Positions 1 to 64,000 of a DNA stretch of 64,000 bases are shown here, one piece after another. Numbering within the stretch: position 1 is the first letter of the stretch; each line of letters begins with the position of its first letter. A program made the position numbers and the translations under genes. The notes below the pieces were generated by a model. The model did no database searches and had not been told where the DNA came from. It worked only from the letters and a program-made list of their open reading frames with translations. This DNA is from Flavobacterium wongokense (GTDB taxonomy: Bacteria > Bacteroidota > Bacteroidia > Flavobacteriales > Flavobacteriaceae): assembly GCF_021608265.1 (NCBI RefSeq), contig NZ_JAKIHP010000005.1:62001-126000 (forward strand), written 5' to 3'.

Positions 1-32
1 ATGCCAAAACAGTAACCCAAAATTAAATAGTT

Positions 33-260
33 ATGGAAGCAAATCAAACCGTAGGAAAACGTATTTCAGGATTTATACAGAAGGAAATAAAGAAACCTGC
101 TTTCAGAAAGGCATTACTGGTCTTTTTTGTCTGTGCGCTATTGGGAACTGTCATAGGTTTTATCTTTGACATGCTGCAGCTTGGTGCCGGTGGAGGAATA
201 GGCTTTGGGCTTATATGGATGGGAGCTGCCTATTTTGGACAAGAAGATGAGGACAAATAA
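33..260 (+). CDS. Small two-segment membrane protein, unknown function
   Basis: This 75-residue protein has a basic, amphipathic N-terminus (about residues 1-26, rich in Lys and Arg), a hydrophobic segment at about 27-48 and a second, Gly-rich one at about 54-68, then an acidic tail (QEDEDK). I read it as an inner-membrane protein with both ends in the cytoplasm. No catalytic motif is visible and I do not recognise the family. It is followed 11 bases after its stop by a strong hairpin terminator shared with the convergent obg gene, which supports it being a real transcription unit. Confidence 0.7.
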   Translation: MEANQTVGKRISGFIQKEIKKPAFRKALLVFFVCALLGTVIGFIFDMLQLGAGGGIGFGLIWMGAAYFGQEDEDK

Positions 261-271
261 AAATTCAAACA

Positions 272-295
272 AAATCCCGCTCATAAGCGGGATTT
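272..295. terminator. Bidirectional hairpin terminator between the small membrane protein and obg
   Basis: Perfect 10-bp stem AAATCCCGCT / AGCGGGATTT with a CATA loop, lying between convergent genes. The A/T ends of the stem give a U tract in either direction, though a short one. Confidence 0.7.
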
Positions 296-300
296 ACTAT

Positions 301-1335
301 TTATATACCATGACTGTTTTCAGGCTCTTCGGTGTCTACATTGAGCATTTCCCAAAGTTTATCTTTTAGTTCCGTCAATCCTTGATTGGCCACAGATGAA
401 ATGAACATATACGGTATTCCTTTGAATTCCTTGTCTAATTGTGCAGCCAATTCGGCTTTTAGTTCCTCATCGAGCATGTCGCTTTTGGAAACCACAATCA
501 GTCGGTCTTTGTCTAACATTTCAGGATTGTAACGACGCAATTCATCCAACAGGATTTCATACTCTTTCTTGATATCATCGGCATCAGCAGGAACCAAAAA
601 TAATAAGGTCGAATTACGTTCAATATGCCTTAGGAAATAATGCCCCAGACCTTTTCCTTCGGCTGCGCCTTCAATGATTCCGGGGATATCAGCCATTACA
701 AACGATTTGAATTCACGATACGCCACAATTCCCAGATTGGGTTTTAAGGTCGTAAACGGATAATCGGCAATTTTGGGTTTAGCCGAAGTGAGCACCGAAA
801 GCAAAGTCGATTTTCCTGCATTTGGGAAACCTACCAAACCTACATCGGCAAGAACTTTTAATTCCAAAATCACATCCATCTCTTCAGCTGGCATTCCGGG
901 CTGTGCATAACGCGGCGTTTGGTTGGTAGAACTTCTGAAGTGCCAGTTTCCTAATCCTCCTTTTCCGCCTTTTATCAAGATTACTTCTTCACCATGTTCG
1001 GTAATTTCAAACAGGACTTCTTCGGTTTCCTTATCACGGACAACTGTTCCCAACGGAACTTCGATTACCTTATCTTCACCATCATGACCCGTACTTCTTG
1101 AACTTCCTCCGTCACCACCATGGCCTGCTTTGACGTGACGCGCAAATTTTAGATGAAACAACGTCCAAAGGCTTTTATTCCCTTTTAGGATTACGTGTCC
1201 ACCGCGACCTCCATCACCTCCATCAGGGCCACCTTTTTCAATAAATTTCTCGCGGTGTAAATGCGAAGAACCCTTTCCTCCCTTTCCGGAAGAAACATAT
1301 ATTTTTACGTAGTCTACGAAATTGCCTTCTGTCAT
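301..1335 (-). CDS. obg: GTPase Obg (ribosome assembly)
   Basis: Obg is an essential GTPase of large-subunit ribosome assembly that also links growth to stress signalling. The N-terminal Obg fold shows its hallmark glycine stretches (residues 17-47 and 70-80). The G domain follows, with P-loop GFPNAGKST at 169-177, DYPFTT switch I, DIPG at about 216-219, and SKSD in place of the usual NKxD. The 344-residue length fits the short form that lacks the long C-terminal OCT domain. The ATG at the end of the reading frame gives the standard N-terminus. Its stop faces the small membrane protein across a hairpin, and the upstream transporter gene ends 4 bases before its start, so the two are probably co-transcribed. 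Confidence 0.97.
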
Positions 1336-1339
1336 AATC

Positions 1340-2617
1340 CTATTCTTTTAATGCCTTAACCAGCACTTTATCTATTTTCACGCCATCCATGTCAATGACT
1401 TCAAGTTCCAATCGGTTCCAAACCAGTTTTTCTCCCTGTGTTGGAATTTTACCCATTTCGGTCATAATCAATCCACTCACGGTAGTCACTTCATAATCGT
1501 TGGTAAGATCATCCATGTCGAAATACGTCAGGAAATCATGCAGCGAATACAAGCCATCAACCAACCACGTTCCGTCTTCACGGGCAATCAATTGGTATTC
1601 ATCTTCATCAAAATCGGCAGCATCGCCAACCAAAGCTTCGAGGATGTCATTCAGTGTAATGATTCCCTGAAACACACCATATTCATCGGTAACAAAAGCA
1701 TAATGCACTTTTGATTTCTTGAAATTTTCCAATGCCTTGTAAGCCGAAGTATGTTCAATAAGGTAAACCGGAGTTTTGGTAATCGACTTTAAGTTGAATT
1801 TCCCTTTTTCAAAACTCGCAAACAAATCCTTTAGCAAAACCACGCCTTCCACATCATCCATATTGTTTTCTTTGCAAACCGGATAAAACGAATGCAGTTC
1901 CTCCAACATTTTCTCTTTCAAATCCTCAACTTTATCATCAAGTGAAAGATAGACTATATGCTGGCGGTGTGTCATCAACGAATTGATTTTTCGGTCACCA
2001 ATATGGAAAACACGTTCCACAATATCCTGCTCTATTTCCTGGACTTCACCAACTTCGGTTCCTTCCTTGATAATCGCCTTGATTTCCTCTTCGGTCACTT
2101 TTCCGTCGGCAGTTGGTTTGATGTTGAATAACTTCAGTATTCCTTCGGTGGAAATGGTCAGCAGCCAGATAAAAGGTGCCGTAGCAATCGAAACCATTTT
2201 CATCGGAACAGCAACTGCTTTGGCAATGGCTTCCGGATAATTCAACCCTATTCTTTTAGGCAGTAATTCACCCAAAACCAACGAAAAGAATGTCAATACC
2301 ACTACCACAATCCCAACACCGATTGAATCGGCATAAGGTTTTAAAACTGCAAAACCCGAAACAAAAGTTTGGACATCGGTGGTGATTTTTTCACCCGAAT
2401 AAATACCGGTCAAAATTCCGATAAGCGTAATCCCGATCTGAACCGTTGAAAGGAATTTATTTGGCGAATTGGCCAGATCCAATGCTACTTTTGCATTATT
2501 GTGCCCTTTTTTGGCTGCAGTTTCCAGACGGTTTTTACGCGCCGAAATCAGCGCAATCTCCGACATCGAAAAAACCCCATTTATTAGGATTAAAAAAAAG
2601 ATTATAAGTATTTCCAT
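1340..2617 (-). CDS. CNNM/HlyC-type transporter (DUF21, CBS pair, CorC domain)
   Basis: Inner-membrane protein of the CNNM/CorB-like family, whose members export or sense Mg2+ or other divalent cations; the older name is hemolysin-like protein. Order of parts: DUF21 transmembrane region (about 1-180, beginning with a hydrophobic helix at 1-18), two CBS domains (about 200-330) that bind nucleotides in the family, and a C-terminal CorC/HlyC domain (about 345-425, with the typical LVGD...EDEY stretch before it). Length (425) is usual. The substrate cannot be told from sequence. The start codon directly abuts a 10-bp-period repeat tract. It lies 4 bases upstream of obg. Confidence 0.9.
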
Positions 2618-2620
2618 TTT

Positions 2621-2649
2621 GAGTTATAAGTTATGAGTTATGAGTTGTG
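2621..2649. repeat. GAGTTATAAGTTATGAG-type repeat tract
   Basis: A/T-rich tract with a period near 9-10 bases (GAGTTATAAG, TTATGAG, TTATGAG, TTGTG), lying three bases upstream of the CNNM start codon. Its first 17 bases are identical to 17 of the 21 bases of the inverted repeats around the S23 gene at 33.9-34.3 kb, so it belongs to the same dispersed family. Confidence 0.7.
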
Positions 2650-2674
2650 ATAACCGATAACAAAAAATTGTTTT

Positions 2675-3247
2675 TTAAAATTTGTCGAAAACGCTGGTCA
2701 GCCTTTCCGTTACTTCAGCAATGCTCCCGATTCCGTCAACCGCATGGAATTTGCCCTGCGCTTTGTAATAGTCCATCAAAGGTGCCGTTTTTTGGTTGTA
2801 TTCGTCATAACGGTTCCTGATTTTTTCTTCGTCCTGATCATCAGGCCTTCCCGAAGTTTTTCCTCTTTCCAGCAAACGGGCAACCAAAATATTATCATCT
2901 GCTTCCAAAGCTACAGTTGCCGTAATGCTTTCATTTTTCGATTCCAAAAATGCATCCAAAGCTTCAGCCTGCGCAATAGTCCTTGGGAAACCATCAAAAA
3001 GGAAACCGGCAGAATAAGGATGTTTACCCACTTCGCCTTCCAGCATTTTTATTGTAACCTCATCCGGAACCAAATCGCCTTTATCCATGTAGGATTTGGC
3101 CAGTTTACCCAATTCAGTATTATTTTGGATGTTGTATCTGAAAATATCTCCGGTTGAAAGATGGGTCAGATTGTATTTCTCTTTTAAAAATTCAGCTTGT
3201 GTACCTTTACCTGCGCCAGGTTTTCCGAAAAGAACGATGATAATCAT
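2675..3247 (-). CDS. adk: Adenylate kinase
   Basis: Converts ATP + AMP to 2 ADP in the cytoplasm. The P-loop FGKPGAGKGTQ lies at residues 7-17, followed by the AMP-binding HLSTGD and the DGFPRT motif. At 190 residues it is the short type: the LID region is reduced and carries no zinc-binding cysteines (the RPDDQ loop is present). It sits just downstream of hpt on the same strand, so nucleotide salvage and energy-charge enzymes are grouped; the 34-base gap is filled by a 14-bp tandem repeat. Confidence 0.97.
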   Translation of the reverse strand: MIIIVLFGKPGAGKGTQAEFLKEKYNLTHLSTGDIFRYNIQNNTELGKLAKSYMDKGDLVPDEVTIKMLEGEVGKHPYSAGFLFDGFPRTIAQAEALDAFLESKNESITATVALEADDNILVARLLERGKTSGRPDDQDEEKIRNRYDEYNQKTAPLMDYYKAQGKFHAVDGIGSIAEVTERLTSVFDKF

Positions 3248-3257
3248 TAGTTATTTT

Positions 3258-3285
3258 AAATTTTGAATTATAAATTTTGAATTAT
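3258..3285. repeat. Perfect 14-bp tandem duplication between hpt and adk
   Basis: Two head-to-tail copies of AAATTTTGAATTAT fill the gap between hpt and adk, and the second copy includes the hpt stop codon. This type of short-period spacer recurs at other gene junctions in the window. Confidence 0.75.
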
Positions 3286-3812
3286 TGGGCTAACTGATAA
3301 ATGTCCGGTAAATTCCTTCCCAATCCATCGTAGTCTAAACCATAACCAACAATGAATTTGTTTGGGATCCGGATACCGATATAATCTAGTTTAATATCTT
3401 TTTTATACGCTTCGGGCTTGAAGAAAAGCGTTGCGATTTTCAAATGCTTTACCTTTTTTTCCTTGAAGATGGCTTTCAATTCCTCAACCGTATTCCCGGT
3501 GTCAACAATGTCTTCAACAACCACAACGGTTCTTCCTTCCAAATCCTGGTTCAAACCGATCAATTGTTTCATGTTGTTGCTGGACTGCGTTCCTTCATAC
3601 GAAGCCATTTTCACAAAACTCACTTCACACATGCCCCGGTATTGTTTCATTAAATCAGACAATACCATGAATGCCCCATTCAAAACGCCAATGAATACCG
3701 GCACTTCATCAAAAAAATCATCATCCATCTGCTTAGCCATATTCTTGATGGCAAAATCAATTTCTTCAGAAGAAATAAACGGCTCGAAAGTTTTGTCGTG
3801 AAGATGTATCAT
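3282..3812 (-). CDS. hpt: Hypoxanthine phosphoribosyltransferase
   Basis: Purine salvage enzyme that joins hypoxanthine or guanine to PRPP. The PRPP-binding signature VVVVEDIVDTGNT is clear near residues 96-108, with the family's flexible-loop SFVKMASYEG upstream and a C-terminal IPNKFIVGYGLDYD stretch typical of HPRT. The length of 176 is normal. A TATCTTTG -7 box lies 26-33 bases upstream of the start. It is followed by adk. Confidence 0.95.
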   Translation of the reverse strand: MIHLHDKTFEPFISSEEIDFAIKNMAKQMDDDFFDEVPVFIGVLNGAFMVLSDLMKQYRGMCEVSFVKMASYEGTQSSNNMKQLIGLNQDLEGRTVVVVEDIVDTGNTVEELKAIFKEKKVKHLKIATLFFKPEAYKKDIKLDYIGIRIPNKFIVGYGLDYDGLGRNLPDIYQLAQ

Positions 3813-3837
3813 GTCGTTTTGGTTTTAAAATAAGGTG

Positions 3838-3845
3838 CAAAGATA
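3838..3845 (-). promoter_or_regulatory. Candidate TAnnTTTG promoter box for hpt-adk
   Basis: Reads TATCTTTG on the minus strand, a full match to the Bacteroidota -7 consensus, and would give a leader of about 20 bases. No convincing -33 TTG was found at the usual spacing. Confidence 0.5.
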
Positions 3846-3917
3846 AGAACTTGAAGCTTAGAAGTTAGCCCTTGTAAGTGAAAATCTCAAATAAAATGTA
3901 TTTTTTATATTTACCGA

Positions 3918-4448
3918 ATGGATATGTTTTTTTTTGACCGAATCAGCAAAAGCAACGCCGGTACCGCTACCCGAAATGGTATCCGCGATTTTGTATTGCA
4001 AAATCCTGGGCTTCTTCCTGAATTGGTTGCATTCGGAACAGACCTGAACAACAAAAATCAATACAAAGCCGTTTGGATTATAGAAATGCTTGCCGAAACA
4101 CATCCTCAGTTACTAATCCCTTTTATAGATTCAATCGCTGATGTTGCCGGAAAATACAAACACGAATCCGCCATCAGAGGCATTTCACGAACGATACTTT
4201 TCCTGGCCAAATCTCCAAAAATTGCGCTAACCGAAACGCAGCAGGAAAAATTTATCGAAATCAGTTTGGACCGATTGATTGGCGATGATAAGGTAGCACC
4301 CAAAGTATTTGCCATGTACGCCCTGTCGCATTTTTCAAAACAGCACGAATGGATTAAGGACGAATTACACATTATCATCAACAAGGATTTTGCGCAACAG
4401 TCCGCTGGATATAAAGCTGCCGCAAGGGAAGTTTTAAGAAAAATATAA
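3918..4448 (+). CDS. Helical HEAT-like repeat protein, unknown function
   Basis: A soluble 176-residue protein that is almost all amphipathic alpha-helix. Pairs of helices (for example YKAVWIIEMLAETHPQLLIPFIDSIADVA and PKVFAMYALSHFSK...ELHIIINKDF) resemble HEAT/adaptin-like repeats, which usually bind proteins. There is no signal peptide or catalytic motif. An alternative in-frame ATG lies two codons later. It lies divergent from hpt and just upstream of purK. Homologues beside purK are, to my memory, common in flavobacteria and sometimes carry an incorrect adenylosuccinate lyase label; nothing here supports an enzyme. Confidence 0.75.
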   Translation: MDMFFFDRISKSNAGTATRNGIRDFVLQNPGLLPELVAFGTDLNNKNQYKAVWIIEMLAETHPQLLIPFIDSIADVAGKYKHESAIRGISRTILFLAKSPKIALTETQQEKFIEISLDRLIGDDKVAPKVFAMYALSHFSKQHEWIKDELHIIINKDFAQQSAGYKAAAREVLRKI

Positions 4449-4472
4449 GGCTGTTTTTTTGATTTGAAATAG

Positions 4473-4480
4473 TATCTTTG
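4473..4480 (+). promoter_or_regulatory. TAnnTTTG promoter box for purK
   Basis: TATCTTTG lies 25-32 bases before the purK ATG. It places the transcription start near 4486, so a longer frame opening at 4478 cannot be the used start. The -33 region is a T-run with weak TTG matches. Confidence 0.55.
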
Positions 4481-4504
4481 TGCCAACAACTACAACAACA
4501 AATA

Positions 4505-5659
4505 ATGAATTATTTCTCTTCCGATTTCAAACTGGGAATCCTTGGTGGCGGCCAGCTTGGCAAAATGCTTTTAGCCGAAACCCGAAAATTTGATATTCAA
4601 ACCTATGTTTTCGACCCAAGCATGGATGCGCCGTGCCAGTTTGGCGCCACGCATTTCTTTATTGGCGATTTGATGGATTATGATACGGTTTACGAATTTG
4701 GCAAGAAAGTCGATTTGCTGACCATCGAAATTGAAAACATCAATCTGGATGCCTTGGAGAAATTGGAAGCCGAAGGACTCAAAGTTTATCCTTCACCAAA
4801 AACGCTAAGGCTAATCCAGAACAAAGGCGTTCAAAAGGACTTTTATGTCCAGAACCAAATTCCAACTGCAGCTTTCAAAAGATTTCCATCCATAAACGGA
4901 CTAAGGACTGAAATGGAAAACGGCATGATTGAAATGCCTTTTGTATGGAAATGCGCCCAGTTTGGCTACGACGGAAATGGCGTAAAAGTAGTGCGCTCGA
5001 TGTCGGATATTGAGAATTTACCCAATGTGGAATGCATCGCCGAACAAATGGTTCCGTTCAAAAATGAATTGGCGGTAATTGTTGCACGTTCTGCTTCAGG
5101 TGAAGTAAAAACCTATCCTGTGGTCGAAATGGAATTCCATCCCGAAGCCAATCAGGTGGAATATGTAATCTGCCCGGCACGCATCGATTTTAACATCGCC
5201 AAAAAAGCCAATAAGATTGCACTTCAGGTTTCAGAAGCCTACAACCACGTTGGTCTGCTCGCGGTAGAAATGTTCCAAACGCACGACGAAGGGATTTTGG
5301 TAAACGAAGTAGCACCAAGGCCTCACAATTCGGGTCATTACAGCATCGAAGCGAGTTATACCTCGCAGTTCGAAAACCATCTGCGTGCCATTTTGGATTT
5401 GCCTTTGGGAAGTACTGCCAGCAAAGTCGTCGGAATTATGGTAAATTTGGTGGGCGCCGAAGGATATTCCGGAAACGTAATTTATCAAAACATCGAAAAA
5501 ATCATGGCGATTGATGGCGTAACGCCGCACATTTACGGCAAAAAGGAAACACGTCCTTTCCGCAAAATGGGACACGTAACCATTGTAAATGAGAATATGG
5601 ACACAGCCCGCAAAATTGCCGAAGAAGTAAAGAATACAATAAAAGTCATTTCAAATTAA
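4505..5659 (+). CDS. purK: 5-(carboxyamino)imidazole ribonucleotide synthase PurK
   Basis: Purine biosynthesis: uses ATP and bicarbonate to carboxylate aminoimidazole ribonucleotide on N5, giving the substrate of PurE. An ATP-grasp enzyme: N-terminal glycine-rich LGILGGGQLGKM at about residues 9-20, the central FVWKCAQFGYDGNGVKVV ATP-grasp loop, and the C-terminal metal-site signature LVNEVAPRPHNSGHY. 384 residues, as expected. I chose the ATG at 4505 because it gives the family N-terminus and because the promoter box ends at 4480. Its partner purE lies 300 bases downstream, after a small membrane-protein gene. Confidence 0.96.
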   Translation: MNYFSSDFKLGILGGGQLGKMLLAETRKFDIQTYVFDPSMDAPCQFGATHFFIGDLMDYDTVYEFGKKVDLLTIEIENINLDALEKLEAEGLKVYPSPKTLRLIQNKGVQKDFYVQNQIPTAAFKRFPSINGLRTEMENGMIEMPFVWKCAQFGYDGNGVKVVRSMSDIENLPNVECIAEQMVPFKNELAVIVARSASGEVKTYPVVEMEFHPEANQVEYVICPARIDFNIAKKANKIALQVSEAYNHVGLLAVEMFQTHDEGILVNEVAPRPHNSGHYSIEASYTSQFENHLRAILDLPLGSTASKVVGIMVNLVGAEGYSGNVIYQNIEKIMAIDGVTPHIYGKKETRPFRKMGHVTIVNENMDTARKIAEEVKNTIKVISN

Positions 5660-5663
5660 ATCA

Positions 5664-5957
5664 GTGATGGTAAAGAAAATATTAAAAGCTGTCCTGAACT
5701 CCATGATATTATTTTGTGTGGTTTCCTTCCTGTCCTTTTTATTTTCCTTTATCAGCAACCATTTAAACGAAACTGTTCCTAATTTGAGGATCGGATTTCC
5801 TTTAAATTATTATTACCAATATGCTGTCGCCGACAATTGTGATGGCCTTGATTTATTGCATGGCTCCAATGTTGGCTATTTCATCCTTAATTATTTAATT
5901 TGCCTTATCGTTGTTATATTGACAAACTACAAACATTTGATTATTAAAAGAAAATAA
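5664..5957 (+). CDS. Small membrane protein between purK and purE
   Basis: 97 residues with hydrophobic helices at about 10-32 and 70-88 and a basic C-terminus (HLIIKRK), so both ends probably face the cytoplasm. The extracytoplasmic part carries NLRIGFPLNYYYQYAV, a stretch I associate with small flavobacterial membrane proteins of unknown role. It begins four bases after the purK stop with GTG-ATG in tandem (either could be used; ATG at 5667) and ends one base before purE, so it is translated within the pur operon. Nothing suggests a catalytic role in purine synthesis. Confidence 0.75.
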   Translation: MMVKKILKAVLNSMILFCVVSFLSFLFSFISNHLNETVPNLRIGFPLNYYYQYAVADNCDGLDLLHGSNVGYFILNYLICLIVVILTNYKHLIIKRK

Positions 5958-5958
5958 T

Positions 5959-6444
5959 ATGAGCAAAGTAGCCATCATCATGGGAAGCCAAAGCGACCTG
6001 CCGGTTATGCAGGAAGCCATTGACATCCTGAAAAGTTTTGACATCGAAACCGAAGTCGACATTGTTTCGGCACACCGAACTCCCGAAAAATTATTTGATT
6101 TCAGCAAAAAAGCACACACCCGAGGCATTTCGGTAATCATTGCCGGTGCTGGCGGCGCTGCGCATTTACCGGGAATGGTTGCCTCCATGTCGCCATTACC
6201 CGTAATCGGTGTACCGGTAAAATCGAGCAATTCCATCGATGGCTGGGATTCGGTTTTGTCCATATTACAAATGCCTGGCGGCGTTCCTGTAGCGACTGTC
6301 GCTTTGAACGGTGCCAAAAATGCCGGCATATTGGCTGCGCAAATCATCGGAAGCCATGACAGGCTGGTACTTGACAAAATCATTGTATACAAGGAATCCC
6401 TGAAAGACGCGGTGAACAAGTCATCGGATGAAATGAAGAAATAA
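5959..6444 (+). CDS. purE: N5-carboxyaminoimidazole ribonucleotide mutase PurE
   Basis: Class I PurE moves the carboxyl group from N5 to C4 of the imidazole ribonucleotide, directly after PurK. Visible family marks are IMGSQSDLPVM (residues 7-17), SAHRTPE with the catalytic histidine near position 39, and the glycine-rich IIAGAGGAAHLPGMVA. Length 161 is normal. Presence of PurK beside it fits the class I (mutase) reaction. Confidence 0.96.
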   Translation: MSKVAIIMGSQSDLPVMQEAIDILKSFDIETEVDIVSAHRTPEKLFDFSKKAHTRGISVIIAGAGGAAHLPGMVASMSPLPVIGVPVKSSNSIDGWDSVLSILQMPGGVPVATVALNGAKNAGILAAQIIGSHDRLVLDKIIVYKESLKDAVNKSSDEMKK

Positions 6445-6456
6445 TTAGGTATTCCT

Positions 6457-7047
6457 GTGAAAACAACTGTTAGAAATATAATCCTGCTTTTGCATTTGTT
6501 TACGGCAATTGCTGCTTATTCCCAACCAAAAGATCAGAATAAGGAAATTGAAGCTGTGTTCTATAACTACATACACGCATCTAAAAGCGATAATGAAGAG
6601 GAGGAACTTAAATTTTTATATGAGGAGCAGTTTGATGAATACCCTAAAACCCTTTTCATGTCAATGCATGAAACCCGGAAGTCGATAACGACAATTGATG
6701 AAAAAATATACAGGATTTCTAAAACACTTGAAAAAGCGAATATCAAATATGTAAAAATCTCATACAAAGTCAATTGGATATTTGATTTTAAAGAGAATAA
6801 AGACCCTGACAATGTTAATTATTTTATCGAAAGATTAGAATACGGATTTGGTAAAGACAGTGTAACTGTTGACAAAAAGAATTTTAAGGCTATTGCCAAA
6901 TATGTCAATTATGTATATGCTGCTTTTAATCCGAAATACAATGGGTGGAAAATTGTTTTACCCGAAATTGTTGGCGATGGCAGTACAGAGGGCACTAAAT
7001 GGGACGCAATTCCACAAGAAATATTACAAAAATTAATAGAGATGTAA
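6457..7047 (+). CDS. Secreted protein of unknown function
   Basis: 196 residues with a signal peptide (KTTVRNIILLLHLFTAIAAYS, cleavage near AYS-QP). The mature part is acidic and hydrophilic, rich in Lys, Glu and Tyr, with alternating strands (ANIKYVKISYKVNWIF, YFIERLEYGFGKDSV) and a C-terminal NGWKIVLPEIV; this pattern resembles small NTF2-like or DUF periplasmic proteins, but I cannot assign it. The start is GTG at 6457, chosen because it keeps the signal peptide. It follows purE by 12 bases and precedes the peptidase gene by 19 bases. Confidence 0.65.
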   Translation: MKTTVRNIILLLHLFTAIAAYSQPKDQNKEIEAVFYNYIHASKSDNEEEELKFLYEEQFDEYPKTLFMSMHETRKSITTIDEKIYRISKTLEKANIKYVKISYKVNWIFDFKENKDPDNVNYFIERLEYGFGKDSVTVDKKNFKAIAKYVNYVYAAFNPKYNGWKIVLPEIVGDGSTEGTKWDAIPQEILQKLIEM

Positions 7048-7066
7048 ATACATTTTGAATTATACC

Positions 7067-9094
7067 ATGAAAATCTTAACAGAAACATTTACTACAAAAC
7101 ACAATACGGCACCTTTCAGCCAGATTAAATTAGAGGATTACCAAGCTGCTTTCGAGGAAAATATCGCCAAAGCACGCGCTGAAGTAGATGCCATTACCAA
7201 CAATCCTGAAACGCCAACATTTGAAAACACCATCGAAGCATTGGACTTTTCTGGTGAAGCGTTGGATAGGCTTTCGTCTATTTTCTTCAACCTGAATTCG
7301 GCTGAAACCAGTGACGCAATGCAGAAAATTGCGCAGGATGTTTCTCCACTGCTAACGGCTTTCAGCAATGATATTGCACTAAACGAAGAGTTGTTCAAAC
7401 GCGTAAAAGCGGTTTACGAACAAAGGGATTCGTTAAAACTAAGTCCGGAACAAGCTACTTTATTGGACAAAAAATTCAAAAGCTTTTCAAGAAATGGAGC
7501 CTTGCTTTCAAACGATAAAAAGTCCCGCTTACGTGAAATTGATACCGAACTCGCCAAACTCAAACTGACGTATGGCGAAAATGTTTTGGCCGAAACCAAC
7601 AACTACCAATTGCACATCAACGATGAATTGCAATTAAAAGGCCTGCCCGAAGGAACCATCGAAGCTGCTGCAAGCCTGGCAAAATCAAAAAACCTCGAAG
7701 GCTGGGTGTTTACTTTGGATTACCCAAGCTATATTCCGTTTGTGACCTATGCCGACAATCGTGAATTGCGCAAGGAACTCGCCATTGCCAACGGAAAAAA
7801 AGCATTTCAAAGCAACGAATTCGACAACCAGGAAATCACATTAAGGATTGCCAAACTGCGTTTTGAACGCGCCAATCTGTTAGGCTATAAAACGCATTCC
7901 GATTTTGTTTTGGAAGAGCGCATGGCGCAGACTCCCGAAAAAGTAAAATCGTTCCTGAATGATTTACTGGCTAAGGCTAAACCTGCAGCGCAAAAGGAAT
8001 TTGCACAACTGACTGCCTTTGCCAAAGAACTTGATGGAATTGACCAACTCGAAAAATGGGATGGCGCATACTATTCGGAAAAGCTGAAACAAAAATTATT
8101 CGACTTTGATGACGAAAAACTAAAACCGTATTTCAAGCTTGAAAATGTTTTGAACGGAGCATTCACAGTTGCCGAAAAATTATTCGGAATCACGTTCAAG
8201 GAAGTTTTTGACATTGAAAAATACCATGAAGATGTGCAGACTTTTGAGGTTTTGGACTTCGAAGGAAAACTGGTTGCGATTTTCTACGCCGATTTCTTCC
8301 CAAGAAAAGGAAAACGAAACGGTGCCTGGATGACCTCGTTCAAACCACAATATATCAAGGATGGTGTTAACGAAAGACCGCATGTTTCAATCGTCTGCAA
8401 CTTTACGCCACCGACCGACAGCAAACCTTCGCTCCTAACCTTTAATGAAGTGACAACCTTATTCCACGAATTTGGCCACGCCTTACACGGAATGTTAGCC
8501 AATACAACGTATCCAAGTTTATCGGGAACTTCGGTGTATTGGGACTTTGTCGAATTGCCAAGCCAGGTTATGGAAAACTGGTGCTACGAACCGGAAGCTT
8601 TGGCTATTTTTGCCAAACATTACGAGACGGGAGAAATCATCCCACAGGAATTTGTCAATAAAATCAAGGAAAGTGCAAGCTTTCTGGAAGGCATGGCAAC
8701 CTTGCGCCAATTGAGTTTTGGAATCCTTGACATGGCTTTCCACAGCAACAATCCAAACACGATTACCGATGTAAAGGCATTTGAAAAAACAGCTTTTGAA
8801 GGCACCAATTTATATCCTGATGTAGAAGAAAACTGCATGAGCGTTTCGTTTTCGCATATTTTCCAAGGCGGCTATTCCTCAGGATATTACAGCTACAAAT
8901 GGGCTGAAGTATTGGACGCCGATGCCTTTGCCTATTTTCAGGAAAAAGGGATTTTCAACAAGGAAGTGGCTACAAAATTCAAGGAAAATGTATTGTCAAA
9001 AGGCGGAACAGAACTGCCAATGAAACTTTACAAGCGTTTCCGTGGACAGGAACCAAAACCGGAAGCTTTATTAAAAAGAGCGGGATTGATTTAG
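7067..9094 (+). CDS. M3 family oligopeptidase / peptidyl-dipeptidase
   Basis: Cytoplasmic zinc metallopeptidase that degrades short peptides. The active site is HEFGH at residues 467-471 (zinc ligands His467 and His471, catalytic Glu468) with the third ligand Glu496 in FVELPSQ, the M3 arrangement. The 675-residue length and C-terminal signature RFRGQEP..ALLKRAG match the Dcp/OpdA branch; which of the two (carboxydipeptidase or endopeptidase) cannot be told. No signal peptide, so cytoplasmic. The ATG at 7067 is preferred over an in-frame TTG four codons earlier. It is tail-to-tail with the secreted M43 protease gene, one base apart. Confidence 0.93.
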   Translation: MKILTETFTTKHNTAPFSQIKLEDYQAAFEENIAKARAEVDAITNNPETPTFENTIEALDFSGEALDRLSSIFFNLNSAETSDAMQKIAQDVSPLLTAFSNDIALNEELFKRVKAVYEQRDSLKLSPEQATLLDKKFKSFSRNGALLSNDKKSRLREIDTELAKLKLTYGENVLAETNNYQLHINDELQLKGLPEGTIEAAASLAKSKNLEGWVFTLDYPSYIPFVTYADNRELRKELAIANGKKAFQSNEFDNQEITLRIAKLRFERANLLGYKTHSDFVLEERMAQTPEKVKSFLNDLLAKAKPAAQKEFAQLTAFAKELDGIDQLEKWDGAYYSEKLKQKLFDFDDEKLKPYFKLENVLNGAFTVAEKLFGITFKEVFDIEKYHEDVQTFEVLDFEGKLVAIFYADFFPRKGKRNGAWMTSFKPQYIKDGVNERPHVSIVCNFTPPTDSKPSLLTFNEVTTLFHEFGHALHGMLANTTYPSLSGTSVYWDFVELPSQVMENWCYEPEALAIFAKHYETGEIIPQEFVNKIKESASFLEGMATLRQLSFGILDMAFHSNNPNTITDVKAFEKTAFEGTNLYPDVEENCMSVSFSHIFQGGYSSGYYSYKWAEVLDADAFAYFQEKGIFNKEVATKFKENVLSKGGTELPMKLYKRFRGQEPKPEALLKRAGLI

Positions 9095-9095
9095 C

Positions 9096-11015
9096 TTACT
9101 GTTTGACAAACTTTGCCTGGAATTTTTGTTCTCCGGCAAAGGCCTGGATAATATAAATTCCCGAAGCCAGCATCCCAACGTTTACCTTTTTGGCATTGGT
9201 ATTTTCGTTCAAAACGATTTTGCCGGTCATGTCGGTAATGATTAATCTGTCCAGATTGATATCCGATTGTATTTCGAGGATTTGCGTTGCCGGATTGGGA
9301 GCAATGGCCATCGTATTTGAATTCCATTGTGCATTCGACAACGAATTCACAGTAAGTTTATAATCCTCTATTTCACCACTAAAAATGTAGCAGGGCTCAA
9401 TATGGTTTACCGTATTGGTCAAAATTGCCCGAATCCTGTAATCTCCTATCGCAACATCTGAAGGAATTTGAAAACTTCCGGAAACCCCAAGTGGCGAAGA
9501 GCCACTTGCGAAAAGCAATTCTCCAGCATCATCAAAATCATAATCCCGATTCCAATCGGCATACAAATTAACTACTACTGCAAACACGCCTCCTGTTGTT
9601 GCAGCACGGGAACTGACAGTAAAATCGAGTGTTTCGCCTGTAGCTACCGGTGCTGAAAAAGCATTGTAATAATCTGCTATTCCACCTTCTGAACAACCGG
9701 AATTCAGGTTTTGCATTAGTATATCCCCACTTCTGAACAACGTAAAATCGTCTATGACCAATGCCGGGATTTGCGGTGCAGGCATACTGCAGGATTGCGC
9801 CGAATAATTGGCACAATAGAAATCGGAAACTACTGCATTGGAAACCGTAGAATAACTGTTTATTGAATTTGACGGCCTGATCCTGTAAAAGTTCTGCTCT
9901 CCGGAAACTGCAGGGACATGTTCGAGCATCGTTTCATTTTCTGCAGTACCGGCAACAACTCTATAAGGACCTCCAACAGCCGAAGCACGCTCAATCATAT
10001 AACCTGTTTCAAGGTTGGAATTGTCTGTCCAGGTAAGGGTTACGCCATAAGCATCGGCGATAGCTGTTAAATTGGATGGTGCGGGTTGTAAAGTCTCAGG
10101 AGCATCAAGCGTATACGTATTGGATGGATTGTGCAAAAGCAACGTTCCGTCGCGCATTCGCGCGTATTGTCCCTCGGTAAAGATATAAGGCACACAGGTA
10201 TTGTACGCCATATAATTGGTTAAATCGGGAGTGAATGTATCGCCATTGGCATCAGTAGCCGTGCCCGAATAAATACAAAAATTCATATCGGTATTGGGGC
10301 TTCCGTACGCATCGGCAGGCGTATCACAAAGGAAATCGCCTTTCAAATCGCAATTCGCCGCAATACGCGGCGCTACTTCATCAAAATCACGCGTTACCAA
10401 TTCACGGTTGGCAATCACCGGATTTGCCGAATTATAAAAGGTATGCTGCAACCCGAAAAAATGCCCAAACTCATGAACAAAGGACTTGCCGTTCATAACC
10501 GATGTATTGCGGTACCATATCCTGTTCTGGCTCTGCTGTGTTGGAGACACCGGAGAAAGTCCTCCCGCAGTAGTACCATTTACCAGCAGCACCCTTGTAA
10601 AATAAACATTAATCGCATTGTTATGCCCATTGCTATTGGAGAAGTTGGCATTGTCGGTAAAAGTAGTATCACCATCATTCAAATCGCTGTTTGGATATCG
10701 GTTAAAGTCGGTACCACTAAAATAAAACTGGACATTTATCTCATAAAATTCATTATTCAAACGGGCAAGTGCCTTATTAATACTGCCCGAATCAAGATAG
10801 CCCGAACCGTCATCCTCTCCAATCAAATGGGCTTTGATTGGAACATAAGTAATGCCATTCCCATTGACCTGATTGGGCGCCGCCTTTAGTTGTTCGAGGG
10901 TTTGCCTGCGAAGGAGTTCATCATTAATATCTGAAACACTGCTGACACCACATTCTAGGACTTGTGAAAAGGACGTTAGCGAGGTGAGCAATAACAATAG
11001 GTAAATCTTTTTCAT
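9096..11015 (-). CDS. Secreted M43-type metalloprotease with T9SS sorting tail
   Basis: 639 residues. Signal peptide at 1-18 (LLLLTSLTSFSQ). The catalytic domain has HEFGHFFGLQH at 181-191 (ligands His181, His185, His191; Glu182) and a downstream Met-turn in LTNYMAYNTC, which is the pappalysin-like M43 pattern of metzincins. Next come a fibronectin type III-like domain (about 310-390, PSNLTAIADAYGVTLTWTD...), a GEVED-type beta domain (ending GEIEDYKLTV near 550) and a Por-type C-terminal tail (APNPATQILEIQ...KFVKQ). The tail predicts export by the type IX system to the cell surface or medium. The substrate is unknown. No operon partner is evident. Confidence 0.9.
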   Translation of the reverse strand: MKKIYLLLLLTSLTSFSQVLECGVSSVSDINDELLRRQTLEQLKAAPNQVNGNGITYVPIKAHLIGEDDGSGYLDSGSINKALARLNNEFYEINVQFYFSGTDFNRYPNSDLNDGDTTFTDNANFSNSNGHNNAINVYFTRVLLVNGTTAGGLSPVSPTQQSQNRIWYRNTSVMNGKSFVHEFGHFFGLQHTFYNSANPVIANRELVTRDFDEVAPRIAANCDLKGDFLCDTPADAYGSPNTDMNFCIYSGTATDANGDTFTPDLTNYMAYNTCVPYIFTEGQYARMRDGTLLLHNPSNTYTLDAPETLQPAPSNLTAIADAYGVTLTWTDNSNLETGYMIERASAVGGPYRVVAGTAENETMLEHVPAVSGEQNFYRIRPSNSINSYSTVSNAVVSDFYCANYSAQSCSMPAPQIPALVIDDFTLFRSGDILMQNLNSGCSEGGIADYYNAFSAPVATGETLDFTVSSRAATTGGVFAVVVNLYADWNRDYDFDDAGELLFASGSSPLGVSGSFQIPSDVAIGDYRIRAILTNTVNHIEPCYIFSGEIEDYKLTVNSLSNAQWNSNTMAIAPNPATQILEIQSDINLDRLIITDMTGKIVLNENTNAKKVNVGMLASGIYIIQAFAGEQKFQAKFVKQ

Positions 11016-11068
11016 AGTAATTGATCATTAGTATCCAAATTTAAATAAAATATTTGATATATCAATAA

Positions 11069-11887
11069 TCACCCAAAAACCACCACAACCAAAACCCACC
11101 AAAGTATAGGAATGCTCTCTGCCCAAAAGGAAGTGTAATATTTAGACCGTTCCTCATTGGCACAAAGAAGAAAAAGAAAGGTAGTAATTGCAATGCCAAT
11201 CCTGACATACGTTGCCGGAGCAGGAAACGTTGTGATAAAAAAAGGAGCCACCACAAAAACCAATAAAAGGATGCTTCCAACGATTTTAGTATTCTTCACT
11301 CCTATCTGTTGCGGAACGGTTTTTAAATTCAGGTCGTCCACCTTCAAATCAATGATTTCAAAAATCAATATCAATACAAAAATCAGTATAAACCGCTGCA
11401 AACCCACCATGAACATGACAAAGCTAATCGGGATGCCGGCGTCAATCACAGGCAGGAACAAGGTAATCCCAACCCAGCAAAGCGCTACCATATAAATTTT
11501 GACACCAGTCCAGTTCCGTGCATTTTTCCTATTGGGAAAGAACGGGAGCGTATACAGCATCGTCAATACCAGGAATGCAAATGCAATGATTTTAGTAGTT
11601 TGCGATAATTGGAAAAAGAAATATGCAGCAGCTAAAAAAGAAACGAAACTCAGGCCTGCGATCAACTTTAATTCGGTACGCATCTGCTGTTTCTGCCTTC
11701 GGGCAAGTGCATCGTATTTGACAAAATTATAAGCGACTATGGTTCCGAAAAAAGCAAACAGCGCAGACGGATGGATATCGTTTATCCCAAACATAAATCC
11801 GGTCATCCTTACCATAGCATAGACCGCCAGCGACACATGGATGCTGCTGTTGATATAAAAGTCGAGAAGCCTCTTAAATATACCCAT
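11069..11887 (-). CDS. UbiA-like integral membrane protein
   Basis: 272 residues with about eight hydrophobic helices. An N-terminal NFVKYDA (around 54-60) and the cytoplasmic loop FEIIDLKVDDLNLKTVPQQIG (around 170-195) resemble the two Asp-rich motifs of UbiA-type prenyltransferases (the second, D..xDD..T.P..IG, is the better match). Known family members attach prenyl chains to aromatic acceptors in quinone or pigment pathways. The motifs are degenerate, so this may be a non-canonical or inactive member. It stands alone, divergent from gcvP. Confidence 0.6.
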   Translation of the reverse strand: MGIFKRLLDFYINSSIHVSLAVYAMVRMTGFMFGINDIHPSALFAFFGTIVAYNFVKYDALARRQKQQMRTELKLIAGLSFVSFLAAAYFFFQLSQTTKIIAFAFLVLTMLYTLPFFPNRKNARNWTGVKIYMVALCWVGITLFLPVIDAGIPISFVMFMVGLQRFILIFVLILIFEIIDLKVDDLNLKTVPQQIGVKNTKIVGSILLLVFVVAPFFITTFPAPATYVRIGIAITTFLFLLCANEERSKYYTSFWAESIPILWWVLVVVVFG

Positions 11888-11984
11888 CCAACAAAAATAC
11901 GCATTATGTTAACAAGCCATCCTTTTAGTTGAAAAAAACCAAAAAAATGCATCCTTTTTAACCTAAAATTTAGACTTTAATAAT

Positions 11985-11992
11985 TACTTTTG
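11985..11992 (+). promoter_or_regulatory. TAnnTTTG promoter box for gcvP
   Basis: TACTTTTG lies 49-56 bases upstream of the gcvP ATG at 12041, in an A/T-rich intergenic region. It places the transcript start inside a longer open frame that begins at 11990, which argues for the ATG start. No clear -33 TTG is present. Confidence 0.5.
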
Positions 11993-12040
11993 TTGGCGTT
12001 AAAAACAACACACTTATTTACACTAAGAACTTATCATTTA

Positions 12041-14884
12041 ATGAGAACAGACGCATTTGCATTACGCCACATAGGTCCACGTGAGAGCGACCTTAACCAC
12101 ATGTTCAAAACCATAGGAGTTGAAACTTTTGACCAGCTGATTTATGAAACCATTCCGGACGACATCCGTTTGAAAAACGATCTGCAGTTGGAACCGGCAA
12201 TGACCGAATATGAGTATTCACAGCACATACATGAACTGGGCAAAAAGAATAAGGTATTCAAATCGTACATCGGTTTGGGTTACCACCCAACGATTGTCCC
12301 TGCGGTAATCCAAAGGAATATTTTTGAAAACCCGGGTTGGTATACTGCCTACACACCTTATCAGGCAGAAATTGCACAAGGACGATTGGAAGCGATTCTG
12401 AATTTCCAAACCACGGTAATTGAATTGACAGGAATGGAAATCGCAAACGCATCCTTACTGGACGAAGGAACTGCTGCTGCTGAGGCAATGGCATTGTTAT
12501 TCGACGTTCGTTCGCGTGACCAGAAGAAAAACAACATAAGCAAGTTCTTCGTTTCAGAAGAGATTTTACCACAAACACTTTCCATATTACAAACCCGTTC
12601 CACTCCGCTAAACATTGAATTAGTGGTAGGAAACCATGAGGATTTCGACTTCTCTACCGATTTCTTCGGGGCTATTTTACAGTATCCTGGGAAATACGGA
12701 CAGGTAAATGACTACAGCGCATTTATCGCTAAAGCAAATCAAAACGAAATCAGGGTTGCTGTTGCTGCCGATATCTTATCATTGGTGAAATTGACTTCAC
12801 CAGGTGAAATGGGAGCTTCAGTAGTGGTGGGAACTACTCAGCGTTTTGGTGTCCCAATGGGTTACGGCGGACCGCACGCAGGATATTTTGCGACCAAAGA
12901 AGAATACAAACGTTCGATGCCGGGAAGGATCATCGGTGTCTCCATCGATGCCAACGGAAAGCGTGCACTACGTATGGCTTTAGGAACCCGTGAGCAGCAT
13001 ATCAAACGTGAAAAAGCAACCTCAAATATTTGTACCGCTCAGGTTTTATTGGCTGTTATGGCGGGAATGTACGCAGTGTACCACGGTCCAAAAGGACTGA
13101 AATACATTGCCGATAAAGTACACGCTTCGGCAGTAACCTTGGCGGATGCCTTGAATAAATTGGGCGTATACCAAACCAACACCGCTTTCTTTGATACGAT
13201 TTCAGTGAAAGCGGATGCAAATAAAGTAAAGGCAATTGCCGAGAAAAACGAAGTGAATTTCTTTTATGCGGATGCCGAAACGATTTCTATTTCGCTAAAC
13301 GAAACGACTTCGACTGCCGACATCAACCAAATCATTGCCATCTTTGCGGAAGCAACCGGAAAAGAAGCTTTCAAGGTTACGGCTTTGGCAGCAAACAATA
13401 ATATCCCTGTTGCGTCTATCAGGACTTCTGATTTCCTGACGCATGAAGTATTCAACAACCATCATTCGGAATCCCAATTGATGCGTTATATCAAAAAACT
13501 CGAGCGTCGCGACTTGTCGTTAAACCACTCGATGATTTCGTTAGGTTCGTGTACGATGAAACTAAATGCTGCTGCCGAAATGCTGCCGTTATCTATGGCA
13601 AACTGGAACAGCATCCACCCATTCGCACCTATCGAGCAGGTGGAAGGCTACCAAATCATGCTTAAAAAACTAGAGCAACAACTGAATGTAGTAACCGGTT
13701 TCCAAGGGACTACATTGCAGCCTAATTCTGGTGCGCAGGGCGAATATGCCGGTTTAATGGCAATCCGTGCGTATCATTTATCCCGTGGCGACAACCACCG
13801 AAATGTATGCCTGATTCCATCTTCGGCTCACGGAACCAATCCGGCTTCTGCGGCGATGGCAGGAATGCACATCATCGTAACCAAAACCATGGAAAACGGG
13901 AACATCGATGTGGAAGATTTAAGGGCAAAAGCGATTGAGCACAAAGACGACTTGTCTTGTTTGATGGTAACCTATCCTTCTACTCACGGGGTTTTCGAAA
14001 GTGCTATCTGTGAAATTACCAAAATCATCCACGACAATGGCGGTTTGGTGTATATGGACGGTGCCAATATGAATGCACAGGTTGGTTTGACCAATCCGGC
14101 TACGATTGGTGCTGACGTGTGCCACTTAAACCTTCACAAAACCTTCGCCATTCCACACGGTGGTGGTGGACCTGGAGTTGGACCTATCTGCGTAAACGAC
14201 AAACTGGTTCCGTTTTTACCAACAAACCCTGTGATTCAGGTGGGTGGTGAAAAAGCAATCACAGCGATTTCTTCTGCGCCTTATGGCTCTGCTTTGGTTT
14301 GTCTGATTTCGTATGGTTACATCACGATGCTGGGTGCCGAAGGTTTGAAAAGCTCCACACAACACGCCATTTTGAATGCAAATTATATCAAAGCCCGATT
14401 GGAAGAACATTATCCTGTTTTATACTCAGGGGAAATGGGGCGCGCAGCACACGAAATGATTTTGGACTGCCGTTCGTTCAAACAAAACGGAATTGAAGTT
14501 ACCGATATCGCAAAACGTTTGATGGACTATGGTTTCCACGCACCAACGGTTTCATTCCCGGTAGCAGGAACGCTTATGGTAGAACCAACAGAGTCAGAAG
14601 ACTTGGCGGAATTGGACCGTTTTTGTGACGCGATGATTTCCATCAGGAAGGAAATTAACGCAGCCACTGCCGAAGACGCCAACAACGTATTGAAAAACGC
14701 TCCGCACACTCTAGCAATGCTGACGTCAAACGACTGGAACATGCCATACACCCGTGAACAGGCAGCCTATCCGTTGGATTACATTGCCGACAACAAATTC
14801 TGGCCAAGCGTACGCCGTGTAGACGATGCCTATGGCGATAGGAATTTGATTTGTTCCTGTGCTCCGATTGAAGCGTATATGTAA
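12041..14884 (+). CDS. gcvP: Glycine dehydrogenase (decarboxylating), P protein of the glycine cleavage system
   Basis: PLP enzyme that decarboxylates glycine and passes the aminomethyl group to lipoylated H protein. The single 947-residue chain holds both P1-like (N-terminal) and P2-like (C-terminal) halves, as in E. coli. N-terminal RHIGPRESDLNHMFKTIG is diagnostic. The PLP lysine is Lys700 in LNLHKTFAIPHGGGGPG. The ATG at 12041 gives the family N-terminus, and the promoter box just upstream agrees. gcvT and gcvH are not in the window, so the system is scattered, as is usual in this group. A hairpin terminator follows 34 bases after the stop. Confidence 0.97.
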   Translation: MRTDAFALRHIGPRESDLNHMFKTIGVETFDQLIYETIPDDIRLKNDLQLEPAMTEYEYSQHIHELGKKNKVFKSYIGLGYHPTIVPAVIQRNIFENPGWYTAYTPYQAEIAQGRLEAILNFQTTVIELTGMEIANASLLDEGTAAAEAMALLFDVRSRDQKKNNISKFFVSEEILPQTLSILQTRSTPLNIELVVGNHEDFDFSTDFFGAILQYPGKYGQVNDYSAFIAKANQNEIRVAVAADILSLVKLTSPGEMGASVVVGTTQRFGVPMGYGGPHAGYFATKEEYKRSMPGRIIGVSIDANGKRALRMALGTREQHIKREKATSNICTAQVLLAVMAGMYAVYHGPKGLKYIADKVHASAVTLADALNKLGVYQTNTAFFDTISVKADANKVKAIAEKNEVNFFYADAETISISLNETTSTADINQIIAIFAEATGKEAFKVTALAANNNIPVASIRTSDFLTHEVFNNHHSESQLMRYIKKLERRDLSLNHSMISLGSCTMKLNAAAEMLPLSMANWNSIHPFAPIEQVEGYQIMLKKLEQQLNVVTGFQGTTLQPNSGAQGEYAGLMAIRAYHLSRGDNHRNVCLIPSSAHGTNPASAAMAGMHIIVTKTMENGNIDVEDLRAKAIEHKDDLSCLMVTYPSTHGVFESAICEITKIIHDNGGLVYMDGANMNAQVGLTNPATIGADVCHLNLHKTFAIPHGGGGPGVGPICVNDKLVPFLPTNPVIQVGGEKAITAISSAPYGSALVCLISYGYITMLGAEGLKSSTQHAILNANYIKARLEEHYPVLYSGEMGRAAHEMILDCRSFKQNGIEVTDIAKRLMDYGFHAPTVSFPVAGTLMVEPTESEDLAELDRFCDAMISIRKEINAATAEDANNVLKNAPHTLAMLTSNDWNMPYTREQAAYPLDYIADNKFWPSVRRVDDAYGDRNLICSCAPIEAYM

Positions 14885-14918
14885 AATAACTAATAAGGCA
14901 TTAGCCAAAAGATAATAA

Positions 14919-14945
14919 GCCTCGGGATTAACCGGGGCTTTTTTT
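14919..14945 (+). terminator. Rho-independent terminator after gcvP
   Basis: Stem AAGCCTCGG / CCGGGGCTT (one G-U pair) with a GATTAA loop, followed by a T-run. Confidence 0.85.
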
Positions 14946-14956
14946 ATTGCTACAAA

Positions 14957-14980
14957 TTGTTTAGAAAAATTTTATCTTTG
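14957..14980 (+). promoter_or_regulatory. Orphan TAnnTTTG promoter pointing into the OLD gene's 3' end
   Basis: TTG at 14957 and TATCTTTG at 14973-14980, 16 bases apart start to start, directly after the gcvP terminator. No plus-strand gene follows: the next reading frame is only a few codons long and then lies antisense to the OLD-family gene. A palindrome starts immediately downstream, at the expected transcription start. Confidence 0.45.
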
Positions 14981-15014
14981 GTAGTCGACTTGTCTATAAT
15001 CGACAAGTTACTAC
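14981..15014. promoter_or_regulatory. 34-bp interrupted palindrome, candidate operator
   Basis: Inverted arms GTAGT-cg-ACTTGTC and GACAAGT-t-ACTAC around a 7-base centre (tataatc). It overlaps the predicted start point of the orphan promoter, the usual position of a repressor site. It has no T-run on either side, so it is not a typical terminator for the OLD gene that ends at 15048. Confidence 0.5.
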
Positions 15015-15047
15015 ACATTTTCTTGGAAAATCATCAAAATCACCAAC

Positions 15048-16817
15048 TTATAATGAGCCAATTAATTTTGTTTCCATTGTTTTGAAATTTGACTTTGTAT
15101 TTTTAAAATGTTTATTAATTATTTTTTCTCTATTTTTTGAATAAAATAAACTCAATACAAATTTGCAAAAAAGATCTTTATTAGATAAATCCTTTAAATC
15201 AGAATAAGATTGAACTTCAGAAAGATCAAAATAGTCTTCCAACTTTGTATTATTTTTTCCTTCGATTAAATCCAACGTCATAAATTTTCTGCCTTCAACT
15301 TCTCCAAAAAGTTCAACGGCTTTTTTTAATCTAGCCCTACCTTCAGAATCGTTATCCCATAATGCTAAATATTTTTTCCCTAAAAATATCATATAAGGAA
15401 TTTGATTAAGTACAGAAGATGCACTGACGCAAGGGAAGTAAGTAAGTTTATCTCCTGTAAACATCTTAAAACAATAATAATCATAAATTCCTTCTAACAG
15501 AACGATATTATTATAATCAAATTCGATTAATGGCGGGCGAACCTCTAGAGCATCAAATATTGATTGGTAAGCAGAATTATTTTTCGGCCTTACTATTCCT
15601 TTATGATTTAATCTATCTAAAACAATTTTTCCATCTTTATTCTTTTCTGCTAATCGAATGGAATTAATTGGAACAAATTCCGGATTTAATAAATTATGTG
15701 AGTGAGTACAATATATGACTTTATTTTTTATAGAAAGATTTTTAAGCTGTTCAACTAATTTATTTAGGGCAAAAGTATGTAGATATGATCCTGGTTCATC
15801 AAGTAAATAAACTGTATCCTTATCGTCTTCCTCACGTTTATCATGATTGTAGTGAAGTTTAATCATAAAGTTAATATACCAATAGAATCCCTTACTCCTA
15901 TGTGAAATCTTAAAATGTCTGTCTCTTGGTTTCCCATCCACCAAAATAATCTCTACAATATTGAAAATTAAATGAGGTACATTTTCCTTAAGAAGATAAT
16001 CGATTTTAACACTTATATTTTCTGTTTTCTCAAATTTATATTTACTCCACTCCTCTAGTAATTTACTATTTAGTTCTTGTTGAACATCGCTAATAATACT
16101 ATACCTAACACTTTGTTCTCTATTTGGTAAATCATAGACACTATAAGATGCGTCAGTTTGCTTAAAAAGTTCTTCTATATATTCAATCCAATCGCTATCA
16201 CCATCTTCATTAATGGGAAGTTCTTCGGGTAGTCGATCATGAAAATCATCGAAATATAGAACATAAGGTAATTTACGAACAATTTCTCTACAAATTTTAT
16301 CAGCTACATCCTCTGATATTTGTCCCTCAAACGATTTTATAGAATACTTTTTTGTTTTCAAATCTCTATCAATAACCAAGTTATTTGAAGAACTTATTTG
16401 TTTAAGTATTTTTAATCCTTTTACTTCTTCCCAATTTTCTAATTTTACACTATCATCATTAAAGTCGATTTTTTCTAAACTAAATTTAGCGTCAAAGGTT
16501 TCAGAATATAAATTTGTAAACTTTTTTAACGATTCCTCAAAAATGTTTTCAATTTTTTTAAACCCATTATATTCTATTTCCGCTGAAACTATAACAGGTT
16601 TTATTGCGGTTGAATATAAATTTGTGACATTATCTAGATGTCTTCCTCCATTTCTAGAATCATTGAAGTGATCGAAAGCAAAAACTGCTTCTAAAAACGT
16701 AGTTTTCCCACTTTCGTTTTTTCCAATTATAGGAATTAGGGACTCTTTAGAAATGTCAATTTCTGTAATCTCACTGATACCTCGATAACCATTAATAATA
16801 AACTTCTTAAATTTCAT
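15048..16817 (-). CDS. OLD-family nuclease: ABC-type ATPase with C-terminal TOPRIM domain
   Basis: 589 residues. The N-terminal half is an SMC/RecF-like ATPase: Walker A GKNESGKTT (residues 32-40) right after the FKKFIINGYRGI strand, and Walker B YLLDEPG with Asp340-Glu341. The C-terminal half carries a TOPRIM nuclease core: Glu442 in VLLEGIYDYY, and Asp488 and Asp490 in ALWDNDSEG. This order defines overcoming-lysogenization-defect (OLD) nucleases, which nick or cleave DNA in an ATP-regulated way and often act against phage. No UvrD-type helicase is next to it, so it is not a Gabija pair; it reads as a solitary class 1-like OLD. Base use differs from its neighbours: 27% GC in 60 bases from 16021, by hand count. 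It is flanked by repeats, which suggests transfer. Confidence 0.85.
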   Translation of the reverse strand: MKFKKFIINGYRGISEITEIDISKESLIPIIGKNESGKTTFLEAVFAFDHFNDSRNGGRHLDNVTNLYSTAIKPVIVSAEIEYNGFKKIENIFEESLKKFTNLYSETFDAKFSLEKIDFNDDSVKLENWEEVKGLKILKQISSSNNLVIDRDLKTKKYSIKSFEGQISEDVADKICREIVRKLPYVLYFDDFHDRLPEELPINEDGDSDWIEYIEELFKQTDASYSVYDLPNREQSVRYSIISDVQQELNSKLLEEWSKYKFEKTENISVKIDYLLKENVPHLIFNIVEIILVDGKPRDRHFKISHRSKGFYWYINFMIKLHYNHDKREEDDKDTVYLLDEPGSYLHTFALNKLVEQLKNLSIKNKVIYCTHSHNLLNPEFVPINSIRLAEKNKDGKIVLDRLNHKGIVRPKNNSAYQSIFDALEVRPPLIEFDYNNIVLLEGIYDYYCFKMFTGDKLTYFPCVSASSVLNQIPYMIFLGKKYLALWDNDSEGRARLKKAVELFGEVEGRKFMTLDLIEGKNNTKLEDYFDLSEVQSYSDLKDLSNKDLFCKFVLSLFYSKNREKIINKHFKNTKSNFKTMETKLIGSL

Positions 16818-16920
16818 CTGGATAGATTTTGAAATAATATATGTTACAATTTATAACAAAATTGCTTCAAGAATCTAATTTTCAACCTAATATTTTCCAC
16901 CTATTTAAAAAAAAAACGAT

Positions 16921-16964
16921 AGCGCGGATTTGCAACCCGGACAGCGCGGATTTGTAATCCGTGC
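16921..16964. repeat. Two tandem 22-bp REP-like palindromic units
   Basis: Head-to-tail units at 16921-16942 and 16943-16964, both starting AGCGCGGATTTG. The second contains the inverted repeat CGGATT-TGT-AATCCG and can form a hairpin; the first is a degenerate copy (CGGATTTGCAACCCG). Palindromes built on CGGATTxxxAATCCG remind me of the REP sequences mobilised by TnpA_REP (RAYT) proteins in Bacteroidota. No such protein is present in the window. Confidence 0.6.
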
Positions 16965-16982
16965 CTATAGATTTTTTCTCCC

Positions 16983-17708
16983 CTACACCACCCCCGTAAA
17001 CACCACCTGCACCGGGTTAAACTGTTTACTATTACAATAATTCTTATCCCCCAGCACCGTGCGGTGGTCCCATAACAGCAGCTGTGCCGCTACGATAACG
17101 CGGGTACCTTCCGGGAACGGCTGGGTTTCCAGCGTGATGTTAGTAGGACCATGCGATTGCAGCTCAAAACCAAAGACCTCGGTCATCACATTCCTTCCGC
17201 CTTCCGCAGGAAAGCCTACGACCAATATTGCCAGCTCAGCGCCTATATAGTGCATTGGTATTGAATGAGGAATTATCGGTGCTATCGCCACTTCGGGCAG
17301 TTGCACAGTATCATTTTCGGTAATGGTAAAAGGCAGTGCCATCGGCAGGCAGTCCTGCAGCCTGGTGTTAGCATTGAATTCAAACCCCACCAACTCCGAC
17401 AAGTCCGCCGAGAACAACGTCAGGTGTTCCTGGTATCCCTGTGGGAAATGAAAGGCTTTGTGCAGGGCTCCGGTAAGGCGTTGGCTGGCATACGGGTCGG
17501 TGCCCACCAGCAGCAAAGGACGCAACGCATTCCGAATTGCTTTTGATTGCGCCACCGCATATTTAAAATTCGTGGAACTCGCCCGCGTACCCTGGCTTTG
17601 CTTCGGGTTGACCGCGCGGGTCTGCACTATCGATTTGCCATTCAGGCTGCGCACATACAGCGGGCCAATCAGTCCCTGCAGTTGTTGTTTGTGGTGTAGG
17701 TTTGCCAT
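16983..17708 (-). CDS. GC-rich orphan gene, unknown function
   Basis: 241 residues, no signal peptide or membrane segment. The N-terminus (HHKQQLQGLIGPLYVRSLNGKSIVQTRAV) is followed by a helical basic part (KYAVAQSKAIRNALRPLLL, about 48-70) and then a beta-rich C-terminal half (TITENDTVQLPEVAIAPIIP..., AELAILVVGFP, ITLETQPFPEGTRVIVAAQLLLWD). I recall similar uncharacterised proteins in flavobacteria but cannot name a family. Its base composition stands out: 58% GC in the 60 bases from 17041 by hand count, against 27% in the adjacent OLD gene. It has REP-like units at its 3' side and an 11-bp repeat array upstream of its start. Both suggest recent acquisition. Confidence 0.7.
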   Translation of the reverse strand: MANLHHKQQLQGLIGPLYVRSLNGKSIVQTRAVNPKQSQGTRASSTNFKYAVAQSKAIRNALRPLLLVGTDPYASQRLTGALHKAFHFPQGYQEHLTLFSADLSELVGFEFNANTRLQDCLPMALPFTITENDTVQLPEVAIAPIIPHSIPMHYIGAELAILVVGFPAEGGRNVMTEVFGFELQSHGPTNITLETQPFPEGTRVIVAAQLLLWDHRTVLGDKNYCNSKQFNPVQVVFTGVV

Positions 17709-17830
17709 AATCCCGTTCGGTTTAAATTAAACAATGGTTGCTGCCTAACTGCCTTGGTTAAGGCTGTAGTGTGGTTTTTCTCATAAACTGTGCCAGTCTT
17801 GGTCAACATGTGTTCGGGATGCCTTCGGGT

Positions 17831-17910
17831 TGTGTGCGATGTGTGTCCGATTAAAACCCCCTTTACATCGGACACACATCGCACACACATCGGACACACA
17901 TCGGACACAC
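17831..17910. repeat. 11-bp tandem repeats forming a 21-bp perfect hairpin
   Basis: Right part: four tandem 11-mers of the form ATCG(G/C)ACACAC at 17867, 17878, 17889 and 17900. Left part: 17831-17851 is an exact inverted copy of 17867-17887 (21 of 21 bases), separated by a 15-base loop (taaaaccccctttac). It lies about 120-200 bases upstream of the GC-rich gene. Unit length close to one helical turn would place bound proteins on one face of the DNA. Confidence 0.8.
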
Positions 17911-17947
17911 CCTGGATAAAACCACTTGGAAACACACCCTATTACAA

Positions 17948-17982
17948 ATAAAAAAGGCTTCCGGAAATGATCCGAAAGCCTT
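17948..17982 (-). terminator. Rho-independent terminator after the Hsp20 gene
   Basis: On the minus strand, stem AAGGCTTTCGG / CCGGAAGCCTT (one G-U pair), a 7-base loop, then seven Ts. It begins 18 bases after the Hsp20 stop codon. Confidence 0.85.
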
Positions 17983-18000
17983 CTTTGCTCTAACTAAAAC

Positions 18001-18429
18001 TTATTTTATTTCAATCAGCCTTTTTGGTTTTGGCAACGCTTCCTCGCGCTTAGGCAGGGAAATGTTTAAGACACCATTGTCATAGCTGGCCTCGATGGCG
18101 TCGTAATTAACCGTTTCAGGCAGGTTGAAAGTCCTTTTGAACGAGGTGGAAGCGAATTCCTTTCTGGAATACTGCTCTTCATTCACCTCATTTTCAAATT
18201 GCTTTTCACTGGAAACCGTTAAGGTCTTTTGGCTAATCTCTACCTTGAAATCTTCTTTTGCAAGTCCGGGAGCATACACCTCCAGTTTAAAAGTGGTGTC
18301 GTTTTCCTTGATGTTTACTGCTGGGAGCGTGTTGTAATAATTTTGGCTTCCGCCATTCCAGTCAGTCTTAAAAATTTCATCCAATAGAGATGGAAAAGCT
18401 GAATTGTTGCTTCTTTTCACTAAGTCCAT
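18001..18429 (-). CDS. Small heat-shock protein, Hsp20 / alpha-crystallin family
   Basis: 142 residues. The alpha-crystallin domain covers about residues 36-130 (LPAVNIKENDTTFKLEVYAPGLAKEDFKVEI... to the closing GVLNISLPK), followed by the short C-terminal extension with an I-x-I-like end (LIEIK) that mediates oligomer contacts in the family. It is an ATP-independent holdase for unfolding proteins in the cytoplasm. The gene is monocistronic, ending in a strong hairpin, and is divergent from the truncated hemoglobin gene. No CIRCE-type operator was seen upstream. Confidence 0.93.
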   Translation of the reverse strand: MDLVKRSNNSAFPSLLDEIFKTDWNGGSQNYYNTLPAVNIKENDTTFKLEVYAPGLAKEDFKVEISQKTLTVSSEKQFENEVNEEQYSRKEFASTSFKRTFNLPETVNYDAIEASYDNGVLNISLPKREEALPKPKRLIEIK

Positions 18430-18553
18430 GATATATAAAATTTAAAGTTAAACATGATTCTCTTTCCTCAAAAAAAATACCAGAGGCAAAAACCAGGGTT
18501 TAAGCATCCTCAAAATGTCAGATTGACAGCGGATGACTGAAAAAATTTCAGGA

Positions 18554-18580
18554 TTGACGCCTATAAATTAATTACTTTTG
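18554..18580 (+). promoter_or_regulatory. Promoter for the truncated hemoglobin gene
   Basis: TTG at 18554 and TACTTTTG at 18573-18580, start-to-start spacing 19, a close fit to the Bacteroidota -33/-7 consensus. The start codon is 20 bases past the -7 box. Confidence 0.65.
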
Positions 18581-18600
18581 ACACACAAACCAGGCACAGC

Positions 18601-18981
18601 ATGCACGACATCCAAAACCAGGACGATTTATATTTACTCGTAGACGAATTCTACAAAAAACTATTGGCGGACGACGCCATCAGCTACATCTTTACCGATG
18701 TGGTGAAAATCCATATTGAGGAACATTTACCTATTTTGGTTACGTTCTGGTCACAGGCTATATTAGGGACTGGCGGTTATACGCGGAACCTCACGCAAAT
18801 CCATTTGGATATCAACGCTAAAGAGCACCTGACTCCCGAGCTGTTCAAAATCTGGCTCGGCCATTTCTACCAAACGGTTGACGAGCACTTCAAAGGTGAA
18901 AAAGCGGAACAAATCAAAACGCAGGCACTGAGCATTGCCACCATTATGCAGATAAAAATCGCACAGGAAAAAGATAAATAA
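18601..18981 (+). CDS. Group III truncated hemoglobin
   Basis: 126 residues, the usual size of 2-over-2 truncated globins. Family marks include the LVDEFYKKLLADDAISYIF A/B-helix region, the CD/E segment LVTFWSQAILGTGGYTRN and the LTPELFKIWLGHFYQTVDEHF F/G region. His68 is in the position expected for the proximal heme ligand (my alignment by eye). Group III members bind oxygen or nitric oxide tightly and are thought to act in NO or peroxide chemistry. Monocistronic with its own promoter. Confidence 0.9.
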   Translation: MHDIQNQDDLYLLVDEFYKKLLADDAISYIFTDVVKIHIEEHLPILVTFWSQAILGTGGYTRNLTQIHLDINAKEHLTPELFKIWLGHFYQTVDEHFKGEKAEQIKTQALSIATIMQIKIAQEKDK

Positions 18982-19103
18982 TTGTTAGTTCAACAATAAT
19001 ATTCCTCGTTTTTTAAATTATTCACAATATTTTTCAATTAATTGCAAATTGCTCAAAGAATAATTATTTTTATTAATAATTTGGCAACGAAATATTGAAA
19101 ATA

Positions 19104-20162
19104 ATGAATATCAAAATAACGGGCTCCGGAAGTTACATTCCAACAGAAATAGTATCCAACAAGGATTTTGCACAACATGTTTTTTTGAATGATGACGGAA
19201 CGCCTTTTCCACATCCGAACGATATTGTTGCCGAGAAATTCCTTGAAATTACCGGAATCCAGGAACGAAGATATGTTACCGATGATTTGCTGACTTCAGA
19301 CATCGCCACCATTGCTGCCAAAAAGGCGATTGAAGACGCTAATATCGATCCCGAAACCTTAGACTATATCATCTTTGCCCACAACTTTGGGAACGTCCGT
19401 AAAGGTGCCATTCAAACCGATTTGGTTCCGAGCCTCGCTACAAGGGTTAAGTTTGATTTGCGTATAAAAAACCCAAAATGCGTGGCTTATGATATGCTTT
19501 TTGGCTGTCCGGGTTGGGTGGAAGGCGTCATTCAGGCACAGGCGTTTATCAAAGCCGGAATGGCAAAAAAATGTTTGGTGATTGGCGCAGAAACGCTTTC
19601 CCGTGTCGTTGACCTGCACGACCGCGACAGCATGATTTATTCTGATGGTGCCGGTGCAACAATTATAGAAACCACAGAGGATGATGCCGGAATATTGGCA
19701 CACGAAACTGCCAGCTTTACCTATGATGAAGCCTATTATCTGTATTTTGGGAATTCTTTCAACAAGACCCATGACCCTGATGTTCGTTACATCAAAATGC
19801 AGGGAAGGAAAATCTATGAATTTGCCTTGAGCAATGTACCCAAAGCGATGAAGGAATGCCTTGACAAAAGTGGTGTTGACATCAAAGACATCAAAAAGGT
19901 ATTGATCCATCAGGCCAATGAAAAAATGGACGAAGCCATAATTCACCGTTTTTACAAATTATACGGCCAGACACCGCCGGAAGGCATCATGCCGATGAGC
20001 ATCCATAAATTGGGGAATTCGAGTGTCGCAACAGTTCCCACTTTGTACGATTCCTTAGTCAGAGGCCAGATTGAAAACCAAAGCCTGCATAAAGGCGATG
20101 TTATTCTTTTTGCATCTGTAGGTGCCGGAATGAATATCAATGCCATCGTTTATAAAATGTAA
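19104..20162 (+). CDS. 3-oxoacyl-ACP synthase III (FabH)-like thiolase-fold enzyme
   Basis: 352 residues with the KAS III fold. The catalytic cysteine is Cys135 in MLFGCPGWVEG; the His of LIHQANEKM and the Asn of LGNSSVATVPTL complete the Cys-His-Asn triad. KAS III enzymes condense an acyl-CoA with malonyl-ACP to start fatty-acid synthesis; this long form (about 350 residues, with an insertion around DGTPFPHPNDIVAEKFLEITGI) is a second, specialised type common in Bacteroidota rather than the short housekeeping FabH. The ATG at 19104 is preferred over a TTG three codons earlier. A methyltransferase gene follows 39 bases downstream. Confidence 0.88.
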   Translation: MNIKITGSGSYIPTEIVSNKDFAQHVFLNDDGTPFPHPNDIVAEKFLEITGIQERRYVTDDLLTSDIATIAAKKAIEDANIDPETLDYIIFAHNFGNVRKGAIQTDLVPSLATRVKFDLRIKNPKCVAYDMLFGCPGWVEGVIQAQAFIKAGMAKKCLVIGAETLSRVVDLHDRDSMIYSDGAGATIIETTEDDAGILAHETASFTYDEAYYLYFGNSFNKTHDPDVRYIKMQGRKIYEFALSNVPKAMKECLDKSGVDIKDIKKVLIHQANEKMDEAIIHRFYKLYGQTPPEGIMPMSIHKLGNSSVATVPTLYDSLVRGQIENQSLHKGDVILFASVGAGMNINAIVYKM

Positions 20163-20165
20163 TAA

Positions 20166-20199
20166 ACTTTGTAACTTTGCAACTTTGTAACTTTGCAAC
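20166..20199. repeat. AACTTTG tandem tract containing two TAnnTTTG boxes
   Basis: The stretch is two copies of a 16-base unit AACTTTGTAACTTTGC plus a partial third, filling the gap between the KAS III-like gene and the methyltransferase. TAACTTTG at 20172-20179 and 20188-20195 both match the -7 consensus; the first is placed to give a short leader for the next gene. Confidence 0.65.
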
Positions 20200-20201
20200 T
20201 C

Positions 20202-20726
20202 ATGTACGAGAAGACCTATCCAAGCAAACGCTTCAATTTAACGTTAGCCTTTTTAAAGAAACACATCAAAACCTCTGAGACCATTTTTGACCTTGGAGTT
20301 CCCAATCCGTTTTCCAAAATCATGGAAGAAAATGGGTTTACCGTTATCAATACCAAAGGCGAGGATCTGGACAATGACCAAACGGCTTTGCAGAATGAAA
20401 GTTATGAAGTGTTTACCGCATTCGAAATCTTTGAGCATTTGTTGAACCCGTATACGGTTTTGGAAAATGTAAAATGCGATAAACTGCTTATATCCATTCC
20501 ACTTCGTTTATGGTTTTCTTCGGCTTACCGAAGCAAAACCGACAAATGGGACCGACATTACCACGAATTCGAAGACTGGCAGCTCGACTGGCTTTTGGAA
20601 AAGACCGGCTGGAAAATCATCGACAGGCAGCAATTTACCCATCCTGTAAAGAAATTAGGCATACGCCCTTTGCTGCGATATTTCACACCAAGATATTATA
20701 TGATTTATGCTGAAAAGGTGAAATAG
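20202..20726 (+). CDS. Class I SAM-dependent methyltransferase
   Basis: 174 residues. The first part shows a Rossmann-type motif I variant (ETIFDLGVPNPFSKIMEENG, about 30-50), an acidic strand 2 end (VINTKGEDLDND) and a motif IV region (YEVFTAFEIFEHLLNPYTVLENV), which fits methyltransferase type 11-like proteins. Motif I lacks the usual GxGxG. The C-terminal half (RLWFSSAYRSKTDKWDRHYHEFEDWQLDWLLEKTGW) is typical of lipid/polyketide or glycan-linked methyltransferases in this phylum. The substrate is unknown. Start at the ATG; a TTG three codons upstream lies within a repeat tract. Confidence 0.75.
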   Translation: MYEKTYPSKRFNLTLAFLKKHIKTSETIFDLGVPNPFSKIMEENGFTVINTKGEDLDNDQTALQNESYEVFTAFEIFEHLLNPYTVLENVKCDKLLISIPLRLWFSSAYRSKTDKWDRHYHEFEDWQLDWLLEKTGWKIIDRQQFTHPVKKLGIRPLLRYFTPRYYMIYAEKVK

Positions 20727-20750
20727 TTCCATCTTTTAGTTTTTTATCTA

Positions 20751-20777
20751 AAACCATCTGAATCAGGTGGTTTTTTT
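20751..20777 (+). terminator. Rho-independent terminator after the methyltransferase gene
   Basis: Stem AAACCATCT / AGGTGGTTT (one G-U) with loop GAATC and a seven-T tail. Confidence 0.8.
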
Positions 20778-21077
20778 ATGCTTTTTTTAGAGCTTTTTCG
20801 TAATTATTTGATTTTCAGAATCCTGATGTTCCTGCCGTAAAAGTAGACTTACAGGATTGTTAATTTTTTGAGTAAAATGCAGTTTTTTAAGAAATCGCAA
20901 TCTGTACCAAAAACTGTTAAAATTAGAAATTAGAATATATAACTCTTGTAAGTTTTTTATATAATGAATTCTTACTTTTTAACAAATATAGTGCATTTCA
21001 TCGATTTTATTTGTCATTTTGTCGACAATACCTGTATGTTTGACTCGAAATAAAACATAACCCTAAAATCTATTATT
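20778..21077. other. 300-base AT-rich gap with the WG-repeat gene promoter
   Basis: No reading frame of note. The only structure I see is a promoter near the right end (TTG at 21019, TATGTTTG at 21035-21042) that would start transcription about 30 bases before the WG-repeat gene. The rest is plain A/T-rich sequence. Confidence 0.6.
21019..21042 (+). promoter_or_regulatory. Promoter for the WG-repeat gene
   Basis: TTG at 21019 and TATGTTTG at 21035-21042; the start codon is 35 bases past the -7 box. Confidence 0.5.
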
Positions 21078-21719
21078 ATGAAGAAATTATTTACTTTTTC
21101 AATGTTGACTGTAGTCACTTTCTCTTTCGGTCAAAAGTTGTTTATTGTTAAATCTGATGAAAAATTCGGAATTATAAATGAGTCCGGAGTAGAAGTTATT
21201 CCGCCAAAATATAATGCAATTGATGACTTTGACAAAATGCACCCAAATTGGGCTAAAGTAGAGTTGGAAAACCTATACGGTTTCGTTGATAAAAGTGGCA
21301 AAATTGTGGTGGAACCAAAATACCAGACTATCGACAATTACGATGAGTACAATTCGGGTTGGGCCATGATCATCAAGGATGGAAAATATGGTTTCATGAA
21401 CGAAGCCGGAAAAGAAATCGTTCCGCCTATTTATGACAAAGTTGGACGATTTGGCGATTATGCCAAAGAATGGATACTTGTAGAAAGCCAGGGTTTAAAA
21501 GGATTTATTGACAAAGACGGGAATATCGCGGTTCCGGTGCAATATACTGAAGTATCCAAATTTGACGGTGTCAGGAAAAATTGGGCATTGGTAAAAAACA
21601 GAAAAGAGAAACTTGGATTTATCGACAAAACCGGTAAAGAGGTTATTCCGGTAATCTATGACAATATTGAAGCCTTTACAGGCAAAAAGAAAGCGACTGA
21701 AGTGGCAAATGCCGAGTAA
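21078..21719 (+). CDS. Secreted WG-repeat protein
   Basis: 213 residues: signal peptide (LFTFSMLTVVTFSFGQ) followed by five WG (KWG) repeats of about 35 residues, each with the pattern [KL]xGF[IVM][DN]xxGKxxVPPxY (for example YGFVDKSGKIVVEPKYQTI, YGFMNEAGKEIVPPIYDKV, LGFIDKTGKEVIPVIYDNI). WG repeats form beta strands and occur in cell-surface and periplasmic proteins of Bacteroidota; a precise function is not known. No sorting tail. Own promoter and terminator, so monocistronic. Confidence 0.88.
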   Translation: MKKLFTFSMLTVVTFSFGQKLFIVKSDEKFGIINESGVEVIPPKYNAIDDFDKMHPNWAKVELENLYGFVDKSGKIVVEPKYQTIDNYDEYNSGWAMIIKDGKYGFMNEAGKEIVPPIYDKVGRFGDYAKEWILVESQGLKGFIDKDGNIAVPVQYTEVSKFDGVRKNWALVKNRKEKLGFIDKTGKEVIPVIYDNIEAFTGKKKATEVANAE

Positions 21720-21747
21720 GTTGGTAGTTTTTAGAATTTGAATTTAG

Positions 21748-21777
21748 AAAGGATTTCTTAACGGAAATCCTTTTTTT
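21748..21777 (+). terminator. Rho-independent terminator after the WG-repeat gene
   Basis: Perfect stem AAAGGATTTC / GAAATCCTTT with a 6-base loop and a T-run. Confidence 0.85.
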
Positions 21778-21818
21778 ATGTTTCAAATTTATACTTTTAC
21801 ACAACCTATAAGGCACTA

Positions 21819-22670
21819 ATGAATTATCAGATAATCATCCCGGCACATAACGAAGAAAAGGATATCGACTTTACCCTTCATTCCCTTACAGTCCAAAGTG
21901 TTTTGCCCAAAAATGTACTGATTGTCAATGACAATTCCATAGATGGTACGCAGCTGGTTATCGACAAATACATTCAACGGTTCCCCAATCTGTTTTCATC
22001 GATACGCCTACAATCAGAAGCCAAGCATTTACCGGGAAGCAAGGTGATTAATGCTTTTAATCATGGATATAAAACGATTGATACCGATTTCGATATTATC
22101 GTAAAAGCTGATGCCGACCTTATCTTTCCAACCAATTATTTTGAAACCATTATAAAACATTTTGAATCTGACGATACCATCGGAATGGTGGGCGGATTTG
22201 CCTATATTCATAAAAACGGTGACTGGATTTTGGAAAACCTGACTGATAAAGACCATATCCGTGGTGCTTTCAAAGCTTACCGAAAGGAATGCTTTGAGCA
22301 GATTGGCGGTTTGAAACCCGCTATGGGTTGGGATACTGTTGACGAATTATTATGCAAATTCTACAATTGGAAAGTGGTTACCGATGAATCCTTAAAGGTA
22401 AAGCACCTGAAACCAACAGGAGCCAATTACAACAAAGAAGCGCGTTACAAACAAGGCGAGGCGTTTTACAGTTTGGGTTACGGATTTTTAATTACTTCCA
22501 TCGCATCCTTAAAATTGGCGATGCGAAAAGGAAAACCAATGCTTTTCCTGGATTACCTCAACGGATTCCGAAAAGCCCAATCGGCAAAAAAGCCACTTTT
22601 GGTTACTAAAGAGCAGGCACAATTCATCAGGAACTACCGTTGGAAAAAGATGAAGGAAAAGCTGTTCTAA
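21819..22670 (+). CDS. Family 2 glycosyltransferase
   Basis: 283 residues. A GT-A fold: N-terminal IIIPAHNEEKDIDFTLHSL, nucleotide-sugar region VLIVNDNSIDGT and the metal-binding DADL (IIVKADADLIFP, about residues 93-104). The conserved GGLKPAMGWDTVDELLCKF corresponds to the acceptor/catalytic ED-like region. The C-terminal part is basic and has no clear membrane helix, so the enzyme probably sits at the cytoplasmic face of the inner membrane and adds a sugar to a lipid-linked glycan or surface polysaccharide. Donor and acceptor are not predictable. It stands alone, with the next genes (MlaE/F) 115 bases away. Confidence 0.88.
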   Translation: MNYQIIIPAHNEEKDIDFTLHSLTVQSVLPKNVLIVNDNSIDGTQLVIDKYIQRFPNLFSSIRLQSEAKHLPGSKVINAFNHGYKTIDTDFDIIVKADADLIFPTNYFETIIKHFESDDTIGMVGGFAYIHKNGDWILENLTDKDHIRGAFKAYRKECFEQIGGLKPAMGWDTVDELLCKFYNWKVVTDESLKVKHLKPTGANYNKEARYKQGEAFYSLGYGFLITSIASLKLAMRKGKPMLFLDYLNGFRKAQSAKKPLLVTKEQAQFIRNYRWKKMKEKLF

Positions 22671-22680
22671 TTTCCAAAAA

Positions 22681-22704
22681 ACTCATAACTCATAACCCAT
22701 AACT
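22681..22704. repeat. CATAACT repeat tract
   Basis: ACTCATAACTCATAACCCAT followed by AACT, the same family (in the opposite strand sense) as the tracts at 2.6 kb and around the S23 gene. It lies just after the glycosyltransferase stop. Confidence 0.6.
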
Positions 22705-22785
22705 GCTTCGTCAATTCAAAAAATAAAGGGTTTTTATTTTTCTCGGGTCATAACTTATAGCTATTTTTGACATTATTTTAAACCT

Positions 22786-23532
22786 ATGATGCTCGTTCGT
22801 TATTTATCGCAAATCGGAAGATACTTTTTAATGCTTGCTGAAATTTTCAGGAAGCCTACAAAATGGTCGGTGATGCGAAGCTTAATCTTTAAGGAAATCG
22901 ATGATTTAATTATTGACTCACTTGGAATCGTAGCATTCATTTCGTTTTTCGTAGGTGGCGTTGTGGCCATCCAGACTGCGTTGAACCTTACCAATCCGTT
23001 AATCCCGAAATACCTTATCGGTTTTGCGACCAGGCAGTCAATCATCCTCGAATTTGCACCTACATTCATTTCGATAATCATGGCAGGGAAAATGGGTTCG
23101 TTCATTACGTCAAGTATAGGAACCATGCGCGTTACCGAGCAAATTGATGCACTTGAGGTAATGGGTGTCAATTCCTTGAATTATTTGGTTTTTCCAAAAC
23201 TGATAGCATTGCTGCTCTACCCTTTTGTGATTGGAATTGCAATGTTTCTGGGAATTTCCGGTGGTTTCATTGCCAGCGTTTATGGCGGTTTCGGAAACAG
23301 TACCGATTTTATAAGCGGGCTTCAGATGGAATTTATTCCGTTTCACATTACGTATGCTTTTATCAAAACCTTTGTTTTTGCCTTGATTTTGGCAACCATT
23401 CCTTCCTTTCACGGTTATTATATGAAGGGCGGAGCGCTCGAGGTTGGTAAGGCAAGTACGGTTTCATTCGTGTGGACATCGGTTACGATAATTTTAGTGA
23501 ATTATATATTAACGCAATTACTTTTAACCTAA
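22786..23532 (+). CDS. mlaE: MlaE-family ABC transporter permease
   Basis: 248 residues, five to six hydrophobic helices. The MlaE core is recognisable: FFVGGVVAIQTALNL, the conserved LEFAPTFISIIMAGKMGSFITSSIGTMRVTEQIDALEVMGVNSLNYLVFPK coupling region, and FIKTFVFALILATIPSFHGYYMKGGALEVGKAST near the end. In the Mla system it moves phospholipids between inner and outer membranes. It overlaps the ATPase gene start by one base, so the two are translationally coupled. The MCE-domain protein (MlaD) is not next to it. Confidence 0.9.
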   Translation: MMLVRYLSQIGRYFLMLAEIFRKPTKWSVMRSLIFKEIDDLIIDSLGIVAFISFFVGGVVAIQTALNLTNPLIPKYLIGFATRQSIILEFAPTFISIIMAGKMGSFITSSIGTMRVTEQIDALEVMGVNSLNYLVFPKLIALLLYPFVIGIAMFLGISGGFIASVYGGFGNSTDFISGLQMEFIPFHITYAFIKTFVFALILATIPSFHGYYMKGGALEVGKASTVSFVWTSVTIILVNYILTQLLLT

Positions 23533-24299
23533 TGATAGAAGTAAAAAATGTTGAGAAATCATTTGGCGATGCCAAAGTCCTAAAAGGGATTACCACCACT
23601 TTTGAGACCGGGAAAACCAATCTTATCATCGGGCAGAGTGGTTCGGGAAAAACGGTTTTGCTTAAAAGCCTGCTGGGAATCCATACTCCGGACAAAGGAA
23701 CCATTGCCTTTGACGGAAGGATTTATACAGAGCTTTCTGATGCCGATAAAAGGGAACTGCGTACCGAAATCGGGATGGTTTTTCAGGGAAGTGCCTTGTT
23801 TGACAGCATGACTGTTGAAGAAAATGTGGGTTTCCCGTTGAAGATGTTCACTACCAAATCGGCTGCGGAAATTAAGGAACGCGTCAATTTTGTTATCAAT
23901 AGGGTTAACCTTCAAAATGCAAACCTAAAGAAACCATCTGAACTTTCCGGAGGAATGCAGAAACGTGTTGCCATAGCGCGCGCCATTGTAAACAATCCGA
24001 AATACCTATTTTGTGACGAACCCAATTCGGGGCTTGACCCAAAAACGGCAATTGTGATTGACAACCTTATCCAGGAAATTACCAAAGAATACAATATCAC
24101 AACTGTTATCAACACCCACGACATGAACTCGGTGATGGAAATTGGTGAAAAGATTGTTTTCCTCAAAGAAGGGATTCTGGCCTGGGAAGGAAGCAAAAAA
24201 GAGATTTTCAAAACCGATAATGAAGCGGTTGTAGATTTTGTCTACTCTTCCAATCTTTTCAAAAAAATCAGGAAAGCACAGAACAAGGAAGACGAATAA
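23532..24299 (+). CDS. mlaF: MlaF-type ABC transporter ATPase
   Basis: 255 residues. Walker A GQSGSGKT (about 36-43), the ABC signature LSGGMQKRVAIARA (about 139-152) and Walker B YLFCDEPNSGLDP follow in order, then the H-loop NTHD. The IGMVFQGSALFDSMTVEENV stretch is typical of the Mla/Ttg2A ATPases for phospholipid transport. The ATG overlapping the mlaE stop by one base (TAATG) is chosen; a longer in-frame extension would run into mlaE. It is tail-to-tail with the large CHU_C gene. Confidence 0.92.
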   Translation: MIEVKNVEKSFGDAKVLKGITTTFETGKTNLIIGQSGSGKTVLLKSLLGIHTPDKGTIAFDGRIYTELSDADKRELRTEIGMVFQGSALFDSMTVEENVGFPLKMFTTKSAAEIKERVNFVINRVNLQNANLKKPSELSGGMQKRVAIARAIVNNPKYLFCDEPNSGLDPKTAIVIDNLIQEITKEYNITTVINTHDMNSVMEIGEKIVFLKEGILAWEGSKKEIFKTDNEAVVDFVYSSNLFKKIRKAQNKEDE

Positions 24300-24300
24300 A

Positions 24301-27300
24301 TTATCCCCTTCCTACGAAAATCCAACCGTGCTTTTCAACCCCATTCCTTAATCGGACAATATAATAATAGGTCGAATCCGGAAGGTATCCACCATGCATG
24401 TTCTGTCCGTACCATCCATTGGTATAATTGTTTTCCTCATACACCAACCTTCCCCATCTGCTATAGATTTCTAAACGGTCAACATCATAATTGGTCAGGT
24501 CAAAGCCATCATTAGCCCCATCATTATTAGGCGTTATCACATTAGGAAAATCACAGAATGTGCTGGTTATATTTATGGTTTGTGGAAAAGAACATCCCTC
24601 ATTGTTGGTCACAACTACACTATAATCTCCTGTTGGCTGATTGGTGATGATCAATGGATTGGCAGTGCTGGTAAAATTGTTTGGCCCACTCCATAAATAC
24701 GTTGCTGTATTTGGGTCAAATGAAGAGCCTTCGGCCGGAATTATCCTTACCGTGTAAGCTCCTCCCGATTCACATAATTCTTCATGGGTATAATCCGGTG
24801 CCGGTTTTATCGTTACAACAATGCTTGCAGGCGACTGACAGTTTCCTATTATCGCATTCACCGAATAGGTTCCGGCATTCGCAGCAGTGATATCCGCTAT
24901 TATCGGATTTTGCAATGATGACGAAAAGTTATCAGGACCACTCCATTGATAGGTTGCATTTGGGATGGACTGGACAAACAACTCAATATCTTCACCTATG
25001 CAATACGATGTATTTCCGGTAATAACAGGAACTTCTGGTGCAGGCAGTAATGTAATGGTAACCGTTGCATCATCGACAGCACCACAAAAACCATTGACGG
25101 TGTATCTAAAAATATAGGTTCCAAGAGGAACACCTGAAGAAAGCCAATTGCTTCCTACCAACATTCCGCTTGAGGTTATTTCCTCCCAGTCTCCTCCGGT
25201 ATCAAAAGGAGTTCCCAGTATCGTAAATAAATTGACGGTTGAAGCGTTGCTACAGATAGTCCTGTTGGCGTCAATACCGGCATTGGGTGGTACGCTTGGA
25301 GCTATTGTATAATTAAGGATCCTATCGACGCAGGAGTTTGTTGTTGTAGAATAAATCCTCACGTGATACACGCCAATATTGGCATTTGTAAACGGAGTAA
25401 AATTCAACGTATTGGTGGTACTCAAAATCGTAGCGGTATCGTTATCCTTCCACCATTCATAATTCAGGAAAGAGAATGGCTGAACCGAAAGCTGTCCGTT
25501 TTGGCCCTGGCATAAATTGTTAGGCGTTATCTCAGGTTGCTGTAACGTATTGATATCAAACAGCCTGTTTACAACATTTCCACAAACATCCTGAACCCTG
25601 AAATTATAGATTCCCGGCTGCAAACCTGCAAATGAGTTGGATGTGCCGTTATTGACAATAAATGAAACCCCATTCCAGGAGGTAATCCTATAATTCAGTG
25701 GCGCTGCACCATTAGCGATGATGTAAACCTGTGAACCACCATTTACACAGGGAATCCCGTATGCGTTTATGATTTCCAAATCGCCTGAATGGATAAATGT
25801 TTTGATGGTATGGACACAATTCTCTGATGAATAACCATTACCGAAATAATTATACTTGATTAGAATCCTGAATGTACCTGTAGCGGCAATATTGTAATTC
25901 ATAGCCGGATTGCTTAGGCTGAAAGAATTACTCGCATTTGGAACTGATCCGAGTGGATAAGCAACGCCCGTTAATGGATGCCCCCATTGATTGGTTACCG
26001 GATCAAGTCTTTGCAACCAGTAACTCGGCAGCTGCGTCGGTATGATATTGTCAGTAAAATTCATATTCACATCAAACGAACCACAATTGGTAATAACGTC
26101 AATGCCATCTACTCCCTGATGGTAACCGATTAGGTTGTATGTTGTAGTTTTCTCCACATCACAAATGTCCTTGGTGTAAAAGGTATAGCTTCCTTCAGGA
26201 AACGAATTCATATAAAATTGGCCATCACCTCCAATATTAAATGAAACATCATAAGGCAGTGGATGCGGAAATGAAGGTGGCGCAGCAATAATCCTGACTA
26301 TGGTCAGGATATCATTTGGTGTTACCAAGGCAATAGAATCATAATTCTCGCCGCAACCCTTCATCTCAAAGAAAAGCAACGGGTCTTGTGAAATTGTATG
26401 GCCTACATTGACTACCATAATATGATGTATGCCGCAAATATCGGTTATATCTAAACCATAATCTCCCGTAATCAAATCAGGAATTGTCATAGTACTACCA
26501 ACTGTCGTAGGGATCAGGAAGGAAACATCGTAGGGCATCGGATGGTTGTAGCCTGTTGGTGCACTGGTAATAATGGCAGAGGTTATTGTGCCAGTAATCT
26601 TAATATTGCCAAGATGAAGACCTGCACAGCCCGCTTCCGGAGTCGAATTTACAATTACTGCTTCAGGTTTGGGGGGCATTTCAAAAGTATAACTAAAAGG
26701 ATTGCCACAGGTATCCATTCCCTGTATGGTATAAGTTCCGGGAGGAAGCTGCATTTGCAATACTCCTCCACTGATCAATCCTGTAACATTGTAAGGGATT
26801 GGATGCCCCAAATCATTGGTTGATGCGGTGATAATTGCTGAGGTAATGAATGGCCCAAAATTTTCATCAGCGGGAATCTGTACTGATTCGAAAATATCAC
26901 ATGGGTTGGCTAATTTAAAGATGTATCCTGGCCCAAAATCGTGCATCACTATCTGCCTGGTAACCGATCTGCCACAGCCATCTGTTACCTGAACAGTGTA
27001 ATTCCCATTCGGAATCTGATTTCCGGTGATTGAATAATAATTTGTTCCTCCACCAGCAAAAGGTCCCGGATGACCACTATTATAAGTTGTTGGATTAAAC
27101 CCTGGAGGTGCTGAAAGGAAGTTAACCGTAAAAGGAGGCACATAGTTACATAAACCAATACTTATAACCTTCAAACAATTAATATAGGTTGGCTGTACAA
27201 CTGCCTGAAGTTGTAAATTAATCTGATTGTTATTCCTCACATATACGTTACCACAAGCGTCTGTAACCCTGATATTGTAGCTGTAGCCCTGCGCATGGTA

Positions 27301-28092
27301 AAAAGGAATGATATTAGAGATTCCCTGAAGCGTAGGATTTCCTGAAGTTAAGGTTTGAGTTAGTATTATAGGAGTTCCTCCAGATGGTGGAAAAACAGTT
27401 ATCTGTATTGTTAAAGGATAACGAATCGTAGTAGTAGGATCTGATGCGATGTTATGACTGACCTCAATGGTATTACAGGATTCCAATTCGCAAGGTGTAC
27501 TAGGAGGACCTATATTCAGATTAAGTGGATTATAAAAGGTTACGGTATAGGTTTGTACTACCCCTTCTCCGCAATTATCATTAACCCTTACATTGTATGT
27601 TCCTGCCGGAAGGTTGGGAAAAGAATTCGACGCCTGAGGAGGCACCGTAATGGGTCCACTAATAATTTCATAGCTTACAGGATTCCCGGTGAGCACATTT
27701 ACATTTATCGTTCCTGTATCACAATTTATTGCCGTATGGCTTAAGGAATAAGTGATATAAACCCGTGTATCCAGAATTGTGATATCCTGCTGCTGGGTAC
27801 CGCTTGCAGCACCTAAGGTTTGGGTGGCAACAACCCTGTAAGTTCCCGAAGTCAAGCCACCAAAGGTATTGGCAGACGTAACTGCTATCGAATTGACGAC
27901 ATCGGGCAATCGGTAAATCCTGTAGATGAATGTTGAACCCGGAGTGGTATTGGTTACATTAAATGTTAACGAGGCATTACCTGTACATGATTCATCAGTT
28001 TTGGTAAGGGTCAACACAAAGTTGGATAACTGACCATAAGTGGCCTGTCCAACACATAAAAAAAGAAAAATTACAAGGTATAATTTTTTCAT
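24301..28092 (-). CDS. Giant T9SS surface protein with CHU_C gliding-type C-terminal domain (paralogue 1)
   Basis: 1263 residues. Signal peptide at 1-20 (LVIFLFLCVGQATYGQ). A long series of beta-sandwich repeats of roughly 100 residues follows, each closing with a motif like YTVQVTDGCG (at least seven D-x-CG or D-x-C closings: DNCGEG, DACGNV, DGCGRS, DTCGNP, DICGIH, DICDVE, DVCGNV). Two Ig-like modules (CQGQNGQLSV..., CIGEDIELFVQ...) lead to the C-terminal gliding-motility-associated domain (NVITPNNDGANDGFDLTNYDVDRLEIYSRWGRLVYE...). This tail targets type IX secretion and surface attachment. Likely an adhesin; ligand unknown. The next gene upstream is a paralogue in the same orientation. Confidence 0.92.
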   Translation of the reverse strand: MKKLYLVIFLFLCVGQATYGQLSNFVLTLTKTDESCTGNASLTFNVTNTTPGSTFIYRIYRLPDVVNSIAVTSANTFGGLTSGTYRVVATQTLGAASGTQQQDITILDTRVYITYSLSHTAINCDTGTINVNVLTGNPVSYEIISGPITVPPQASNSFPNLPAGTYNVRVNDNCGEGVVQTYTVTFYNPLNLNIGPPSTPCELESCNTIEVSHNIASDPTTTIRYPLTIQITVFPPSGGTPIILTQTLTSGNPTLQGISNIIPFYHAQGYSYNIRVTDACGNVYVRNNNQINLQLQAVVQPTYINCLKVISIGLCNYVPPFTVNFLSAPPGFNPTTYNSGHPGPFAGGGTNYYSITGNQIPNGNYTVQVTDGCGRSVTRQIVMHDFGPGYIFKLANPCDIFESVQIPADENFGPFITSAIITASTNDLGHPIPYNVTGLISGGVLQMQLPPGTYTIQGMDTCGNPFSYTFEMPPKPEAVIVNSTPEAGCAGLHLGNIKITGTITSAIITSAPTGYNHPMPYDVSFLIPTTVGSTMTIPDLITGDYGLDITDICGIHHIMVVNVGHTISQDPLLFFEMKGCGENYDSIALVTPNDILTIVRIIAAPPSFPHPLPYDVSFNIGGDGQFYMNSFPEGSYTFYTKDICDVEKTTTYNLIGYHQGVDGIDVITNCGSFDVNMNFTDNIIPTQLPSYWLQRLDPVTNQWGHPLTGVAYPLGSVPNASNSFSLSNPAMNYNIAATGTFRILIKYNYFGNGYSSENCVHTIKTFIHSGDLEIINAYGIPCVNGGSQVYIIANGAAPLNYRITSWNGVSFIVNNGTSNSFAGLQPGIYNFRVQDVCGNVVNRLFDINTLQQPEITPNNLCQGQNGQLSVQPFSFLNYEWWKDNDTATILSTTNTLNFTPFTNANIGVYHVRIYSTTTNSCVDRILNYTIAPSVPPNAGIDANRTICSNASTVNLFTILGTPFDTGGDWEEITSSGMLVGSNWLSSGVPLGTYIFRYTVNGFCGAVDDATVTITLLPAPEVPVITGNTSYCIGEDIELFVQSIPNATYQWSGPDNFSSSLQNPIIADITAANAGTYSVNAIIGNCQSPASIVVTIKPAPDYTHEELCESGGAYTVRIIPAEGSSFDPNTATYLWSGPNNFTSTANPLIITNQPTGDYSVVVTNNEGCSFPQTINITSTFCDFPNVITPNNDGANDGFDLTNYDVDRLEIYSRWGRLVYEENNYTNGWYGQNMHGGYLPDSTYYYIVRLRNGVEKHGWIFVGRG

Positions 28093-28200
28093 GGCTTAGA
28101 TTTTGACTTTCAAATATACTTATAAAAATTCCATCTTTAATAGCTCATTTATTAAAACCTGCTTTTTACTTATTATTCTTTAACAATGAAAGAGAATCAA

Positions 28201-31200
28201 TTAGCCTCGGTGAAGGAAAATCCAGCCGGTCTTGGTTTCCTCAGTTGCCAATTTAATGATGTAGTAATAAGTCGAGTCGGGAAGCAGGCCTCCATCCATG
28301 TTTTGACCATGCCATTCATCCAGATAATTGTTTTTCTCATAAACTTTTCTACCCCAACGACTGTATATTTCAAGCTTTACTACATCAAATCCTGTCAAAT
28401 CAAAACTCTCGTTAGCATTATCATTATTTGGCGTAATTACGTTGGGTATAAAACAATTGGTTCGGGGAACATCGATTACATTTGTAGTTTCACAGCCAAA
28501 TTCGTTGGTAATCGTTAGCGAATAAATTCCTGTTTCTGCACCGGTAATCGTTATTACCTGTTGATTGCCTGTAAAATTATTTGGGCCTGTCCAGCTGAAT
28601 GTTGAATTATTTTCATCAAAGGAAGTTTCATTCAATTTGGTAACCCAAACCTGGTATTCGCGGTTCACGCAATCCTGATTCAGAACAAAGTCCGGCAAAG
28701 GATTTACCAAGACAGCCACACTGGAATCACCGGATTGACAGCCATTGTCCGTTGCGTAAACGGTATACGTTCCGTTTTGGTTTGAAGAAATTGCATTCAG
28801 GATTGGATTTTGAACATTCGATGTAAATCCGTTTGGGCCGGTCCAATGATAAACAGCATTCGTTACTGTTGTTGCAAACAGGTTTAAATCCTGGGTTTCA
28901 CAAATAATCGGATCTGCGCTTGCTGTTGGTATTTGCGGAATCTCTTTTATGGTAATGCTTATCGAGGCGTCATCCGACAGGTTGCAGGAACCGGCAACAT
29001 TATAATTAAACTGATACGTTCCAAAAGAAATAGTCGAGGAATCCCATAAATTATTGGTCAGCATATTGCTTGAAGTGGTTTCCGACCAGGTTCCGGTAGT
29101 GTCAAAACTTCCGGTTAACAAAACATTCAAATCCATAATACCCTGTCTTCCACAATAAGAGACTGCGTTGTCGTTTCCTGCATTTGGAGTATCATCACCA
29201 ATATTTACGCTATAATCCAAAACCTGGTTAAGGCATGAATTTGGGTTTCCCAAATAGGTAATCCTTACGTGATACGTTCCATTGTCTGTAGCCGGATTAA
29301 AAACCGGAAAGTTCAGCGAATTGGCGTTACTCAATATGTCTGCCGTGTTACTGCCTTTCCACCATTGATACGTCAGAAATGAAAAATTGGGAGCTGTCAA
29401 AGAGAAAGAACCACCGTTACACGGGATTGCGCTGGGCGTTATCAACATCGGATTGGGACTGTCAACATCATACTCACTATTTAGCCTATTCCCACAGGCA
29501 TCTTCAACTTGAAAATTATAGGTAGCCGGTGCAAGCCCCGAAAAGAGGTTTGAATTACCATTTTCAATTAAAAACGGCTGTCCGTCTTTGGTAGTAATCC
29601 TGTAAGTTAGGGTCGAATTTCCTTCAGCCTGCACAACCGCTTCGTAAGTATTCCCACAGCTGATGGTAAAGACATCAACAATCCGTGGCGTATCAAAAAA
29701 ATCAAATTCGTGAATGACTTTTATACATGTAACATATGAGGTGTCATCCCCGTAAGACCTAGATACTTTCACTATACGAAAATGGCCTGTGTAGGCAAAA
29801 TTATAATTGATGGCATTATTGGTTACGGGAATTGCAACTGACGAGTAAAAAATACCTCCATCGGGATAATCAATATTCGTTAAGGGGTTAAACCATTGAT
29901 TGGTTTGTGGATTAAATTCCTGAAACCAATATTGCGAAACGGATGAATTATTGCTGGTATGTTCCAAATAAAAATCGAATGAGCCACAGTGCGGGGTAAT
30001 TTCAACATTGGTACTTTCCTGATAGCCCGAAATAGTTGCGTTCACCGTTTGGATAAGACCACAGCTATCGGTTGCTTCAAATACATAGTCACCTGCCGGT
30101 AAATAACCTACGCTAAATGCTGATCCTGAAACAATTCCTGAGGTATAATCATAAGGCAGTGTTCCCGTAAAGGTCGTTGGTGCAGAAACCAGTCTAATAG
30201 CAGCTAAGTCTCCTACGATTTCTACCGACCCTTCTCCAGTATCACAACCTTCCAAAACATCTGCAAAAGGTATTATCGGGTTTGGAGAAATACTCATTGT
30301 CAATATTGAGGGGTTCCCACATGAATCCAGTATATTGAACACAAAGGTTCCTACAGGAAAGTTTGAAAGCGTTATAAAACCACCTGGTGGTCCCGAATAT
30401 TCATGAGGCAATGGAGTTCCAAAATCGGGTGGTGCTGAAACCAATATGAGTTGGCTGACATTAAAAACAAAAGCTGTTGCTCCGCTGCAGGTACGGTTAA
30501 AAAGCGAATAATAAGGTGGCGTAGCCTGACTAGCTGTTATCTCAATCGTAATGTGCTGCACTACCCCACACAGATCTGCCGCATCAAAAGTATAAGTCCC
30601 CACTGGCAAACTATAAATCGTGTAACTTTGAGAAGATGCCTGCACCAAATAGGTTTGTGGAACCACGCCAGTATAACTTGATGGAGCAGTAACCATAGTC
30701 AAGGCAGTTATATTACTAAAAATAACATCTTGATGGGTACAATCTACATTGATTTGGGAATGGGCTACGTTAGGCACTGACAGATTTTGAATAATACCAC
30801 TGTAAGTGTAAACATCCCCGCAGGCATCTGTTATTGAAATGGTATAGTTGTAAGGCTGATTGACATAAAAAGGTATCATCTGAATAAACTGATTTGTTGG
30901 CCCAGAAAAAAAATTTATTGTCTGGGTTGAAACCACAGGAGAACCAGACTGTGGGTAAGTCGTAGCAGTCACCTGAAGCGGGTATTTTATTACCCCTACA
31001 GGAGCAGCAGATAATGTCTCTACCTTTACCCTCAACCTTATTTCAGTACACGAAATCACCTGGGCATTTACCAGTGATACTGCAATACGCGTATCCCGCC
31101 TTAATACGGTAAAGGTTTGTACCACAGCTTCTCCACAGGCATCAATGACCCTTACCTGGTACGCTCCTGCCGTCAAGCCGGTAAAAATATTTGATGGTTG

Positions 31201-31665
31201 CAACGGCCTAATCATTGGCCCCGAAAAAAGCTCATAACTTACGGCATTCCCAGTCACTACATTGACCTGTATTACCGCATCATTTCCACAAGTTTCGCTC
31301 AGTGAGCCTGTATTTAATTGGTAGGTCAAAACACCTCTTAAGTCATCAATCGTAACAGTCTGCTCCTGAAAACCGCTATCACTGCCCAATGATTGGGTTG
31401 CCCTTACCATATAGGTTCCCGAAGACAAACCTGAAATACTGGTAGCCGATAAAACCGATACAGGCGTCGTCACATCGGGAAGAAGGAACACGGAATAAAT
31501 TATCGTAGCACCAGCAGTCGTATTCGAAACTGAAAAAGTAAGGCTGCCATTCGCAGTACAGGTTTCATCTGTTTTGGTAACAGTAAGCGTAAAATTGGAT
31601 AGCTGTCCTTGGACAAACTGTGCAAAAAGGATAACGAAAAATAGGCACAGTTTTTTACCAAACAT
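28201..31665 (-). CDS. Giant T9SS surface protein with CHU_C gliding-type C-terminal domain (paralogue 2)
   Basis: 1154 residues with the same plan as its downstream neighbour: signal peptide, first domain nearly alike (QLSNFTLTVTKTDETCTANGSLTFSVSNTT), D-x-CG-ending repeats (DACGEA, DACGDV, DLCGVV, DSCGNP, DSCGLI, DACGNR), two Ig-like modules and the CHU_C tail (NVITPNNDNANESFDLTGFDVVKLEIYSRWGRKVYE). It is about 110 residues shorter, with fewer repeats. The two are tandem duplicates separated by 108 bases. The first domain and the tail are the best conserved parts, so the middle repeats probably diverged to bind different partners (inference). Confidence 0.92.
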   Translation of the reverse strand: MFGKKLCLFFVILFAQFVQGQLSNFTLTVTKTDETCTANGSLTFSVSNTTAGATIIYSVFLLPDVTTPVSVLSATSISGLSSGTYMVRATQSLGSDSGFQEQTVTIDDLRGVLTYQLNTGSLSETCGNDAVIQVNVVTGNAVSYELFSGPMIRPLQPSNIFTGLTAGAYQVRVIDACGEAVVQTFTVLRRDTRIAVSLVNAQVISCTEIRLRVKVETLSAAPVGVIKYPLQVTATTYPQSGSPVVSTQTINFFSGPTNQFIQMIPFYVNQPYNYTISITDACGDVYTYSGIIQNLSVPNVAHSQINVDCTHQDVIFSNITALTMVTAPSSYTGVVPQTYLVQASSQSYTIYSLPVGTYTFDAADLCGVVQHITIEITASQATPPYYSLFNRTCSGATAFVFNVSQLILVSAPPDFGTPLPHEYSGPPGGFITLSNFPVGTFVFNILDSCGNPSILTMSISPNPIIPFADVLEGCDTGEGSVEIVGDLAAIRLVSAPTTFTGTLPYDYTSGIVSGSAFSVGYLPAGDYVFEATDSCGLIQTVNATISGYQESTNVEITPHCGSFDFYLEHTSNNSSVSQYWFQEFNPQTNQWFNPLTNIDYPDGGIFYSSVAIPVTNNAINYNFAYTGHFRIVKVSRSYGDDTSYVTCIKVIHEFDFFDTPRIVDVFTISCGNTYEAVVQAEGNSTLTYRITTKDGQPFLIENGNSNLFSGLAPATYNFQVEDACGNRLNSEYDVDSPNPMLITPSAIPCNGGSFSLTAPNFSFLTYQWWKGSNTADILSNANSLNFPVFNPATDNGTYHVRITYLGNPNSCLNQVLDYSVNIGDDTPNAGNDNAVSYCGRQGIMDLNVLLTGSFDTTGTWSETTSSNMLTNNLWDSSTISFGTYQFNYNVAGSCNLSDDASISITIKEIPQIPTASADPIICETQDLNLFATTVTNAVYHWTGPNGFTSNVQNPILNAISSNQNGTYTVYATDNGCQSGDSSVAVLVNPLPDFVLNQDCVNREYQVWVTKLNETSFDENNSTFSWTGPNNFTGNQQVITITGAETGIYSLTITNEFGCETTNVIDVPRTNCFIPNVITPNNDNANESFDLTGFDVVKLEIYSRWGRKVYEKNNYLDEWHGQNMDGGLLPDSTYYYIIKLATEETKTGWIFLHRG

Positions 31666-31741
31666 TATTGTTGCTTTTAGATATTAAGAATAAGTATAAT
31701 AAATTCGTTTTAGTTGCGTAAAACCTGAATCATTTTGTGTT

Positions 31742-32803
31742 TTATAATTCGTTTGCCAATGCAGTAATCCGCTTGATTTCCTGCTCCTTGCTTTTGGGAT
31801 AGATCATCAACACATTTTCATTGTCCACAATAATGTAATCATCCAAACCATCAATGACAACAAGTTTTTTGGCTTCGGAACGAATGATGTTATTGGATGC
31901 ATTTTCCAAAATCACAGTCGCATTCACAACCGTGTTATTGTTATCATCCTTATCCAGTTTATCGTGGAGTGAACCCCAGGTTCCCAAATCATTCCAATCA
32001 AAAGTAGCAGGAAGCACGTAAACATTTTCTGCCTTTTCCATTACTGCATAATCAATAGAAACATTCTCAGCCTTTTGATAATTCTGATCTATGAATTGTT
32101 TTTCATTTGAAGTATTATAACTTTCTGAACCCTGCTGAAACAAGGCATTCATTTGAGGCTGGAATTTCTCGAATGCTTCTGCAATCGATTTTACGCTCCA
32201 AATGAAAATACCTCCATTCCAAAGGAAATTTCCAGCTTCCAGGAATGCTTTGGCGGTTTTGTAATCCGGTTTTTCACGAAACTGATTTACTTTCTTAATC
32301 GGATTCGGATCCGCCTTATCAAATTCGATATAACCAAAACCTGTATTAGGGTAAGTCGGCTGGATTCCCAAAGTCATCAAGGCGTTTTCCTTTTGGCAGA
32401 AATCGAAGCATTGCTGTAAATTCCTAGAAAACTCATCCTCATCCTCAATCCAGTGGTCGCTTGGTGCAACAACCATAACCGCATTAGGGTTTTGTTTTTG
32501 GATTTTTAACGAAGCGTACAAAATGCAGGGCGCTGTATTGCGCATCGCTGGTTCCAATAAAACCTGCTCCTGTTTTACCATCGGCAGTTGTTTTAAAACC
32601 AAATCATTGTAACGTTCGTTGGTGAGTATCAGGATGTTTTCTACCGGAATCAATTTGGACAAACGGCTGAAAGTCTTTTGTATCAAGGTATCGCCCGAAC
32701 CAAGCATATCGTGGAATTGCTTTGGAAAATCGGTTGTGCTTACAGGCCAAAATCGCGAACCAACGCCACCAGCCATCAATATTGCGTAATAATTTTTATT
32801 CAT
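31742..32803 (-). CDS. manC: Mannose-1-phosphate guanylyltransferase
   Basis: Makes GDP-mannose from mannose-1-phosphate and GTP, feeding surface polysaccharide and glycoprotein synthesis. The nucleotidyltransferase signature is AILMAGGVGSRFWPVST at about residues 6-22, with VVAPSDHWIEDEDEF and FREKPD further on. At 353 residues it has only the guanylyltransferase part, without the C-terminal isomerase domain of bifunctional proteins. ATG at 32803 (MNKNYYAIL) fits homologues; an in-frame ATG four codons earlier lies inside the upstream gene. It overlaps that gene by 8 bases. Confidence 0.93.
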   Translation of the reverse strand: MNKNYYAILMAGGVGSRFWPVSTTDFPKQFHDMLGSGDTLIQKTFSRLSKLIPVENILILTNERYNDLVLKQLPMVKQEQVLLEPAMRNTAPCILYASLKIQKQNPNAVMVVAPSDHWIEDEDEFSRNLQQCFDFCQKENALMTLGIQPTYPNTGFGYIEFDKADPNPIKKVNQFREKPDYKTAKAFLEAGNFLWNGGIFIWSVKSIAEAFEKFQPQMNALFQQGSESYNTSNEKQFIDQNYQKAENVSIDYAVMEKAENVYVLPATFDWNDLGTWGSLHDKLDKDDNNNTVVNATVILENASNNIIRSEAKKLVVIDGLDDYIIVDNENVLMIYPKSKEQEIKRITALANEL

Positions 32804-33296
32804 ATGCTCTGTCATTATCTATTTTAAGCAGGCCGTTATCCCTAAAATTGGTAAGGTGGCCTTTTATGGAACTGTAAATTCCTGTTATGGTGCTGTTCTT
32901 TTTTGTTGCTTTATTATAAATCTCAATTCCGGTGTCAAAATCGTTTTCTTCCGAATAATAACTCTGATAAATCGTGTATTCGTAATTCCCAATTTCAAAA
33001 ATCACCTTATCCAGATCCATTGCCAGGTTTTGAACTCCGCCTCCTCTGCTGTAATACGCAAAGGTAAACTTATTCCAACTCTCTTTATTCTTTTCAGGGT
33101 ATTCTAATTCGATTTTTTTGGAAGTTCCAAATCTATAAATAATATACTTGTCGTTTTTATCTTTTGCCAACACCATTTTTTTGCCTTTTTTGGTTTCAAA
33201 TGAAAAAAGGATTTCTTCATTGGGCAACAGGTAAGCCTGTCCAAAACCTATTTTGGAAACCAGCAGGAAAAATAAAATGATGTACTGTTTTTTCAT
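32796..33296 (-). CDS. Secreted or periplasmic protein of unknown function
   Basis: 166 residues. Signal peptide IILFFLLVSKIGFGQ (about 5-19), then a beta-rich acidic mature part with alternating strands (FSFETKKGKKMVLAKDKNDKYIIYRFG, KVIFEIGNYEYTIYQSYYSEEN). No recognisable catalytic motif. It sits between the SprT-like gene (6 bases upstream) and manC (8-base overlap) on the same strand, so it is likely translated in one operon with them. I do not recognise the family. Confidence 0.7.
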   Translation of the reverse strand: MKKQYIILFFLLVSKIGFGQAYLLPNEEILFSFETKKGKKMVLAKDKNDKYIIYRFGTSKKIELEYPEKNKESWNKFTFAYYSRGGGVQNLAMDLDKVIFEIGNYEYTIYQSYYSEENDFDTGIEIYNKATKKNSTITGIYSSIKGHLTNFRDNGLLKIDNDRAYE

Positions 33297-33302
33297 AAAA
33301 TC

Positions 33303-33905
33303 TTAACTCGGAATTATTTCAACTTCAGCGTTGGCGTTAAACAAATACAATCTTCCTGTTTTTACTTCAAGGCATTCATAACGTTTTACCCGCAGTCCTT
33401 TCTTTTGGAAAACCCTGCCGTTTTTGATTCGGAATAAGCTGCCGCTAGGCACTTCGTGTATAAAATATACATCGGGTTTCCTTTCGTCAAATTGTTTCAA
33501 TGCAAAAGCCAATCGGGCATCAGTATCACTGCTCGCAGTTGGATTCCTGAAATGATTCGCAACCAACGGCAGCACCGAATGCGGGAAAATCTCAGGACGG
33601 ATAAACGGAACCATCAAGCGCTGAAAGGTTATTTTCCATTCATTGCCATGCGGCTTGATAAACCGCCCATACTTTTCATAGGCAACCAAATGCGCAATTT
33701 CATGTACCAAGGTAATCAGGAAACGGTATTTATTCAAATTGGCATTGACTGTGATTTCGTGTTTGCCACCAACCGCACGACGGTAATCCCCATGGCGGGT
33801 TTGCCGCTCGTTGACGATTTTGAGGTGCACATTATTTTCCTTAATCAATTCAAAACAAGGAATTACTGCATGTTCGGGTAAATATTTGGATAAGACTTCG
33901 CTCAA
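33303..33905 (-). CDS. SprT-like zinc metalloprotein
   Basis: 200 residues. The zinc motif HEIAH is at 68-72 in LVTLVHEIAHLVAYEKYG (Glu69 catalytic), with the downstream HGNEWKITFQRLM typical of SprT-like domains. Known members include human Spartan, which degrades DNA-protein crosslinks; bacterial forms are poorly studied. The start is TTG at 33905: the frame has no ATG in the first 100 codons. The TTG abuts a repeat tract (TTATGAGTTATAAATTATGAG-type), which suggests that the tract inserted at the start or that the ATG was altered. Confidence 0.82.
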   Translation of the reverse strand: MSEVLSKYLPEHAVIPCFELIKENNVHLKIVNERQTRHGDYRRAVGGKHEITVNANLNKYRFLITLVHEIAHLVAYEKYGRFIKPHGNEWKITFQRLMVPFIRPEIFPHSVLPLVANHFRNPTASSDTDARLAFALKQFDERKPDVYFIHEVPSGSLFRIKNGRVFQKKGLRVKRYECLEVKTGRLYLFNANAEVEIIPS

Positions 33906-33909
33906 TGAG

Positions 33910-33930
33910 TTATGAGTTATAAATTATGAG
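33910..33930. repeat. Left 21-bp inverted repeat flanking the S23 gene
   Basis: TTATGAGTTATAAATTATGA followed by G. Its inverse lies at 34280-34300 with a single mismatch (A/G in the middle). It separates the SprT-like start from the S23 stop; the S23 stop codon TAA falls at 33931-33933, directly at the repeat edge. Confidence 0.75.
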
Positions 33931-34284
33931 TTATGAATTTTCTTTTGACGTTAAAATTATACTTCTGATGATTTTTAACACTTCTTCACATTCAGGGTAA
34001 ATAGTTTTGAATTCGTCATTTGAAATATAATTTGTTTCTTTTAAAAGTTCAAGCCAATACATGCTTTCATCACATTCTTTCTGGGAAATAGACAACTTAT
34101 GAATGAAATCAGCTTTACTCTGGGCATTTAGAGCTTCTCTAACATTTGCTCCTATTGAAGTAATGGAACGTAAAAACTGCTTACTCATTACGAACTCCTT
34201 TTTATCCGAAACTAAACTTTTATAAAAATTAACTCCAGAAATAGCCAATTCAAAACTCTTATTCTTAATAATACTTTCACTCAT
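33931..34284 (-). CDS. S23-type four-helix bundle protein (23S rRNA intervening-sequence protein family)
   Basis: 117 residues, all helical: IIKNKSFELAISGVNFYKSLV, EFVMSKQFLRSITSIGANVREALNAQSKADFIHKLSISQKECDESMYWLELLKETNYIS and a C-terminal helix (ECEEVLKIIRSIILTSKENS). The RSITSIGANVREALN and DFIHKLSISQKECDESMYWLELL stretches are the S23/IVP signature. Family members are encoded in 23S rRNA intervening sequences of some bacteria or stand alone; the related Avd protein serves diversity-generating retroelements. No reverse transcriptase or rRNA is near here, so this is the solitary type. It is bracketed by near-perfect 21-bp inverted repeats, and its ATG lies inside one of them. Confidence 0.88.
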   Translation of the reverse strand: MSESIIKNKSFELAISGVNFYKSLVSDKKEFVMSKQFLRSITSIGANVREALNAQSKADFIHKLSISQKECDESMYWLELLKETNYISNDEFKTIYPECEEVLKIIRSIILTSKENS

Positions 34285-34300
34285 AACTTATAACTCATAA
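34280..34300. repeat. Right 21-bp inverted repeat flanking the S23 gene
   Basis: CTCATAACTTATAACTCATA followed by A, the inverse of the left copy with one mismatch. The S23 ATG (34284-34282 on the minus strand) is part of the repeat. Confidence 0.75.
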
Positions 34301-34307
34301 TTCATAA

Positions 34308-34985
34308 CTACGGAGTGCTCGATGAAACCTGTATTACTTTTCCGTTTTGGTATTTGTTTCCCGTTAGGGCAAAATTGAAAATATAGTCCGCCATTTCCTT
34401 AGCAGAAATTGGTGCCTGATAACCCGGAAACGCTTCATTCAGCATTTCGGTGTTCACCGCTCCGATTGCCAACACATTGAAAGCAATTCCCTGCTCTTTA
34501 TATTCCTCAGCCAATAATTCTGACAAAGTAATCAAGGCCCCTTTGCTCGAACTATAAGCTGAAAGCCCGGCAAATTTCATGCTGCCCTGTATGCCTCCCA
34601 TCGAACTGATGGAAACTACGTGGCTTCCGTTTTGCAGAAAAGACAGACAAATGCGGGTTAGATTGGCAACACCAAAAACATTGACTTTATACACATTTTC
34701 AAAATCTTCAATCGAGGTTTGTGCAAAAGGCTTGTTGACCAAACTTCCTGCATTATGGATGATAATGTCTACTTTTTTCCAGGTTTGGGATAAAAAATCC
34801 TCGACATTTTTCAAGTCCGATTCTTTAGACAAATCAACCGAAAGACAAGTTATGTTCGGGTTTTCAATTAAAGCTTGTGGAGTTTTACGGGAAATCGCCA
34901 AAACCTGATGGCCTGCTTTTGCAAACTGTAGTGCCAATTCATAGCCAATGCCTCGCGATGTTCCTGTGATGATAACGTTCTTCAT
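34308..34985 (-). CDS. SDR-family short-chain oxidoreductase
   Basis: 225 residues. Rossmann motif GTSRGIGYELALQFAKAG (about 7-24), NAG at about 82-84 (IIHNAGSLVNKPF) and the catalytic Ser...Tyr-x-x-x-Lys (SISSMGGIQGSMKFAGLSAYSSSKGAL). These mark a classical NAD(P)-dependent SDR; the substrate cannot be inferred, and homologues are annotated variously as 3-oxoacyl-ACP reductase-like. ATG at 34985 is chosen over one two codons earlier because it starts directly at the first strand (MKNVIITG). It is upstream of the S23 gene on the same strand, 23 bases away. Confidence 0.88.
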   Translation of the reverse strand: MKNVIITGTSRGIGYELALQFAKAGHQVLAISRKTPQALIENPNITCLSVDLSKESDLKNVEDFLSQTWKKVDIIIHNAGSLVNKPFAQTSIEDFENVYKVNVFGVANLTRICLSFLQNGSHVVSISSMGGIQGSMKFAGLSAYSSSKGALITLSELLAEEYKEQGIAFNVLAIGAVNTEMLNEAFPGYQAPISAKEMADYIFNFALTGNKYQNGKVIQVSSSTP

Positions 34986-35039
34986 TTGCAATTTTAAGTC
35001 TGGTAAATATACTAAAAGTTGAAATGAAACAATTGAAAT

Positions 35040-35663
35040 TTAACGGTAATACTTTCGGTAAAACTTAATTCCCTGAAAAATTCCAAGTCCGAGAAAGACT
35101 AATGGAATGATGAGTTGCATTAGGTATTTTGACAAAAATTCGACATTGCTTGCAAAATAATGAAGCGAAAGAATCAATGTCAGCATTCCGCAGAAAGTTC
35201 CTGTAACCGTTCCCAAAACATAAAAATACTTTCTTGTTTTTGAAACTTCAATATACTTTCCATTCAGCAGGTACAAATTCCAGCCTGTCCAAAACGGAAT
35301 CTGGACAAAATTTAGGCAGCTCAATACAATTCCCAACACAAACGGGGAATAATCTAAAGAAGCCATTTCAGTTTTTGATTTGGAACTGAAGTAAAAAACG
35401 GCTGCAAGTATAAACATAAACAAGACTGAAAATCCTTCGATGTATTTGGTCAGTTTTTCATTCTTTGCCAATCTATCGGCAAAAACCAACGTAAAATAAA
35501 TGACCAAAAACTCAATACAGATGACGCCCAATAAGAAGAAAATCGTTGGTCGGAATCCTTCTTTGTTATAAACTTCAAAACCTACAACATTCAAATATCC
35601 CAACGGAATGGAACCGAGGAAACTGACCAAAAAACCAACCGCTATGTTTTTGAGGTTTTGCAT
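35040..35663 (-). CDS. LysE-like multi-helix membrane transporter
   Basis: 207 residues with about six transmembrane helices (about 7-30, 38-60, 71-92, 105-125, 145-168 and 180-200). The N-terminal GFLVSFLGSIPLGYLNVVGFEVYNKEGFRPTIFFLLG resembles the LysE/RhtB amino-acid exporter family, with the usual small-residue-rich first helix. Substrate unknown. The gene ends on the same strand as the ATP-grasp gene just upstream and overlaps its stop region by one base, so the two are probably one operon; an exporter paired with a peptide ligase would fit. Confidence 0.65.
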   Translation of the reverse strand: MQNLKNIAVGFLVSFLGSIPLGYLNVVGFEVYNKEGFRPTIFFLLGVICIEFLVIYFTLVFADRLAKNEKLTKYIEGFSVLFMFILAAVFYFSSKSKTEMASLDYSPFVLGIVLSCLNFVQIPFWTGWNLYLLNGKYIEVSKTRKYFYVLGTVTGTFCGMLTLILSLHYFASNVEFLSKYLMQLIIPLVFLGLGIFQGIKFYRKYYR

Positions 35664-36697
35664 TAAAAATGTACTATTTTGTTGGATTGCTCCAAATGTA
35701 AGCGATACTGTTCCATTCCGTCCTTGTGTGGCAAATAAGGAAAGCCTCGTTTGTGGTTTTCAACGCTGATTTCAAACATATATCGGATGTGCCTTGCCAA
35801 TTCCTTCCATGCAAAAAACAACGAATGTTTTGGGTCGTAAATGTGTGTGGGTTCGCTTGCAGCGCCATTCAATTCGACAACTGAGAAATTTTTGCCCTGC
35901 TCCAATTCTTCCCAGGTGTTGTACATCAAATCCATTCTTCCAAAATAAAACTCAGGAACCTGAAGGCACATTTCGTCAATGACCTGGGTCAATTCTGCCG
36001 AAATCAAATGGCTGTAATCCAAAAATTTTGCGCCTCGGGCATGGTTGCCATACGGCACCAGATTTTTCTTTTCATCTTTTGCCAAAATGGTTTTCAGCTG
36101 AGTTCCATATTCCTTCTCTAGTGCCTTTAACTGGAACTCAAAACGTGGATTTGTTTTTAGTAATTCTTCTATGGTCGAACAGCCATCACCTTCAATGATG
36201 AGGAATTCCTTGGCAACAATCCCGGTAATCTTTCCGTGTTTTTGATGCGGGAAACGAACATAAAAAATCCCAACTTCCTTTTCAAACGGAATCAAATCCT
36301 GTACTAAATAATCAAAATCGGCTTTGCTGTGATAGTTTTTTAATTCTTCTTCATTGGTAATCTTTTTAACCGCAGAACCACGCAGCCCAATATCGGGTTT
36401 AGCTATAAAAGGAAAATTGATTTTTGAATTTTCGAGGATATCTTCAACAGCATCAAACTGTATTTTTTCCTTGATTAATTTGGTTTTTGGATAATATTGA
36501 GGCGGAATCAAATTATAGATTTCCATTTTGCTTTCCATCATGAATCCTCCGTTTTTGATGGTTGGATTGCAGGCATTGAAAAAGAAAATCGACCTCGCTT
36601 TTAACGCATAATAAGCCCATAAAAAATAAATAGGAATATAGACAACCTGAAATGGCCAGTATTCCCAATGGAATAATTTATGGAGAAATAGTCTCAA
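35663..36697 (-). CDS. ATP-grasp ligase-like protein
   Basis: 344 residues. The N-terminus has a hydrophobic segment (FQVVYIPIYFLWAYYALKARSIFFF, about 18-42), so it may be membrane associated. The ATP-grasp core follows: FIAKPDIGLRGSAVKKI (nucleotide-binding strand and loop), YLVQDLIPFEKEVGIFYVRFP, and the catalytic magnesium site FYFGRMDLMYNTWEELEQGKNFSVVELNGAASEPTHIYD. That ending resembles D-alanine--D-alanine-ligase-like and peptide-joining ATP-grasp enzymes. Known members ligate a carboxylate to an amine; the substrates here are unknown. Coupled with a LysE-like exporter gene. Confidence 0.75.
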   Translation of the reverse strand: MRLFLHKLFHWEYWPFQVVYIPIYFLWAYYALKARSIFFFNACNPTIKNGGFMMESKMEIYNLIPPQYYPKTKLIKEKIQFDAVEDILENSKINFPFIAKPDIGLRGSAVKKITNEEELKNYHSKADFDYLVQDLIPFEKEVGIFYVRFPHQKHGKITGIVAKEFLIIEGDGCSTIEELLKTNPRFEFQLKALEKEYGTQLKTILAKDEKKNLVPYGNHARGAKFLDYSHLISAELTQVIDEMCLQVPEFYFGRMDLMYNTWEELEQGKNFSVVELNGAASEPTHIYDPKHSLFFAWKELARHIRYMFEISVENHKRGFPYLPHKDGMEQYRLHLEQSNKIVHF

Positions 36698-36710
36698 ATT
36701 TATTTTGAAT

Positions 36711-37421
36711 TTAAACGGATATGAAGGTATTGCTAAAATCCCGTTCCGTAATCAAATCGTTGTAATGGATTGCAACTTTGTTCTTTTCGATTACGGTTTG
36801 CGTGATGCTCAAGGTTTTCAACGCCTCATTCCTATTGATAACCAAACCGTGTTCGGTGTTTTCTGTTTCGGTGTACCGATGGAAATTGAAGAGTTCGGTT
36901 TCATTGACTTCGGGCTTGGTATCGAGGAAAGTATAAAACCATTTGGCGCGTTTTTCCCTGATTTCCTTTGGATATAAAGTCGATGACGACCAGATATGGC
37001 TTTGTGTTGTATCCAATTCAATCGTGCTTTTTTCAACTTCATTCCAGCGCAGCTGATACAACTTTCCGTTTTCAAAAAGCACTAAAGTAAAGGGTTCAAT
37101 ATGGTCTAAATCGATAGCTTTCCATGCTATAATTACCGAATTGCTGCTGATTAGATCGAGGACAATCAAGCCACGGCTTTTTCGATAATTATCTTTTATA
37201 AGATGTCTTTCTTCAGCACCATTCAACAAAACCAAAACAGTGGAATGCTCATTAATGGCATACCAGGTTCCTCCTGCCTTTTGATCTTTTGGAAAGATTA
37301 TTTTTTTGTTATTGATGCTATAATTTTTGGGTTCAATGGCGTTGGGCCTGAGTGTTTTTTCATCACGGTTGGAAGTGATGATTATTTTGCCATTGGCATT
37401 TACAAAACTTACTGTGCACAT
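36711..37421 (-). CDS. NRDE-family (TANGO2-like) protein
   Basis: 236 residues beginning MCTVSFVNANGKIIITSNRDEKTLRP; the NRDE motif at about 17-20 (after SNRDE) with the catalytic-type Cys2 defines the Ntn-hydrolase-like NRDE family, whose human relative is TANGO2, linked to heme or lipid handling. The rest has the expected WYAINEHSTVLVLLNGAEERH and a C-terminal half of helices. Biochemical role is not established. It overlaps the DinB gene by 13 bases on the same strand. Confidence 0.85.
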   Translation of the reverse strand: MCTVSFVNANGKIIITSNRDEKTLRPNAIEPKNYSINNKKIIFPKDQKAGGTWYAINEHSTVLVLLNGAEERHLIKDNYRKSRGLIVLDLISSNSVIIAWKAIDLDHIEPFTLVLFENGKLYQLRWNEVEKSTIELDTTQSHIWSSSTLYPKEIREKRAKWFYTFLDTKPEVNETELFNFHRYTETENTEHGLVINRNEALKTLSITQTVIEKNKVAIHYNDLITERDFSNTFISV

Positions 37422-37897
37422 TGTTTTCGGTATTCTATAGTAGAGCGCGCTACGCCAAAATCTTCGTCAATCTGTAAATGTTCCAATTGTAAAACTGCCA
37501 CTTTGATCAAAGCCTGATGATGGATGCAATGTTCCAGGTTATATAACAACTCCCTGAAATAATTACTGTCAATGCGCAATTCTTCGCCATCAACGATTTG
37601 CTGCAATACAAGTGTTTTATCTCCTTTTTCTAATTTATTCTTAACCTCGTCGATGGTCTGCAAAGCAAAATGGGTATCGGACTGGATTCGGTAATCGCGG
37701 TTTCTTTTGTCGTAATTCACGATGCCGCTTTCGTATTGATTTTCCAGGCACTGGAACATTTCGATGATATGGCGTGTGTGTTCACCAATGGTCGAATTGC
37801 TTAGTCCTTTGCAGGGTGACGTAAAATCATCATTTGAAAGTTGGTTCAGCAACGAAACCAATTCATTTAATGCCTTGTGTAAAGAGGGTATCAGCAT
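37409..37897 (-). CDS. DinB-family four-helix protein
   Basis: 162 residues, helical. DinB/YfiT-like bundles bind a divalent metal through three histidines: here the likely ligands lie in TIGEHTRHIIEMF (around residues 48-56) and LEHCIHHQALIKV (around 131-140). Members include thiol-dependent transferases (bacillithiol, mycothiol) and DNA-damage-induced proteins; the exact role is not predictable. It overlaps the NRDE gene and starts a likely two-gene operon. A short ATG frame fits homologues. Confidence 0.8.
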   Translation of the reverse strand: MLIPSLHKALNELVSLLNQLSNDDFTSPCKGLSNSTIGEHTRHIIEMFQCLENQYESGIVNYDKRNRDYRIQSDTHFALQTIDEVKNKLEKGDKTLVLQQIVDGEELRIDSNYFRELLYNLEHCIHHQALIKVAVLQLEHLQIDEDFGVARSTIEYRKQCAQ

Positions 37898-37944
37898 ATC
37901 TTTTGATGTTTCTAATCAGTTACGGATTTTAGCCTTGTTCAGTT

Positions 37945-38334
37945 TTAGATTTTAAAGTGCAATAAATCGGGTATCTTATTTTTATTTTGGAAAATTAAGA
38001 TCGCACAACAAAGTAACGTAATTATTGCTAAAGTAAATAATTCTCCTCCATCATTTTTCACAACTATCCCCAACACAAATAAGTGCGAAAAAATAGCGCC
38101 AAGCATCGTCCCGAATCCGATTAGTGCGCCAAGTAAAGTCGTTCTTGGAATCAGTATTAAAATAGATGCAATCAATTCGACTATTCCTGAACCAATCCTT
38201 CCAAAAGGTTCTATCCCTAATTTGGTGAAGATATAAACGCTTTCTTCTGCTCCGGTAAATTTAAAAAATAAAGTCTGCACAAGGATGATAACAGCGATCA
38301 GCTTTACAATCCATATAAATATAGTCTTTCCCAT
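37945..38334 (-). CDS. DoxX-family membrane protein
   Basis: 129 residues with four hydrophobic helices (about 6-24, 45-63, 68-88 and 98-118). The first helix FIWIVKLIAVIILVQTLFFKFTGAEESVYIF and the IEPFGRIGSGIVELIASILILIPRT stretch are typical of DoxX/DoxD-like proteins, which are linked to quinone-dependent thiosulfate or respiratory chemistry and to membrane redox stress. The ATG at 38334 is used; an upstream in-frame ATG at 38364 would extend into the YHS gene. It overlaps the YHS gene end by one base, so co-translation is likely. Confidence 0.8.
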   Translation of the reverse strand: MGKTIFIWIVKLIAVIILVQTLFFKFTGAEESVYIFTKLGIEPFGRIGSGIVELIASILILIPRTTLLGALIGFGTMLGAIFSHLFVLGIVVKNDGGELFTLAIITLLCCAILIFQNKNKIPDLLHFKI

Positions 38335-38335
38335 T

Positions 38336-38791
38336 TTAGTTGATGATTTTTTTCCAGTTAGCATCCGCTTTTTTCTTCAGATTGACTTCGTCTTTGTTCC
38401 AGCTTTTCAAAGTATTATTGAAAAACGCATTGTAATACAAATTCAGTTTCCCATCTACGATTTTGAAGGTTTCCGGATTGATTTCCACTTTTTCACCATT
38501 GGCTCCCATCGCATAAGCACACCAACCACCATATTGCGGTTCGTAGCCCGCAGGATTTTTTAGAAACGCTTCTTTATTTGCCTGAGTCGAAAAATTATAT
38601 GTCACGCCTTCATATGTTGTGGCAATGGTTGATTTCCCTTTTACGGCTTTTTTTTGTGTAAAGTAGGCAACAGGATCATAACCCTGAATAGCAAGTTTAT
38701 TTTCCAGGTTGAAATTGGATACCCTTGTATTTTGGGCAAATGTTGTTGCTGAAAGAAAAGCAACGAAAAGGATTAAAATTTGTTTCTTCAT
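38336..38791 (-). CDS. Secreted YHS-domain protein
   Basis: 151 residues. Signal peptide (ILILFVAFLSATTFAQ), then a YHS domain: GYDPVAYFTQKKAVKGKSTIATTYEGVTYNFSTQANKEAFLKNPAGYEPQYGGWCAYAM, the TRASH/YHS-type fold that often binds copper or another metal, ending near the conserved Cys of GGWCAYA. The tail is basic. It is translated directly before a DoxX gene, so a role in the periplasm linked to respiration or metal stress is plausible but unproven. Confidence 0.85.
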   Translation of the reverse strand: MKKQILILFVAFLSATTFAQNTRVSNFNLENKLAIQGYDPVAYFTQKKAVKGKSTIATTYEGVTYNFSTQANKEAFLKNPAGYEPQYGGWCAYAMGANGEKVEINPETFKIVDGKLNLYYNAFFNNTLKSWNKDEVNLKKKADANWKKIIN

Positions 38792-38879
38792 GTCGAATGT
38801 TGTTTTGATTATGAAGCAAAATTATAGCGTACTGAAAAAGCAAATTGTCGGATAGTTTACATTTGGGCGCAAATAATTT

Positions 38880-39413
38880 TTACTCCTTAATTTTCCCGTA
38901 ATAAATCAAATCTACGACTTCTCCTTTTGTGGTTTTATAATCTTTACGGATTCTGCCTTCGATTTGAAAACCGGCTTTCTCAGCAAGCTTTTGGGCAGCA
39001 AAATTACTTTCGTGCGTTCTTAAAAAGAGTTTGGTAAAGCCAAAATGTTCAAAGCAATACTTTACAAATAATGAAAATGCCTTTGATGTAATACCTCTTC
39101 CGGCATATTTTTCATCAGTATAACTTCCTAATTCGGCTTTTGGGATATTCCAGTCGATGTTCTTGACGTCGATGAATCCCGCTAATTCATTATTTTCCAC
39201 ATTTACAATCACAAATGGATAATACAGTTTGTCTTCGCGTTTTTGGATTATTTCATTCAGGAAAACTGCTGTATCTTCAAATGTCTTTGTCCGGGAAACA
39301 GTTCCGGTAAAGAAATCCTCGAGCCTTTTGCGGTTATTTTCTACCAACGAAAAATAGTTTTGCAAATCACTAAGTTCTAACGGACGAATCCTGAAATGGT
39401 CAAAGTTTATCAT
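38880..39413 (-). CDS. GNAT-family N-acetyltransferase (RimJ/RimL-like)
   Basis: 177 residues with the GNAT order: N-terminal FRIRPLELSDLQNYFSLVENN, central AGFIDVKNIDWNIPKAELGSYTDEKYAGRGITSKAFSLFVKYCF (motif A, with the R/QxxGxG/A-like YAGRGIT acetyl-CoA loop), and motif B FTKLFLRTHESNFAAQKLAEKAGFQIEGRIRKDYK. This is the RimJ/RimL/SAT class that acetylates N-terminal amines or small amines; target unknown. It overlaps the stop of the Crp/Fnr gene by four bases on the same strand, which suggests co-transcription. Confidence 0.88.
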   Translation of the reverse strand: MINFDHFRIRPLELSDLQNYFSLVENNRKRLEDFFTGTVSRTKTFEDTAVFLNEIIQKREDKLYYPFVIVNVENNELAGFIDVKNIDWNIPKAELGSYTDEKYAGRGITSKAFSLFVKYCFEHFGFTKLFLRTHESNFAAQKLAEKAGFQIEGRIRKDYKTTKGEVVDLIYYGKIKE

Positions 39414-40090
39414 ACTAATTTTAAAATATCCTCAATAATAATTTCTTTCCTTCCGTAATGCATCAGTCCGTTTTCTTCGAGTTCGTTGAGCAATGAGGTC
39501 GCCGTCTGCCTCGAAGTGCAGATGATTTGGGCAATGTCATTCTGCGTGAGGTAATTTTCGATTATTACGCGGTTTCCTTCCATTTTCCCATCGCGTTCGG
39601 CCCATTCCTTTATAAAGGTAAGCAACCGGGTTTTGGCATCTTTGGAAATCAGATTGGCATAATTGTTTTTGAGGCGTTTCATTTTAAGCCCAACAAATTT
39701 GGTATACGATAGCGCCAGGTTTGGATTGCGCAACAGCAAATCTTCAAAATCAGAAAGTGTAAAACTGCAGATGGAGACTTCGCTAGTAAGCGCCTTTGCA
39801 TATTCGTTGGAATTGCGGTCGTTTTCCAGTTCCAGTTCGCCAAACAAATCACCTTCCTGGATAATATCCTTAATGGTTTCGTTGCCCTCTTCATCGATGG
39901 AGACAATTTTAATGTTTCCCCTTTTGAGCAGGAAAACCCGAGGCACATCTGACGAGGAAAAATAAATGATATCGCCTTTTTTGGCTTTCTTAAATCCAAC
40001 AATGATGCACAACTGCCTGATTTGAGACATGCTCAAAGTCCGAAAAAGCTTGTGGTCACGGAGATACCAGTATTTTAGTTCTTCATACAT
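39410..40090 (-). CDS. Crp/Fnr-family transcription regulator
   Basis: 226 residues. An N-terminal cyclic-nucleotide-binding-like beta roll (GDIIYFSSSDVPRVFLLKRGNIKIVSIDEEGNETIKDIIQEGDLFGELE) and a C-terminal winged helix (YLTQNDIAQIICTSRQTATSLLNELEENGLMHYGRKEI). No cysteine cluster for an iron-sulfur centre was seen, so it is more CRP-like than FNR-like; the ligand is unknown. The ATG at 40090 is chosen over one ten codons upstream because it fits the family N-terminus (MYEELKYWYLRDH). It overlaps the GNAT gene by four bases. Confidence 0.88.
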   Translation of the reverse strand: MYEELKYWYLRDHKLFRTLSMSQIRQLCIIVGFKKAKKGDIIYFSSSDVPRVFLLKRGNIKIVSIDEEGNETIKDIIQEGDLFGELELENDRNSNEYAKALTSEVSICSFTLSDFEDLLLRNPNLALSYTKFVGLKMKRLKNNYANLISKDAKTRLLTFIKEWAERDGKMEGNRVIIENYLTQNDIAQIICTSRQTATSLLNELEENGLMHYGRKEIIIEDILKLV

Positions 40091-40091
40091 A

Positions 40092-40114
40092 AGGTAAATG
40101 TAGCAATTTTTCCA
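40092..40114 (-). promoter_or_regulatory. Candidate promoter for the Crp/Fnr gene
   Basis: Minus-strand TACATTTA (a near match to TAnnTTTG) with TTG elements upstream in the T-rich stretch that also forms the acyl-CoA dehydrogenase terminator tail. Weak. Confidence 0.35.
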
Positions 40115-40116
40115 AA

Positions 40117-40147
40117 TCAAAAAGCCCTTTCATTTCTGAAAGGGCTT
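40117..40147 (-). terminator. Rho-independent terminator after the acyl-CoA dehydrogenase gene
   Basis: Minus strand: stem AAGCCCTTTCA / TGAAAGGGCTT with loop GAAA and a following TTTTG tail. It lies about 55 bases past the acyl-CoA dehydrogenase stop. Confidence 0.8.
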
Positions 40148-40201
40148 GATGAGTATTAATTTTAAATTTTAAAAGTAGTTCTTCAAAGATATAAAAAAAT
40201 A

Positions 40202-41338
40202 TTATACCAAACCACGCGAAATTACAATTCTTTGAATTTCTGAAGTTCCTTCATAAATCTGTGTGATTTTGGAGTCACGCATCATACGTTCTACGTGGTA
40301 TTCCGCCACATATCCATTTCCTCCGTGAATCTGAACCGCGTCATTTGCCACTTCCAAAGCGATTTCAGAAGCGTATAATTTTGCCATTGAACCGGAATGT
40401 GCAATATCTTTTCCTTCGTCTTTTTCGCAGGCAGCTTTCATAATCAAAAGTTTTGCCGCTGTAATTTTCACAAACATATCAGCCAATTTGAATGAAATTG
40501 CCTGGTGTTTGAAAATTTCCTTTCCGAATGCTTTTCTTTCGTGAGCATATTTCAAAGCCAATTCATAAGCACCTGTTGCAATTCCTAAAGCCTGGGAAGC
40601 AATCCCGATCCGTCCACCGTTTAGTACGTTCATCGCAAAATTAAATCCGAAACCGTCAGCACCAATCCTGTTTTCCTTTGGAACCTTAACATCGGTGAAC
40701 ATTAAGGAATGTGTGTCGCTTCCGCGGATTCCCATTTTCTTTTCTTTTGGCCCAATCTCAAATCCTGCCCAACCTTTTTCAACGATAAAAGCGTTGATTC
40801 CTTTGTGCCCTTTTTCGATATCGGTTTGTGCAATTACCAAATACGTCGAAGCGGTTCCACCATTGGTAATCCAGTTTTTGGTTCCGTTTAACAAATAGTA
40901 ATCGCCCATATCCTTTGCGGTTGTTTTTTGCGAACTTGCATCACTACCTGCCTCAGGTTCCGACAAACAAAATGCCCCGATAACCTCACCTTTTGCCAAA
41001 GGCACCAAATATTTCATTTTTTGCTCTTCCGAACAGTATTTTTCCATTCCGGCACAAACCAAAGAGTTGTTAACTGACATGATTACAGCTGCAGAAGCAT
41101 CTACTTTTGCAATTTCGGTCATTGCCAAAACATAGGAAACGCTGTCCAATCCGGCACCGCCATATTTTGGATCTACCATCATTCCCAGGAATCCTAATTC
41201 CGCCATCATTTTTACCTGTTCTGTTGGGAACTTCGAATGTTCGTCCCTTTCAATTACGCCAGGCAATAATTCAGCTTGAGCAAAATCTCTCGCTGCTTGT
41301 TGAATCATTAACTGTTCTTCGGTTAAATTAAAATCCAT
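40202..41338 (-). CDS. Acyl-CoA dehydrogenase
   Basis: 378 residues, the usual length of the FAD acyl-CoA dehydrogenases of beta-oxidation and amino-acid catabolism. It contains the FAD/substrate loops CLSEPEAGSD and NWITNGGTAS, the catalytic base Glu363 in QIYEGTSEIQR, and a C-terminal arginine-rich tail. Chain-length preference cannot be called; short-branched acyl-CoA dehydrogenases are the closest by eye. It forms its own transcript with a TACTTTTG box upstream and a terminator downstream. Confidence 0.93.
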   Translation of the reverse strand: MDFNLTEEQLMIQQAARDFAQAELLPGVIERDEHSKFPTEQVKMMAELGFLGMMVDPKYGGAGLDSVSYVLAMTEIAKVDASAAVIMSVNNSLVCAGMEKYCSEEQKMKYLVPLAKGEVIGAFCLSEPEAGSDASSQKTTAKDMGDYYLLNGTKNWITNGGTASTYLVIAQTDIEKGHKGINAFIVEKGWAGFEIGPKEKKMGIRGSDTHSLMFTDVKVPKENRIGADGFGFNFAMNVLNGGRIGIASQALGIATGAYELALKYAHERKAFGKEIFKHQAISFKLADMFVKITAAKLLIMKAACEKDEGKDIAHSGSMAKLYASEIALEVANDAVQIHGGNGYVAEYHVERMMRDSKITQIYEGTSEIQRIVISRGLV

Positions 41339-41379
41339 AGTATGAAAATTATGTGTTTCTATTCTTTAATTTTGGTGCC

Positions 41380-41387
41380 CAAAAGTA
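41380..41387 (-). promoter_or_regulatory. TAnnTTTG promoter box for the acyl-CoA dehydrogenase gene
   Basis: Minus-strand TACTTTTG with a TTTG about 23 bases further upstream; leader near 36 bases. Confidence 0.5.
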
Positions 41388-41431
41388 TAATAATAAAGTT
41401 AAAATTTCAAACGTTTTCGTAAATTTAGCCA

Positions 41432-42499
41432 ATGCACAAAGAAACTTATAATGTTATTGGAGTTATGTCGGGCACTTCGCTCGACGGTATTGATTTGGCC
41501 CACATTCACTTTTCAATTGCGGATGCCAAATGGAGTTTCGAAATCCTGGAAGCGGAAACGGTTTCCTATGACAATGATTGGCTGGAAAAATTCAAAAATG
41601 CCGTTGATTTTTCAAAAGAGGATTTGACAAAACTGAATCAGGATTATACGGTGCTTTTAGCAAATGCCATCAAAACATTTATCGAAAAGCATCAAATCGG
41701 AAATCTCGATGCGGTTTGTTCGCACGGACACACGATACTACATCAACCTCAGAAGGGTTTCACTTTACAAATTGGTAATTTGCCCGAAATTGCCGAAACC
41801 CTGAATCAAACCGTCGTTTGCGATTTTCGGGTTCAGGATGTTGAATTGGGCGGACAGGGCGCACCTTTGGTTCCGATTGGTGATAGGATTCTTTTTTCCG
41901 ATTATGATTACTGCCTGAATCTTGGCGGATTTTCGAATGTTTCGTTTGAACAGGATGGAAAACGGATTGCGTTTGACATTTCGCCTGTGAATACGGTTTT
42001 GAATTTTTATGCCAATAAATTGGGATTGGATTATGATGATAAAGGAATTATTTCAAAATCGGGAACACTCAATGAGGATTTGCTGAATGAATTAAATGCT
42101 TTGGATTATTACAAAAAACCATTCCCAAAATCACTTGGATTTGAATATGTCAAGGAAATTGTTTTACCATTGATTGAAAAGCACAGCATTTCGACTGAAG
42201 ACCAAATGCATACTTTCACAGAGCATCTTGCCTTTCAGGTTTCGCAGGCTTTGCCCAATAAAACGGGAAAACTTTTAGCAACAGGTGGTGGTGCCTACAA
42301 TGATTTTTTAATCGCACGAATAAAATTTTGGTTACCCAATTTGGAAATCATAATTCCCGATAAGAAAACACTTGAGTTTAAGGAAGCCTTGATTTTTGCG
42401 TTGCTTGGCGTATTAAAGCTCCGAAACGAAATCAATGTTTTGAGTAGTGTTACCGGAGCCAAACAGGACCATTCTTCGGGGGTTGTTTTTTTAAGTTGA
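41432..42499 (+). CDS. anmK: Anhydro-N-acetylmuramic acid kinase
   Basis: Phosphorylates and opens 1,6-anhydro-N-acetylmuramic acid to give MurNAc-6-phosphate in cell-wall recycling. The N-terminal ATP-binding motif GVMSGTSLDGIDLA, the central SHGHTILHQPQKGFTLQIGN, the catalytic-type GDRILFSDYDYCLNLGGFSNVSF and the C-terminal TGGGAYNDFLI fit AnmK, which belongs to the actin-like ATPase superfamily. 355 residues, slightly shorter than the E. coli enzyme. It is divergent from the acyl-CoA dehydrogenase gene. Confidence 0.93.
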   Translation: MHKETYNVIGVMSGTSLDGIDLAHIHFSIADAKWSFEILEAETVSYDNDWLEKFKNAVDFSKEDLTKLNQDYTVLLANAIKTFIEKHQIGNLDAVCSHGHTILHQPQKGFTLQIGNLPEIAETLNQTVVCDFRVQDVELGGQGAPLVPIGDRILFSDYDYCLNLGGFSNVSFEQDGKRIAFDISPVNTVLNFYANKLGLDYDDKGIISKSGTLNEDLLNELNALDYYKKPFPKSLGFEYVKEIVLPLIEKHSISTEDQMHTFTEHLAFQVSQALPNKTGKLLATGGGAYNDFLIARIKFWLPNLEIIIPDKKTLEFKEALIFALLGVLKLRNEINVLSSVTGAKQDHSSGVVFLS

Positions 42500-42564
42500 A
42501 TTTAAGAAAAGTGCTTTTTGCTTTTTCATACATTAGCTTTTCAAACCAAAAAATTTTTAATACT

Positions 42565-42849
42565 ATGAGAAAACTACTATTTGCTGTAATAGCATTATTA
42601 GGATTGACTTTGAGTGTAAATGCTCAGGATAAATCAAAAAAAGCGGCTGCAAAACCAGCTACCGAAACAAAAGCACCTTTGAAAAAGGACGGAACTCCGG
42701 ACAAACGCTATAAGGAGAATCAGGCTCCAAAGGCTCCACTTAAAAAAGACGGTACGCCGGACAAACGTTACAAGGAAAACAAAGCTCCGAAAGCGCCTGT
42801 AAAAAAAGACGGAACTCCGGACAAAAGATATAAAGAGAACAAAAAATAA
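42565..42849 (+). CDS. Small secreted Lys-rich repeat protein
   Basis: 94 residues. Signal peptide LLFAVIALLGLTLSVNAQ (about 3-20), then an Ala/Lys-rich stretch and three direct repeats with a 20-residue period, KAPLKKDGTPDKRYKENQAP, each sharing KKDGTPDKRYKEN. The protein is very basic. I do not know a function; the repeat could bind nucleic acid or acidic cell-wall polymers. The ATG at 42565 is chosen because it gives a clean signal peptide; the longer frame from 42496 has no good signal. It precedes a terminator. Confidence 0.8.
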   Translation: MRKLLFAVIALLGLTLSVNAQDKSKKAAAKPATETKAPLKKDGTPDKRYKENQAPKAPLKKDGTPDKRYKENKAPKAPVKKDGTPDKRYKENKK

Positions 42850-42854
42850 TTATA

Positions 42855-42883
42855 AAAAACGCCACTCAATAAGTGGCGTTTTT
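42855..42883. terminator. Rho-independent terminator after the Lys-rich repeat gene
   Basis: AACGCCACT / AGTGGCGTT with loop CAATA, flanked by A-run and T-run, so active both ways. The core is identical over 29 bases to that at 48.7 kb. Confidence 0.85.
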
Positions 42884-42909
42884 AACTTAACTAATTTAAA
42901 TCACTACAA

Positions 42910-45216
42910 TCACTCCTTTATTATCTTTATTGTTTTACTGCCATTTTTGGTAGCTGCTTTTACAAAATATACACCGCTGCTCAATGTCGACAAATCTATT
43001 TTTTGGATTGGGGTCTCTGATTTTTCTGAAAATACAATTTGTCCACTAATCGTATAGACAGAAACTGAGATTATTGAATCCATCGCCGTTAGATTTAAAA
43101 TATCCCTGACAGGATTTGGGAAAACACTTACATGCGCCATGCCAGGATTACTGGTTCCTAAACTGTCGGGCAATTGAACACGGAAAGTAAAAAGTTCACC
43201 CCATTCACTGGCATCAAAATCAACGCCCCATCCTACAATATACCTACCATTTTCCGACATCGAATTCGGAATGAAAATCAATTTATTCCCCAAATCCGTT
43301 GCCAATGCATTCTCTACGTAAGCATTAAATTCCTGAAGTCCACCGGTTGGTGTCCATATAAAAGGAACAGTAGGATCAAAGGGACCAATGTCAAACCATC
43401 CGATGACCATAGTTCCGTCATGATTTATCGAAGCCACATAACCTGTGCCATTTCCTCCTGTCAGGCTGCCCAAATTAATGACTCCAGTGCTCTGGCTCCA
43501 TATCCAAGGCTCATTATTATTTGCATAATCCCCGATACCGCCAATCCAGTTACCATCACTGGAAACAGCGCTACATTCCCCTAATTGATTGTATTCGTCC
43601 GTAGCACTTCCATTGGGATTGATTAATAAGAACTCATTTGGAAAATATCCTCCAGCTGGATTTTTTCTCCATACTGCCGATTTCCATGGACCATTAAGGT
43701 CCTGCCATCCTACAACCACATTTCCGTCATGGCTGACAGCATTAGCCCTTGTACTCCTGTTTGTGCTATCATAAAGACTCCCAAGATCCATAAATCCTTC
43801 AGCTGCTGACCATGCCACAGAATGACCGAATAGGGTTGTCCCGTTACCAACCGCAGGATTTGCCCAGGAAAGGCCAACCAGCGTATTTCCATCCCCAGAG
43901 ATATCAAAACCACCACTTACATTGCCATCTACGTTAATGCCCAGGCTGCCTAAATTTGTCCATTGGTTATTGGTAATATCGTAGCGGGCCATTTCGGTTC
44001 TTGTGCTATTTGGAATCAATGATTTTTTATAAAAATTCCCCTGAGAACCACAAACATGGATATCAGTACCCGTAACCGCAATGTCATATAAGGCGGGTTC
44101 AGCATTGAACAATGTTTCATTTGCCCAGTTCCAGGTTGTGCCACCATCGTTAGATTCAAATATTAAATCTGGTGTTCCAACAAGTATAAGATTGTTTGCT
44201 GTTGTCCAGGCAACGTCTCTCCAAATCATCCCTTCAGTCATTGGAGATATACTTGATTGTGTCCAGGTTTCGCCACCATCAATGGTTTTAAGGATATAAG
44301 TTTCACACGTTACTATTGCCGTCATTTCATCATAAAAATTAATCCCCACCAATAAATTGGCCGGATTGTTATAAATCGTTGTCCAGCTCAAGCCTAAATC
44401 AGTTGATTTTTGAATAGTACCACCATTAGTAATTAAAAAATAAACACCTCCTATATGCGTTATCTTATAAGGGATTCCTTCAAGTCCTGTTGCGGTTGTC
44501 CAGGTATCACCCCCATCATTCGTTATATAAAGAGCGGGGCTGTCGTCCAATTGAGCTCCAACAATTCCGTTGCTTTCATCCATAAAATCAATACTGGTGT
44601 AGATGTAAACAGAATCACTACCTCCTGGAGTTAACGCTGTCCATGACATTCCCGAATTGATCGTTTTGGCGCAATATTGATTCCAGCCACAAACATAGCC
44701 TGTAGAAAAATTGACAAAGCTCATCGATTCAATGCCTCTGTGAGAGTTGTCTGTCCAAACAGGAGTCCAGGTTTCACCACCGTTTATGGTCCTCAATACA
44801 ATGCCGTTCCCATTAGACGTGTATTGTTGACCAGCAGCAAAACCAACCCTATCCTGGTTGTCCGGAAAAGCAATGCTTCTGTAAATGTACTGATTCGACG
44901 CCAATACATTCCTTTGCCATTCCATTGATAAAGGAGTAACAATATTATTGGTCCCTGAAAGCAAATTACCATTTGAGGAAAATTCGGCACTACCACCGAT
45001 ACCGAATCCAGGGGCTGCACCACCTATCTGTTGTACAGTATTTGTTTCAGGGAACCATAATGAGTAAGGACCAGCCTGAGCTTCATAACCGGATACCGTT
45101 CCCTGATTGGAAACACCACAGGTTTCATAAAAAGTGTCCTTAATTAAAAATTGGGCAAATAAATTATTGGCAAAAAGAAAGCATGCCAATAGCATCATAG
45201 AAGTAGTTTTTTTCAT
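42910..45216 (-). CDS. Secreted Ycf48/BNR and HAF-repeat protein with T9SS tail
   Basis: 768 residues from MKKTTSMM (a start three codons earlier, at 45225, is equally open). Signal peptide at about 1-22. The middle is a beta-propeller of BNR/Ycf48-like repeats (for example GETWTPVWTDNSHRGIESMSFVN, GGDTWTTATGLEGIPYKIT, GGETWTQSSISPM). The later part has HAF-type repeats (MDLGSLYDSTNRSTRANAVSHDGNVVVGW, INLGSLTGGNGTGYVASINHDGTMVIGW). The C-terminal Por tail (VFPNPVRDILNLT...GSKTIKIIKE) predicts type IX export. Function unknown, possibly glycan-binding or adhesive. A terminator lies 26 bases past its stop. Confidence 0.87.
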   Translation of the reverse strand: MKKTTSMMLLACFLFANNLFAQFLIKDTFYETCGVSNQGTVSGYEAQAGPYSLWFPETNTVQQIGGAAPGFGIGGSAEFSSNGNLLSGTNNIVTPLSMEWQRNVLASNQYIYRSIAFPDNQDRVGFAAGQQYTSNGNGIVLRTINGGETWTPVWTDNSHRGIESMSFVNFSTGYVCGWNQYCAKTINSGMSWTALTPGGSDSVYIYTSIDFMDESNGIVGAQLDDSPALYITNDGGDTWTTATGLEGIPYKITHIGGVYFLITNGGTIQKSTDLGLSWTTIYNNPANLLVGINFYDEMTAIVTCETYILKTIDGGETWTQSSISPMTEGMIWRDVAWTTANNLILVGTPDLIFESNDGGTTWNWANETLFNAEPALYDIAVTGTDIHVCGSQGNFYKKSLIPNSTRTEMARYDITNNQWTNLGSLGINVDGNVSGGFDISGDGNTLVGLSWANPAVGNGTTLFGHSVAWSAAEGFMDLGSLYDSTNRSTRANAVSHDGNVVVGWQDLNGPWKSAVWRKNPAGGYFPNEFLLINPNGSATDEYNQLGECSAVSSDGNWIGGIGDYANNNEPWIWSQSTGVINLGSLTGGNGTGYVASINHDGTMVIGWFDIGPFDPTVPFIWTPTGGLQEFNAYVENALATDLGNKLIFIPNSMSENGRYIVGWGVDFDASEWGELFTFRVQLPDSLGTSNPGMAHVSVFPNPVRDILNLTAMDSIISVSVYTISGQIVFSEKSETPIQKIDLSTLSSGVYFVKAATKNGSKTIKIIKE

Positions 45217-45370
45217 AGTTGTCATAGATTTAGTAAACTTATGAGACAAACTTATCTCAAATGACACTATGAAAAAAGACAAAGACTTTTCAAATTCACG
45301 AAATTCGATACAGCAAAACAACAATTAAACAATTGAAAAACAAATACTTATGGCATTTAAAAAAATACTA

Positions 45371-46513
45371 TTATGGATTTCTATTTTCGAGTTCTTTTCT
45401 TTCTATTTCCAGTTTTTTGAGTTTAAAATGAAGAGTCCTTGTTTCAAAAAACAGGAATAACAGGAGTAATATAAGCAGTATTATAAATGCTATTTTGTAG
45501 CAAATTGTCTTTGTTTTTATTTGGCCTGTTGCTGTTTCACCATTCTTTTTAATCTGGAAAAGCAGCTTATTGATGGATTGGCTCTCGGTCGCATTGATTG
45601 TTTTGATGGTTTGCTGGCATTTTGTAGCATATAAATGGTGTTTTTCACTATTATTTTGTGCCAGGTAATTATCAGATAATCCCTGATAAATGCCTTGATT
45701 TAAAATCAGGTCATTGCTATCGGTGGATGTTTTTAAGGCTTGCGTTAGTTGGTTAATGGACTCATCGTAATTGCCTTCAAGCGTATTGACTTCACCCAGG
45801 CCTTTATATCCGTAAGCCACCAAGGTTTTGGCATCAATTATCTTACCATATCTTATGGCCTGTGTGTAACAGATTTTGGCTGAATCCAACTGATTGGAAT
45901 TCGTAAAACAATTAGCTTTATTACTGCATATCACGCTCAAATTAGCATTTATTAAAGGATCATCGAGTGACTTCTTATAATAATAAAGCGCCTTGTTAAA
46001 GTAATCATTGGCAATATCACAACTCATCTGTTCACGGTAAATGAATGCCCTTGATGCATAGTTGAATCCAAGTAATTTATCAAATGATTTGGTTTGCCTG
46101 GATTTGGTTGCTATCTGCAATCCTTTATCAAGATAAATCAATGCCTTGTCGTATAATTTTAACTGCTGGTACTGCAGCCCAATTCGATTGTAAATCCTGG
46201 CCTTAAAAAAGTCATCTTCCACTTTAGGCAATAATCTTAATGCCTTGGTAGCGTAATACAAGGATTTTGTATAATTCCTTTTGGAAGAATAAGCCGTAGA
46301 AATCAGTATTGAAAACTGTATTTTGTTTTCTGTTGTAATATTGTCAGATTCGATGATTCTTTCTGCCTGAGCAATGACTTTGTCGGGGTTCTTGTATAAA
46401 TCGTAATTAATGACTTTCAAAAGGCTGTCAATTTCCTTCTGTCCATACATTGAGGTACAGCAACATGCTAACATTAAAACCAAGAAGCGAATATGCAATT
46501 TTTTACTTTTCAT
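45371..46513 (-). CDS. TPR-repeat protein with one C-terminal membrane segment
   Basis: 380 residues. Signal peptide (LVLMLACCCTSMYGQ), then about six TPR units (for example TKSLYYATKALRLL, FFKARIYNRIGLQYQQLKLYDKALIYLDKGL, ANLSVICSNKANCFTNSNQLDSAKICYTQAIRYG) and a hydrophobic segment CYKIAFIILLILLLLFLFF (about 336-355), ending in a short coiled-coil-like basic tail (RTLHFKLKKLEIERKELENRNP). This is the sensor part of a TPR-TM histidine kinase or AraC regulator without any output domain. It is next to, and 6 bases downstream of, a full TPR/AraC regulator gene on the same strand, so it may work with it. Confidence 0.8.
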   Translation of the reverse strand: MKSKKLHIRFLVLMLACCCTSMYGQKEIDSLLKVINYDLYKNPDKVIAQAERIIESDNITTENKIQFSILISTAYSSKRNYTKSLYYATKALRLLPKVEDDFFKARIYNRIGLQYQQLKLYDKALIYLDKGLQIATKSRQTKSFDKLLGFNYASRAFIYREQMSCDIANDYFNKALYYYKKSLDDPLINANLSVICSNKANCFTNSNQLDSAKICYTQAIRYGKIIDAKTLVAYGYKGLGEVNTLEGNYDESINQLTQALKTSTDSNDLILNQGIYQGLSDNYLAQNNSEKHHLYATKCQQTIKTINATESQSINKLLFQIKKNGETATGQIKTKTICYKIAFIILLILLLLFLFFETRTLHFKLKKLEIERKELENRNP

Positions 46514-46519
46514 ACTGGT

Positions 46520-48061
46520 TTAATTTAGGCTAAAAACATTGTTCTCCTCTATTTTGTCCTGAGTCAGGAACTGGATAAAAACATTAGGTGTAATCCCGGT
46601 AATGTTCTTAAATACTGTCGAAAAACTACTGTGCGTAGAAAAACCGCATTCTTCTGCCAAATAACTGACTTTATAAGAAAGATAAATTGGGTCGGTTTTG
46701 AGTTTGTTAACGATATAGTGAATTCGCAACTCATTAATATAGACATTGAAATTCTTCTCTTTGTACTGATTGATAACCTCCGAAAGATATTTAGTATTGG
46801 TATCAAACTGCGAAGCCAACTGCGCCAACGATATATCCTTGCTTAAGTATTTATTGCCGGTTTCAAATTTGGCCAACTTACTCAACAATAATTCATCGGT
46901 TTCCTTGGGTCTCTGATTGCTTTTCAGAATAAGTTTTTCAGGTGCATCAGGCTTAATTTCTGTAGCCTTGATTAGTTTGAGGTAATTGACTATATTAGAA
47001 GTGTAATTAATACGTGTTTGGTATTGCCATCTGATAAAAAGCCATACAAATGCGACAATAACTACAGCAATTCCTAAAACCCAAAGAAGGCGGTTTTCAT
47101 GTTCCTGGACTAATGTTACATTTTCAGATTCCTCATTCTGCAGTTTGTCAAAAGCAGCATTGACAGCCAACGTTTTTTCGGTGTTTAATAAGTTGTTTGC
47201 TACCGAAGCCTTTAGGCTAAACTCACGATACTTTTCCTTGTCTTTTAACGCCAGGTAATTTTTGGCCCACTTTTCGTAAATCGCTGCATCAAAGTAAGGA
47301 TTTTTGAATATTGTGGCTCTTTCAAATGCTGCTTTTAGTGCCTTTACAGCATTCTGATAATTCCCAGTTTTAAAATCACAATCACTGTAATGAAGATCGG
47401 CAATCATTTCCCAATAAATATTTTTTGCATTATTTGTAATGTCCCGGCTAAAATAGAACGCCGCGGAATCTACTTTTTCGTTTTCAAGATATTTTTCAGC
47501 TAATTGGGTGGTTATAGTGCCTTTTGCCAAAGACGCATAATCGTTGATTTGATTTGGATTGGTTTCTTTTAGTAAACGGAGGTAGGTGTCAATACCTGTA
47601 TAGGATTTTGCATATAAGAGTTCGTAGTTTTTTATTTTCTTCTCCCATTTAATATCGCCATTTGCCATTTTTTTTGCAATGGCAATGTATTCCGACGATG
47701 CTTCATATAGGTCTAAAAAACTAAAAATTTCTGCTGCCTGGAGTAAGGTCTCAATTTTAATGCTTTTGTCGTCAATTTGCGATAACTGTTTCACAGCTAA
47801 CATAACATTATCTACAGCCAAGGCATACTTTCCTGTAACGAAATAATAATTGGCCAATAACGAATTGCATTGAACAAGCACCTTATTCGAATAATCATAA
47901 TTGTGAAGAATGTATTCTGTTATTTTTAGGCTTTGACCCGGATTGATATACAATTCAATTTTCGCTTTTTGTATCAGCGTACTTGTCTCTTCTCCTTTTT
48001 GCGAAAACAAAAAAGATGTCCCAATTAGAAAAGTTGCCATACAGACTAAAAACTTGCGCAT
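46520..48061 (-). CDS. TPR-sensor AraC-family regulator
   Basis: 513 residues. N-terminal signal-like helix (KFLVCMATFLIGTSFLFSQ), extracytoplasmic TPR units (about 30-310), a transmembrane helix ENRLLWVLGIAVVIVAFVWLFIRW (about 322-344) and a C-terminal AraC-type helix-turn-helix (ISLAQLASQFDTNTKYLSEVINQY ... VSYLAEECGFSTHSSFSTVFKNITGITPNVFIQ, about 411-500). This one-component design senses outside and acts on DNA while in the membrane; targets unknown. ATG at 48061 is preferred over an upstream in-frame ATG at 48103. The CheY-like gene lies divergent. Confidence 0.88.
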   Translation of the reverse strand: MRKFLVCMATFLIGTSFLFSQKGEETSTLIQKAKIELYINPGQSLKITEYILHNYDYSNKVLVQCNSLLANYYFVTGKYALAVDNVMLAVKQLSQIDDKSIKIETLLQAAEIFSFLDLYEASSEYIAIAKKMANGDIKWEKKIKNYELLYAKSYTGIDTYLRLLKETNPNQINDYASLAKGTITTQLAEKYLENEKVDSAAFYFSRDITNNAKNIYWEMIADLHYSDCDFKTGNYQNAVKALKAAFERATIFKNPYFDAAIYEKWAKNYLALKDKEKYREFSLKASVANNLLNTEKTLAVNAAFDKLQNEESENVTLVQEHENRLLWVLGIAVVIVAFVWLFIRWQYQTRINYTSNIVNYLKLIKATEIKPDAPEKLILKSNQRPKETDELLLSKLAKFETGNKYLSKDISLAQLASQFDTNTKYLSEVINQYKEKNFNVYINELRIHYIVNKLKTDPIYLSYKVSYLAEECGFSTHSSFSTVFKNITGITPNVFIQFLTQDKIEENNVFSLN

Positions 48062-48080
48062 AAGTTGAGTGGTTGTATAA

Positions 48081-48103
48081 CAAAAATAAATTATTTCACC
48101 CAA
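48081..48103 (-). promoter_or_regulatory. Candidate promoter for the TPR/AraC gene
   Basis: Minus-strand TATTTTTG (48088-48081) with TTG at 48103-48101, start-to-start spacing 15, a little short. Confidence 0.4.
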
Positions 48104-48295
48104 TAAACGAGGCTCTCGCCACGCTTTTTTAACAGTTATTTATTTAAGTGAAAATAATTTTTAAATCACTAAAAAACAGTCGTTTATGCAATTTTTTTCA
48201 ATGCCAAATTTCACGAATTTCAAAAGACAATCATTATTATAATCGCAACATTTACAATAGCTTGCACCGAATTAAAACAACTAAACCAGAATGTT

Positions 48296-48727
48296 ATGGA
48301 ATATAATTATGCCTTTTTGCTGATTGAAGATAATGTAATTGACCAGATTATATCCAGCCATATTTTAAAAATGGCATTTTCATCCCCAAAAATAAGTATT
48401 GTCAACAATGGTAAAGAGGCAATTTATTGGTTAAAAGCAAATAGGGAAAAATTGAATAAACCGCTTATTATCCTGTCAGATATTACGATGCCGGTAATGG
48501 ATGGATTCCAGTTCCTTGCCAAATATGACAAACTTCCGGATGAAATTAAAAAAGGAACGCAAATCTTCATGCTTTCGTCAACACTTTGCATAAAGGAAAT
48601 TAAAAAAGGCAGGAACAATCCTTATGTCAAGGACGTGTTGTGCAAACCGCTGCCGATAGAAAATTTTCTTGGAATGATCCATCCTGAACACAAACATATA
48701 TCCACAAGTTCTGTTTTCCCTAATTAA
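48296..48727 (+). CDS. CheY-like response regulator
   Basis: 143 residues, receiver domain only. The acidic pocket is Glu11-Asp12, the phospho-acceptor is Asp62 in LSDITMPVMDGF, Ser94-Ser95-Thr96 holds the switch residue and Lys117 is the conserved lysine in CKPL. No output domain, so it acts by protein-protein contact. The longer C-terminal tail (MIHPEHKHISTSSVFPN) is unusual. No histidine kinase is adjacent; the divergent neighbour is the TPR/AraC regulator, so it may belong to that pathway. A terminator follows. Confidence 0.9.
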   Translation: MEYNYAFLLIEDNVIDQIISSHILKMAFSSPKISIVNNGKEAIYWLKANREKLNKPLIILSDITMPVMDGFQFLAKYDKLPDEIKKGTQIFMLSSTLCIKEIKKGRNNPYVKDVLCKPLPIENFLGMIHPEHKHISTSSVFPN

Positions 48728-48730
48728 TAA

Positions 48731-48759
48731 AAAAACGCCACTCAATAAGTGGCGTTTTT
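48731..48759. terminator. Rho-independent terminator, identical to the one at 42.9 kb
   Basis: AAAAACGCCACT / AGTGGCGTTTTT with loop CAATA. It terminates the response-regulator gene and, on the other strand, the reprolysin gene. Confidence 0.88.
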
Positions 48760-48778
48760 AATTCTACAAATCTTTACA

Positions 48779-51700
48779 CTATTCCTTTACAAAACGTTTT
48801 ACAACGATTTGACCATTCTTTTCAATTTCCAGCAAATACATATTGGTCGTCAATCCTGAAACAGAAATCTGCCCATTCTGAACGGTTCCTTTGGCAATTT
48901 GCTGCCCTAATGCATTCAGGATTCTATAGCTTGCATTTTCTGAATCTGAAATGTTCAGGTAATCTCCTTTAACAGGGTTAGGGTATAATTTGACATTGTT
49001 CATGTTAGCCGAAGCATCACTTGGACGGCTGTTCAATCCGCCACAAGTATCGGTTGCAAACGAATCCCATTCGCCAGCCAAATTGAAGGTTGTATTTGGA
49101 GATAAAACAGTAGTTTTTCTTCTCAAGGTAACGTCAATTGCAAAGTTGGCTGTTCCTCCGTCAAAAGTCCCGATGATATCAATCAAAACTCCGTTTTTAA
49201 ATAATCCAACAGCATCGTTACCATTAAAAGTCATCTCATTACCAGCTGTAGAAATATTGGCACTCGCCGAATTGTAACAAGCCAAAGCGATTGAGCTGTT
49301 TACCATGACAAATTTGGCTCCGTTATTCAATGTTCCCGAAAGTGTAATCCCTGTTGACCAAGCTCCTGCTCCATTGGTTTGTTTTTTAACCGTATAGATT
49401 GATAAACTCACCGCTGCACCGGTATTGTTTGCAATTTCCAGTGCTTTATTGTTTGATGAACCTTCAATATATTCAGAGAACATCAAATCGGTTGCATTAC
49501 TGGAATTTGCCAATGTTGTAACGTTGGCCGTATTACTATCTGCAGAAACATTTGAAGCTGCATCTTTTGCTCTTACTGTAAAAGTATAAGCTGTTGAAGC
49601 TGTCAATCCCGTTACTGCATAAGTTGTGGCAGTTGTGGTTGAACCAATCAATGAACCTCCTTGGTACACATCATAACCTGTTACAGCTACATTGTCTGTT
49701 GAGGCTGTCCATGACAAATTGGTGGTAGTCTGTGTCGTTCCCGAAGCGGTTAAACTTGTTGGAGCTGTTGGAGCTGTAGTGTCTGGTGGCGTAAGCGTAG
49801 TTACGTTAGCAGTATTACTCGCAGCTGAAATATTCCCAGCAGCATCTTTCGCTTTTACCGTAAAGGCATAAGCCGTTGATGCTGTCAATCCGGTTACAGC
49901 GTAAGTTGTAGCTGTAGTAGTTGAACCTATCAAAGAAGCTCCTTGGTAAACATCGTAACCCGTAACTGCTACATTATCAGTTGAAGCAGTCCATGATAAA
50001 TTGGTGGTCGTTTGTGTTGTCCCCGATGCCGTTAAACTTGTTGGAGCTGTTGGAGCCGTAGTATCAGCCACTGCAGCCTGAATGTTTACCGTGTAATCTT
50101 CAACCTGTCCGTAAGAGAACGCTTCGCAGGAAGTTGGTACTCCATTATATTTCATCGAAACCCTCATTCTGGTAGTTCCTAAAGTTGCCGTTGCCGGAAT
50201 CGTGATAGAACCTGAAACCGGAGTTGTAGTTGAAGCAGCGTTAGTCCAAACAGTTTCTCCGCTGTCAGTAAATACCCCATTTTGATTGTAGTCGATAAAA
50301 ACTGCATAACCTTCCGGGTAGGCAGTGCTGGTCCATGATGGAGTTACTGTGATTGTATAAGCACTTCCTCTTGTAGCATTTGTAGTTTGCGCCGTAAAAT
50401 TTTCATAACCTGTAGTTCCGGTTGAAGTATTATCAATAGTTCCAAAAACAACTCTTCCAATTTTCTCATCAGCTGTGCTGTTTCCTTGTGAAGAACAATA
50501 AGAAATCGGAGCTGCTGGTGTCGTTACATTGGCTGTATTGCTTGCAGCAGAAATGTTTCCGGCTGCATCTTTTGCTTTTACTGTAAAAGCGTAAGCTGTT
50601 GAACCCGACAATCCGGTTACAGCGTAAGTTGTAGCAGTTGTAGTCGAACCTAATAAAGTTGCCCCTTGATAAACATCATAACCCGTAACCGCAACATTAT
50701 CTGTAGAAGCTGTCCACGATAAGTTAGTAGAATTATATGTTGTGCCTGATGCTGTCAAACTTGTTGGTGCGCTTGGTGCAGTCGTATCAGAAGAACCTGC
50801 TGTAATCGTAAAATTCGCATTGGAAACATCAAAGAAAATATGATTGGTTCCTTTGACCATGATCCTGTTGGTTGTTCCCGGTGTATTCGGAATTGTTACT
50901 GCCTGCGTTCCATCATTTGGCGTAGCCGCCAATAAAGTTGTCCAGGTTGAACCCGCATTTGTTGAAATCAAAATATCAACATTGGCACAATTTACACCAT
51001 TAGCTGTTGTTCCGGCTACTGCCCAGGTAACGGTTTGTGTGCTTCCGCCTACATACGAAACAGCAGTATTTGGTGCGGTTACACTAAATGGCCCCGCAGT
51101 TCCATTAACTGAAATAACCGTATCGTCGCTATTATTTCCCGAACCACCGGCTCTGTTGTCCCGAACCGTCAATCTGAAATTTAAGGTTCTTGCTACAGAT
51201 GATAAGGCTTCAACCGTAATTTCGCTTCCAGCTGTAGTCGTTGCTCCTGTCAATACAGAAGACATTTTTGGAAAATAACGCGTTGGCGAAGTTGTTGGAG
51301 TGTAAGACCTATAATTTACTCCGGTAGTTTTAGTCGCGCTTGGCGCAGCTGCAGTACTTTGTGAGTTCATTTGTTCCCAGCAATAAGTCAATGTATCTCC
51401 ATTGGCATCTGTTCCGCTTCCGGTCAACATAAACGGAGTGCTTTTTGGGATAGTATAATCCAATCCTGCATTGGCAGTTGGAATAGAATTCCCTGTTGCT
51501 GTATTTGTCTGGCAGGTTGTTGTTTTAATAAAATTGGTTACCTGCTGAATGCTTACTGCATGGAAATAAGGATCGGAATGCGCCTGAATGTCCAAGTCCG
51601 TAATTCCTGCATACCCCATAATTGTTGACCCTGAACCTGGCTCCATTTGAACACCGGTTCCCTCATTGCTATGTGTAAAAGTATGGTTCGCTCCAAATTG

Positions 51701-52777
51701 GTGCCCCATTTCGTGCGCTACGTAATCAATGTCAAAATTATCACCTGATGGCACACCGTCATTTGGGGAGGTGTATCCGCTTCCTTTATAATTGGATGGC
51801 GTTGTAATTCCGTCTACAACTTCTGTAGACATATCATTGCTACAAACACAACCGATACAGCCTGCGTTTCCTCCGCCTCCTGTTGCTCCAAAAAGGTGTC
51901 CGATATCAAAATTGGCATTGCCAATCACAGAACTCAAGGTATTCATCAATTGCAGGTTCCAGTTGTCCAAACCTGAAGCTGGAGAATAAGGGTCTGTAGA
52001 AGCGCTGGTGTAAATTACTGCATCCGTATTGGAAATCAATACCATCCTGGTGGCAAAATCTTTTTCAAAAACACCATTCACACGAGTCATAGTGTTATTT
52101 ATTGCTGCCAAAGCCAAAGCTTTTGTTCCACCAAAATAAGCAGTATATTCACCAGTAACCGACATTGCTAAACGATAGGTTCTTAAGGTAGAATCATCCG
52201 CATTTGGACGTGCAAAGGCTGTATTTGCCAAATCCTGATGAGCCGTTTCAATAATTTTACATTCAAACCTGTTTAATGATGCAGCCTTATCTGCTTTTCG
52301 ATATACAGTATAAGTACTTAAGTTTGTAGTGTAGGGTTCAATGAACTCGGCACTTTGGTCTGCTCTGACCACCATCGTCTGCAAGCCCAGTGGTGACAAA
52401 CTAAAATATATTGTCGAAGTTGGATTTTCAACTCCCTGTCCGATATAGGATTTGATTTCCGGATAACGCGCAGCTAATGCCGGATCCATGTTTGAGGATT
52501 CCTGAATGCGGTAACTTTCCATTTGCCCATCAGCATTTGGGAAAGCTACAACCACATTTGATTTTCCCGAAGAAAACCTTTTAGGCGCATTGCTTAAAGA
52601 CTGCCGCAATGCGTTTGTGTCTAATGCAAATAAATTGGGATTTCGAATTGATTGCTTGTTAGCGACCACCACATCATTGGCTTTTTCGGTGGTTCTGGTC
52701 CAAGCTGTTCTTCCGTTTTGGGCAAAGGAAAAACCTGAGATTGCCAAGGCAGCAATCAGGAGTAATTTGTTTTTCAT
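48779..52777 (-). CDS. Secreted reprolysin-like metalloprotease with FN3, GEVED, lamin-tail and T9SS domains
   Basis: 1332 residues. Signal peptide at 1-19, a propeptide (about 20-185) and an M12B reprolysin-type catalytic domain with HEMGHQFGANH (His355, Glu356, His359, His365) and a Met-turn in IMGYAG. Later come an Ig-like region, three fibronectin type III domains of nearly identical sequence (TSLTASGTT...LSWTASTDNVAVTGYDVYQG), with a GEVED-like module (ending YGQVEDYTVNI) inserted between the first and the second, a lamin-tail-like domain (LMFSEYIEGSSNNKALEI) and a Por tail (LYPNPVKGDYLNIS...VVKRFVKE). Exported by type IX secretion; probably degrades extracellular protein or polymer. Substrate unknown. 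Confidence 0.9.
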   Translation of the reverse strand: MKNKLLLIAALAISGFSFAQNGRTAWTRTTEKANDVVVANKQSIRNPNLFALDTNALRQSLSNAPKRFSSGKSNVVVAFPNADGQMESYRIQESSNMDPALAARYPEIKSYIGQGVENPTSTIYFSLSPLGLQTMVVRADQSAEFIEPYTTNLSTYTVYRKADKAASLNRFECKIIETAHQDLANTAFARPNADDSTLRTYRLAMSVTGEYTAYFGGTKALALAAINNTMTRVNGVFEKDFATRMVLISNTDAVIYTSASTDPYSPASGLDNWNLQLMNTLSSVIGNANFDIGHLFGATGGGGNAGCIGCVCSNDMSTEVVDGITTPSNYKGSGYTSPNDGVPSGDNFDIDYVAHEMGHQFGANHTFTHSNEGTGVQMEPGSGSTIMGYAGITDLDIQAHSDPYFHAVSIQQVTNFIKTTTCQTNTATGNSIPTANAGLDYTIPKSTPFMLTGSGTDANGDTLTYCWEQMNSQSTAAAPSATKTTGVNYRSYTPTTSPTRYFPKMSSVLTGATTTAGSEITVEALSSVARTLNFRLTVRDNRAGGSGNNSDDTVISVNGTAGPFSVTAPNTAVSYVGGSTQTVTWAVAGTTANGVNCANVDILISTNAGSTWTTLLAATPNDGTQAVTIPNTPGTTNRIMVKGTNHIFFDVSNANFTITAGSSDTTAPSAPTSLTASGTTYNSTNLSWTASTDNVAVTGYDVYQGATLLGSTTTATTYAVTGLSGSTAYAFTVKAKDAAGNISAASNTANVTTPAAPISYCSSQGNSTADEKIGRVVFGTIDNTSTGTTGYENFTAQTTNATRGSAYTITVTPSWTSTAYPEGYAVFIDYNQNGVFTDSGETVWTNAASTTTPVSGSITIPATATLGTTRMRVSMKYNGVPTSCEAFSYGQVEDYTVNIQAAVADTTAPTAPTSLTASGTTQTTTNLSWTASTDNVAVTGYDVYQGASLIGSTTTATTYAVTGLTASTAYAFTVKAKDAAGNISAASNTANVTTLTPPDTTAPTAPTSLTASGTTQTTTNLSWTASTDNVAVTGYDVYQGGSLIGSTTTATTYAVTGLTASTAYTFTVRAKDAASNVSADSNTANVTTLANSSNATDLMFSEYIEGSSNNKALEIANNTGAAVSLSIYTVKKQTNGAGAWSTGITLSGTLNNGAKFVMVNSSIALACYNSASANISTAGNEMTFNGNDAVGLFKNGVLIDIIGTFDGGTANFAIDVTLRRKTTVLSPNTTFNLAGEWDSFATDTCGGLNSRPSDASANMNNVKLYPNPVKGDYLNISDSENASYRILNALGQQIAKGTVQNGQISVSGLTTNMYLLEIEKNGQIVVKRFVKE

Positions 52778-52804
52778 AAATTTGGTTGGTTAATTATTAG
52801 ACGC

Positions 52805-52812
52805 CAAATATA
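52805..52812 (-). promoter_or_regulatory. TAnnTTTG promoter box for the reprolysin gene
   Basis: Minus-strand TATATTTG with a leader of about 22 bases. No clear -33 element. Confidence 0.45.
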
Positions 52813-52920
52813 TTAATTTCCCATTACCGTTGACAGAATGTTGATAATACTTTAATTTATTAACAATTTCATTATAATAAATTAAACATATAACCTAAAA
52901 TACGAAGTTATAACCCACAA

Positions 52921-52954
52921 AAAAAAGCGAAACACTCCCGTCTTTCGCTTTTTT
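52921..52954. terminator. Stand-alone hairpin terminator between two divergent genes
   Basis: Stem AAAAAAGCGAAA / TTTCGCTTTTTT around loop CACTCCCGTC. It sits in the intergenic region that drives the reprolysin gene and the dehydrogenase gene away from each other, so no annotated gene ends at it. The rest of the 344-base gap (52778-53121) holds only AT-rich sequence and the two promoters. Confidence 0.65.
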
Positions 52955-53087
52955 GGATAACCTAAATATTTTACGATTATTTCTTATGATAAATTTACTA
53001 ACTTATTCTTCAGGAGTCAATCATTTTAACATTACTTTAATCGAAATAAGTTTCTTCACAAGGCAACAAATTCATGTTTTGAATTAT

Positions 53088-53095
53088 TATATTTG
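53088..53095 (+). promoter_or_regulatory. TAnnTTTG promoter box for the Glu/Leu/Phe/Val dehydrogenase gene
   Basis: TATATTTG, 27-34 bases before the start codon; -33 element weak. Confidence 0.5.
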
Positions 53096-53121
53096 CACCA
53101 AAATAATACAACTAAACCCTA

Positions 53122-54348
53122 ATGAAAGATTTACTTAAAAAATTCGAAAATAAAACACCTGAAATAGTATTTAACTGGAAAGATGCTGAAACTGAGGCTG
53201 AAGGATGGACCGTAATCAACTCCCTTCGCGGAGGTGCTGCCGGTGGCGGAACGAGGATGAGAAAAGGACTTGATATGAACGAAGTACTTTCGTTGGCTAA
53301 AACCATGGAGGTTAAATTCTCGGTTTCAGGACCAGCGATTGGTGGGGCAAAATCGGGTATTAATTTCGACCCAAATGACCCACGCAAAAAAGGCGTTTTG
53401 CAACGTTGGTATAAAGCGGTTTCTCCTTTATTGAAAAGCTATTACGGAACCGGAGGCGATTTAAATGTGGACGAAATCCATGAGGTGATTCCGTTTACGG
53501 AAGAATGTGGTGTGTGGCATCCGCAGGAAGGTGTTTTTAACGGGCACTTCAAACCGACCGAAGCTGATAAAATTAACCGAATTGGCCAATTGCGCCAAGG
53601 TGTTATCAAGGTGATCGAAAATCCAAAATTCTCTCCGGATGTTTTGCGGAAATATACTGTTGCCGACATGATTACAGGTTATGGCGTTGCCGAAGCTGTC
53701 CGTCATTATTACCATATTTATGGTGGTGATGTCCACGGCAAAAAAGCAATCGTTCAGGGATTTGGAAATGTAGGTTCTGCCGCAGCTTTTTATTTGGCAG
53801 AAATGGGTGCGAAAGTTGTCGGAATCATTGACCGCGATGGTGGTGTTATCAATGAAAACGGATTTACATTTGAAGAAATCAAAATGTTGTTCCTAAATAA
53901 GGACGGAAACAAACTGGTGGCACAAAACATGATTCCATTTGCTGAAATCAATGAAAAAATCTGGACCTTGGGCGCTGACATTTTTGCTCCTTGTGCAGCT
54001 TCGCGTTTGGTAACCAAAGAACAGGTTGACAACTTAATCAACAACGGCCTGGAAGTAATTTCGTGTGGTGCCAACGTGCCATTTGCCGACAAGGAAATTT
54101 TCTTTGGCCCAATCATGGAAGAAACCGACAGCAAAGTGAGTTTAATTCCCGACTTTATTTCCAACTGTGGAATGGCGAGGGTTTTTGCTTATTTTATGGA
54201 GGCTAAAGTCCAAATGACCGACGAAGCTATTTTCTATGACATTTCAGAAACCATCAAGAAGGCATTGGAAAAGGCACACAATTTGCATGCTGACAAAAAA
54301 AATATCAGCGCAACAGCTTTTGAAATTGCTCTGAAACAATTGGTATAA
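53122..54348 (+). CDS. Glu/Leu/Phe/Val family amino-acid dehydrogenase
   Basis: 408 residues, NAD(P)-dependent oxidative deaminase. Substrate-domain marks are GGAAGGGTRMRKG (about 33-45) and the catalytic-lysine motif GGAKSGI (about 74-80), then GTGGDLNVDEI; the dinucleotide fold has GFGNVGS (about 214-220) and the end-of-strand-2 acidic IIDRDGG. Sequence resembles the phylum's glutamate dehydrogenase-like enzymes, but Leu or Val use cannot be excluded. A monocistronic unit by promoter; the next gene starts 74 bases later. Confidence 0.92.
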   Translation: MKDLLKKFENKTPEIVFNWKDAETEAEGWTVINSLRGGAAGGGTRMRKGLDMNEVLSLAKTMEVKFSVSGPAIGGAKSGINFDPNDPRKKGVLQRWYKAVSPLLKSYYGTGGDLNVDEIHEVIPFTEECGVWHPQEGVFNGHFKPTEADKINRIGQLRQGVIKVIENPKFSPDVLRKYTVADMITGYGVAEAVRHYYHIYGGDVHGKKAIVQGFGNVGSAAAFYLAEMGAKVVGIIDRDGGVINENGFTFEEIKMLFLNKDGNKLVAQNMIPFAEINEKIWTLGADIFAPCAASRLVTKEQVDNLINNGLEVISCGANVPFADKEIFFGPIMEETDSKVSLIPDFISNCGMARVFAYFMEAKVQMTDEAIFYDISETIKKALEKAHNLHADKKNISATAFEIALKQLV

Positions 54349-54422
54349 TAGAAAATACCAACTATATTACACAATAATTTGTATTTTTAAGCGTTATAGT
54401 AGTAACTACAAATAAGACTCTT

Positions 54423-55289
54423 ATGGCTTTCGAACTATCAGATGAAGACAAAAAATCATTAGGTATTACTACTGTAGTATATGCTCTGCTGATTCTTTTA
54501 CTTTTCTTATTGCGTTTTTGGCCTCCGGCTGACATGAAAATCATGGGCGGCGGTGGCGGTGGCGGCATCGAGATGAACTTTGGCGACAGCGATTTTGGAA
54601 TGGGCGACAATTACAAAAGCGAAGTCCTGAATGTTAAGGATGAAACCAAAACCGTAAAAGCAGTTACTCCTGATGAAGATGTCATTTCAGATGATAACTC
54701 CGAAGACAATGTAGTGGTTCCCAAAAAAGTAAACGTTAAGACTCCGGTTCCAATAAAAAAAGATATCAAACCTGTACCTGAAAAACCTAAGGTTTCCAAA
54801 AATGCCAATGATGCCTTATCGAGCATTCTTGGAAATAAAGGTGGTGATGGTAATGATACCCGAAGTGGAAACAAAGGAAACGCCAACGGAAACCTGAATT
54901 CAAGCGGATACTATGGCAACGGTAGCGGAAATGGTACTGGTGGCGGAAATGGTTCCGGCAACGGAACTGGTACCGGAACCGGAACCGGACCAGGAAATGG
55001 TGGCGGAAGCGGCGGTGGTTCTGGATATTCTTTAGGGAATAGAAAAGCTCTAAGCAAACCTCAACCCGATTATACCTGCCAGGAACAAGGACGTGTTGCC
55101 GTTCAGGTTACAGTTGACCGAAGCGGAAACACCGTTAGCGTAACAGCCGGTGTTCAGGGAACAACCAACACCGCAAAATGCTTGTTGGACCAGGCTCGTA
55201 TTGCTGCGCAAAATACCAAATGGCAGGCTGATGCCAATGCTCCTGAAAAGCAGGTTGGAAAGATTATCTACACGTTCAGCCTGAACTAA
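54423..55289 (+). CDS. TonB-like energy transducer with Gly-rich linker
   Basis: 288 residues. Cytoplasmic N-terminus, one transmembrane helix (TTVVYALLILLLFLLRFW, about 16-33), a periplasmic acidic and Pro/Lys-rich spacer (PKKVNVKTPVPIKKDIKPVPEKPK), a Gly/Ser/Asn-rich repeat linker (about 155-200) and a C-terminal globular region starting LSKPQPDYTCQEQGRVAVQVTVDRSGNTVSVTAG, with two cysteines (CQEQG and AKCLLD). The TonB family uses such a plan to pass proton-motive force to outer-membrane receptors, but the end is not a typical TonB domain. The exbB/exbD genes are 1.5 kb downstream on the other strand. Confidence 0.75.
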   Translation: MAFELSDEDKKSLGITTVVYALLILLLFLLRFWPPADMKIMGGGGGGGIEMNFGDSDFGMGDNYKSEVLNVKDETKTVKAVTPDEDVISDDNSEDNVVVPKKVNVKTPVPIKKDIKPVPEKPKVSKNANDALSSILGNKGGDGNDTRSGNKGNANGNLNSSGYYGNGSGNGTGGGNGSGNGTGTGTGTGPGNGGGSGGGSGYSLGNRKALSKPQPDYTCQEQGRVAVQVTVDRSGNTVSVTAGVQGTTNTAKCLLDQARIAAQNTKWQADANAPEKQVGKIIYTFSLN

Positions 55290-55290
55290 A

Positions 55291-56097
55291 ATGAAATCAC
55301 TAATCACAGCTGTATTATTGGTTTTCAGTATTGGGTGTTTCGCCCAGCTTAAAACCAAACTTTACAACGAAAAAACTCCAGAAGGATACAATGTCCTGGT
55401 TGATAATGATGAGTTTTGCCCTATTTCGATGAAAATTGATTTGGAGCTGACCAATATGTCATCGTCAAACGGAAACCATAAGATTTTTGTGATTCCGGCA
55501 AAAACCAAAGGATTTATCATAACAAAACTTCAGGCAATCAGGCCAAATGGCGGTGGAGGTTTTAAAACACAATCAGCTGCCAATTATGGCGATGCTACTG
55601 CCACTCCAACAGAATTCATATATTCACTTCCCTTTCAAAAAGGGAAATCCTTTGCAGTGCATCAGGGATACAACGGAAGTTTTTCGCATCAGGGGGAAAA
55701 CGCTCTGGATTTTACGATGCCCATTGGCACTGAAGTCGTTGCAGCACGAGATGGAGTTGTGGTAAAGGTTGTAGAAAATAACAATCAGGCTTGTCCTGAA
55801 AGAAGCTGCACGCAATTCAATAATTACATTTTACTTTACCATAACGACGGGACCTTTTCAAATTATGTCCATCTGAAACAAAATGGCGCTGTGGTTCAGG
55901 AGGGTGATGTCGTGAAGCAGGATGAATTAATTGGCTACAGCGGATTTACCGGTTTTGCAAATGGTCCTCATTTGCATTTTATGGTATTCGTGCAACGAAT
56001 TGACAAACAGGAAACTTTGCGGACAAGATTTAAGGTTGATGATGGAAAGCAATCCGAGTTTTTAAATGAAAGGGTTGATTACTCCAAGAATTATTAG
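55291..56097 (+). CDS. Secreted M23-family peptidase
   Basis: 268 residues. Signal peptide (ITAVLLVFSIGCFAQ), a beta-rich N-terminal region, then the M23 (LytM-type) domain: HQGENALDF (zinc-ligand His and Asp), VHLKQNGAVVQEGDVVKQDELIGYSGFTG and the HxH motif PHLHF near residue 236. M23 enzymes cut peptidoglycan cross-bridges or act as non-catalytic regulators; both zinc-side motifs look intact. It starts one base after the TonB-like stop, which suggests co-transcription. A shared hairpin terminator follows. Confidence 0.9.
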   Translation: MKSLITAVLLVFSIGCFAQLKTKLYNEKTPEGYNVLVDNDEFCPISMKIDLELTNMSSSNGNHKIFVIPAKTKGFIITKLQAIRPNGGGGFKTQSAANYGDATATPTEFIYSLPFQKGKSFAVHQGYNGSFSHQGENALDFTMPIGTEVVAARDGVVVKVVENNNQACPERSCTQFNNYILLYHNDGTFSNYVHLKQNGAVVQEGDVVKQDELIGYSGFTGFANGPHLHFMVFVQRIDKQETLRTRFKVDDGKQSEFLNERVDYSKNY

Positions 56098-56101
56098 GCA
56101 T

Positions 56102-56133
56102 AAAAAAACCCAATCGATAGATTGGGTTTTTTG
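56102..56133. terminator. Bidirectional terminator between the M23 peptidase and the 178-aa gene
   Basis: Stem AAAACCCAATC / GATTGGGTTTT with loop GATA and A/T tails on both sides; convergent genes. Confidence 0.88.
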
Positions 56134-56151
56134 TTTTAATATTTTAAAAGC

Positions 56152-56688
56152 TTACCAGTTTTCGGCTTTCTTCTTTTTATCCATAAACGTAACCAGGTCT
56201 TTATTCAAGCCATTGAAAAGCGTTTCATAAGCCGCAGGAACATCATCCTTGTACTTTTTCAAACTTCCATCCTTATCATAATATTCCGAAAAGTCATCCA
56301 GATTGTGAACCGTAACGTTTGTTGCGTTATTCGGTTTTTCACTTAAGCCGACAGCGGTAAATTTATATTTCCCATCCTTAAACCCGATTTCAATGGTAAA
56401 AGTTGCCTGAGTACAAACATTGGTTCCGCCGGCTTTACTACAAAGGAAATTATCCCTAGTTCCCTGTATTGTCATCTTCTCATTCTCTACCGACGAAGTG
56501 ATGGTATAACCTTTCTTGGCATTCTCTTTTACCCATGCTGAAGCCAATTTATAAGTATTGGCAGCTGAACCTTCATAATTGGTCACGATAAAATCGGTTA
56601 ATCCTTCTTTTGAAAATTTAAATTCGGTGTCTTGTGCAAATGTTGATGTGGTAATGAACGCCATCAACAGTAATGTTTTTAGTTTCAT
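56152..56688 (-). CDS. Secreted DUF4468-like protein, unknown function
   Basis: 178 residues. Signal peptide (LKTLLLMAFITTSTFAQ), then a mixed alpha/beta domain with the pattern WVKENAKKGYTITSSVENEKMTIQGTRDNFLC...ATFTIEIGFKDGKYKFTAVGLSEK, which resembles the DUF4468 TBP-like fold seen in Bacteroidota, and a helical charged tail. Two cysteines (FLCSKAGGTNVC) could form a disulfide. No function is known. It is downstream of exbD on the same strand (24 bases). Confidence 0.7.
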   Translation of the reverse strand: MKLKTLLLMAFITTSTFAQDTEFKFSKEGLTDFIVTNYEGSAANTYKLASAWVKENAKKGYTITSSVENEKMTIQGTRDNFLCSKAGGTNVCTQATFTIEIGFKDGKYKFTAVGLSEKPNNATNVTVHNLDDFSEYYDKDGSLKKYKDDVPAAYETLFNGLNKDLVTFMDKKKKAENW

Positions 56689-56712
56689 ATGCTAACTTTT
56701 AATTATAATCTA

Positions 56713-57108
56713 TTAACCCGGACTCGTAGCAATCACAAATTTGAGTTTGTTCTTCACGCCTATCTGCAAAACATCAACCAAATCCTGAACCTGCATTGTA
56801 GCCGGAATTCGGATGACAACGGTCTGTTGTTTTGAAGGATCCATTTTGGATAATAACGTGGCTTCCAATTGCCCAAAATCAACTTCTTCCTTATCAACAA
56901 AAAAACGTTTGTCTTCGGTTACAGACAACGTAATGAGCTGTTTGTTGGTCTTCTCATTTGTTTTCGATTTTGGCAATGTCATTCGGATAACGTTCGGATT
57001 TGCCAAAGTTGATATGATTAAGAAAAACAACAACAGGAAGAACATGATGTCGCTCAGGGATGATGTGGCGACTTCTGCGTGGAATCGTTTATTTCGCTTT
57101 ATTGCCAT
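56713..57108 (-). CDS. exbD: ExbD/TolR-type transport protein
   Basis: 131 residues. One N-terminal transmembrane helix (SLSDIMFFLLLFFLIISTLANP, about 17-38) carrying the proton-conducting Asp in SDIMF; periplasmic C-terminal domain of mixed alpha/beta fold with the family's TLPKSK and VQDLVDVLQIGVK. ExbD forms the stator with ExbB that uses the proton-motive force to energise TonB. Start overlaps the exbB end by 20 bases, so the two are coupled. Only one exbD is here; many flavobacteria have two. Confidence 0.9.
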   Translation of the reverse strand: MAIKRNKRFHAEVATSSLSDIMFFLLLFFLIISTLANPNVIRMTLPKSKTNEKTNKQLITLSVTEDKRFFVDKEEVDFGQLEATLLSKMDPSKQQTVVIRIPATMQVQDLVDVLQIGVKNKLKFVIATSPG

Positions 57109-57805
57109 GAGGTCTCTGTATGATATTTACAAATTCTAATACTTGTTTTTGGATGGATAACGAGAAAGCATCAATCTTCCCATTGAATAAGTGGTAAGCA
57201 CTATACGCAATGATACCTACGATCAAACCAGCTCCTGAACTGATCATTTTTTCATACAATCCGCCGGAAATATTTCCGATACTGATATCTTCGGTTACCG
57301 AAATGCTGTAGAAAATCTTGATAACTCCCGAAATCGTCCCAATAAATCCAAGTGTTGGCGCAATACCGGCAATCAGACCCAATTGGCCTAATTTCTTTTC
57401 CATATAACCAATTTCGATATTGGCAGCACGCTCCATATTCCCTTCAATTTCACCTATGTGACGTCCTATCGTAAGAACACCTTCCTTAATAATATTACCT
57501 TGTGCATTACCACTTCTCTCAGCCGAATTAACGGCCAATTCGATATTGGCATTATTCAAGTGGTTACGGATGTCCTTCATCAAATGGGTGTCAATTTTGG
57601 CAGCCTTGTGGATGTACAGATAACGTTCAAAAATAAGATACAGCGTATAGAACAATAAAATTGCAATCGGAATTAAGAATAAACCTCCCTTAAAAATAAA
57701 TTCTAAAACAGAAACTTCATTGGTTAATGCAGCATTGGCTTTTTCTGCGGTTGGAAGTGCTTGAGCTAAAGTGTCGGCTTGTACTTGTAAAAATGTACTA
57801 ATCAT
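57089..57805 (-). CDS. exbB: ExbB/TolQ/MotA-type proton channel
   Basis: 238 residues. One N-terminal helix at about 31-52 (FIFKGGLFLIPIAILLFYTLYLIFERY), the long cytoplasmic loop, and a pair of C-terminal helices (LGLIAGIAPTLGFIGTISGVIKIFYSI, about 137-163, and SSGAGLIVGIIAYSAYHLF, about 190-208) with the conserved APTLGFIGTISG and GLIVGI of the ExbB core. It forms the pentameric proton channel with ExbD. It is divergent from folC by 127 bases. Confidence 0.92.
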   Translation of the reverse strand: MISTFLQVQADTLAQALPTAEKANAALTNEVSVLEFIFKGGLFLIPIAILLFYTLYLIFERYLYIHKAAKIDTHLMKDIRNHLNNANIELAVNSAERSGNAQGNIIKEGVLTIGRHIGEIEGNMERAANIEIGYMEKKLGQLGLIAGIAPTLGFIGTISGVIKIFYSISVTEDISIGNISGGLYEKMISSGAGLIVGIIAYSAYHLFNGKIDAFSLSIQKQVLEFVNIIQRPHGNKAK

Positions 57806-57932
57806 ATTTATCTAATTTTTCGCTATTAATTCTGAAAATAATTTCAATTTTGTATTCCTGAAATATGCTTCACAATATAAACGAAAAAAAATGTATTAAA
57901 GTATATAGGACGCCAAATTTTTTCCCAAAATT

Positions 57933-59153
57933 ATGAACTACAAAGAAACCCTGGATTGGATGTTTAACAAATTGCCAATGTATCAAACACAAGGGGCAAC
58001 GGCGTATCGGAAAGACATTATCAATACTGTTTTGCTGGCCAATCATTTAGGGAATCCTGAGCAGGATATAAAATGCATCCACGTTGCCGGAACTAACGGA
58101 AAAGGATCCACTTCGCATCTTTTGGCATCGGTTTTACAGGAAGCAGGATATAAGGTTGGCCTCTACACTTCTCCGCACTTAAAGGATTATCGGGAACGGA
58201 TTGCCATTAACGGCGAACCAATTCCTGAAGAGTATGTTGTCAGTTTCATCAACAAAAACAAATCTTTTTTCGAAGCCAATCAGTTGAGTTTTTTTGAAAT
58301 GAGTGTTGGACTGGCTTTCGAATATTTTGTAGCATCAGGAACAGACATTAATGTGATAGAAGTTGGCATGGGTGGAAGATTGGATTCTACAAATATCATT
58401 ACACCATTGGTCTCTGTTATCACCAACATCGGATTGGATCATACGCAATTTTTGGGAGATACTTTGGCAGCCATTGCTTCCGAAAAAGCCGGAATCATAA
58501 AGCCAAACATCCCTGTTGTCATTGGCGAATATGTCGATGAAACCAAACCTGTATTTTTGGCAAAGGCCAACGAAACCCATTCTGAAATTTATTTCGCTTC
58601 CGACTTGGTTCACAAATCTTATCCTTCAGCCTTACTTGGCGATTATCAGTATCAGAATAAGAAAACCGTATTGCAAACGATAAAGGTTTTGCAGGGGCAA
58701 AAACAACTTACAATTACAGAGGAAGCCATTAAAAACGGATTTTTGAATGTTGTTAAAAATACCCATTTAATGGGAAGATGGCAGCAATTGGGAGAAAATC
58801 CAAAAATTATCTGTGATACGGCACATAATGCCCACGGATTGAAAATTGTTTTAAATCAGTTAAAAAATGAAAGCTTTGACCAGTTACATATAGTTTTGGG
58901 TGTCGTAAATGACAAAAACCTGGATGAAATCCTGCCCTTGTTCCCAAAAAATGCAAAATATTATTTCTGCAAACCTGATATTCCACGCGGACTGGATGCT
59001 GAAATTTTAAAACAAAAAGCAACTGAATACAATCTTGAGGGCGAAACATATCATTCAGTTTCAAATGCTTATCAGCAAGCAAAAGAAAATGCCTCTCCAA
59101 AAGACTTTATATACATTGGTGGCAGCACCTTTGTAGTTGCAGAAATTTTATAA
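57933..59153 (+). CDS. folC: Folylpolyglutamate synthase / dihydrofolate synthase
   Basis: 406 residues, Mur-ligase family. The N-terminal P-loop HVAGTNGKGSTSH (about 50-62), the LYTSPHLKDYRERI (folate-side) region, the ATPase-domain stretch FFEMSVGLAFEYFV...VIEVGMGGRLDSTNII, and IGLDHTQFLGDTLAAIASEKAGI are all typical. The enzyme adds glutate residues to folates and makes dihydrofolate. The tRNA-Val promoter begins just after its stop, and the gene is divergent from exbB. Confidence 0.93.
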   Translation: MNYKETLDWMFNKLPMYQTQGATAYRKDIINTVLLANHLGNPEQDIKCIHVAGTNGKGSTSHLLASVLQEAGYKVGLYTSPHLKDYRERIAINGEPIPEEYVVSFINKNKSFFEANQLSFFEMSVGLAFEYFVASGTDINVIEVGMGGRLDSTNIITPLVSVITNIGLDHTQFLGDTLAAIASEKAGIIKPNIPVVIGEYVDETKPVFLAKANETHSEIYFASDLVHKSYPSALLGDYQYQNKKTVLQTIKVLQGQKQLTITEEAIKNGFLNVVKNTHLMGRWQQLGENPKIICDTAHNAHGLKIVLNQLKNESFDQLHIVLGVVNDKNLDEILPLFPKNAKYYFCKPDIPRGLDAEILKQKATEYNLEGETYHSVSNAYQQAKENASPKDFIYIGGSTFVVAEIL

Positions 59154-59170
59154 TTTTTTTTGAAATTAGT

Positions 59171-59200
59171 TTGCAGAATCAAAAAACTAGTCTATATTTG
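59171..59200 (+). promoter_or_regulatory. tRNA-Val promoter
   Basis: TTG at 59171 and TATATTTG at 59193-59200, spacing 22; the tRNA starts 23 bases later. Good match to the Bacteroidota consensus. Confidence 0.6.
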
Positions 59201-59222
59201 CACTCGCAATCAAGCGCAACAC

Positions 59223-59297
59223 GGGTGATTAGCTCAGTTGGTTCAGAGCATCTCGTTTACACCGAGAGGGTCGGGGGTTCGAATCCCTCATTACCCA
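59223..59297 (+). tRNA. tRNA-Val (anticodon UAC)
   Basis: Cloverleaf of 75 bases including the discriminator: acceptor GGGTGAT / ATTACCC (one G-U), D arm with AGCTCAGTTGGTTCAGAGC, anticodon arm TCTCG-TTTACAC-CGAGA with anticodon TAC, and T arm around GTTCGAATCCC. Discriminator A at 59297, with no CCA encoded. Confidence 0.97.
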
Positions 59298-59303
59298 CAA
59301 AGG

Positions 59304-59336
59304 AAAGCCGAAACTTATGTTTCGGCTTTTTTTATT
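59304..59336 (+). terminator. Rho-independent terminator after tRNA-Val
   Basis: Perfect stem AAAGCCGAAAC / GTTTCGGCTTT with loop TTAT and a T-run. Confidence 0.88.
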
Positions 59337-59542
59337 TTATAGCCGCGTCAAAAGCTTGCTTTTGTAAGTGGATAGAAAATAAAAAAAGCAACTTGCAAAG
59401 CAAGTTGGCTTTCTTTGTGCCAAGGTTCCCCAAAAGGGCTCAGCGCAGCTAATCCCAAAAAAATAAAATGCCGAATGTCCACCGGACATTCTCCTCTTAA
59501 TATCAAATTCTTCATCTCAAATCCGAAAAACAATCGTGTCAT
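59337..59542. other. Non-coding intergenic region with several hairpins
   Basis: No convincing protein gene: open frames here lack start context and codon-like structure. Hairpins visible are CAAAAGC / GCTTTTG around 59349-59364, AACTTGC-AAA-GCAAGTT at about 59382-59412 (T-run on the minus strand, so a minus-strand terminator shape), and GAATGTCC-ACC-GGACATTC at 59473-59491 (perfect 8-bp arms). Such palindrome clusters are typical of dispersed intergenic elements in this group. Confidence 0.55.
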
Positions 59543-59632
59543 TAGCCCCGACAGGAACGGCATCCTAGCGAAGCTAGATACAGTGGATGGCGGGAGCAAT
59601 ACTGTAAAGGAGCAGGAAGTTCCGCTCCTGTT
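59543..59632 (+). ncRNA. Structured RNA element, Flavo-1-like
   Basis: AGCCCCGACAGGAACGGCAT at 59543, a hairpin CTAGC-GAA-GCTAG (59564-59576), AGATACAGTGGATGGCGGGA, and a 3' hairpin GGAGC-AGGAAGTTCC-GCTCC. The pairing CCCCG / CGGG brackets the inner hairpin. I recall the AGCCCCGA...GGCATCC...GATACAG.GGA..GCGGGA pattern as a frequent intergenic element in Flavobacterium-type genomes, possibly the Flavo-1 RNA family; this identification is from memory. Confidence 0.45.
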
Positions 59633-59801
59633 AATCGACACAATTAGTTCCTCTTTAATTTTTTCACATCCGCAAACCCCTTTATTTCCTGCATTCTGCT
59701 GTTAACAAAATCATAAATTTTATAGTCACATTTTTTTGACTAATTGACTGGTATTGTAGTGCTTAATAATTTTGTCCTGTATAATTTAAATACTTAAAAC
59801 A
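59633..59801. other. AT-rich spacer with the DJ-1-like gene promoter
   Basis: Contains a candidate promoter (TTG at 59744, TAATTTTG at 59767-59774) for the DJ-1-like gene. Apart from that I see nothing in it. Confidence 0.5.
59744..59774 (+). promoter_or_regulatory. Candidate promoter for the DJ-1/PfpI gene
   Basis: TTGAC at 59744 and TAATTTTG at 59767-59774, spacing 23; start codon 28 bases later. Confidence 0.45.
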
Positions 59802-60539
59802 ATGGAAACTCAATTAAAAAACGCTACAGAAATCAGTAGTACAAAAACAGTAAAATCAATTCATTTTTTAACCTTCCCACAGGTTAGCGAACAGGATCTT
59901 CTTGCCGCATGGGAACTAATGCGCTCCTTAGCATGGACATTGTCCTTTCAGGGACAGGAATTACAGGTAACATTTGGCGGTTTTGATGAAGGATCAATTC
60001 CAACACACATGGGCGCAACCCTGGAAGGGCAAAGAGTCATCACAGCAAGCGACCGTTTTGATGTGCTTTACATTCCGGGTGGTATTGGCGGAGGTGTTGC
60101 CTCAAAAGACAAACGCATTCTTAATCTTATCCAGGCACACCATAATGAAGGACTTTGGGTAGCTGCCAATTGCTCGGGTGTTGGTATTTTACATCGTGCA
60201 GGAATATTGCAAGGCCTTGAAGTTTCAAGCACCGGTATCCTTGCGCGTCGTTTACAACAACTGGGTACTGCTGTAACCTCTCCCCGATTGGCATGGCGAA
60301 TTGATGATGATAAAAAGATCATGACTTCCGGAGGAGCGGGAACAGTTCACCCAAGTACAATAGCTTTGGTATGGAAACTTTTTGGGGAAGAAGCAGCAAA
60401 AGGCCTTTCTGCAGCATGGGATTCACTTCCTTTACACGGAAACAGCCTATTCTCAGCAGATGGACCAGTAATGAATGATATTCCTGAATTATTATCGGGC
60501 GTACAGGATCAGTTTGAAATGATTTTTCTACCTGATTAA
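59802..60539 (+). CDS. DJ-1/PfpI-family protein
   Basis: 245 residues. Cys124 in ANCSGVGIL sits on the nucleophile elbow, and GGIGGGVASKDKRILNLIQAHHNEGLWVAANCSG matches the PfpI/isonitrile-hydratase-like branch; other family landmarks include FPQVSEQDLLAAWELMRSL near the start and TSGGAGTVHPSTIALVWKLFG. Members act as glyoxalases, proteases, hydratases or chaperones; the chemistry here is not determined. It ends at a terminator shared with the convergent HxlR gene. Confidence 0.85.
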   Translation: METQLKNATEISSTKTVKSIHFLTFPQVSEQDLLAAWELMRSLAWTLSFQGQELQVTFGGFDEGSIPTHMGATLEGQRVITASDRFDVLYIPGGIGGGVASKDKRILNLIQAHHNEGLWVAANCSGVGILHRAGILQGLEVSSTGILARRLQQLGTAVTSPRLAWRIDDDKKIMTSGGAGTVHPSTIALVWKLFGEEAAKGLSAAWDSLPLHGNSLFSADGPVMNDIPELLSGVQDQFEMIFLPD

Positions 60540-60547
60540 TCCTTAGT

Positions 60548-60585
60548 AAAAAACAAAAGCTGTCCCGACGGCAGCTTTTGTTTTT
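60548..60585. terminator. Bidirectional terminator between the DJ-1-like and HxlR genes
   Basis: Stem AAAAACAAAAGCTG / CAGCTTTTGTTTTT, loop TCCCGACGG. Confidence 0.88.
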
Positions 60586-60886
60586 ATAGAAAACTTTCCA
60601 ATTTGTAAAACACGGAAGTTAATTCTTTACCTTTTTCAGTCAATTCATATTCTACATGCAGCGGTTTGAGTCGGATTACTTTTCGTTCCAAAAGTCCATC
60701 CTGCTCCATTTCCTTCAAAGAGCTTGCAATCGACTGTTTATTGGAACCTTCAATATCCCTTAACAGGCTGCTGAATCGTAATGTATTATCAACTGCCAAA
60801 CGAAAAATTTGTGGCTTCCATTTTCCGGTGAAAAGTTTCAAAATCTCTTCGGCTGGACAGTTGTCGATATTCTTATTGGCATCCAT
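60584..60886 (-). CDS. HxlR-family transcription regulator
   Basis: 100 residues with the HxlR winged-helix plan: CPAEEILKLFTGKWKPQIFRLAVDNTLRFSSLLRDIEGSNKQSIASSLKEMEQDGLLERKVIRLKPLHVEYELTEKGKELTSV. One cysteine (CPAEE, near residue 10) is placed like the conserved sensor Cys of HypR/QorR-type members that respond to reactive electrophiles or disulfide stress. The ATG at 60886 gives the family N-terminus. It is divergent from the DsbA-like gene, so it probably controls it, and convergent with the DJ-1-like gene. Confidence 0.88.
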   Translation of the reverse strand: MDANKNIDNCPAEEILKLFTGKWKPQIFRLAVDNTLRFSSLLRDIEGSNKQSIASSLKEMEQDGLLERKVIRLKPLHVEYELTEKGKELTSVFYKLESFL

Positions 60887-61006
60887 AAATGTAAAATTAT
60901 TTAAAAAAATCAAACATTGATAAAAAACATCCATCAGATTATACCTAAACCAGTAACCTTATTCATTTTAACACTATTATTTATTAACTGCAAAAACAAT
61001 TTAACA

Positions 61007-61924
61007 ATGAAACAAGAAAACAACAATCCGTTATTATGCAATCCTGAGATCGGGGTTTGCGAAATGCCCCTGAACGATGACGTTCAAAAAAAGGAAGCAA
61101 CCATTACTACTGAAAAAACCATTAAAATAGTTTATTTCACTGACCCTATTTGTTCCTCCTGTTGGGGAATCGAGCCACAATTGCGAAAACTGAAACTGGA
61201 ATATGGAACCAATTTTGAAATAGAATACCGTATGGGTGGTCTTTTAAAAGACTGGTCCTACAACAGTGGCGGCATCAGCAAGCCTAGTGATGTGGCACAT
61301 CACTGGGATGAAGTAAGCAAATATTATGGAATGCCGATTGTTGGTGATGTATGGATGGAAGATCCTTTATCCTCTTCGTATCCACCATCAATAGCATTTA
61401 AGGCTGCAGAGCTGCAAAGCAAGGAAAAAGCCATTCTCTTTTTAAGACGAATCAGGGAAATGGTGTTTTTGGAAAAGAAAAACATTGCCAAATGGGAACA
61501 CTTACAACAGGCCGCCATTGAAGTTGGGTTAAATCCAGACAAATTAAAATTGGACTACGAAGGCAAAGCTCAGGATTTATTCTATGAGGATTTGGCACTG
61601 GCAAGAGACTATGGCGTTCGTGGATTCCCAACTTTTTTCTTTAGTAATTCAAATGAGCAACTAGTGCTTAATGGCTTTAAGCAGTATGAAGTTTTTGAAG
61701 ATACTTTGCTGCAATTGAATCCAAATGCAAAGAAAACAACAACAGACACCGACTACAAATCGTTATTTGCACATTATCCGACCTTGACAACAAAGGAATT
61801 CGCCACTTTATCCAACGTATCCTTCATAGAAGCAGAAACTATTTTGAGCAAACTAGCTTCATCCGATAAACTAAAAAGAATGACGACCAAAAATGGCAGC
61901 ATTTGGCAATTAGCTCAACGTTAA
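61007..61924 (+). CDS. FrnE/SpxH-like DsbA-family thiol oxidoreductase
   Basis: 305 residues. The thioredoxin fold has CSSC at residues 49-52 in YFTDPICSSCWGIEPQLRKLKLEYG, the pattern of FrnE and SpxH (ClpXP adaptor) proteins; the cis-Pro GFPTFFF lies further on. A second Cys pair, CNPEIGVC (11 and 18), precedes the fold. The C-terminal 70 residues (YPTLTTKEFATLSNVSFIEAETILSKLASSDKLKRM) look like a small winged helix. The ATG at 61007 fits homologues; an in-frame TTG at 60917 would add a lipoprotein-like signal (TLFILTLLFINC). Next to an HxlR regulator, so probably stress-induced. Confidence 0.82.
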   Translation: MKQENNNPLLCNPEIGVCEMPLNDDVQKKEATITTEKTIKIVYFTDPICSSCWGIEPQLRKLKLEYGTNFEIEYRMGGLLKDWSYNSGGISKPSDVAHHWDEVSKYYGMPIVGDVWMEDPLSSSYPPSIAFKAAELQSKEKAILFLRRIREMVFLEKKNIAKWEHLQQAAIEVGLNPDKLKLDYEGKAQDLFYEDLALARDYGVRGFPTFFFSNSNEQLVLNGFKQYEVFEDTLLQLNPNAKKTTTDTDYKSLFAHYPTLTTKEFATLSNVSFIEAETILSKLASSDKLKRMTTKNGSIWQLAQR

Positions 61925-61967
61925 TTAATAAATTTGCGATAGTCCTTCTCCTTTTAATCAAGACAAA

Positions 61968-62660
61968 ATGAGCGAAATCATAGATTTAAGCCAGGAATTA
62001 TTTGACGGAATGCCCATTTTCAATGGACTTCCTGAAGTAAAGATTACTATTCACGCCACACATGAGGAATGGGACGGAATTGAAAATCCAACCACAAAAA
62101 CACCTAGTCTATTAAAGCTGGAACTAGGTGAACATACCGGAACCCATGTTGACGCCTTAAACCACATGGGCAAAGAATATGTTGGGCAGTCCATTGACGT
62201 TATGCCACTTTCAATGTTTTATACCGAAGGAATCTGCCTCGATTTTACCCATAAAGACCTTGGCGAACTGATTAGTTCTGATGAAATAGCCATTTCTCTG
62301 CAAAATGAAGGTTTAACCATTAAGAAAGGAGATACTGTTTTACTCTGTACCAATCATTACAAAAAATATTTTGGAACAGAAGACTGGAAGAATGGACCCG
62401 GAATTACCGCCGAAGCGGCACGTTGGCTTGGCGAACACAAAATTGCAGCTTTTGGCGTAGAAACAATGTCTCCGGGCATACCTAAGATATCTAATAATGA
62501 AGTGCATAAAATTTGTGGCGAGCTCGGTTTTACGCATTACGAAAACATGGTAAACCTTGACAAGTTACTGCGTCGGGGACGATTCAGGTTTATTGCATTA
62601 CCGCTTAAGATAAGAGGCGGTACCGGATCTCCGGTAAGGGCTGTGGCTGTTTTTGAATGA
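61968..62660 (+). CDS. Cyclase / kynurenine-formamidase-like hydrolase
   Basis: 230 residues of the putative-cyclase family. The metal site is in GEHTGTHVDALNHM: His56, His60, Asp62 and His66. The N-terminal IIDLSQELFDGMPIF and GVETMSPGIPKISNNEVHKI also fit. Known relatives include kynurenine formamidase and isatin hydrolase, which use zinc or manganese. Substrate unknown. It lies 43 bases after the DsbA-like gene on the same strand. Confidence 0.82.
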   Translation: MSEIIDLSQELFDGMPIFNGLPEVKITIHATHEEWDGIENPTTKTPSLLKLELGEHTGTHVDALNHMGKEYVGQSIDVMPLSMFYTEGICLDFTHKDLGELISSDEIAISLQNEGLTIKKGDTVLLCTNHYKKYFGTEDWKNGPGITAEAARWLGEHKIAAFGVETMSPGIPKISNNEVHKICGELGFTHYENMVNLDKLLRRGRFRFIALPLKIRGGTGSPVRAVAVFE

Positions 62661-62714
62661 GTGAAGCAAAAATCCTGTCAAGTTTTTTATCTTTAGGATA
62701 TAAATAACAATGTT

Positions 62715-63275
62715 ATGAGCGACAAACTGATACAAATAATAAAGGCCATCGGCTCTTTTACGGATGATGAAATTGATTTTTTTGTCAGCAGGCTAAAGGA
62801 ACAATTCATACCCAAAGGAGAACATTTCCTAACCGAAGGACAGGTAAGCCGCCATTTAGGATTTATCGTTTCGGGAATTGGAATGCATTACAGAAATTAT
62901 GAAGGCGTTGAGATACCGACCGACTTTACTATTGAAAATGAATGGTTGGGCTATTTGAACAGTTTTACCAATAAAACAGTTTCGGATATGAATATTAAGG
63001 TTTTAGAAGATACACAACTACTGACATTGTCAGCCGAGGATTTTGAAAAAGTTTATCTATTCCAGCCAAAATTCATCCTGCTGAAAGATTATTATACCGA
63101 GCTTTCCTTTATCAATCATACACGCCACACAGCAGACCTTGCCATGCTGGATGCCAAACAACGTTATTATAAATTCATGAAGGAAAAGCCACACCTTGTC
63201 AATCGCGTTCCGCAATATTATATCGCGGCTTATTTAGGAATTAAACCGCAGTCGCTCAGCAGGATAAGAAAATAA
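62715..63275 (+). CDS. Crp-like regulator with cyclic-nucleotide-binding fold
   Basis: 186 residues. The cNMP-binding-like beta roll spans about residues 20-115 (FIPKGEHFLTEGQVSRHLGFIVSGIGMHYRNYEGVEIPTDFTIENEWLGYLNSF), followed by a linker helix and a C-terminal helix-turn-helix (QYYIAAYLGIKPQSLSRIRK). The usual cAMP-binding residues are not all present, so the ligand is unknown. It precedes the outer-membrane protein gene and closes the stress cluster. Confidence 0.82.
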   Translation: MSDKLIQIIKAIGSFTDDEIDFFVSRLKEQFIPKGEHFLTEGQVSRHLGFIVSGIGMHYRNYEGVEIPTDFTIENEWLGYLNSFTNKTVSDMNIKVLEDTQLLTLSAEDFEKVYLFQPKFILLKDYYTELSFINHTRHTADLAMLDAKQRYYKFMKEKPHLVNRVPQYYIAAYLGIKPQSLSRIRK

Positions 63276-63360
63276 AATCGGCAGTTCGTTATTAACAAAT
63301 GTGAACGATATTGTTTGGAGCAGTTGCCAACTTTGCATCATAATTTAAAAACAAAAGATT

Positions 63361-64000
63361 ATGATACATTTAAAAAAGCAACTATTAAAAATGACGGCTG
63401 TAGTTATGGCCGTAACATTACAAAGCCAGGCACAAACACAGGACTGGAAAACAGAAAAAAGGGTTAATCTCTTATTCGGAGTAGCCCAAACCGCAATTGC
63501 AAAAGGCTATAATGTAGAAGTAAATTACATCCACAACCGCTTCATTTTTGACTATTCACACGGCGCTTCGTTGGATTTTTCCGGGAATTTACTTCCCGAT
63601 GATTTGAAAAGGCAGCAGCTCGCAATTCATGAACCTTATACGACAGGATTCGGGATTGGTTACCGTTTGAAGGAGTGGATCAATATTAGGGTGGAACCAA
63701 AATGGCACCGGTTTGAATTTTATTATGAAGGCAGTCCGCAGAACAAAAGTACCGAGATTACCGCGTACAATGCCTTCAGCCTTGGACTTGGAGTATACGG
63801 AAGTTATATTCCGTTTAAAAAGAAGGATAATTTTTTGAAAGGTTTTATCATCGCGCCAAGCATCCGTTTTTGGCCAACCGTCAGTTCTAGTTTAAAAGGG
63901 AACAAATTCTCTTATTTTAACACTGTTACAGGTCAAAATGAAGAAATCAAAACGCTCGATTCGGGTTCCAAATTCACACCTTGGGTAGCAAATGTAAGCA
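63361..64000 (+). CDS. Outer-membrane protein, incomplete at window end
   Basis: The frame is open from ATG at 63361 to the end of the window with no stop, so at least 213 residues are coded. Signal peptide (MTAVVMAVTLQSQAQ, about 11-25). The mature part has repeated beta-strand pairs with aromatic ends (VEVNYIHNRFIFDYSH, FGIGYRLKEWINIRVEPKWHRFEFYYEGS, FSLGLGVYGSYIPFK), typical of an outer-membrane beta-barrel. The protein continues beyond the window. Confidence 0.75.
   Translation, partial: MIHLKKQLLKMTAVVMAVTLQSQAQTQDWKTEKRVNLLFGVAQTAIAKGYNVEVNYIHNRFIFDYSHGASLDFSGNLLPDDLKRQQLAIHEPYTTGFGIGYRLKEWINIRVEPKWHRFEFYYEGSPQNKSTEITAYNAFSLGLGVYGSYIPFKKKDNFLKGFIIAPSIRFWPTVSSSLKGNKFSYFNTVTGQNEEIKTLDSGSKFTPWVANVS

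Follow-up and report, generated by a model that had tools for sequence, protein, structure and literature searches.

The block between gcvP and the globin gene in the window (the whole 64-kb stretch of DNA analysed here) is a composite accessory insertion, and we think it probable that it unites a lone OLD gene with the gene of a sequence-specific DNA-binding protein that has a partner repeat. The GC-rich gene within it appears to be older than OLD, is widespread and is accompanied by its own 11-letter repeat array; gene and array together point to a so far undescribed partnership between a protein and DNA repeats of its own.

Composition of the gcvP-globin block

The features of the interval, in window coordinates, are as follows.

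14917-14940, + strand: terminator-like site downstream of gcvP, marking the left boundary of the accessory interval (terminator scan)
14981-15014, no strand: imperfect palindrome that separates the terminator of gcvP from the stop codon of OLD (by eye)
15048-16817, - strand: OLD-type ATPase-TOPRIM gene, 589 aa, AT-rich, without partner gene (ORF, profiles, alignment)
16918-16961, no strand: two 22-bp REP-like units with the core CGGATT-N3-AATCCG, past the stop of the GC-rich gene (repeat search)
16983-17708, - strand: GC-rich gene, 241 aa, of an unnamed Bacteroidota family (ORF, profile and family searches)
17808-17851, - strand: inverted arm in four steps of 11 bp, two clear inverted units followed by two weak ones read by eye (repeat search, unit analysis)
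17852-17866, - strand: 15-bp spacer between the arms (unit analysis)
17867-17910, - strand: four direct 11-bp units (GTGTGTCCGAT, one changed), 202-159 nt upstream of the GC-rich gene's start codon (repeat search)
17950-17986, - strand: terminator-like site downstream of Hsp20, immediately ahead of the array (terminator scan)
18001-18429, - strand: Hsp20 gene, part of the inserted interval (not found after gcvP in 29 relatives, nor in G148 or G097)

The accessory interval between gcvP and the globin gene spans ~3.7 kb, Hsp20 included. A preliminary description had proposed an accessory block of 3 kb between gcvP and Hsp20, and comparison of the interval across relatives bore this out: in none of 29 relatives (from the best 30 of 60 genomes with a gcvP match) did tblastn (E<=1e-4) detect OLD, Hsp20 or the GC-rich gene in the 1.5 kb that follow gcvP, and the same block is not present in all relatives. 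Since the globin gene starts ~80-150 bp past gcvP in nine of these 29, the accessory interval extends beyond Hsp20. A hairpin with a T run follows gcvP in relatives too, as judged by eye.

Two other species, G148 and G097, carry an orthologue of the GC-rich gene between gcvP and globin (59% and 53% identity, respectively), and neither OLD nor Hsp20 occurs in these stretches. Because the orthologue stands there without OLD and Hsp20, the block appears to have been assembled stepwise, and the sequence comparison supports the earlier suspicion that this one site gained DNA at least twice, in separate events. The GC-rich gene and a two-armed 11-bp array, common to the three species at this site, would have come first; a class 1-like OLD next to gcvP and Hsp20 towards globin would have been acquired separately in the lineage studied here, the more parsimonious course given that both are absent from the site in G148 and G097. 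The strong contrast in base composition between the two genes was also confirmed, with 24-32% GC in the OLD-type ORF (300-bp windows) and 53% in the GC-rich ORF; neighbouring genes lie at ~36-49%.

The block contains several smaller elements. A promoter-like box, TATCTTTG, at 14973-14980 was recognised by eye only, and visual inspection revealed no counterpart of the adjoining palindrome downstream of gcvP in either G148 or G097. A sigma-70 scan, whose model does not cover Bacteroidota promoters, returned 13 promoter-like sites against 11.8 expected, and terminator-like sites numbered 3 against 2.3 expected. The two 22-bp REP-like units reported previously are present, and elsewhere in the genome they recur, with at most one mismatch, at three intergenic places and in one match inside a gene. 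REPs in Flavobacterium have already been reported, two genomes being tabulated among those with REP sequences in PMC12306157.

The OLD-type gene

Motifs and composition (see above) agree with the initial assignment of an AT-rich OLD-type ATPase/TOPRIM gene. The protein matches AAA_15 in Pfam (E 1.2e-18), and Walker A, Walker B and the H-loop (GKNESGKT, LLDEPGS and THS regions) are found in all eight aligned proteins, as is the TOPRIM motif EGxxD, with DxD in seven of the eight and residues E442, G443, D446 and D488 invariant over the 8 rows; TOPRIM is assigned by motif, the Pfam matches including no TOPRIM profile. Relatives at E<=1e-20 occur in 6/349 genomes of the family, this one included. 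As in the class 1 OLD proteins, defined in passages of PMC10568477 and PMC13261556 and represented by P2 Old, Thermus scotoductus OLD and E. coli YbjD/OldB, a single gene encodes an N-terminal ABC-type ATPase and a C-terminal TOPRIM, although the sequence of the protein found here matched none of the solved structures at E<=0.01 and its nuclease activity is predicted. The ORFs listed around it are gcvP, Hsp20 and the GC-rich gene, with neither a UvrD-like helicase nor a retron, and unlike in Gabija, where GajA is a class 2 OLD, no GajB helicase ORF adjoins the gene. Judging from its class, the protein would most likely act alone as a phage-directed ATPase-nuclease, independently of the GC-rich gene, and a defence role of the block, borne by OLD alone, is plausible.

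The best PADLOC profile of the OLD protein is AriA (E 1.6e-20, residues 1-375), followed by AbiLi, Old (1.4e-14) and GajA (2.1e-10), which could suggest that the gene encodes a PARIS fusion (AriA-AriB) or some other defence protein of the AAA_15 type rather than a class 1 OLD. We consider this rather unlikely: the AriA match is limited to the ATPase half, the second half has the TOPRIM motifs EGxxD and DxD, and no separate AriB-like gene lies beside OLD among the listed ORFs. The 25 listed of 42 PADLOC matches include no AriB profile. The defence-profile search answered differently for the two proteins of what had been put forward as a candidate defence locus, since OLD matches PADLOC whereas the GC-rich protein has no profile there at E<=1. 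That both genes form one two-gene defence system is very improbable; they do adjoin on the same strand, 165 bp apart, within one accessory block, but in both other species the orthologue of the GC-rich gene occupies the site with no OLD beside it, inspection by eye of the ORFs listed around seven relatives of OLD showed no gene of the GC-rich family, the base composition of the two genes differs strongly and the REP-like units separate them. Stand-alone OLD genes are described in a passage of PMC13261556 as rare and poorly understood, and the gene found here is one more stand-alone example.

The GC-rich gene family and its 11-bp array

The GC-rich gene had been taken for an orphan, which does not hold, as its family occurs in 130/249 genomes of the genus; that it belongs to no recognised family stands, with no match in four libraries at E<=1. 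For 26 relatives Pfam yielded nothing above chance level, a search of 50,697 phage records for relatives returned no match at E<=0.01, and a pattern scan confirmed none in viral contigs. DUF5675 is reportedly named in two papers on vibriophages. Searches of the open-access literature on the family, the array and REP-type repeats listed nothing on either the family or its array.

The N-terminal part of the protein is basic, the net charge of residues 1-90 ranging from +8 to +16 in 32/32 family proteins (28 distinct; L112, L119, L134 and L135 left aside), and the C-terminal part is modelled as a beta sandwich whose structure matches are common beta sandwiches with Z up to 6.2. Modelled alone, the N-terminal part reaches low confidence (pLDDT 68.6), with a best structure match at E 0.74; its sheet-plus-helix may resemble AP2 or integrase arm-binding domains, neither of which was returned in structure searches with the GC-rich protein. 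A whole-protein fold search gave no useful match, which is not in itself evidence for a new fold. Residues A2, G12, R77, G108 and F109 are invariant in one family alignment, and Q37, T41, F48, R59, R77, G108, F109, F111, N112, N226 and P232 in another.

The 11-bp array first described at this locus was recovered at 17865-17910 (TRF score 85), with a second, inverted arm in addition, and is the sole four-unit period-11 array at >=86% identity in the window (periods 8-14 scanned). In the three species that have the gene between gcvP and globin, identity is 82-93% over the direct units, against 45-55% in the flanks, and 54-63%, hardly above the flanks, over the inverted arm. Four direct 11-bp units upstream of the gene, often followed by inverted units, characterise the subfamily; the array is its companion, so that the earlier account of three unrelated repeat structures no longer applies. 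A lag of 11 was uniquely best in 24/29 upstream regions and in 2/90 neighbour-gene controls (p 1.6e-15, with related loci counted as independent, several of the 29 being close relatives of each other; L120, L124, L125 and L129, whose contigs are duplicated in the set, and L123, L134 and L135 were left out). The array was also found in a named set including Myroides marinus and a Pedobacter MAG, whose contigs are partly shared with the first set. The core TGAGTCYRTA is common to the units of 23 loci, and over 23 of the 29 loci (without L096, L097, L106, L107, L112 and L119) unit similarity tracks protein identity (Mantel Spearman 0.56, 0/2000 permutations), a correlation that could arise from common descent alone.

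The array is not a general feature of the large clade, being clear only in some members; mean scores over 31 loci of this clade were 0.786 for period 11, 0.790 for period 8 and 0.800 for period 10. No clear array was detected at L097, L123 (143 nt upstream examined), L134 or L135, and an inverted unit better than shuffled units at p<=0.05 was found at 19/29 loci only. A Bacteroidota-type promoter box between array and gene received no support (5/24, against 3.1 in shuffles), nor did a terminator before the array as a rule, with a T run within 90 nt in 8/24 only.

Nature of the gene-array pair

In the reading we favour, the GC-rich protein would assemble through its basic N-terminal part on the direct and inverted 11-bp units, which lie about one helical turn apart, binding both at its own gene and at solo arrays elsewhere in the genome; the outcome might be autoregulation together with control of a few other places, or else upkeep and spread of the array. 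In favour of this reading are the period-11 arrays upstream of the subfamily genes, the link between unit similarity and protein identity, the conserved direct units and the uniformly positive N-terminal charge; the poorly conserved inverted arm, the loci lacking a clear array and structure matches that say nothing about function count against it. DNA-binding proteins acting on one-turn direct repeats are known from PhoB-type 11-bp sites and integrase arm-type sites. These share with the present case the tandem 11-bp units about one helical turn apart and the basic part of the protein, but the family described here has no family or fold match, its unit varies by locus and an inverted second arm is often present.

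The basic N-terminal part would suit RNA as well as DNA, and the array might be transcribed as a structured RNA, either an attenuator or a type III-like RNA antitoxin, bound by the protein. In ToxIN, too, tandem repeats lie before the gene, and strong hairpins are predicted in four of the six arrays folded (window, L110, L128 and L133, z -5.1 to -6.2; L098 -2.2, L126 -1.1). However, across 25 loci pairing between the arms is no better in register (75%) than shifted (77 and 74%), with no excess of G-U (30) over A-C (28); despite the four strong folds, we reject an RNA hairpin as the main reading on this register test, which favours double-stranded DNA sites. As solo arrays have no family gene behind them and the protein lacks a toxin family match, we regard the RNA reading as quite improbable.

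The favoured reading of a DNA-binding protein also draws on solo arrays. The genome studied here has one solo array with the unit of the window array (C1:541116), and solo arrays of like unit occur in six of 14 gene-bearing genomes (family match at E<1e-30) and in 1/235 others (Fisher 6.6e-8; 2/235 if a two-mismatch match in G211 is included), a count from two patterns based on the units of gene-bearing genomes, which under-counts other units and partly favours the association. With these patterns, one to eight solo copies were found per genome.

Alternatively, the gene with its array might be a mobile or selfish repeat element of a new, REP/RAYT-like kind, in which the array would be moved or copied by the protein and the solo arrays would be its non-autonomous copies. 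The eight solo arrays of G173, whose family gene ends early (open frame of 187 aa), are the most of any; similarity among the seven aligned fades outside ~150 bp, as a copied element would suggest. Three solo arrays in G173 lie between convergent genes, a position in which a promoter-operator role makes little sense. Also in keeping with mobility, the lacI-transporter interval of the genome studied, with the array inside, is ~210 bp longer than that of G063, four relatives having no array there by eye, and no convincing gene remnant was found beside 14 solo arrays; one weak match (L190, E 0.002) lies on the opposite strand inside a Crp-like gene. Yet the invariant residues do not suggest a catalytic set, the array is seen before the gene in the upstream regions examined, at a near-constant distance from the start codon (144-234 nt, 24 loci) that fits a regulatory link better, and no clear target duplication was established. 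In REP/RAYT systems, as outlined in PMC3733652, one gene goes with a matching DNA repeat and intergenic solo copies, but here the repeat is an array of 11-bp units instead of a single hairpin, solo copies per genome are few, and a dispersed matching repeat exists in a general sense only, in those six of 14 gene-bearing genomes. The Y1 (HUH) transposase PF01797 was not found in the genome studied, the control being found in 5/14 genomes, and the GC-rich protein and its relatives do not match that family. Overall, we hold the mobile system to be unlikely.

Two further loci deserve mention: in G017 a long 11-bp array occurs with no gene of the subfamily, and an 11-bp array at the pirin-Crp site of the genome studied, likely by eye, was not confirmed by the scan.

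Carried further, the pairing of a DNA-binding protein with its own repeat could mean that each protein recognises its own 11-bp unit and itself spreads the array to solo sites, unit and protein co-evolving as a new Bacteroidota class. We consider this extension doubtful; if true, it would be a third kind of protein-plus-repeat element beside REP/RAYT and transposon/MITE pairs, and if the pair spreads its own repeat, a type of mobile element not based on known transposases. The family, carried by roughly half the genomes sampled in the genus, is nameless in the libraries searched, and the conserved DNA partner of the subfamily, with copies in trans, provides a direct handle on function. The predicted binding site has natural variants by locus, and the solo sites point to where effects may be sought.

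The accessory block and its insertion site

The accessory block between gcvP and the globin gene consists of an OLD-type gene, a GC-rich gene, an 11-bp array and Hsp20, and all the parts placed in it by the preliminary description were found in their expected positions:

15048-16817, minus strand: OLD-type ORF, 589 aa
16983-17708, minus strand: GC-rich ORF, 241 aa
17910-17867, minus strand: four direct 11-bp units, GTGTGTCCGAT, one with a change
17851-17808, minus strand: inverted units, two clear and two weak, after a 15-bp spacer

The strong difference in base composition proposed for the two genes was borne out in 300-bp windows, with 24-32% GC in the OLD-type gene versus 51-56% in the GC-rich gene, the neighbouring genes lying at about 36-49%. 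For the putative orphan promoter, a scan covering only the sigma-70 type gave 13 sites versus 11.8 expected.

gcvP was present in 60 of 61 genus genomes, and the best 30 gcvP places, the window's own included, were read as loci, leaving 29 relatives for comparison. None of these carried OLD, the GC-rich gene or Hsp20 within 1.5 kb 3′ of gcvP (tblastn E<=1e-4), which argues against an ancestral block shared by all relatives. In nine of them ~80-150 bp separate gcvP from the start of globin. In most relatives the stretch read also includes a KAS III gene further on, as does the window behind the block. The missing block genes, together with a globin gene so close behind gcvP, indicate that the insertion extends from gcvP to globin, Hsp20 included. 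In one relative (L054) the interval holds small ORFs which by eye resemble an antitoxin-toxin pair and a second antitoxin copy.

Searching with the GC-rich protein revealed orthologues at the same site in two other species, one (genome G148, 59% identity) adjoining globin and separated from gcvP by other genes, and one (genome G097, 53% identity) directly 3′ of gcvP; neither OLD nor Hsp20 was found in the stretches read there. By parsimony, their absence beside both orthologues suggests that the GC-rich gene has been at the site longer and that OLD and Hsp20 were gained separately, in agreement with the earlier proposal of at least two separate insertions at one site. Stepwise insertion is shown by comparison. 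G148 also retains 250 bp from the 3′ end of a second GC-rich-family copy (L116:6180-6422), 84% identical to the full gene and separated from it by other genes, which hints at repeated gains at this site.

The OLD protein matches Pfam AAA_15 (E 1.2e-18) and, in PADLOC, AriA best, followed by AbiLi, Old, HEC-01A and GajA. Walker A, Walker B, the H-loop and TOPRIM EGxxD are kept in all eight aligned OLD proteins and DxD in seven. Of 349 family genomes, six, the own one among them, have relatives at E<=1e-20, each in a different genus; a smaller set contained two further genus genomes with weaker matches (E 5e-19 and 2e-7). The neighbourhoods of the seven aligned relatives appeared mutually unlike by eye. 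Judged by its context, the gene is class 1 under the genomic-context rule of PMC10568477 and PMC13261556; the latter puts the share of bacterial genomes with class 1 OLD genes at 0.45% and describes anti-phage phenotypes of E. coli YbjD. The OLD protein of the window would presumably be active.

The 11-bp array before the GC-rich gene

The 11-bp array noted in the preliminary description is present, but is longer than recorded there, having a second, inverted arm. It is the sole four-unit period-11 array at >=86% identity in the 64 kb, where scanning periods 8-14 gave one further array, of period 8. Elsewhere in the window, TRF reported tandem repeats of 60-bp period (2.9 copies, 42668-42843) and 282-bp period (1.9 copies, 49521-50062).

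Within 400 nt upstream, lag 11 ranked first among periods at 16 of 17 loci of the subfamily, the close relatives of the GC-rich protein (exception L097), and in 14 of 15 named loci with enough upstream sequence (L118-L133), four contigs being common to both sets; at L122 lag 14 equals lag 11. No such array appeared in the distant L134 and L135, nor in L123, with 143 nt upstream only. After removal of same-contig duplicates, lag 11 was uniquely best over 250 nt in 24 of 29 loci versus 2 of 90 neighbour genes, with 25.3 versus 14.9 best-window matches. In 24 loci the distance from array start to ATG is 144-234 nt, and it is within these bounds in L097 and L119 too; in L096 it is 312 nt, and in L106 and L107 the best array sits right at the limit of the 350-nt search region.

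An inverted unit exceeded the shuffled-unit expectation (p<=0.05) in 19 of 29 loci. In-register pairing of the inverted arm was no better than pairing shifted by one or two units (25 loci), so that each inverted unit looks like a consensus copy, as expected for sites of proteins on double-stranded DNA. The consensus is TGAGTCYRTA (23 loci), and unit similarity tracks protein identity (0.56; 0/2000 permutations; 23 loci). Since the three family genes of a single genome (G138) have three different units, the unit goes with the gene and not with the host. Sequence comparison shows gene and array to be paired in the subfamily.

Array copies away from the gene

The window's unit recurs at one further place in its own genome (C1:541116-541193; L142 ~1490-1570), where four direct and two inverted units lie in the interval separating a LacI-type gene from a sugar transporter gene; no family gene accompanies them. 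G063 is ~210 bp shorter there, and no array was seen by eye in four relatives read at this site. Across 249 genus genomes, the window's unit pair occurred in the three orthologue-bearing species, once at the gene and once as a solo array in each; the remaining matches, in G173 and G211, were single and had two mismatches. The solo arrays of G148 and G097 share a pirin-Crp site.

A second pattern gave solo arrays in G154, G138 and G173, all having a family gene of like unit; in G014, G080 and G176 the only arrays it gave were those at the gene. Over both patterns G173, whose own subfamily gene ends early, has eight solo arrays (L196, L203, L205, L208, L209, L212, L213, L181). The second pattern also gave a long array (L194, G017:C15:59743), its units resembling ATAGTCYATAG and its neighbours including no family gene, in a genome with no subfamily gene and only weaker family matches. 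Solo arrays occurred in 6 of 14 gene-bearing genomes versus 1 of 235 others (Fisher 6.6e-8), or 2 of 235 if the G211 two-mismatch match is counted, the association being partly helped by patterns written from units of gene-bearing genomes, which under-count other units. This comparison of sequences shows that the array also occurs in trans, with a unit identical or similar to that of the gene array.

Comparing the gene arrays of the three species gave 82-93% identity for the direct units, against 54-63% for the inverted arm and 45-55% for the flanks, which shows the direct units to be better kept than their surroundings. At the common G148/G097 solo site the array is 69% identical and the flanks 52 and 47%; shuffling one flank gave 51%.

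The protein family and the role of its array

The GC-rich gene had been described as an orphan, and indeed its protein matched no family at E<=1 in Pfam, PADLOC, NCBIfam or PHROGs, but relatives occur in 130 of 249 genus genomes (six-row profile, E<=1e-3). Among 395 phylum genomes, 26 had relatives at E<=1e-12, covering 16 genera and six families; a Pfam scan of 26 relatives gave single matches only, at E 0.016 or worse. The subfamily occupies 18 places in 14 of the 249 genomes (E<1e-30), with named members including Flavobacterium aciduliphilum, F. paronense, Myroides marinus and a Pedobacter MAG. A large clade of the family, with proteins of about 250 aa starting MARQKG, gave one match in plasmids, in Marivirga; in the one case tested by Pfam (L097:4258-5453 and 290-1090) its gene is followed by a DUF5675 gene with an RteC-like gene nearby, possibly a conjugative-element setting. 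No family match was found in phage records and none was confirmed in viral contigs.

In the AlphaFold model of the protein (pLDDT 83.7, pTM 0.76; 17 sequences), three short strands at the N-terminus and helices are combined with a C-terminal beta sandwich, which resembles fibronectin type III-like domains (Z up to 6.2, rmsd 3.1, 91 aligned), a common arrangement.

Two 22-bp REP-like units separate the stop codon of the GC-rich gene from the OLD gene. Allowing up to one mismatch, the own genome has this palindrome in three more intergenic spots close to stop codons; the spot at L029 is the 3′ end of a further family gene. A fifth match is inside a gene. REPs have already been described in Flavobacterium (PMC12306157). 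One REP-like unit (L030/L114, G000:C23:438496) adjoins a 234-aa ORF; past this ORF the sequence reads like short tandem repeats, so that this may be a further gene family with adjoining repeats.

In layout the gene-array pair is like known protein-repeat pairs, of which REP/RAYT is the nearest, although the Y1 transposase that defines the latter has no counterpart here and none was found in the own genome; a literature search returned nothing on this protein family or its array. The main alternative is mobility, in which the pair itself spreads the array; against it speak the conserved residues, in which no catalytic set can be recognised, and the near-constant distance of array to start codon. 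A purely regulatory role of the array is in turn weakened by three solo arrays of G173 (L196, L203 and L205) whose flanking genes are convergent, and by promoter boxes between array and gene being no commoner than chance. The first 90 residues are basic in all 32 proteins compared (28 distinct), with net charges from +8 to +16. Most likely, we infer, the GC-rich protein is a DNA-binding protein with matching sites and would bind the array.
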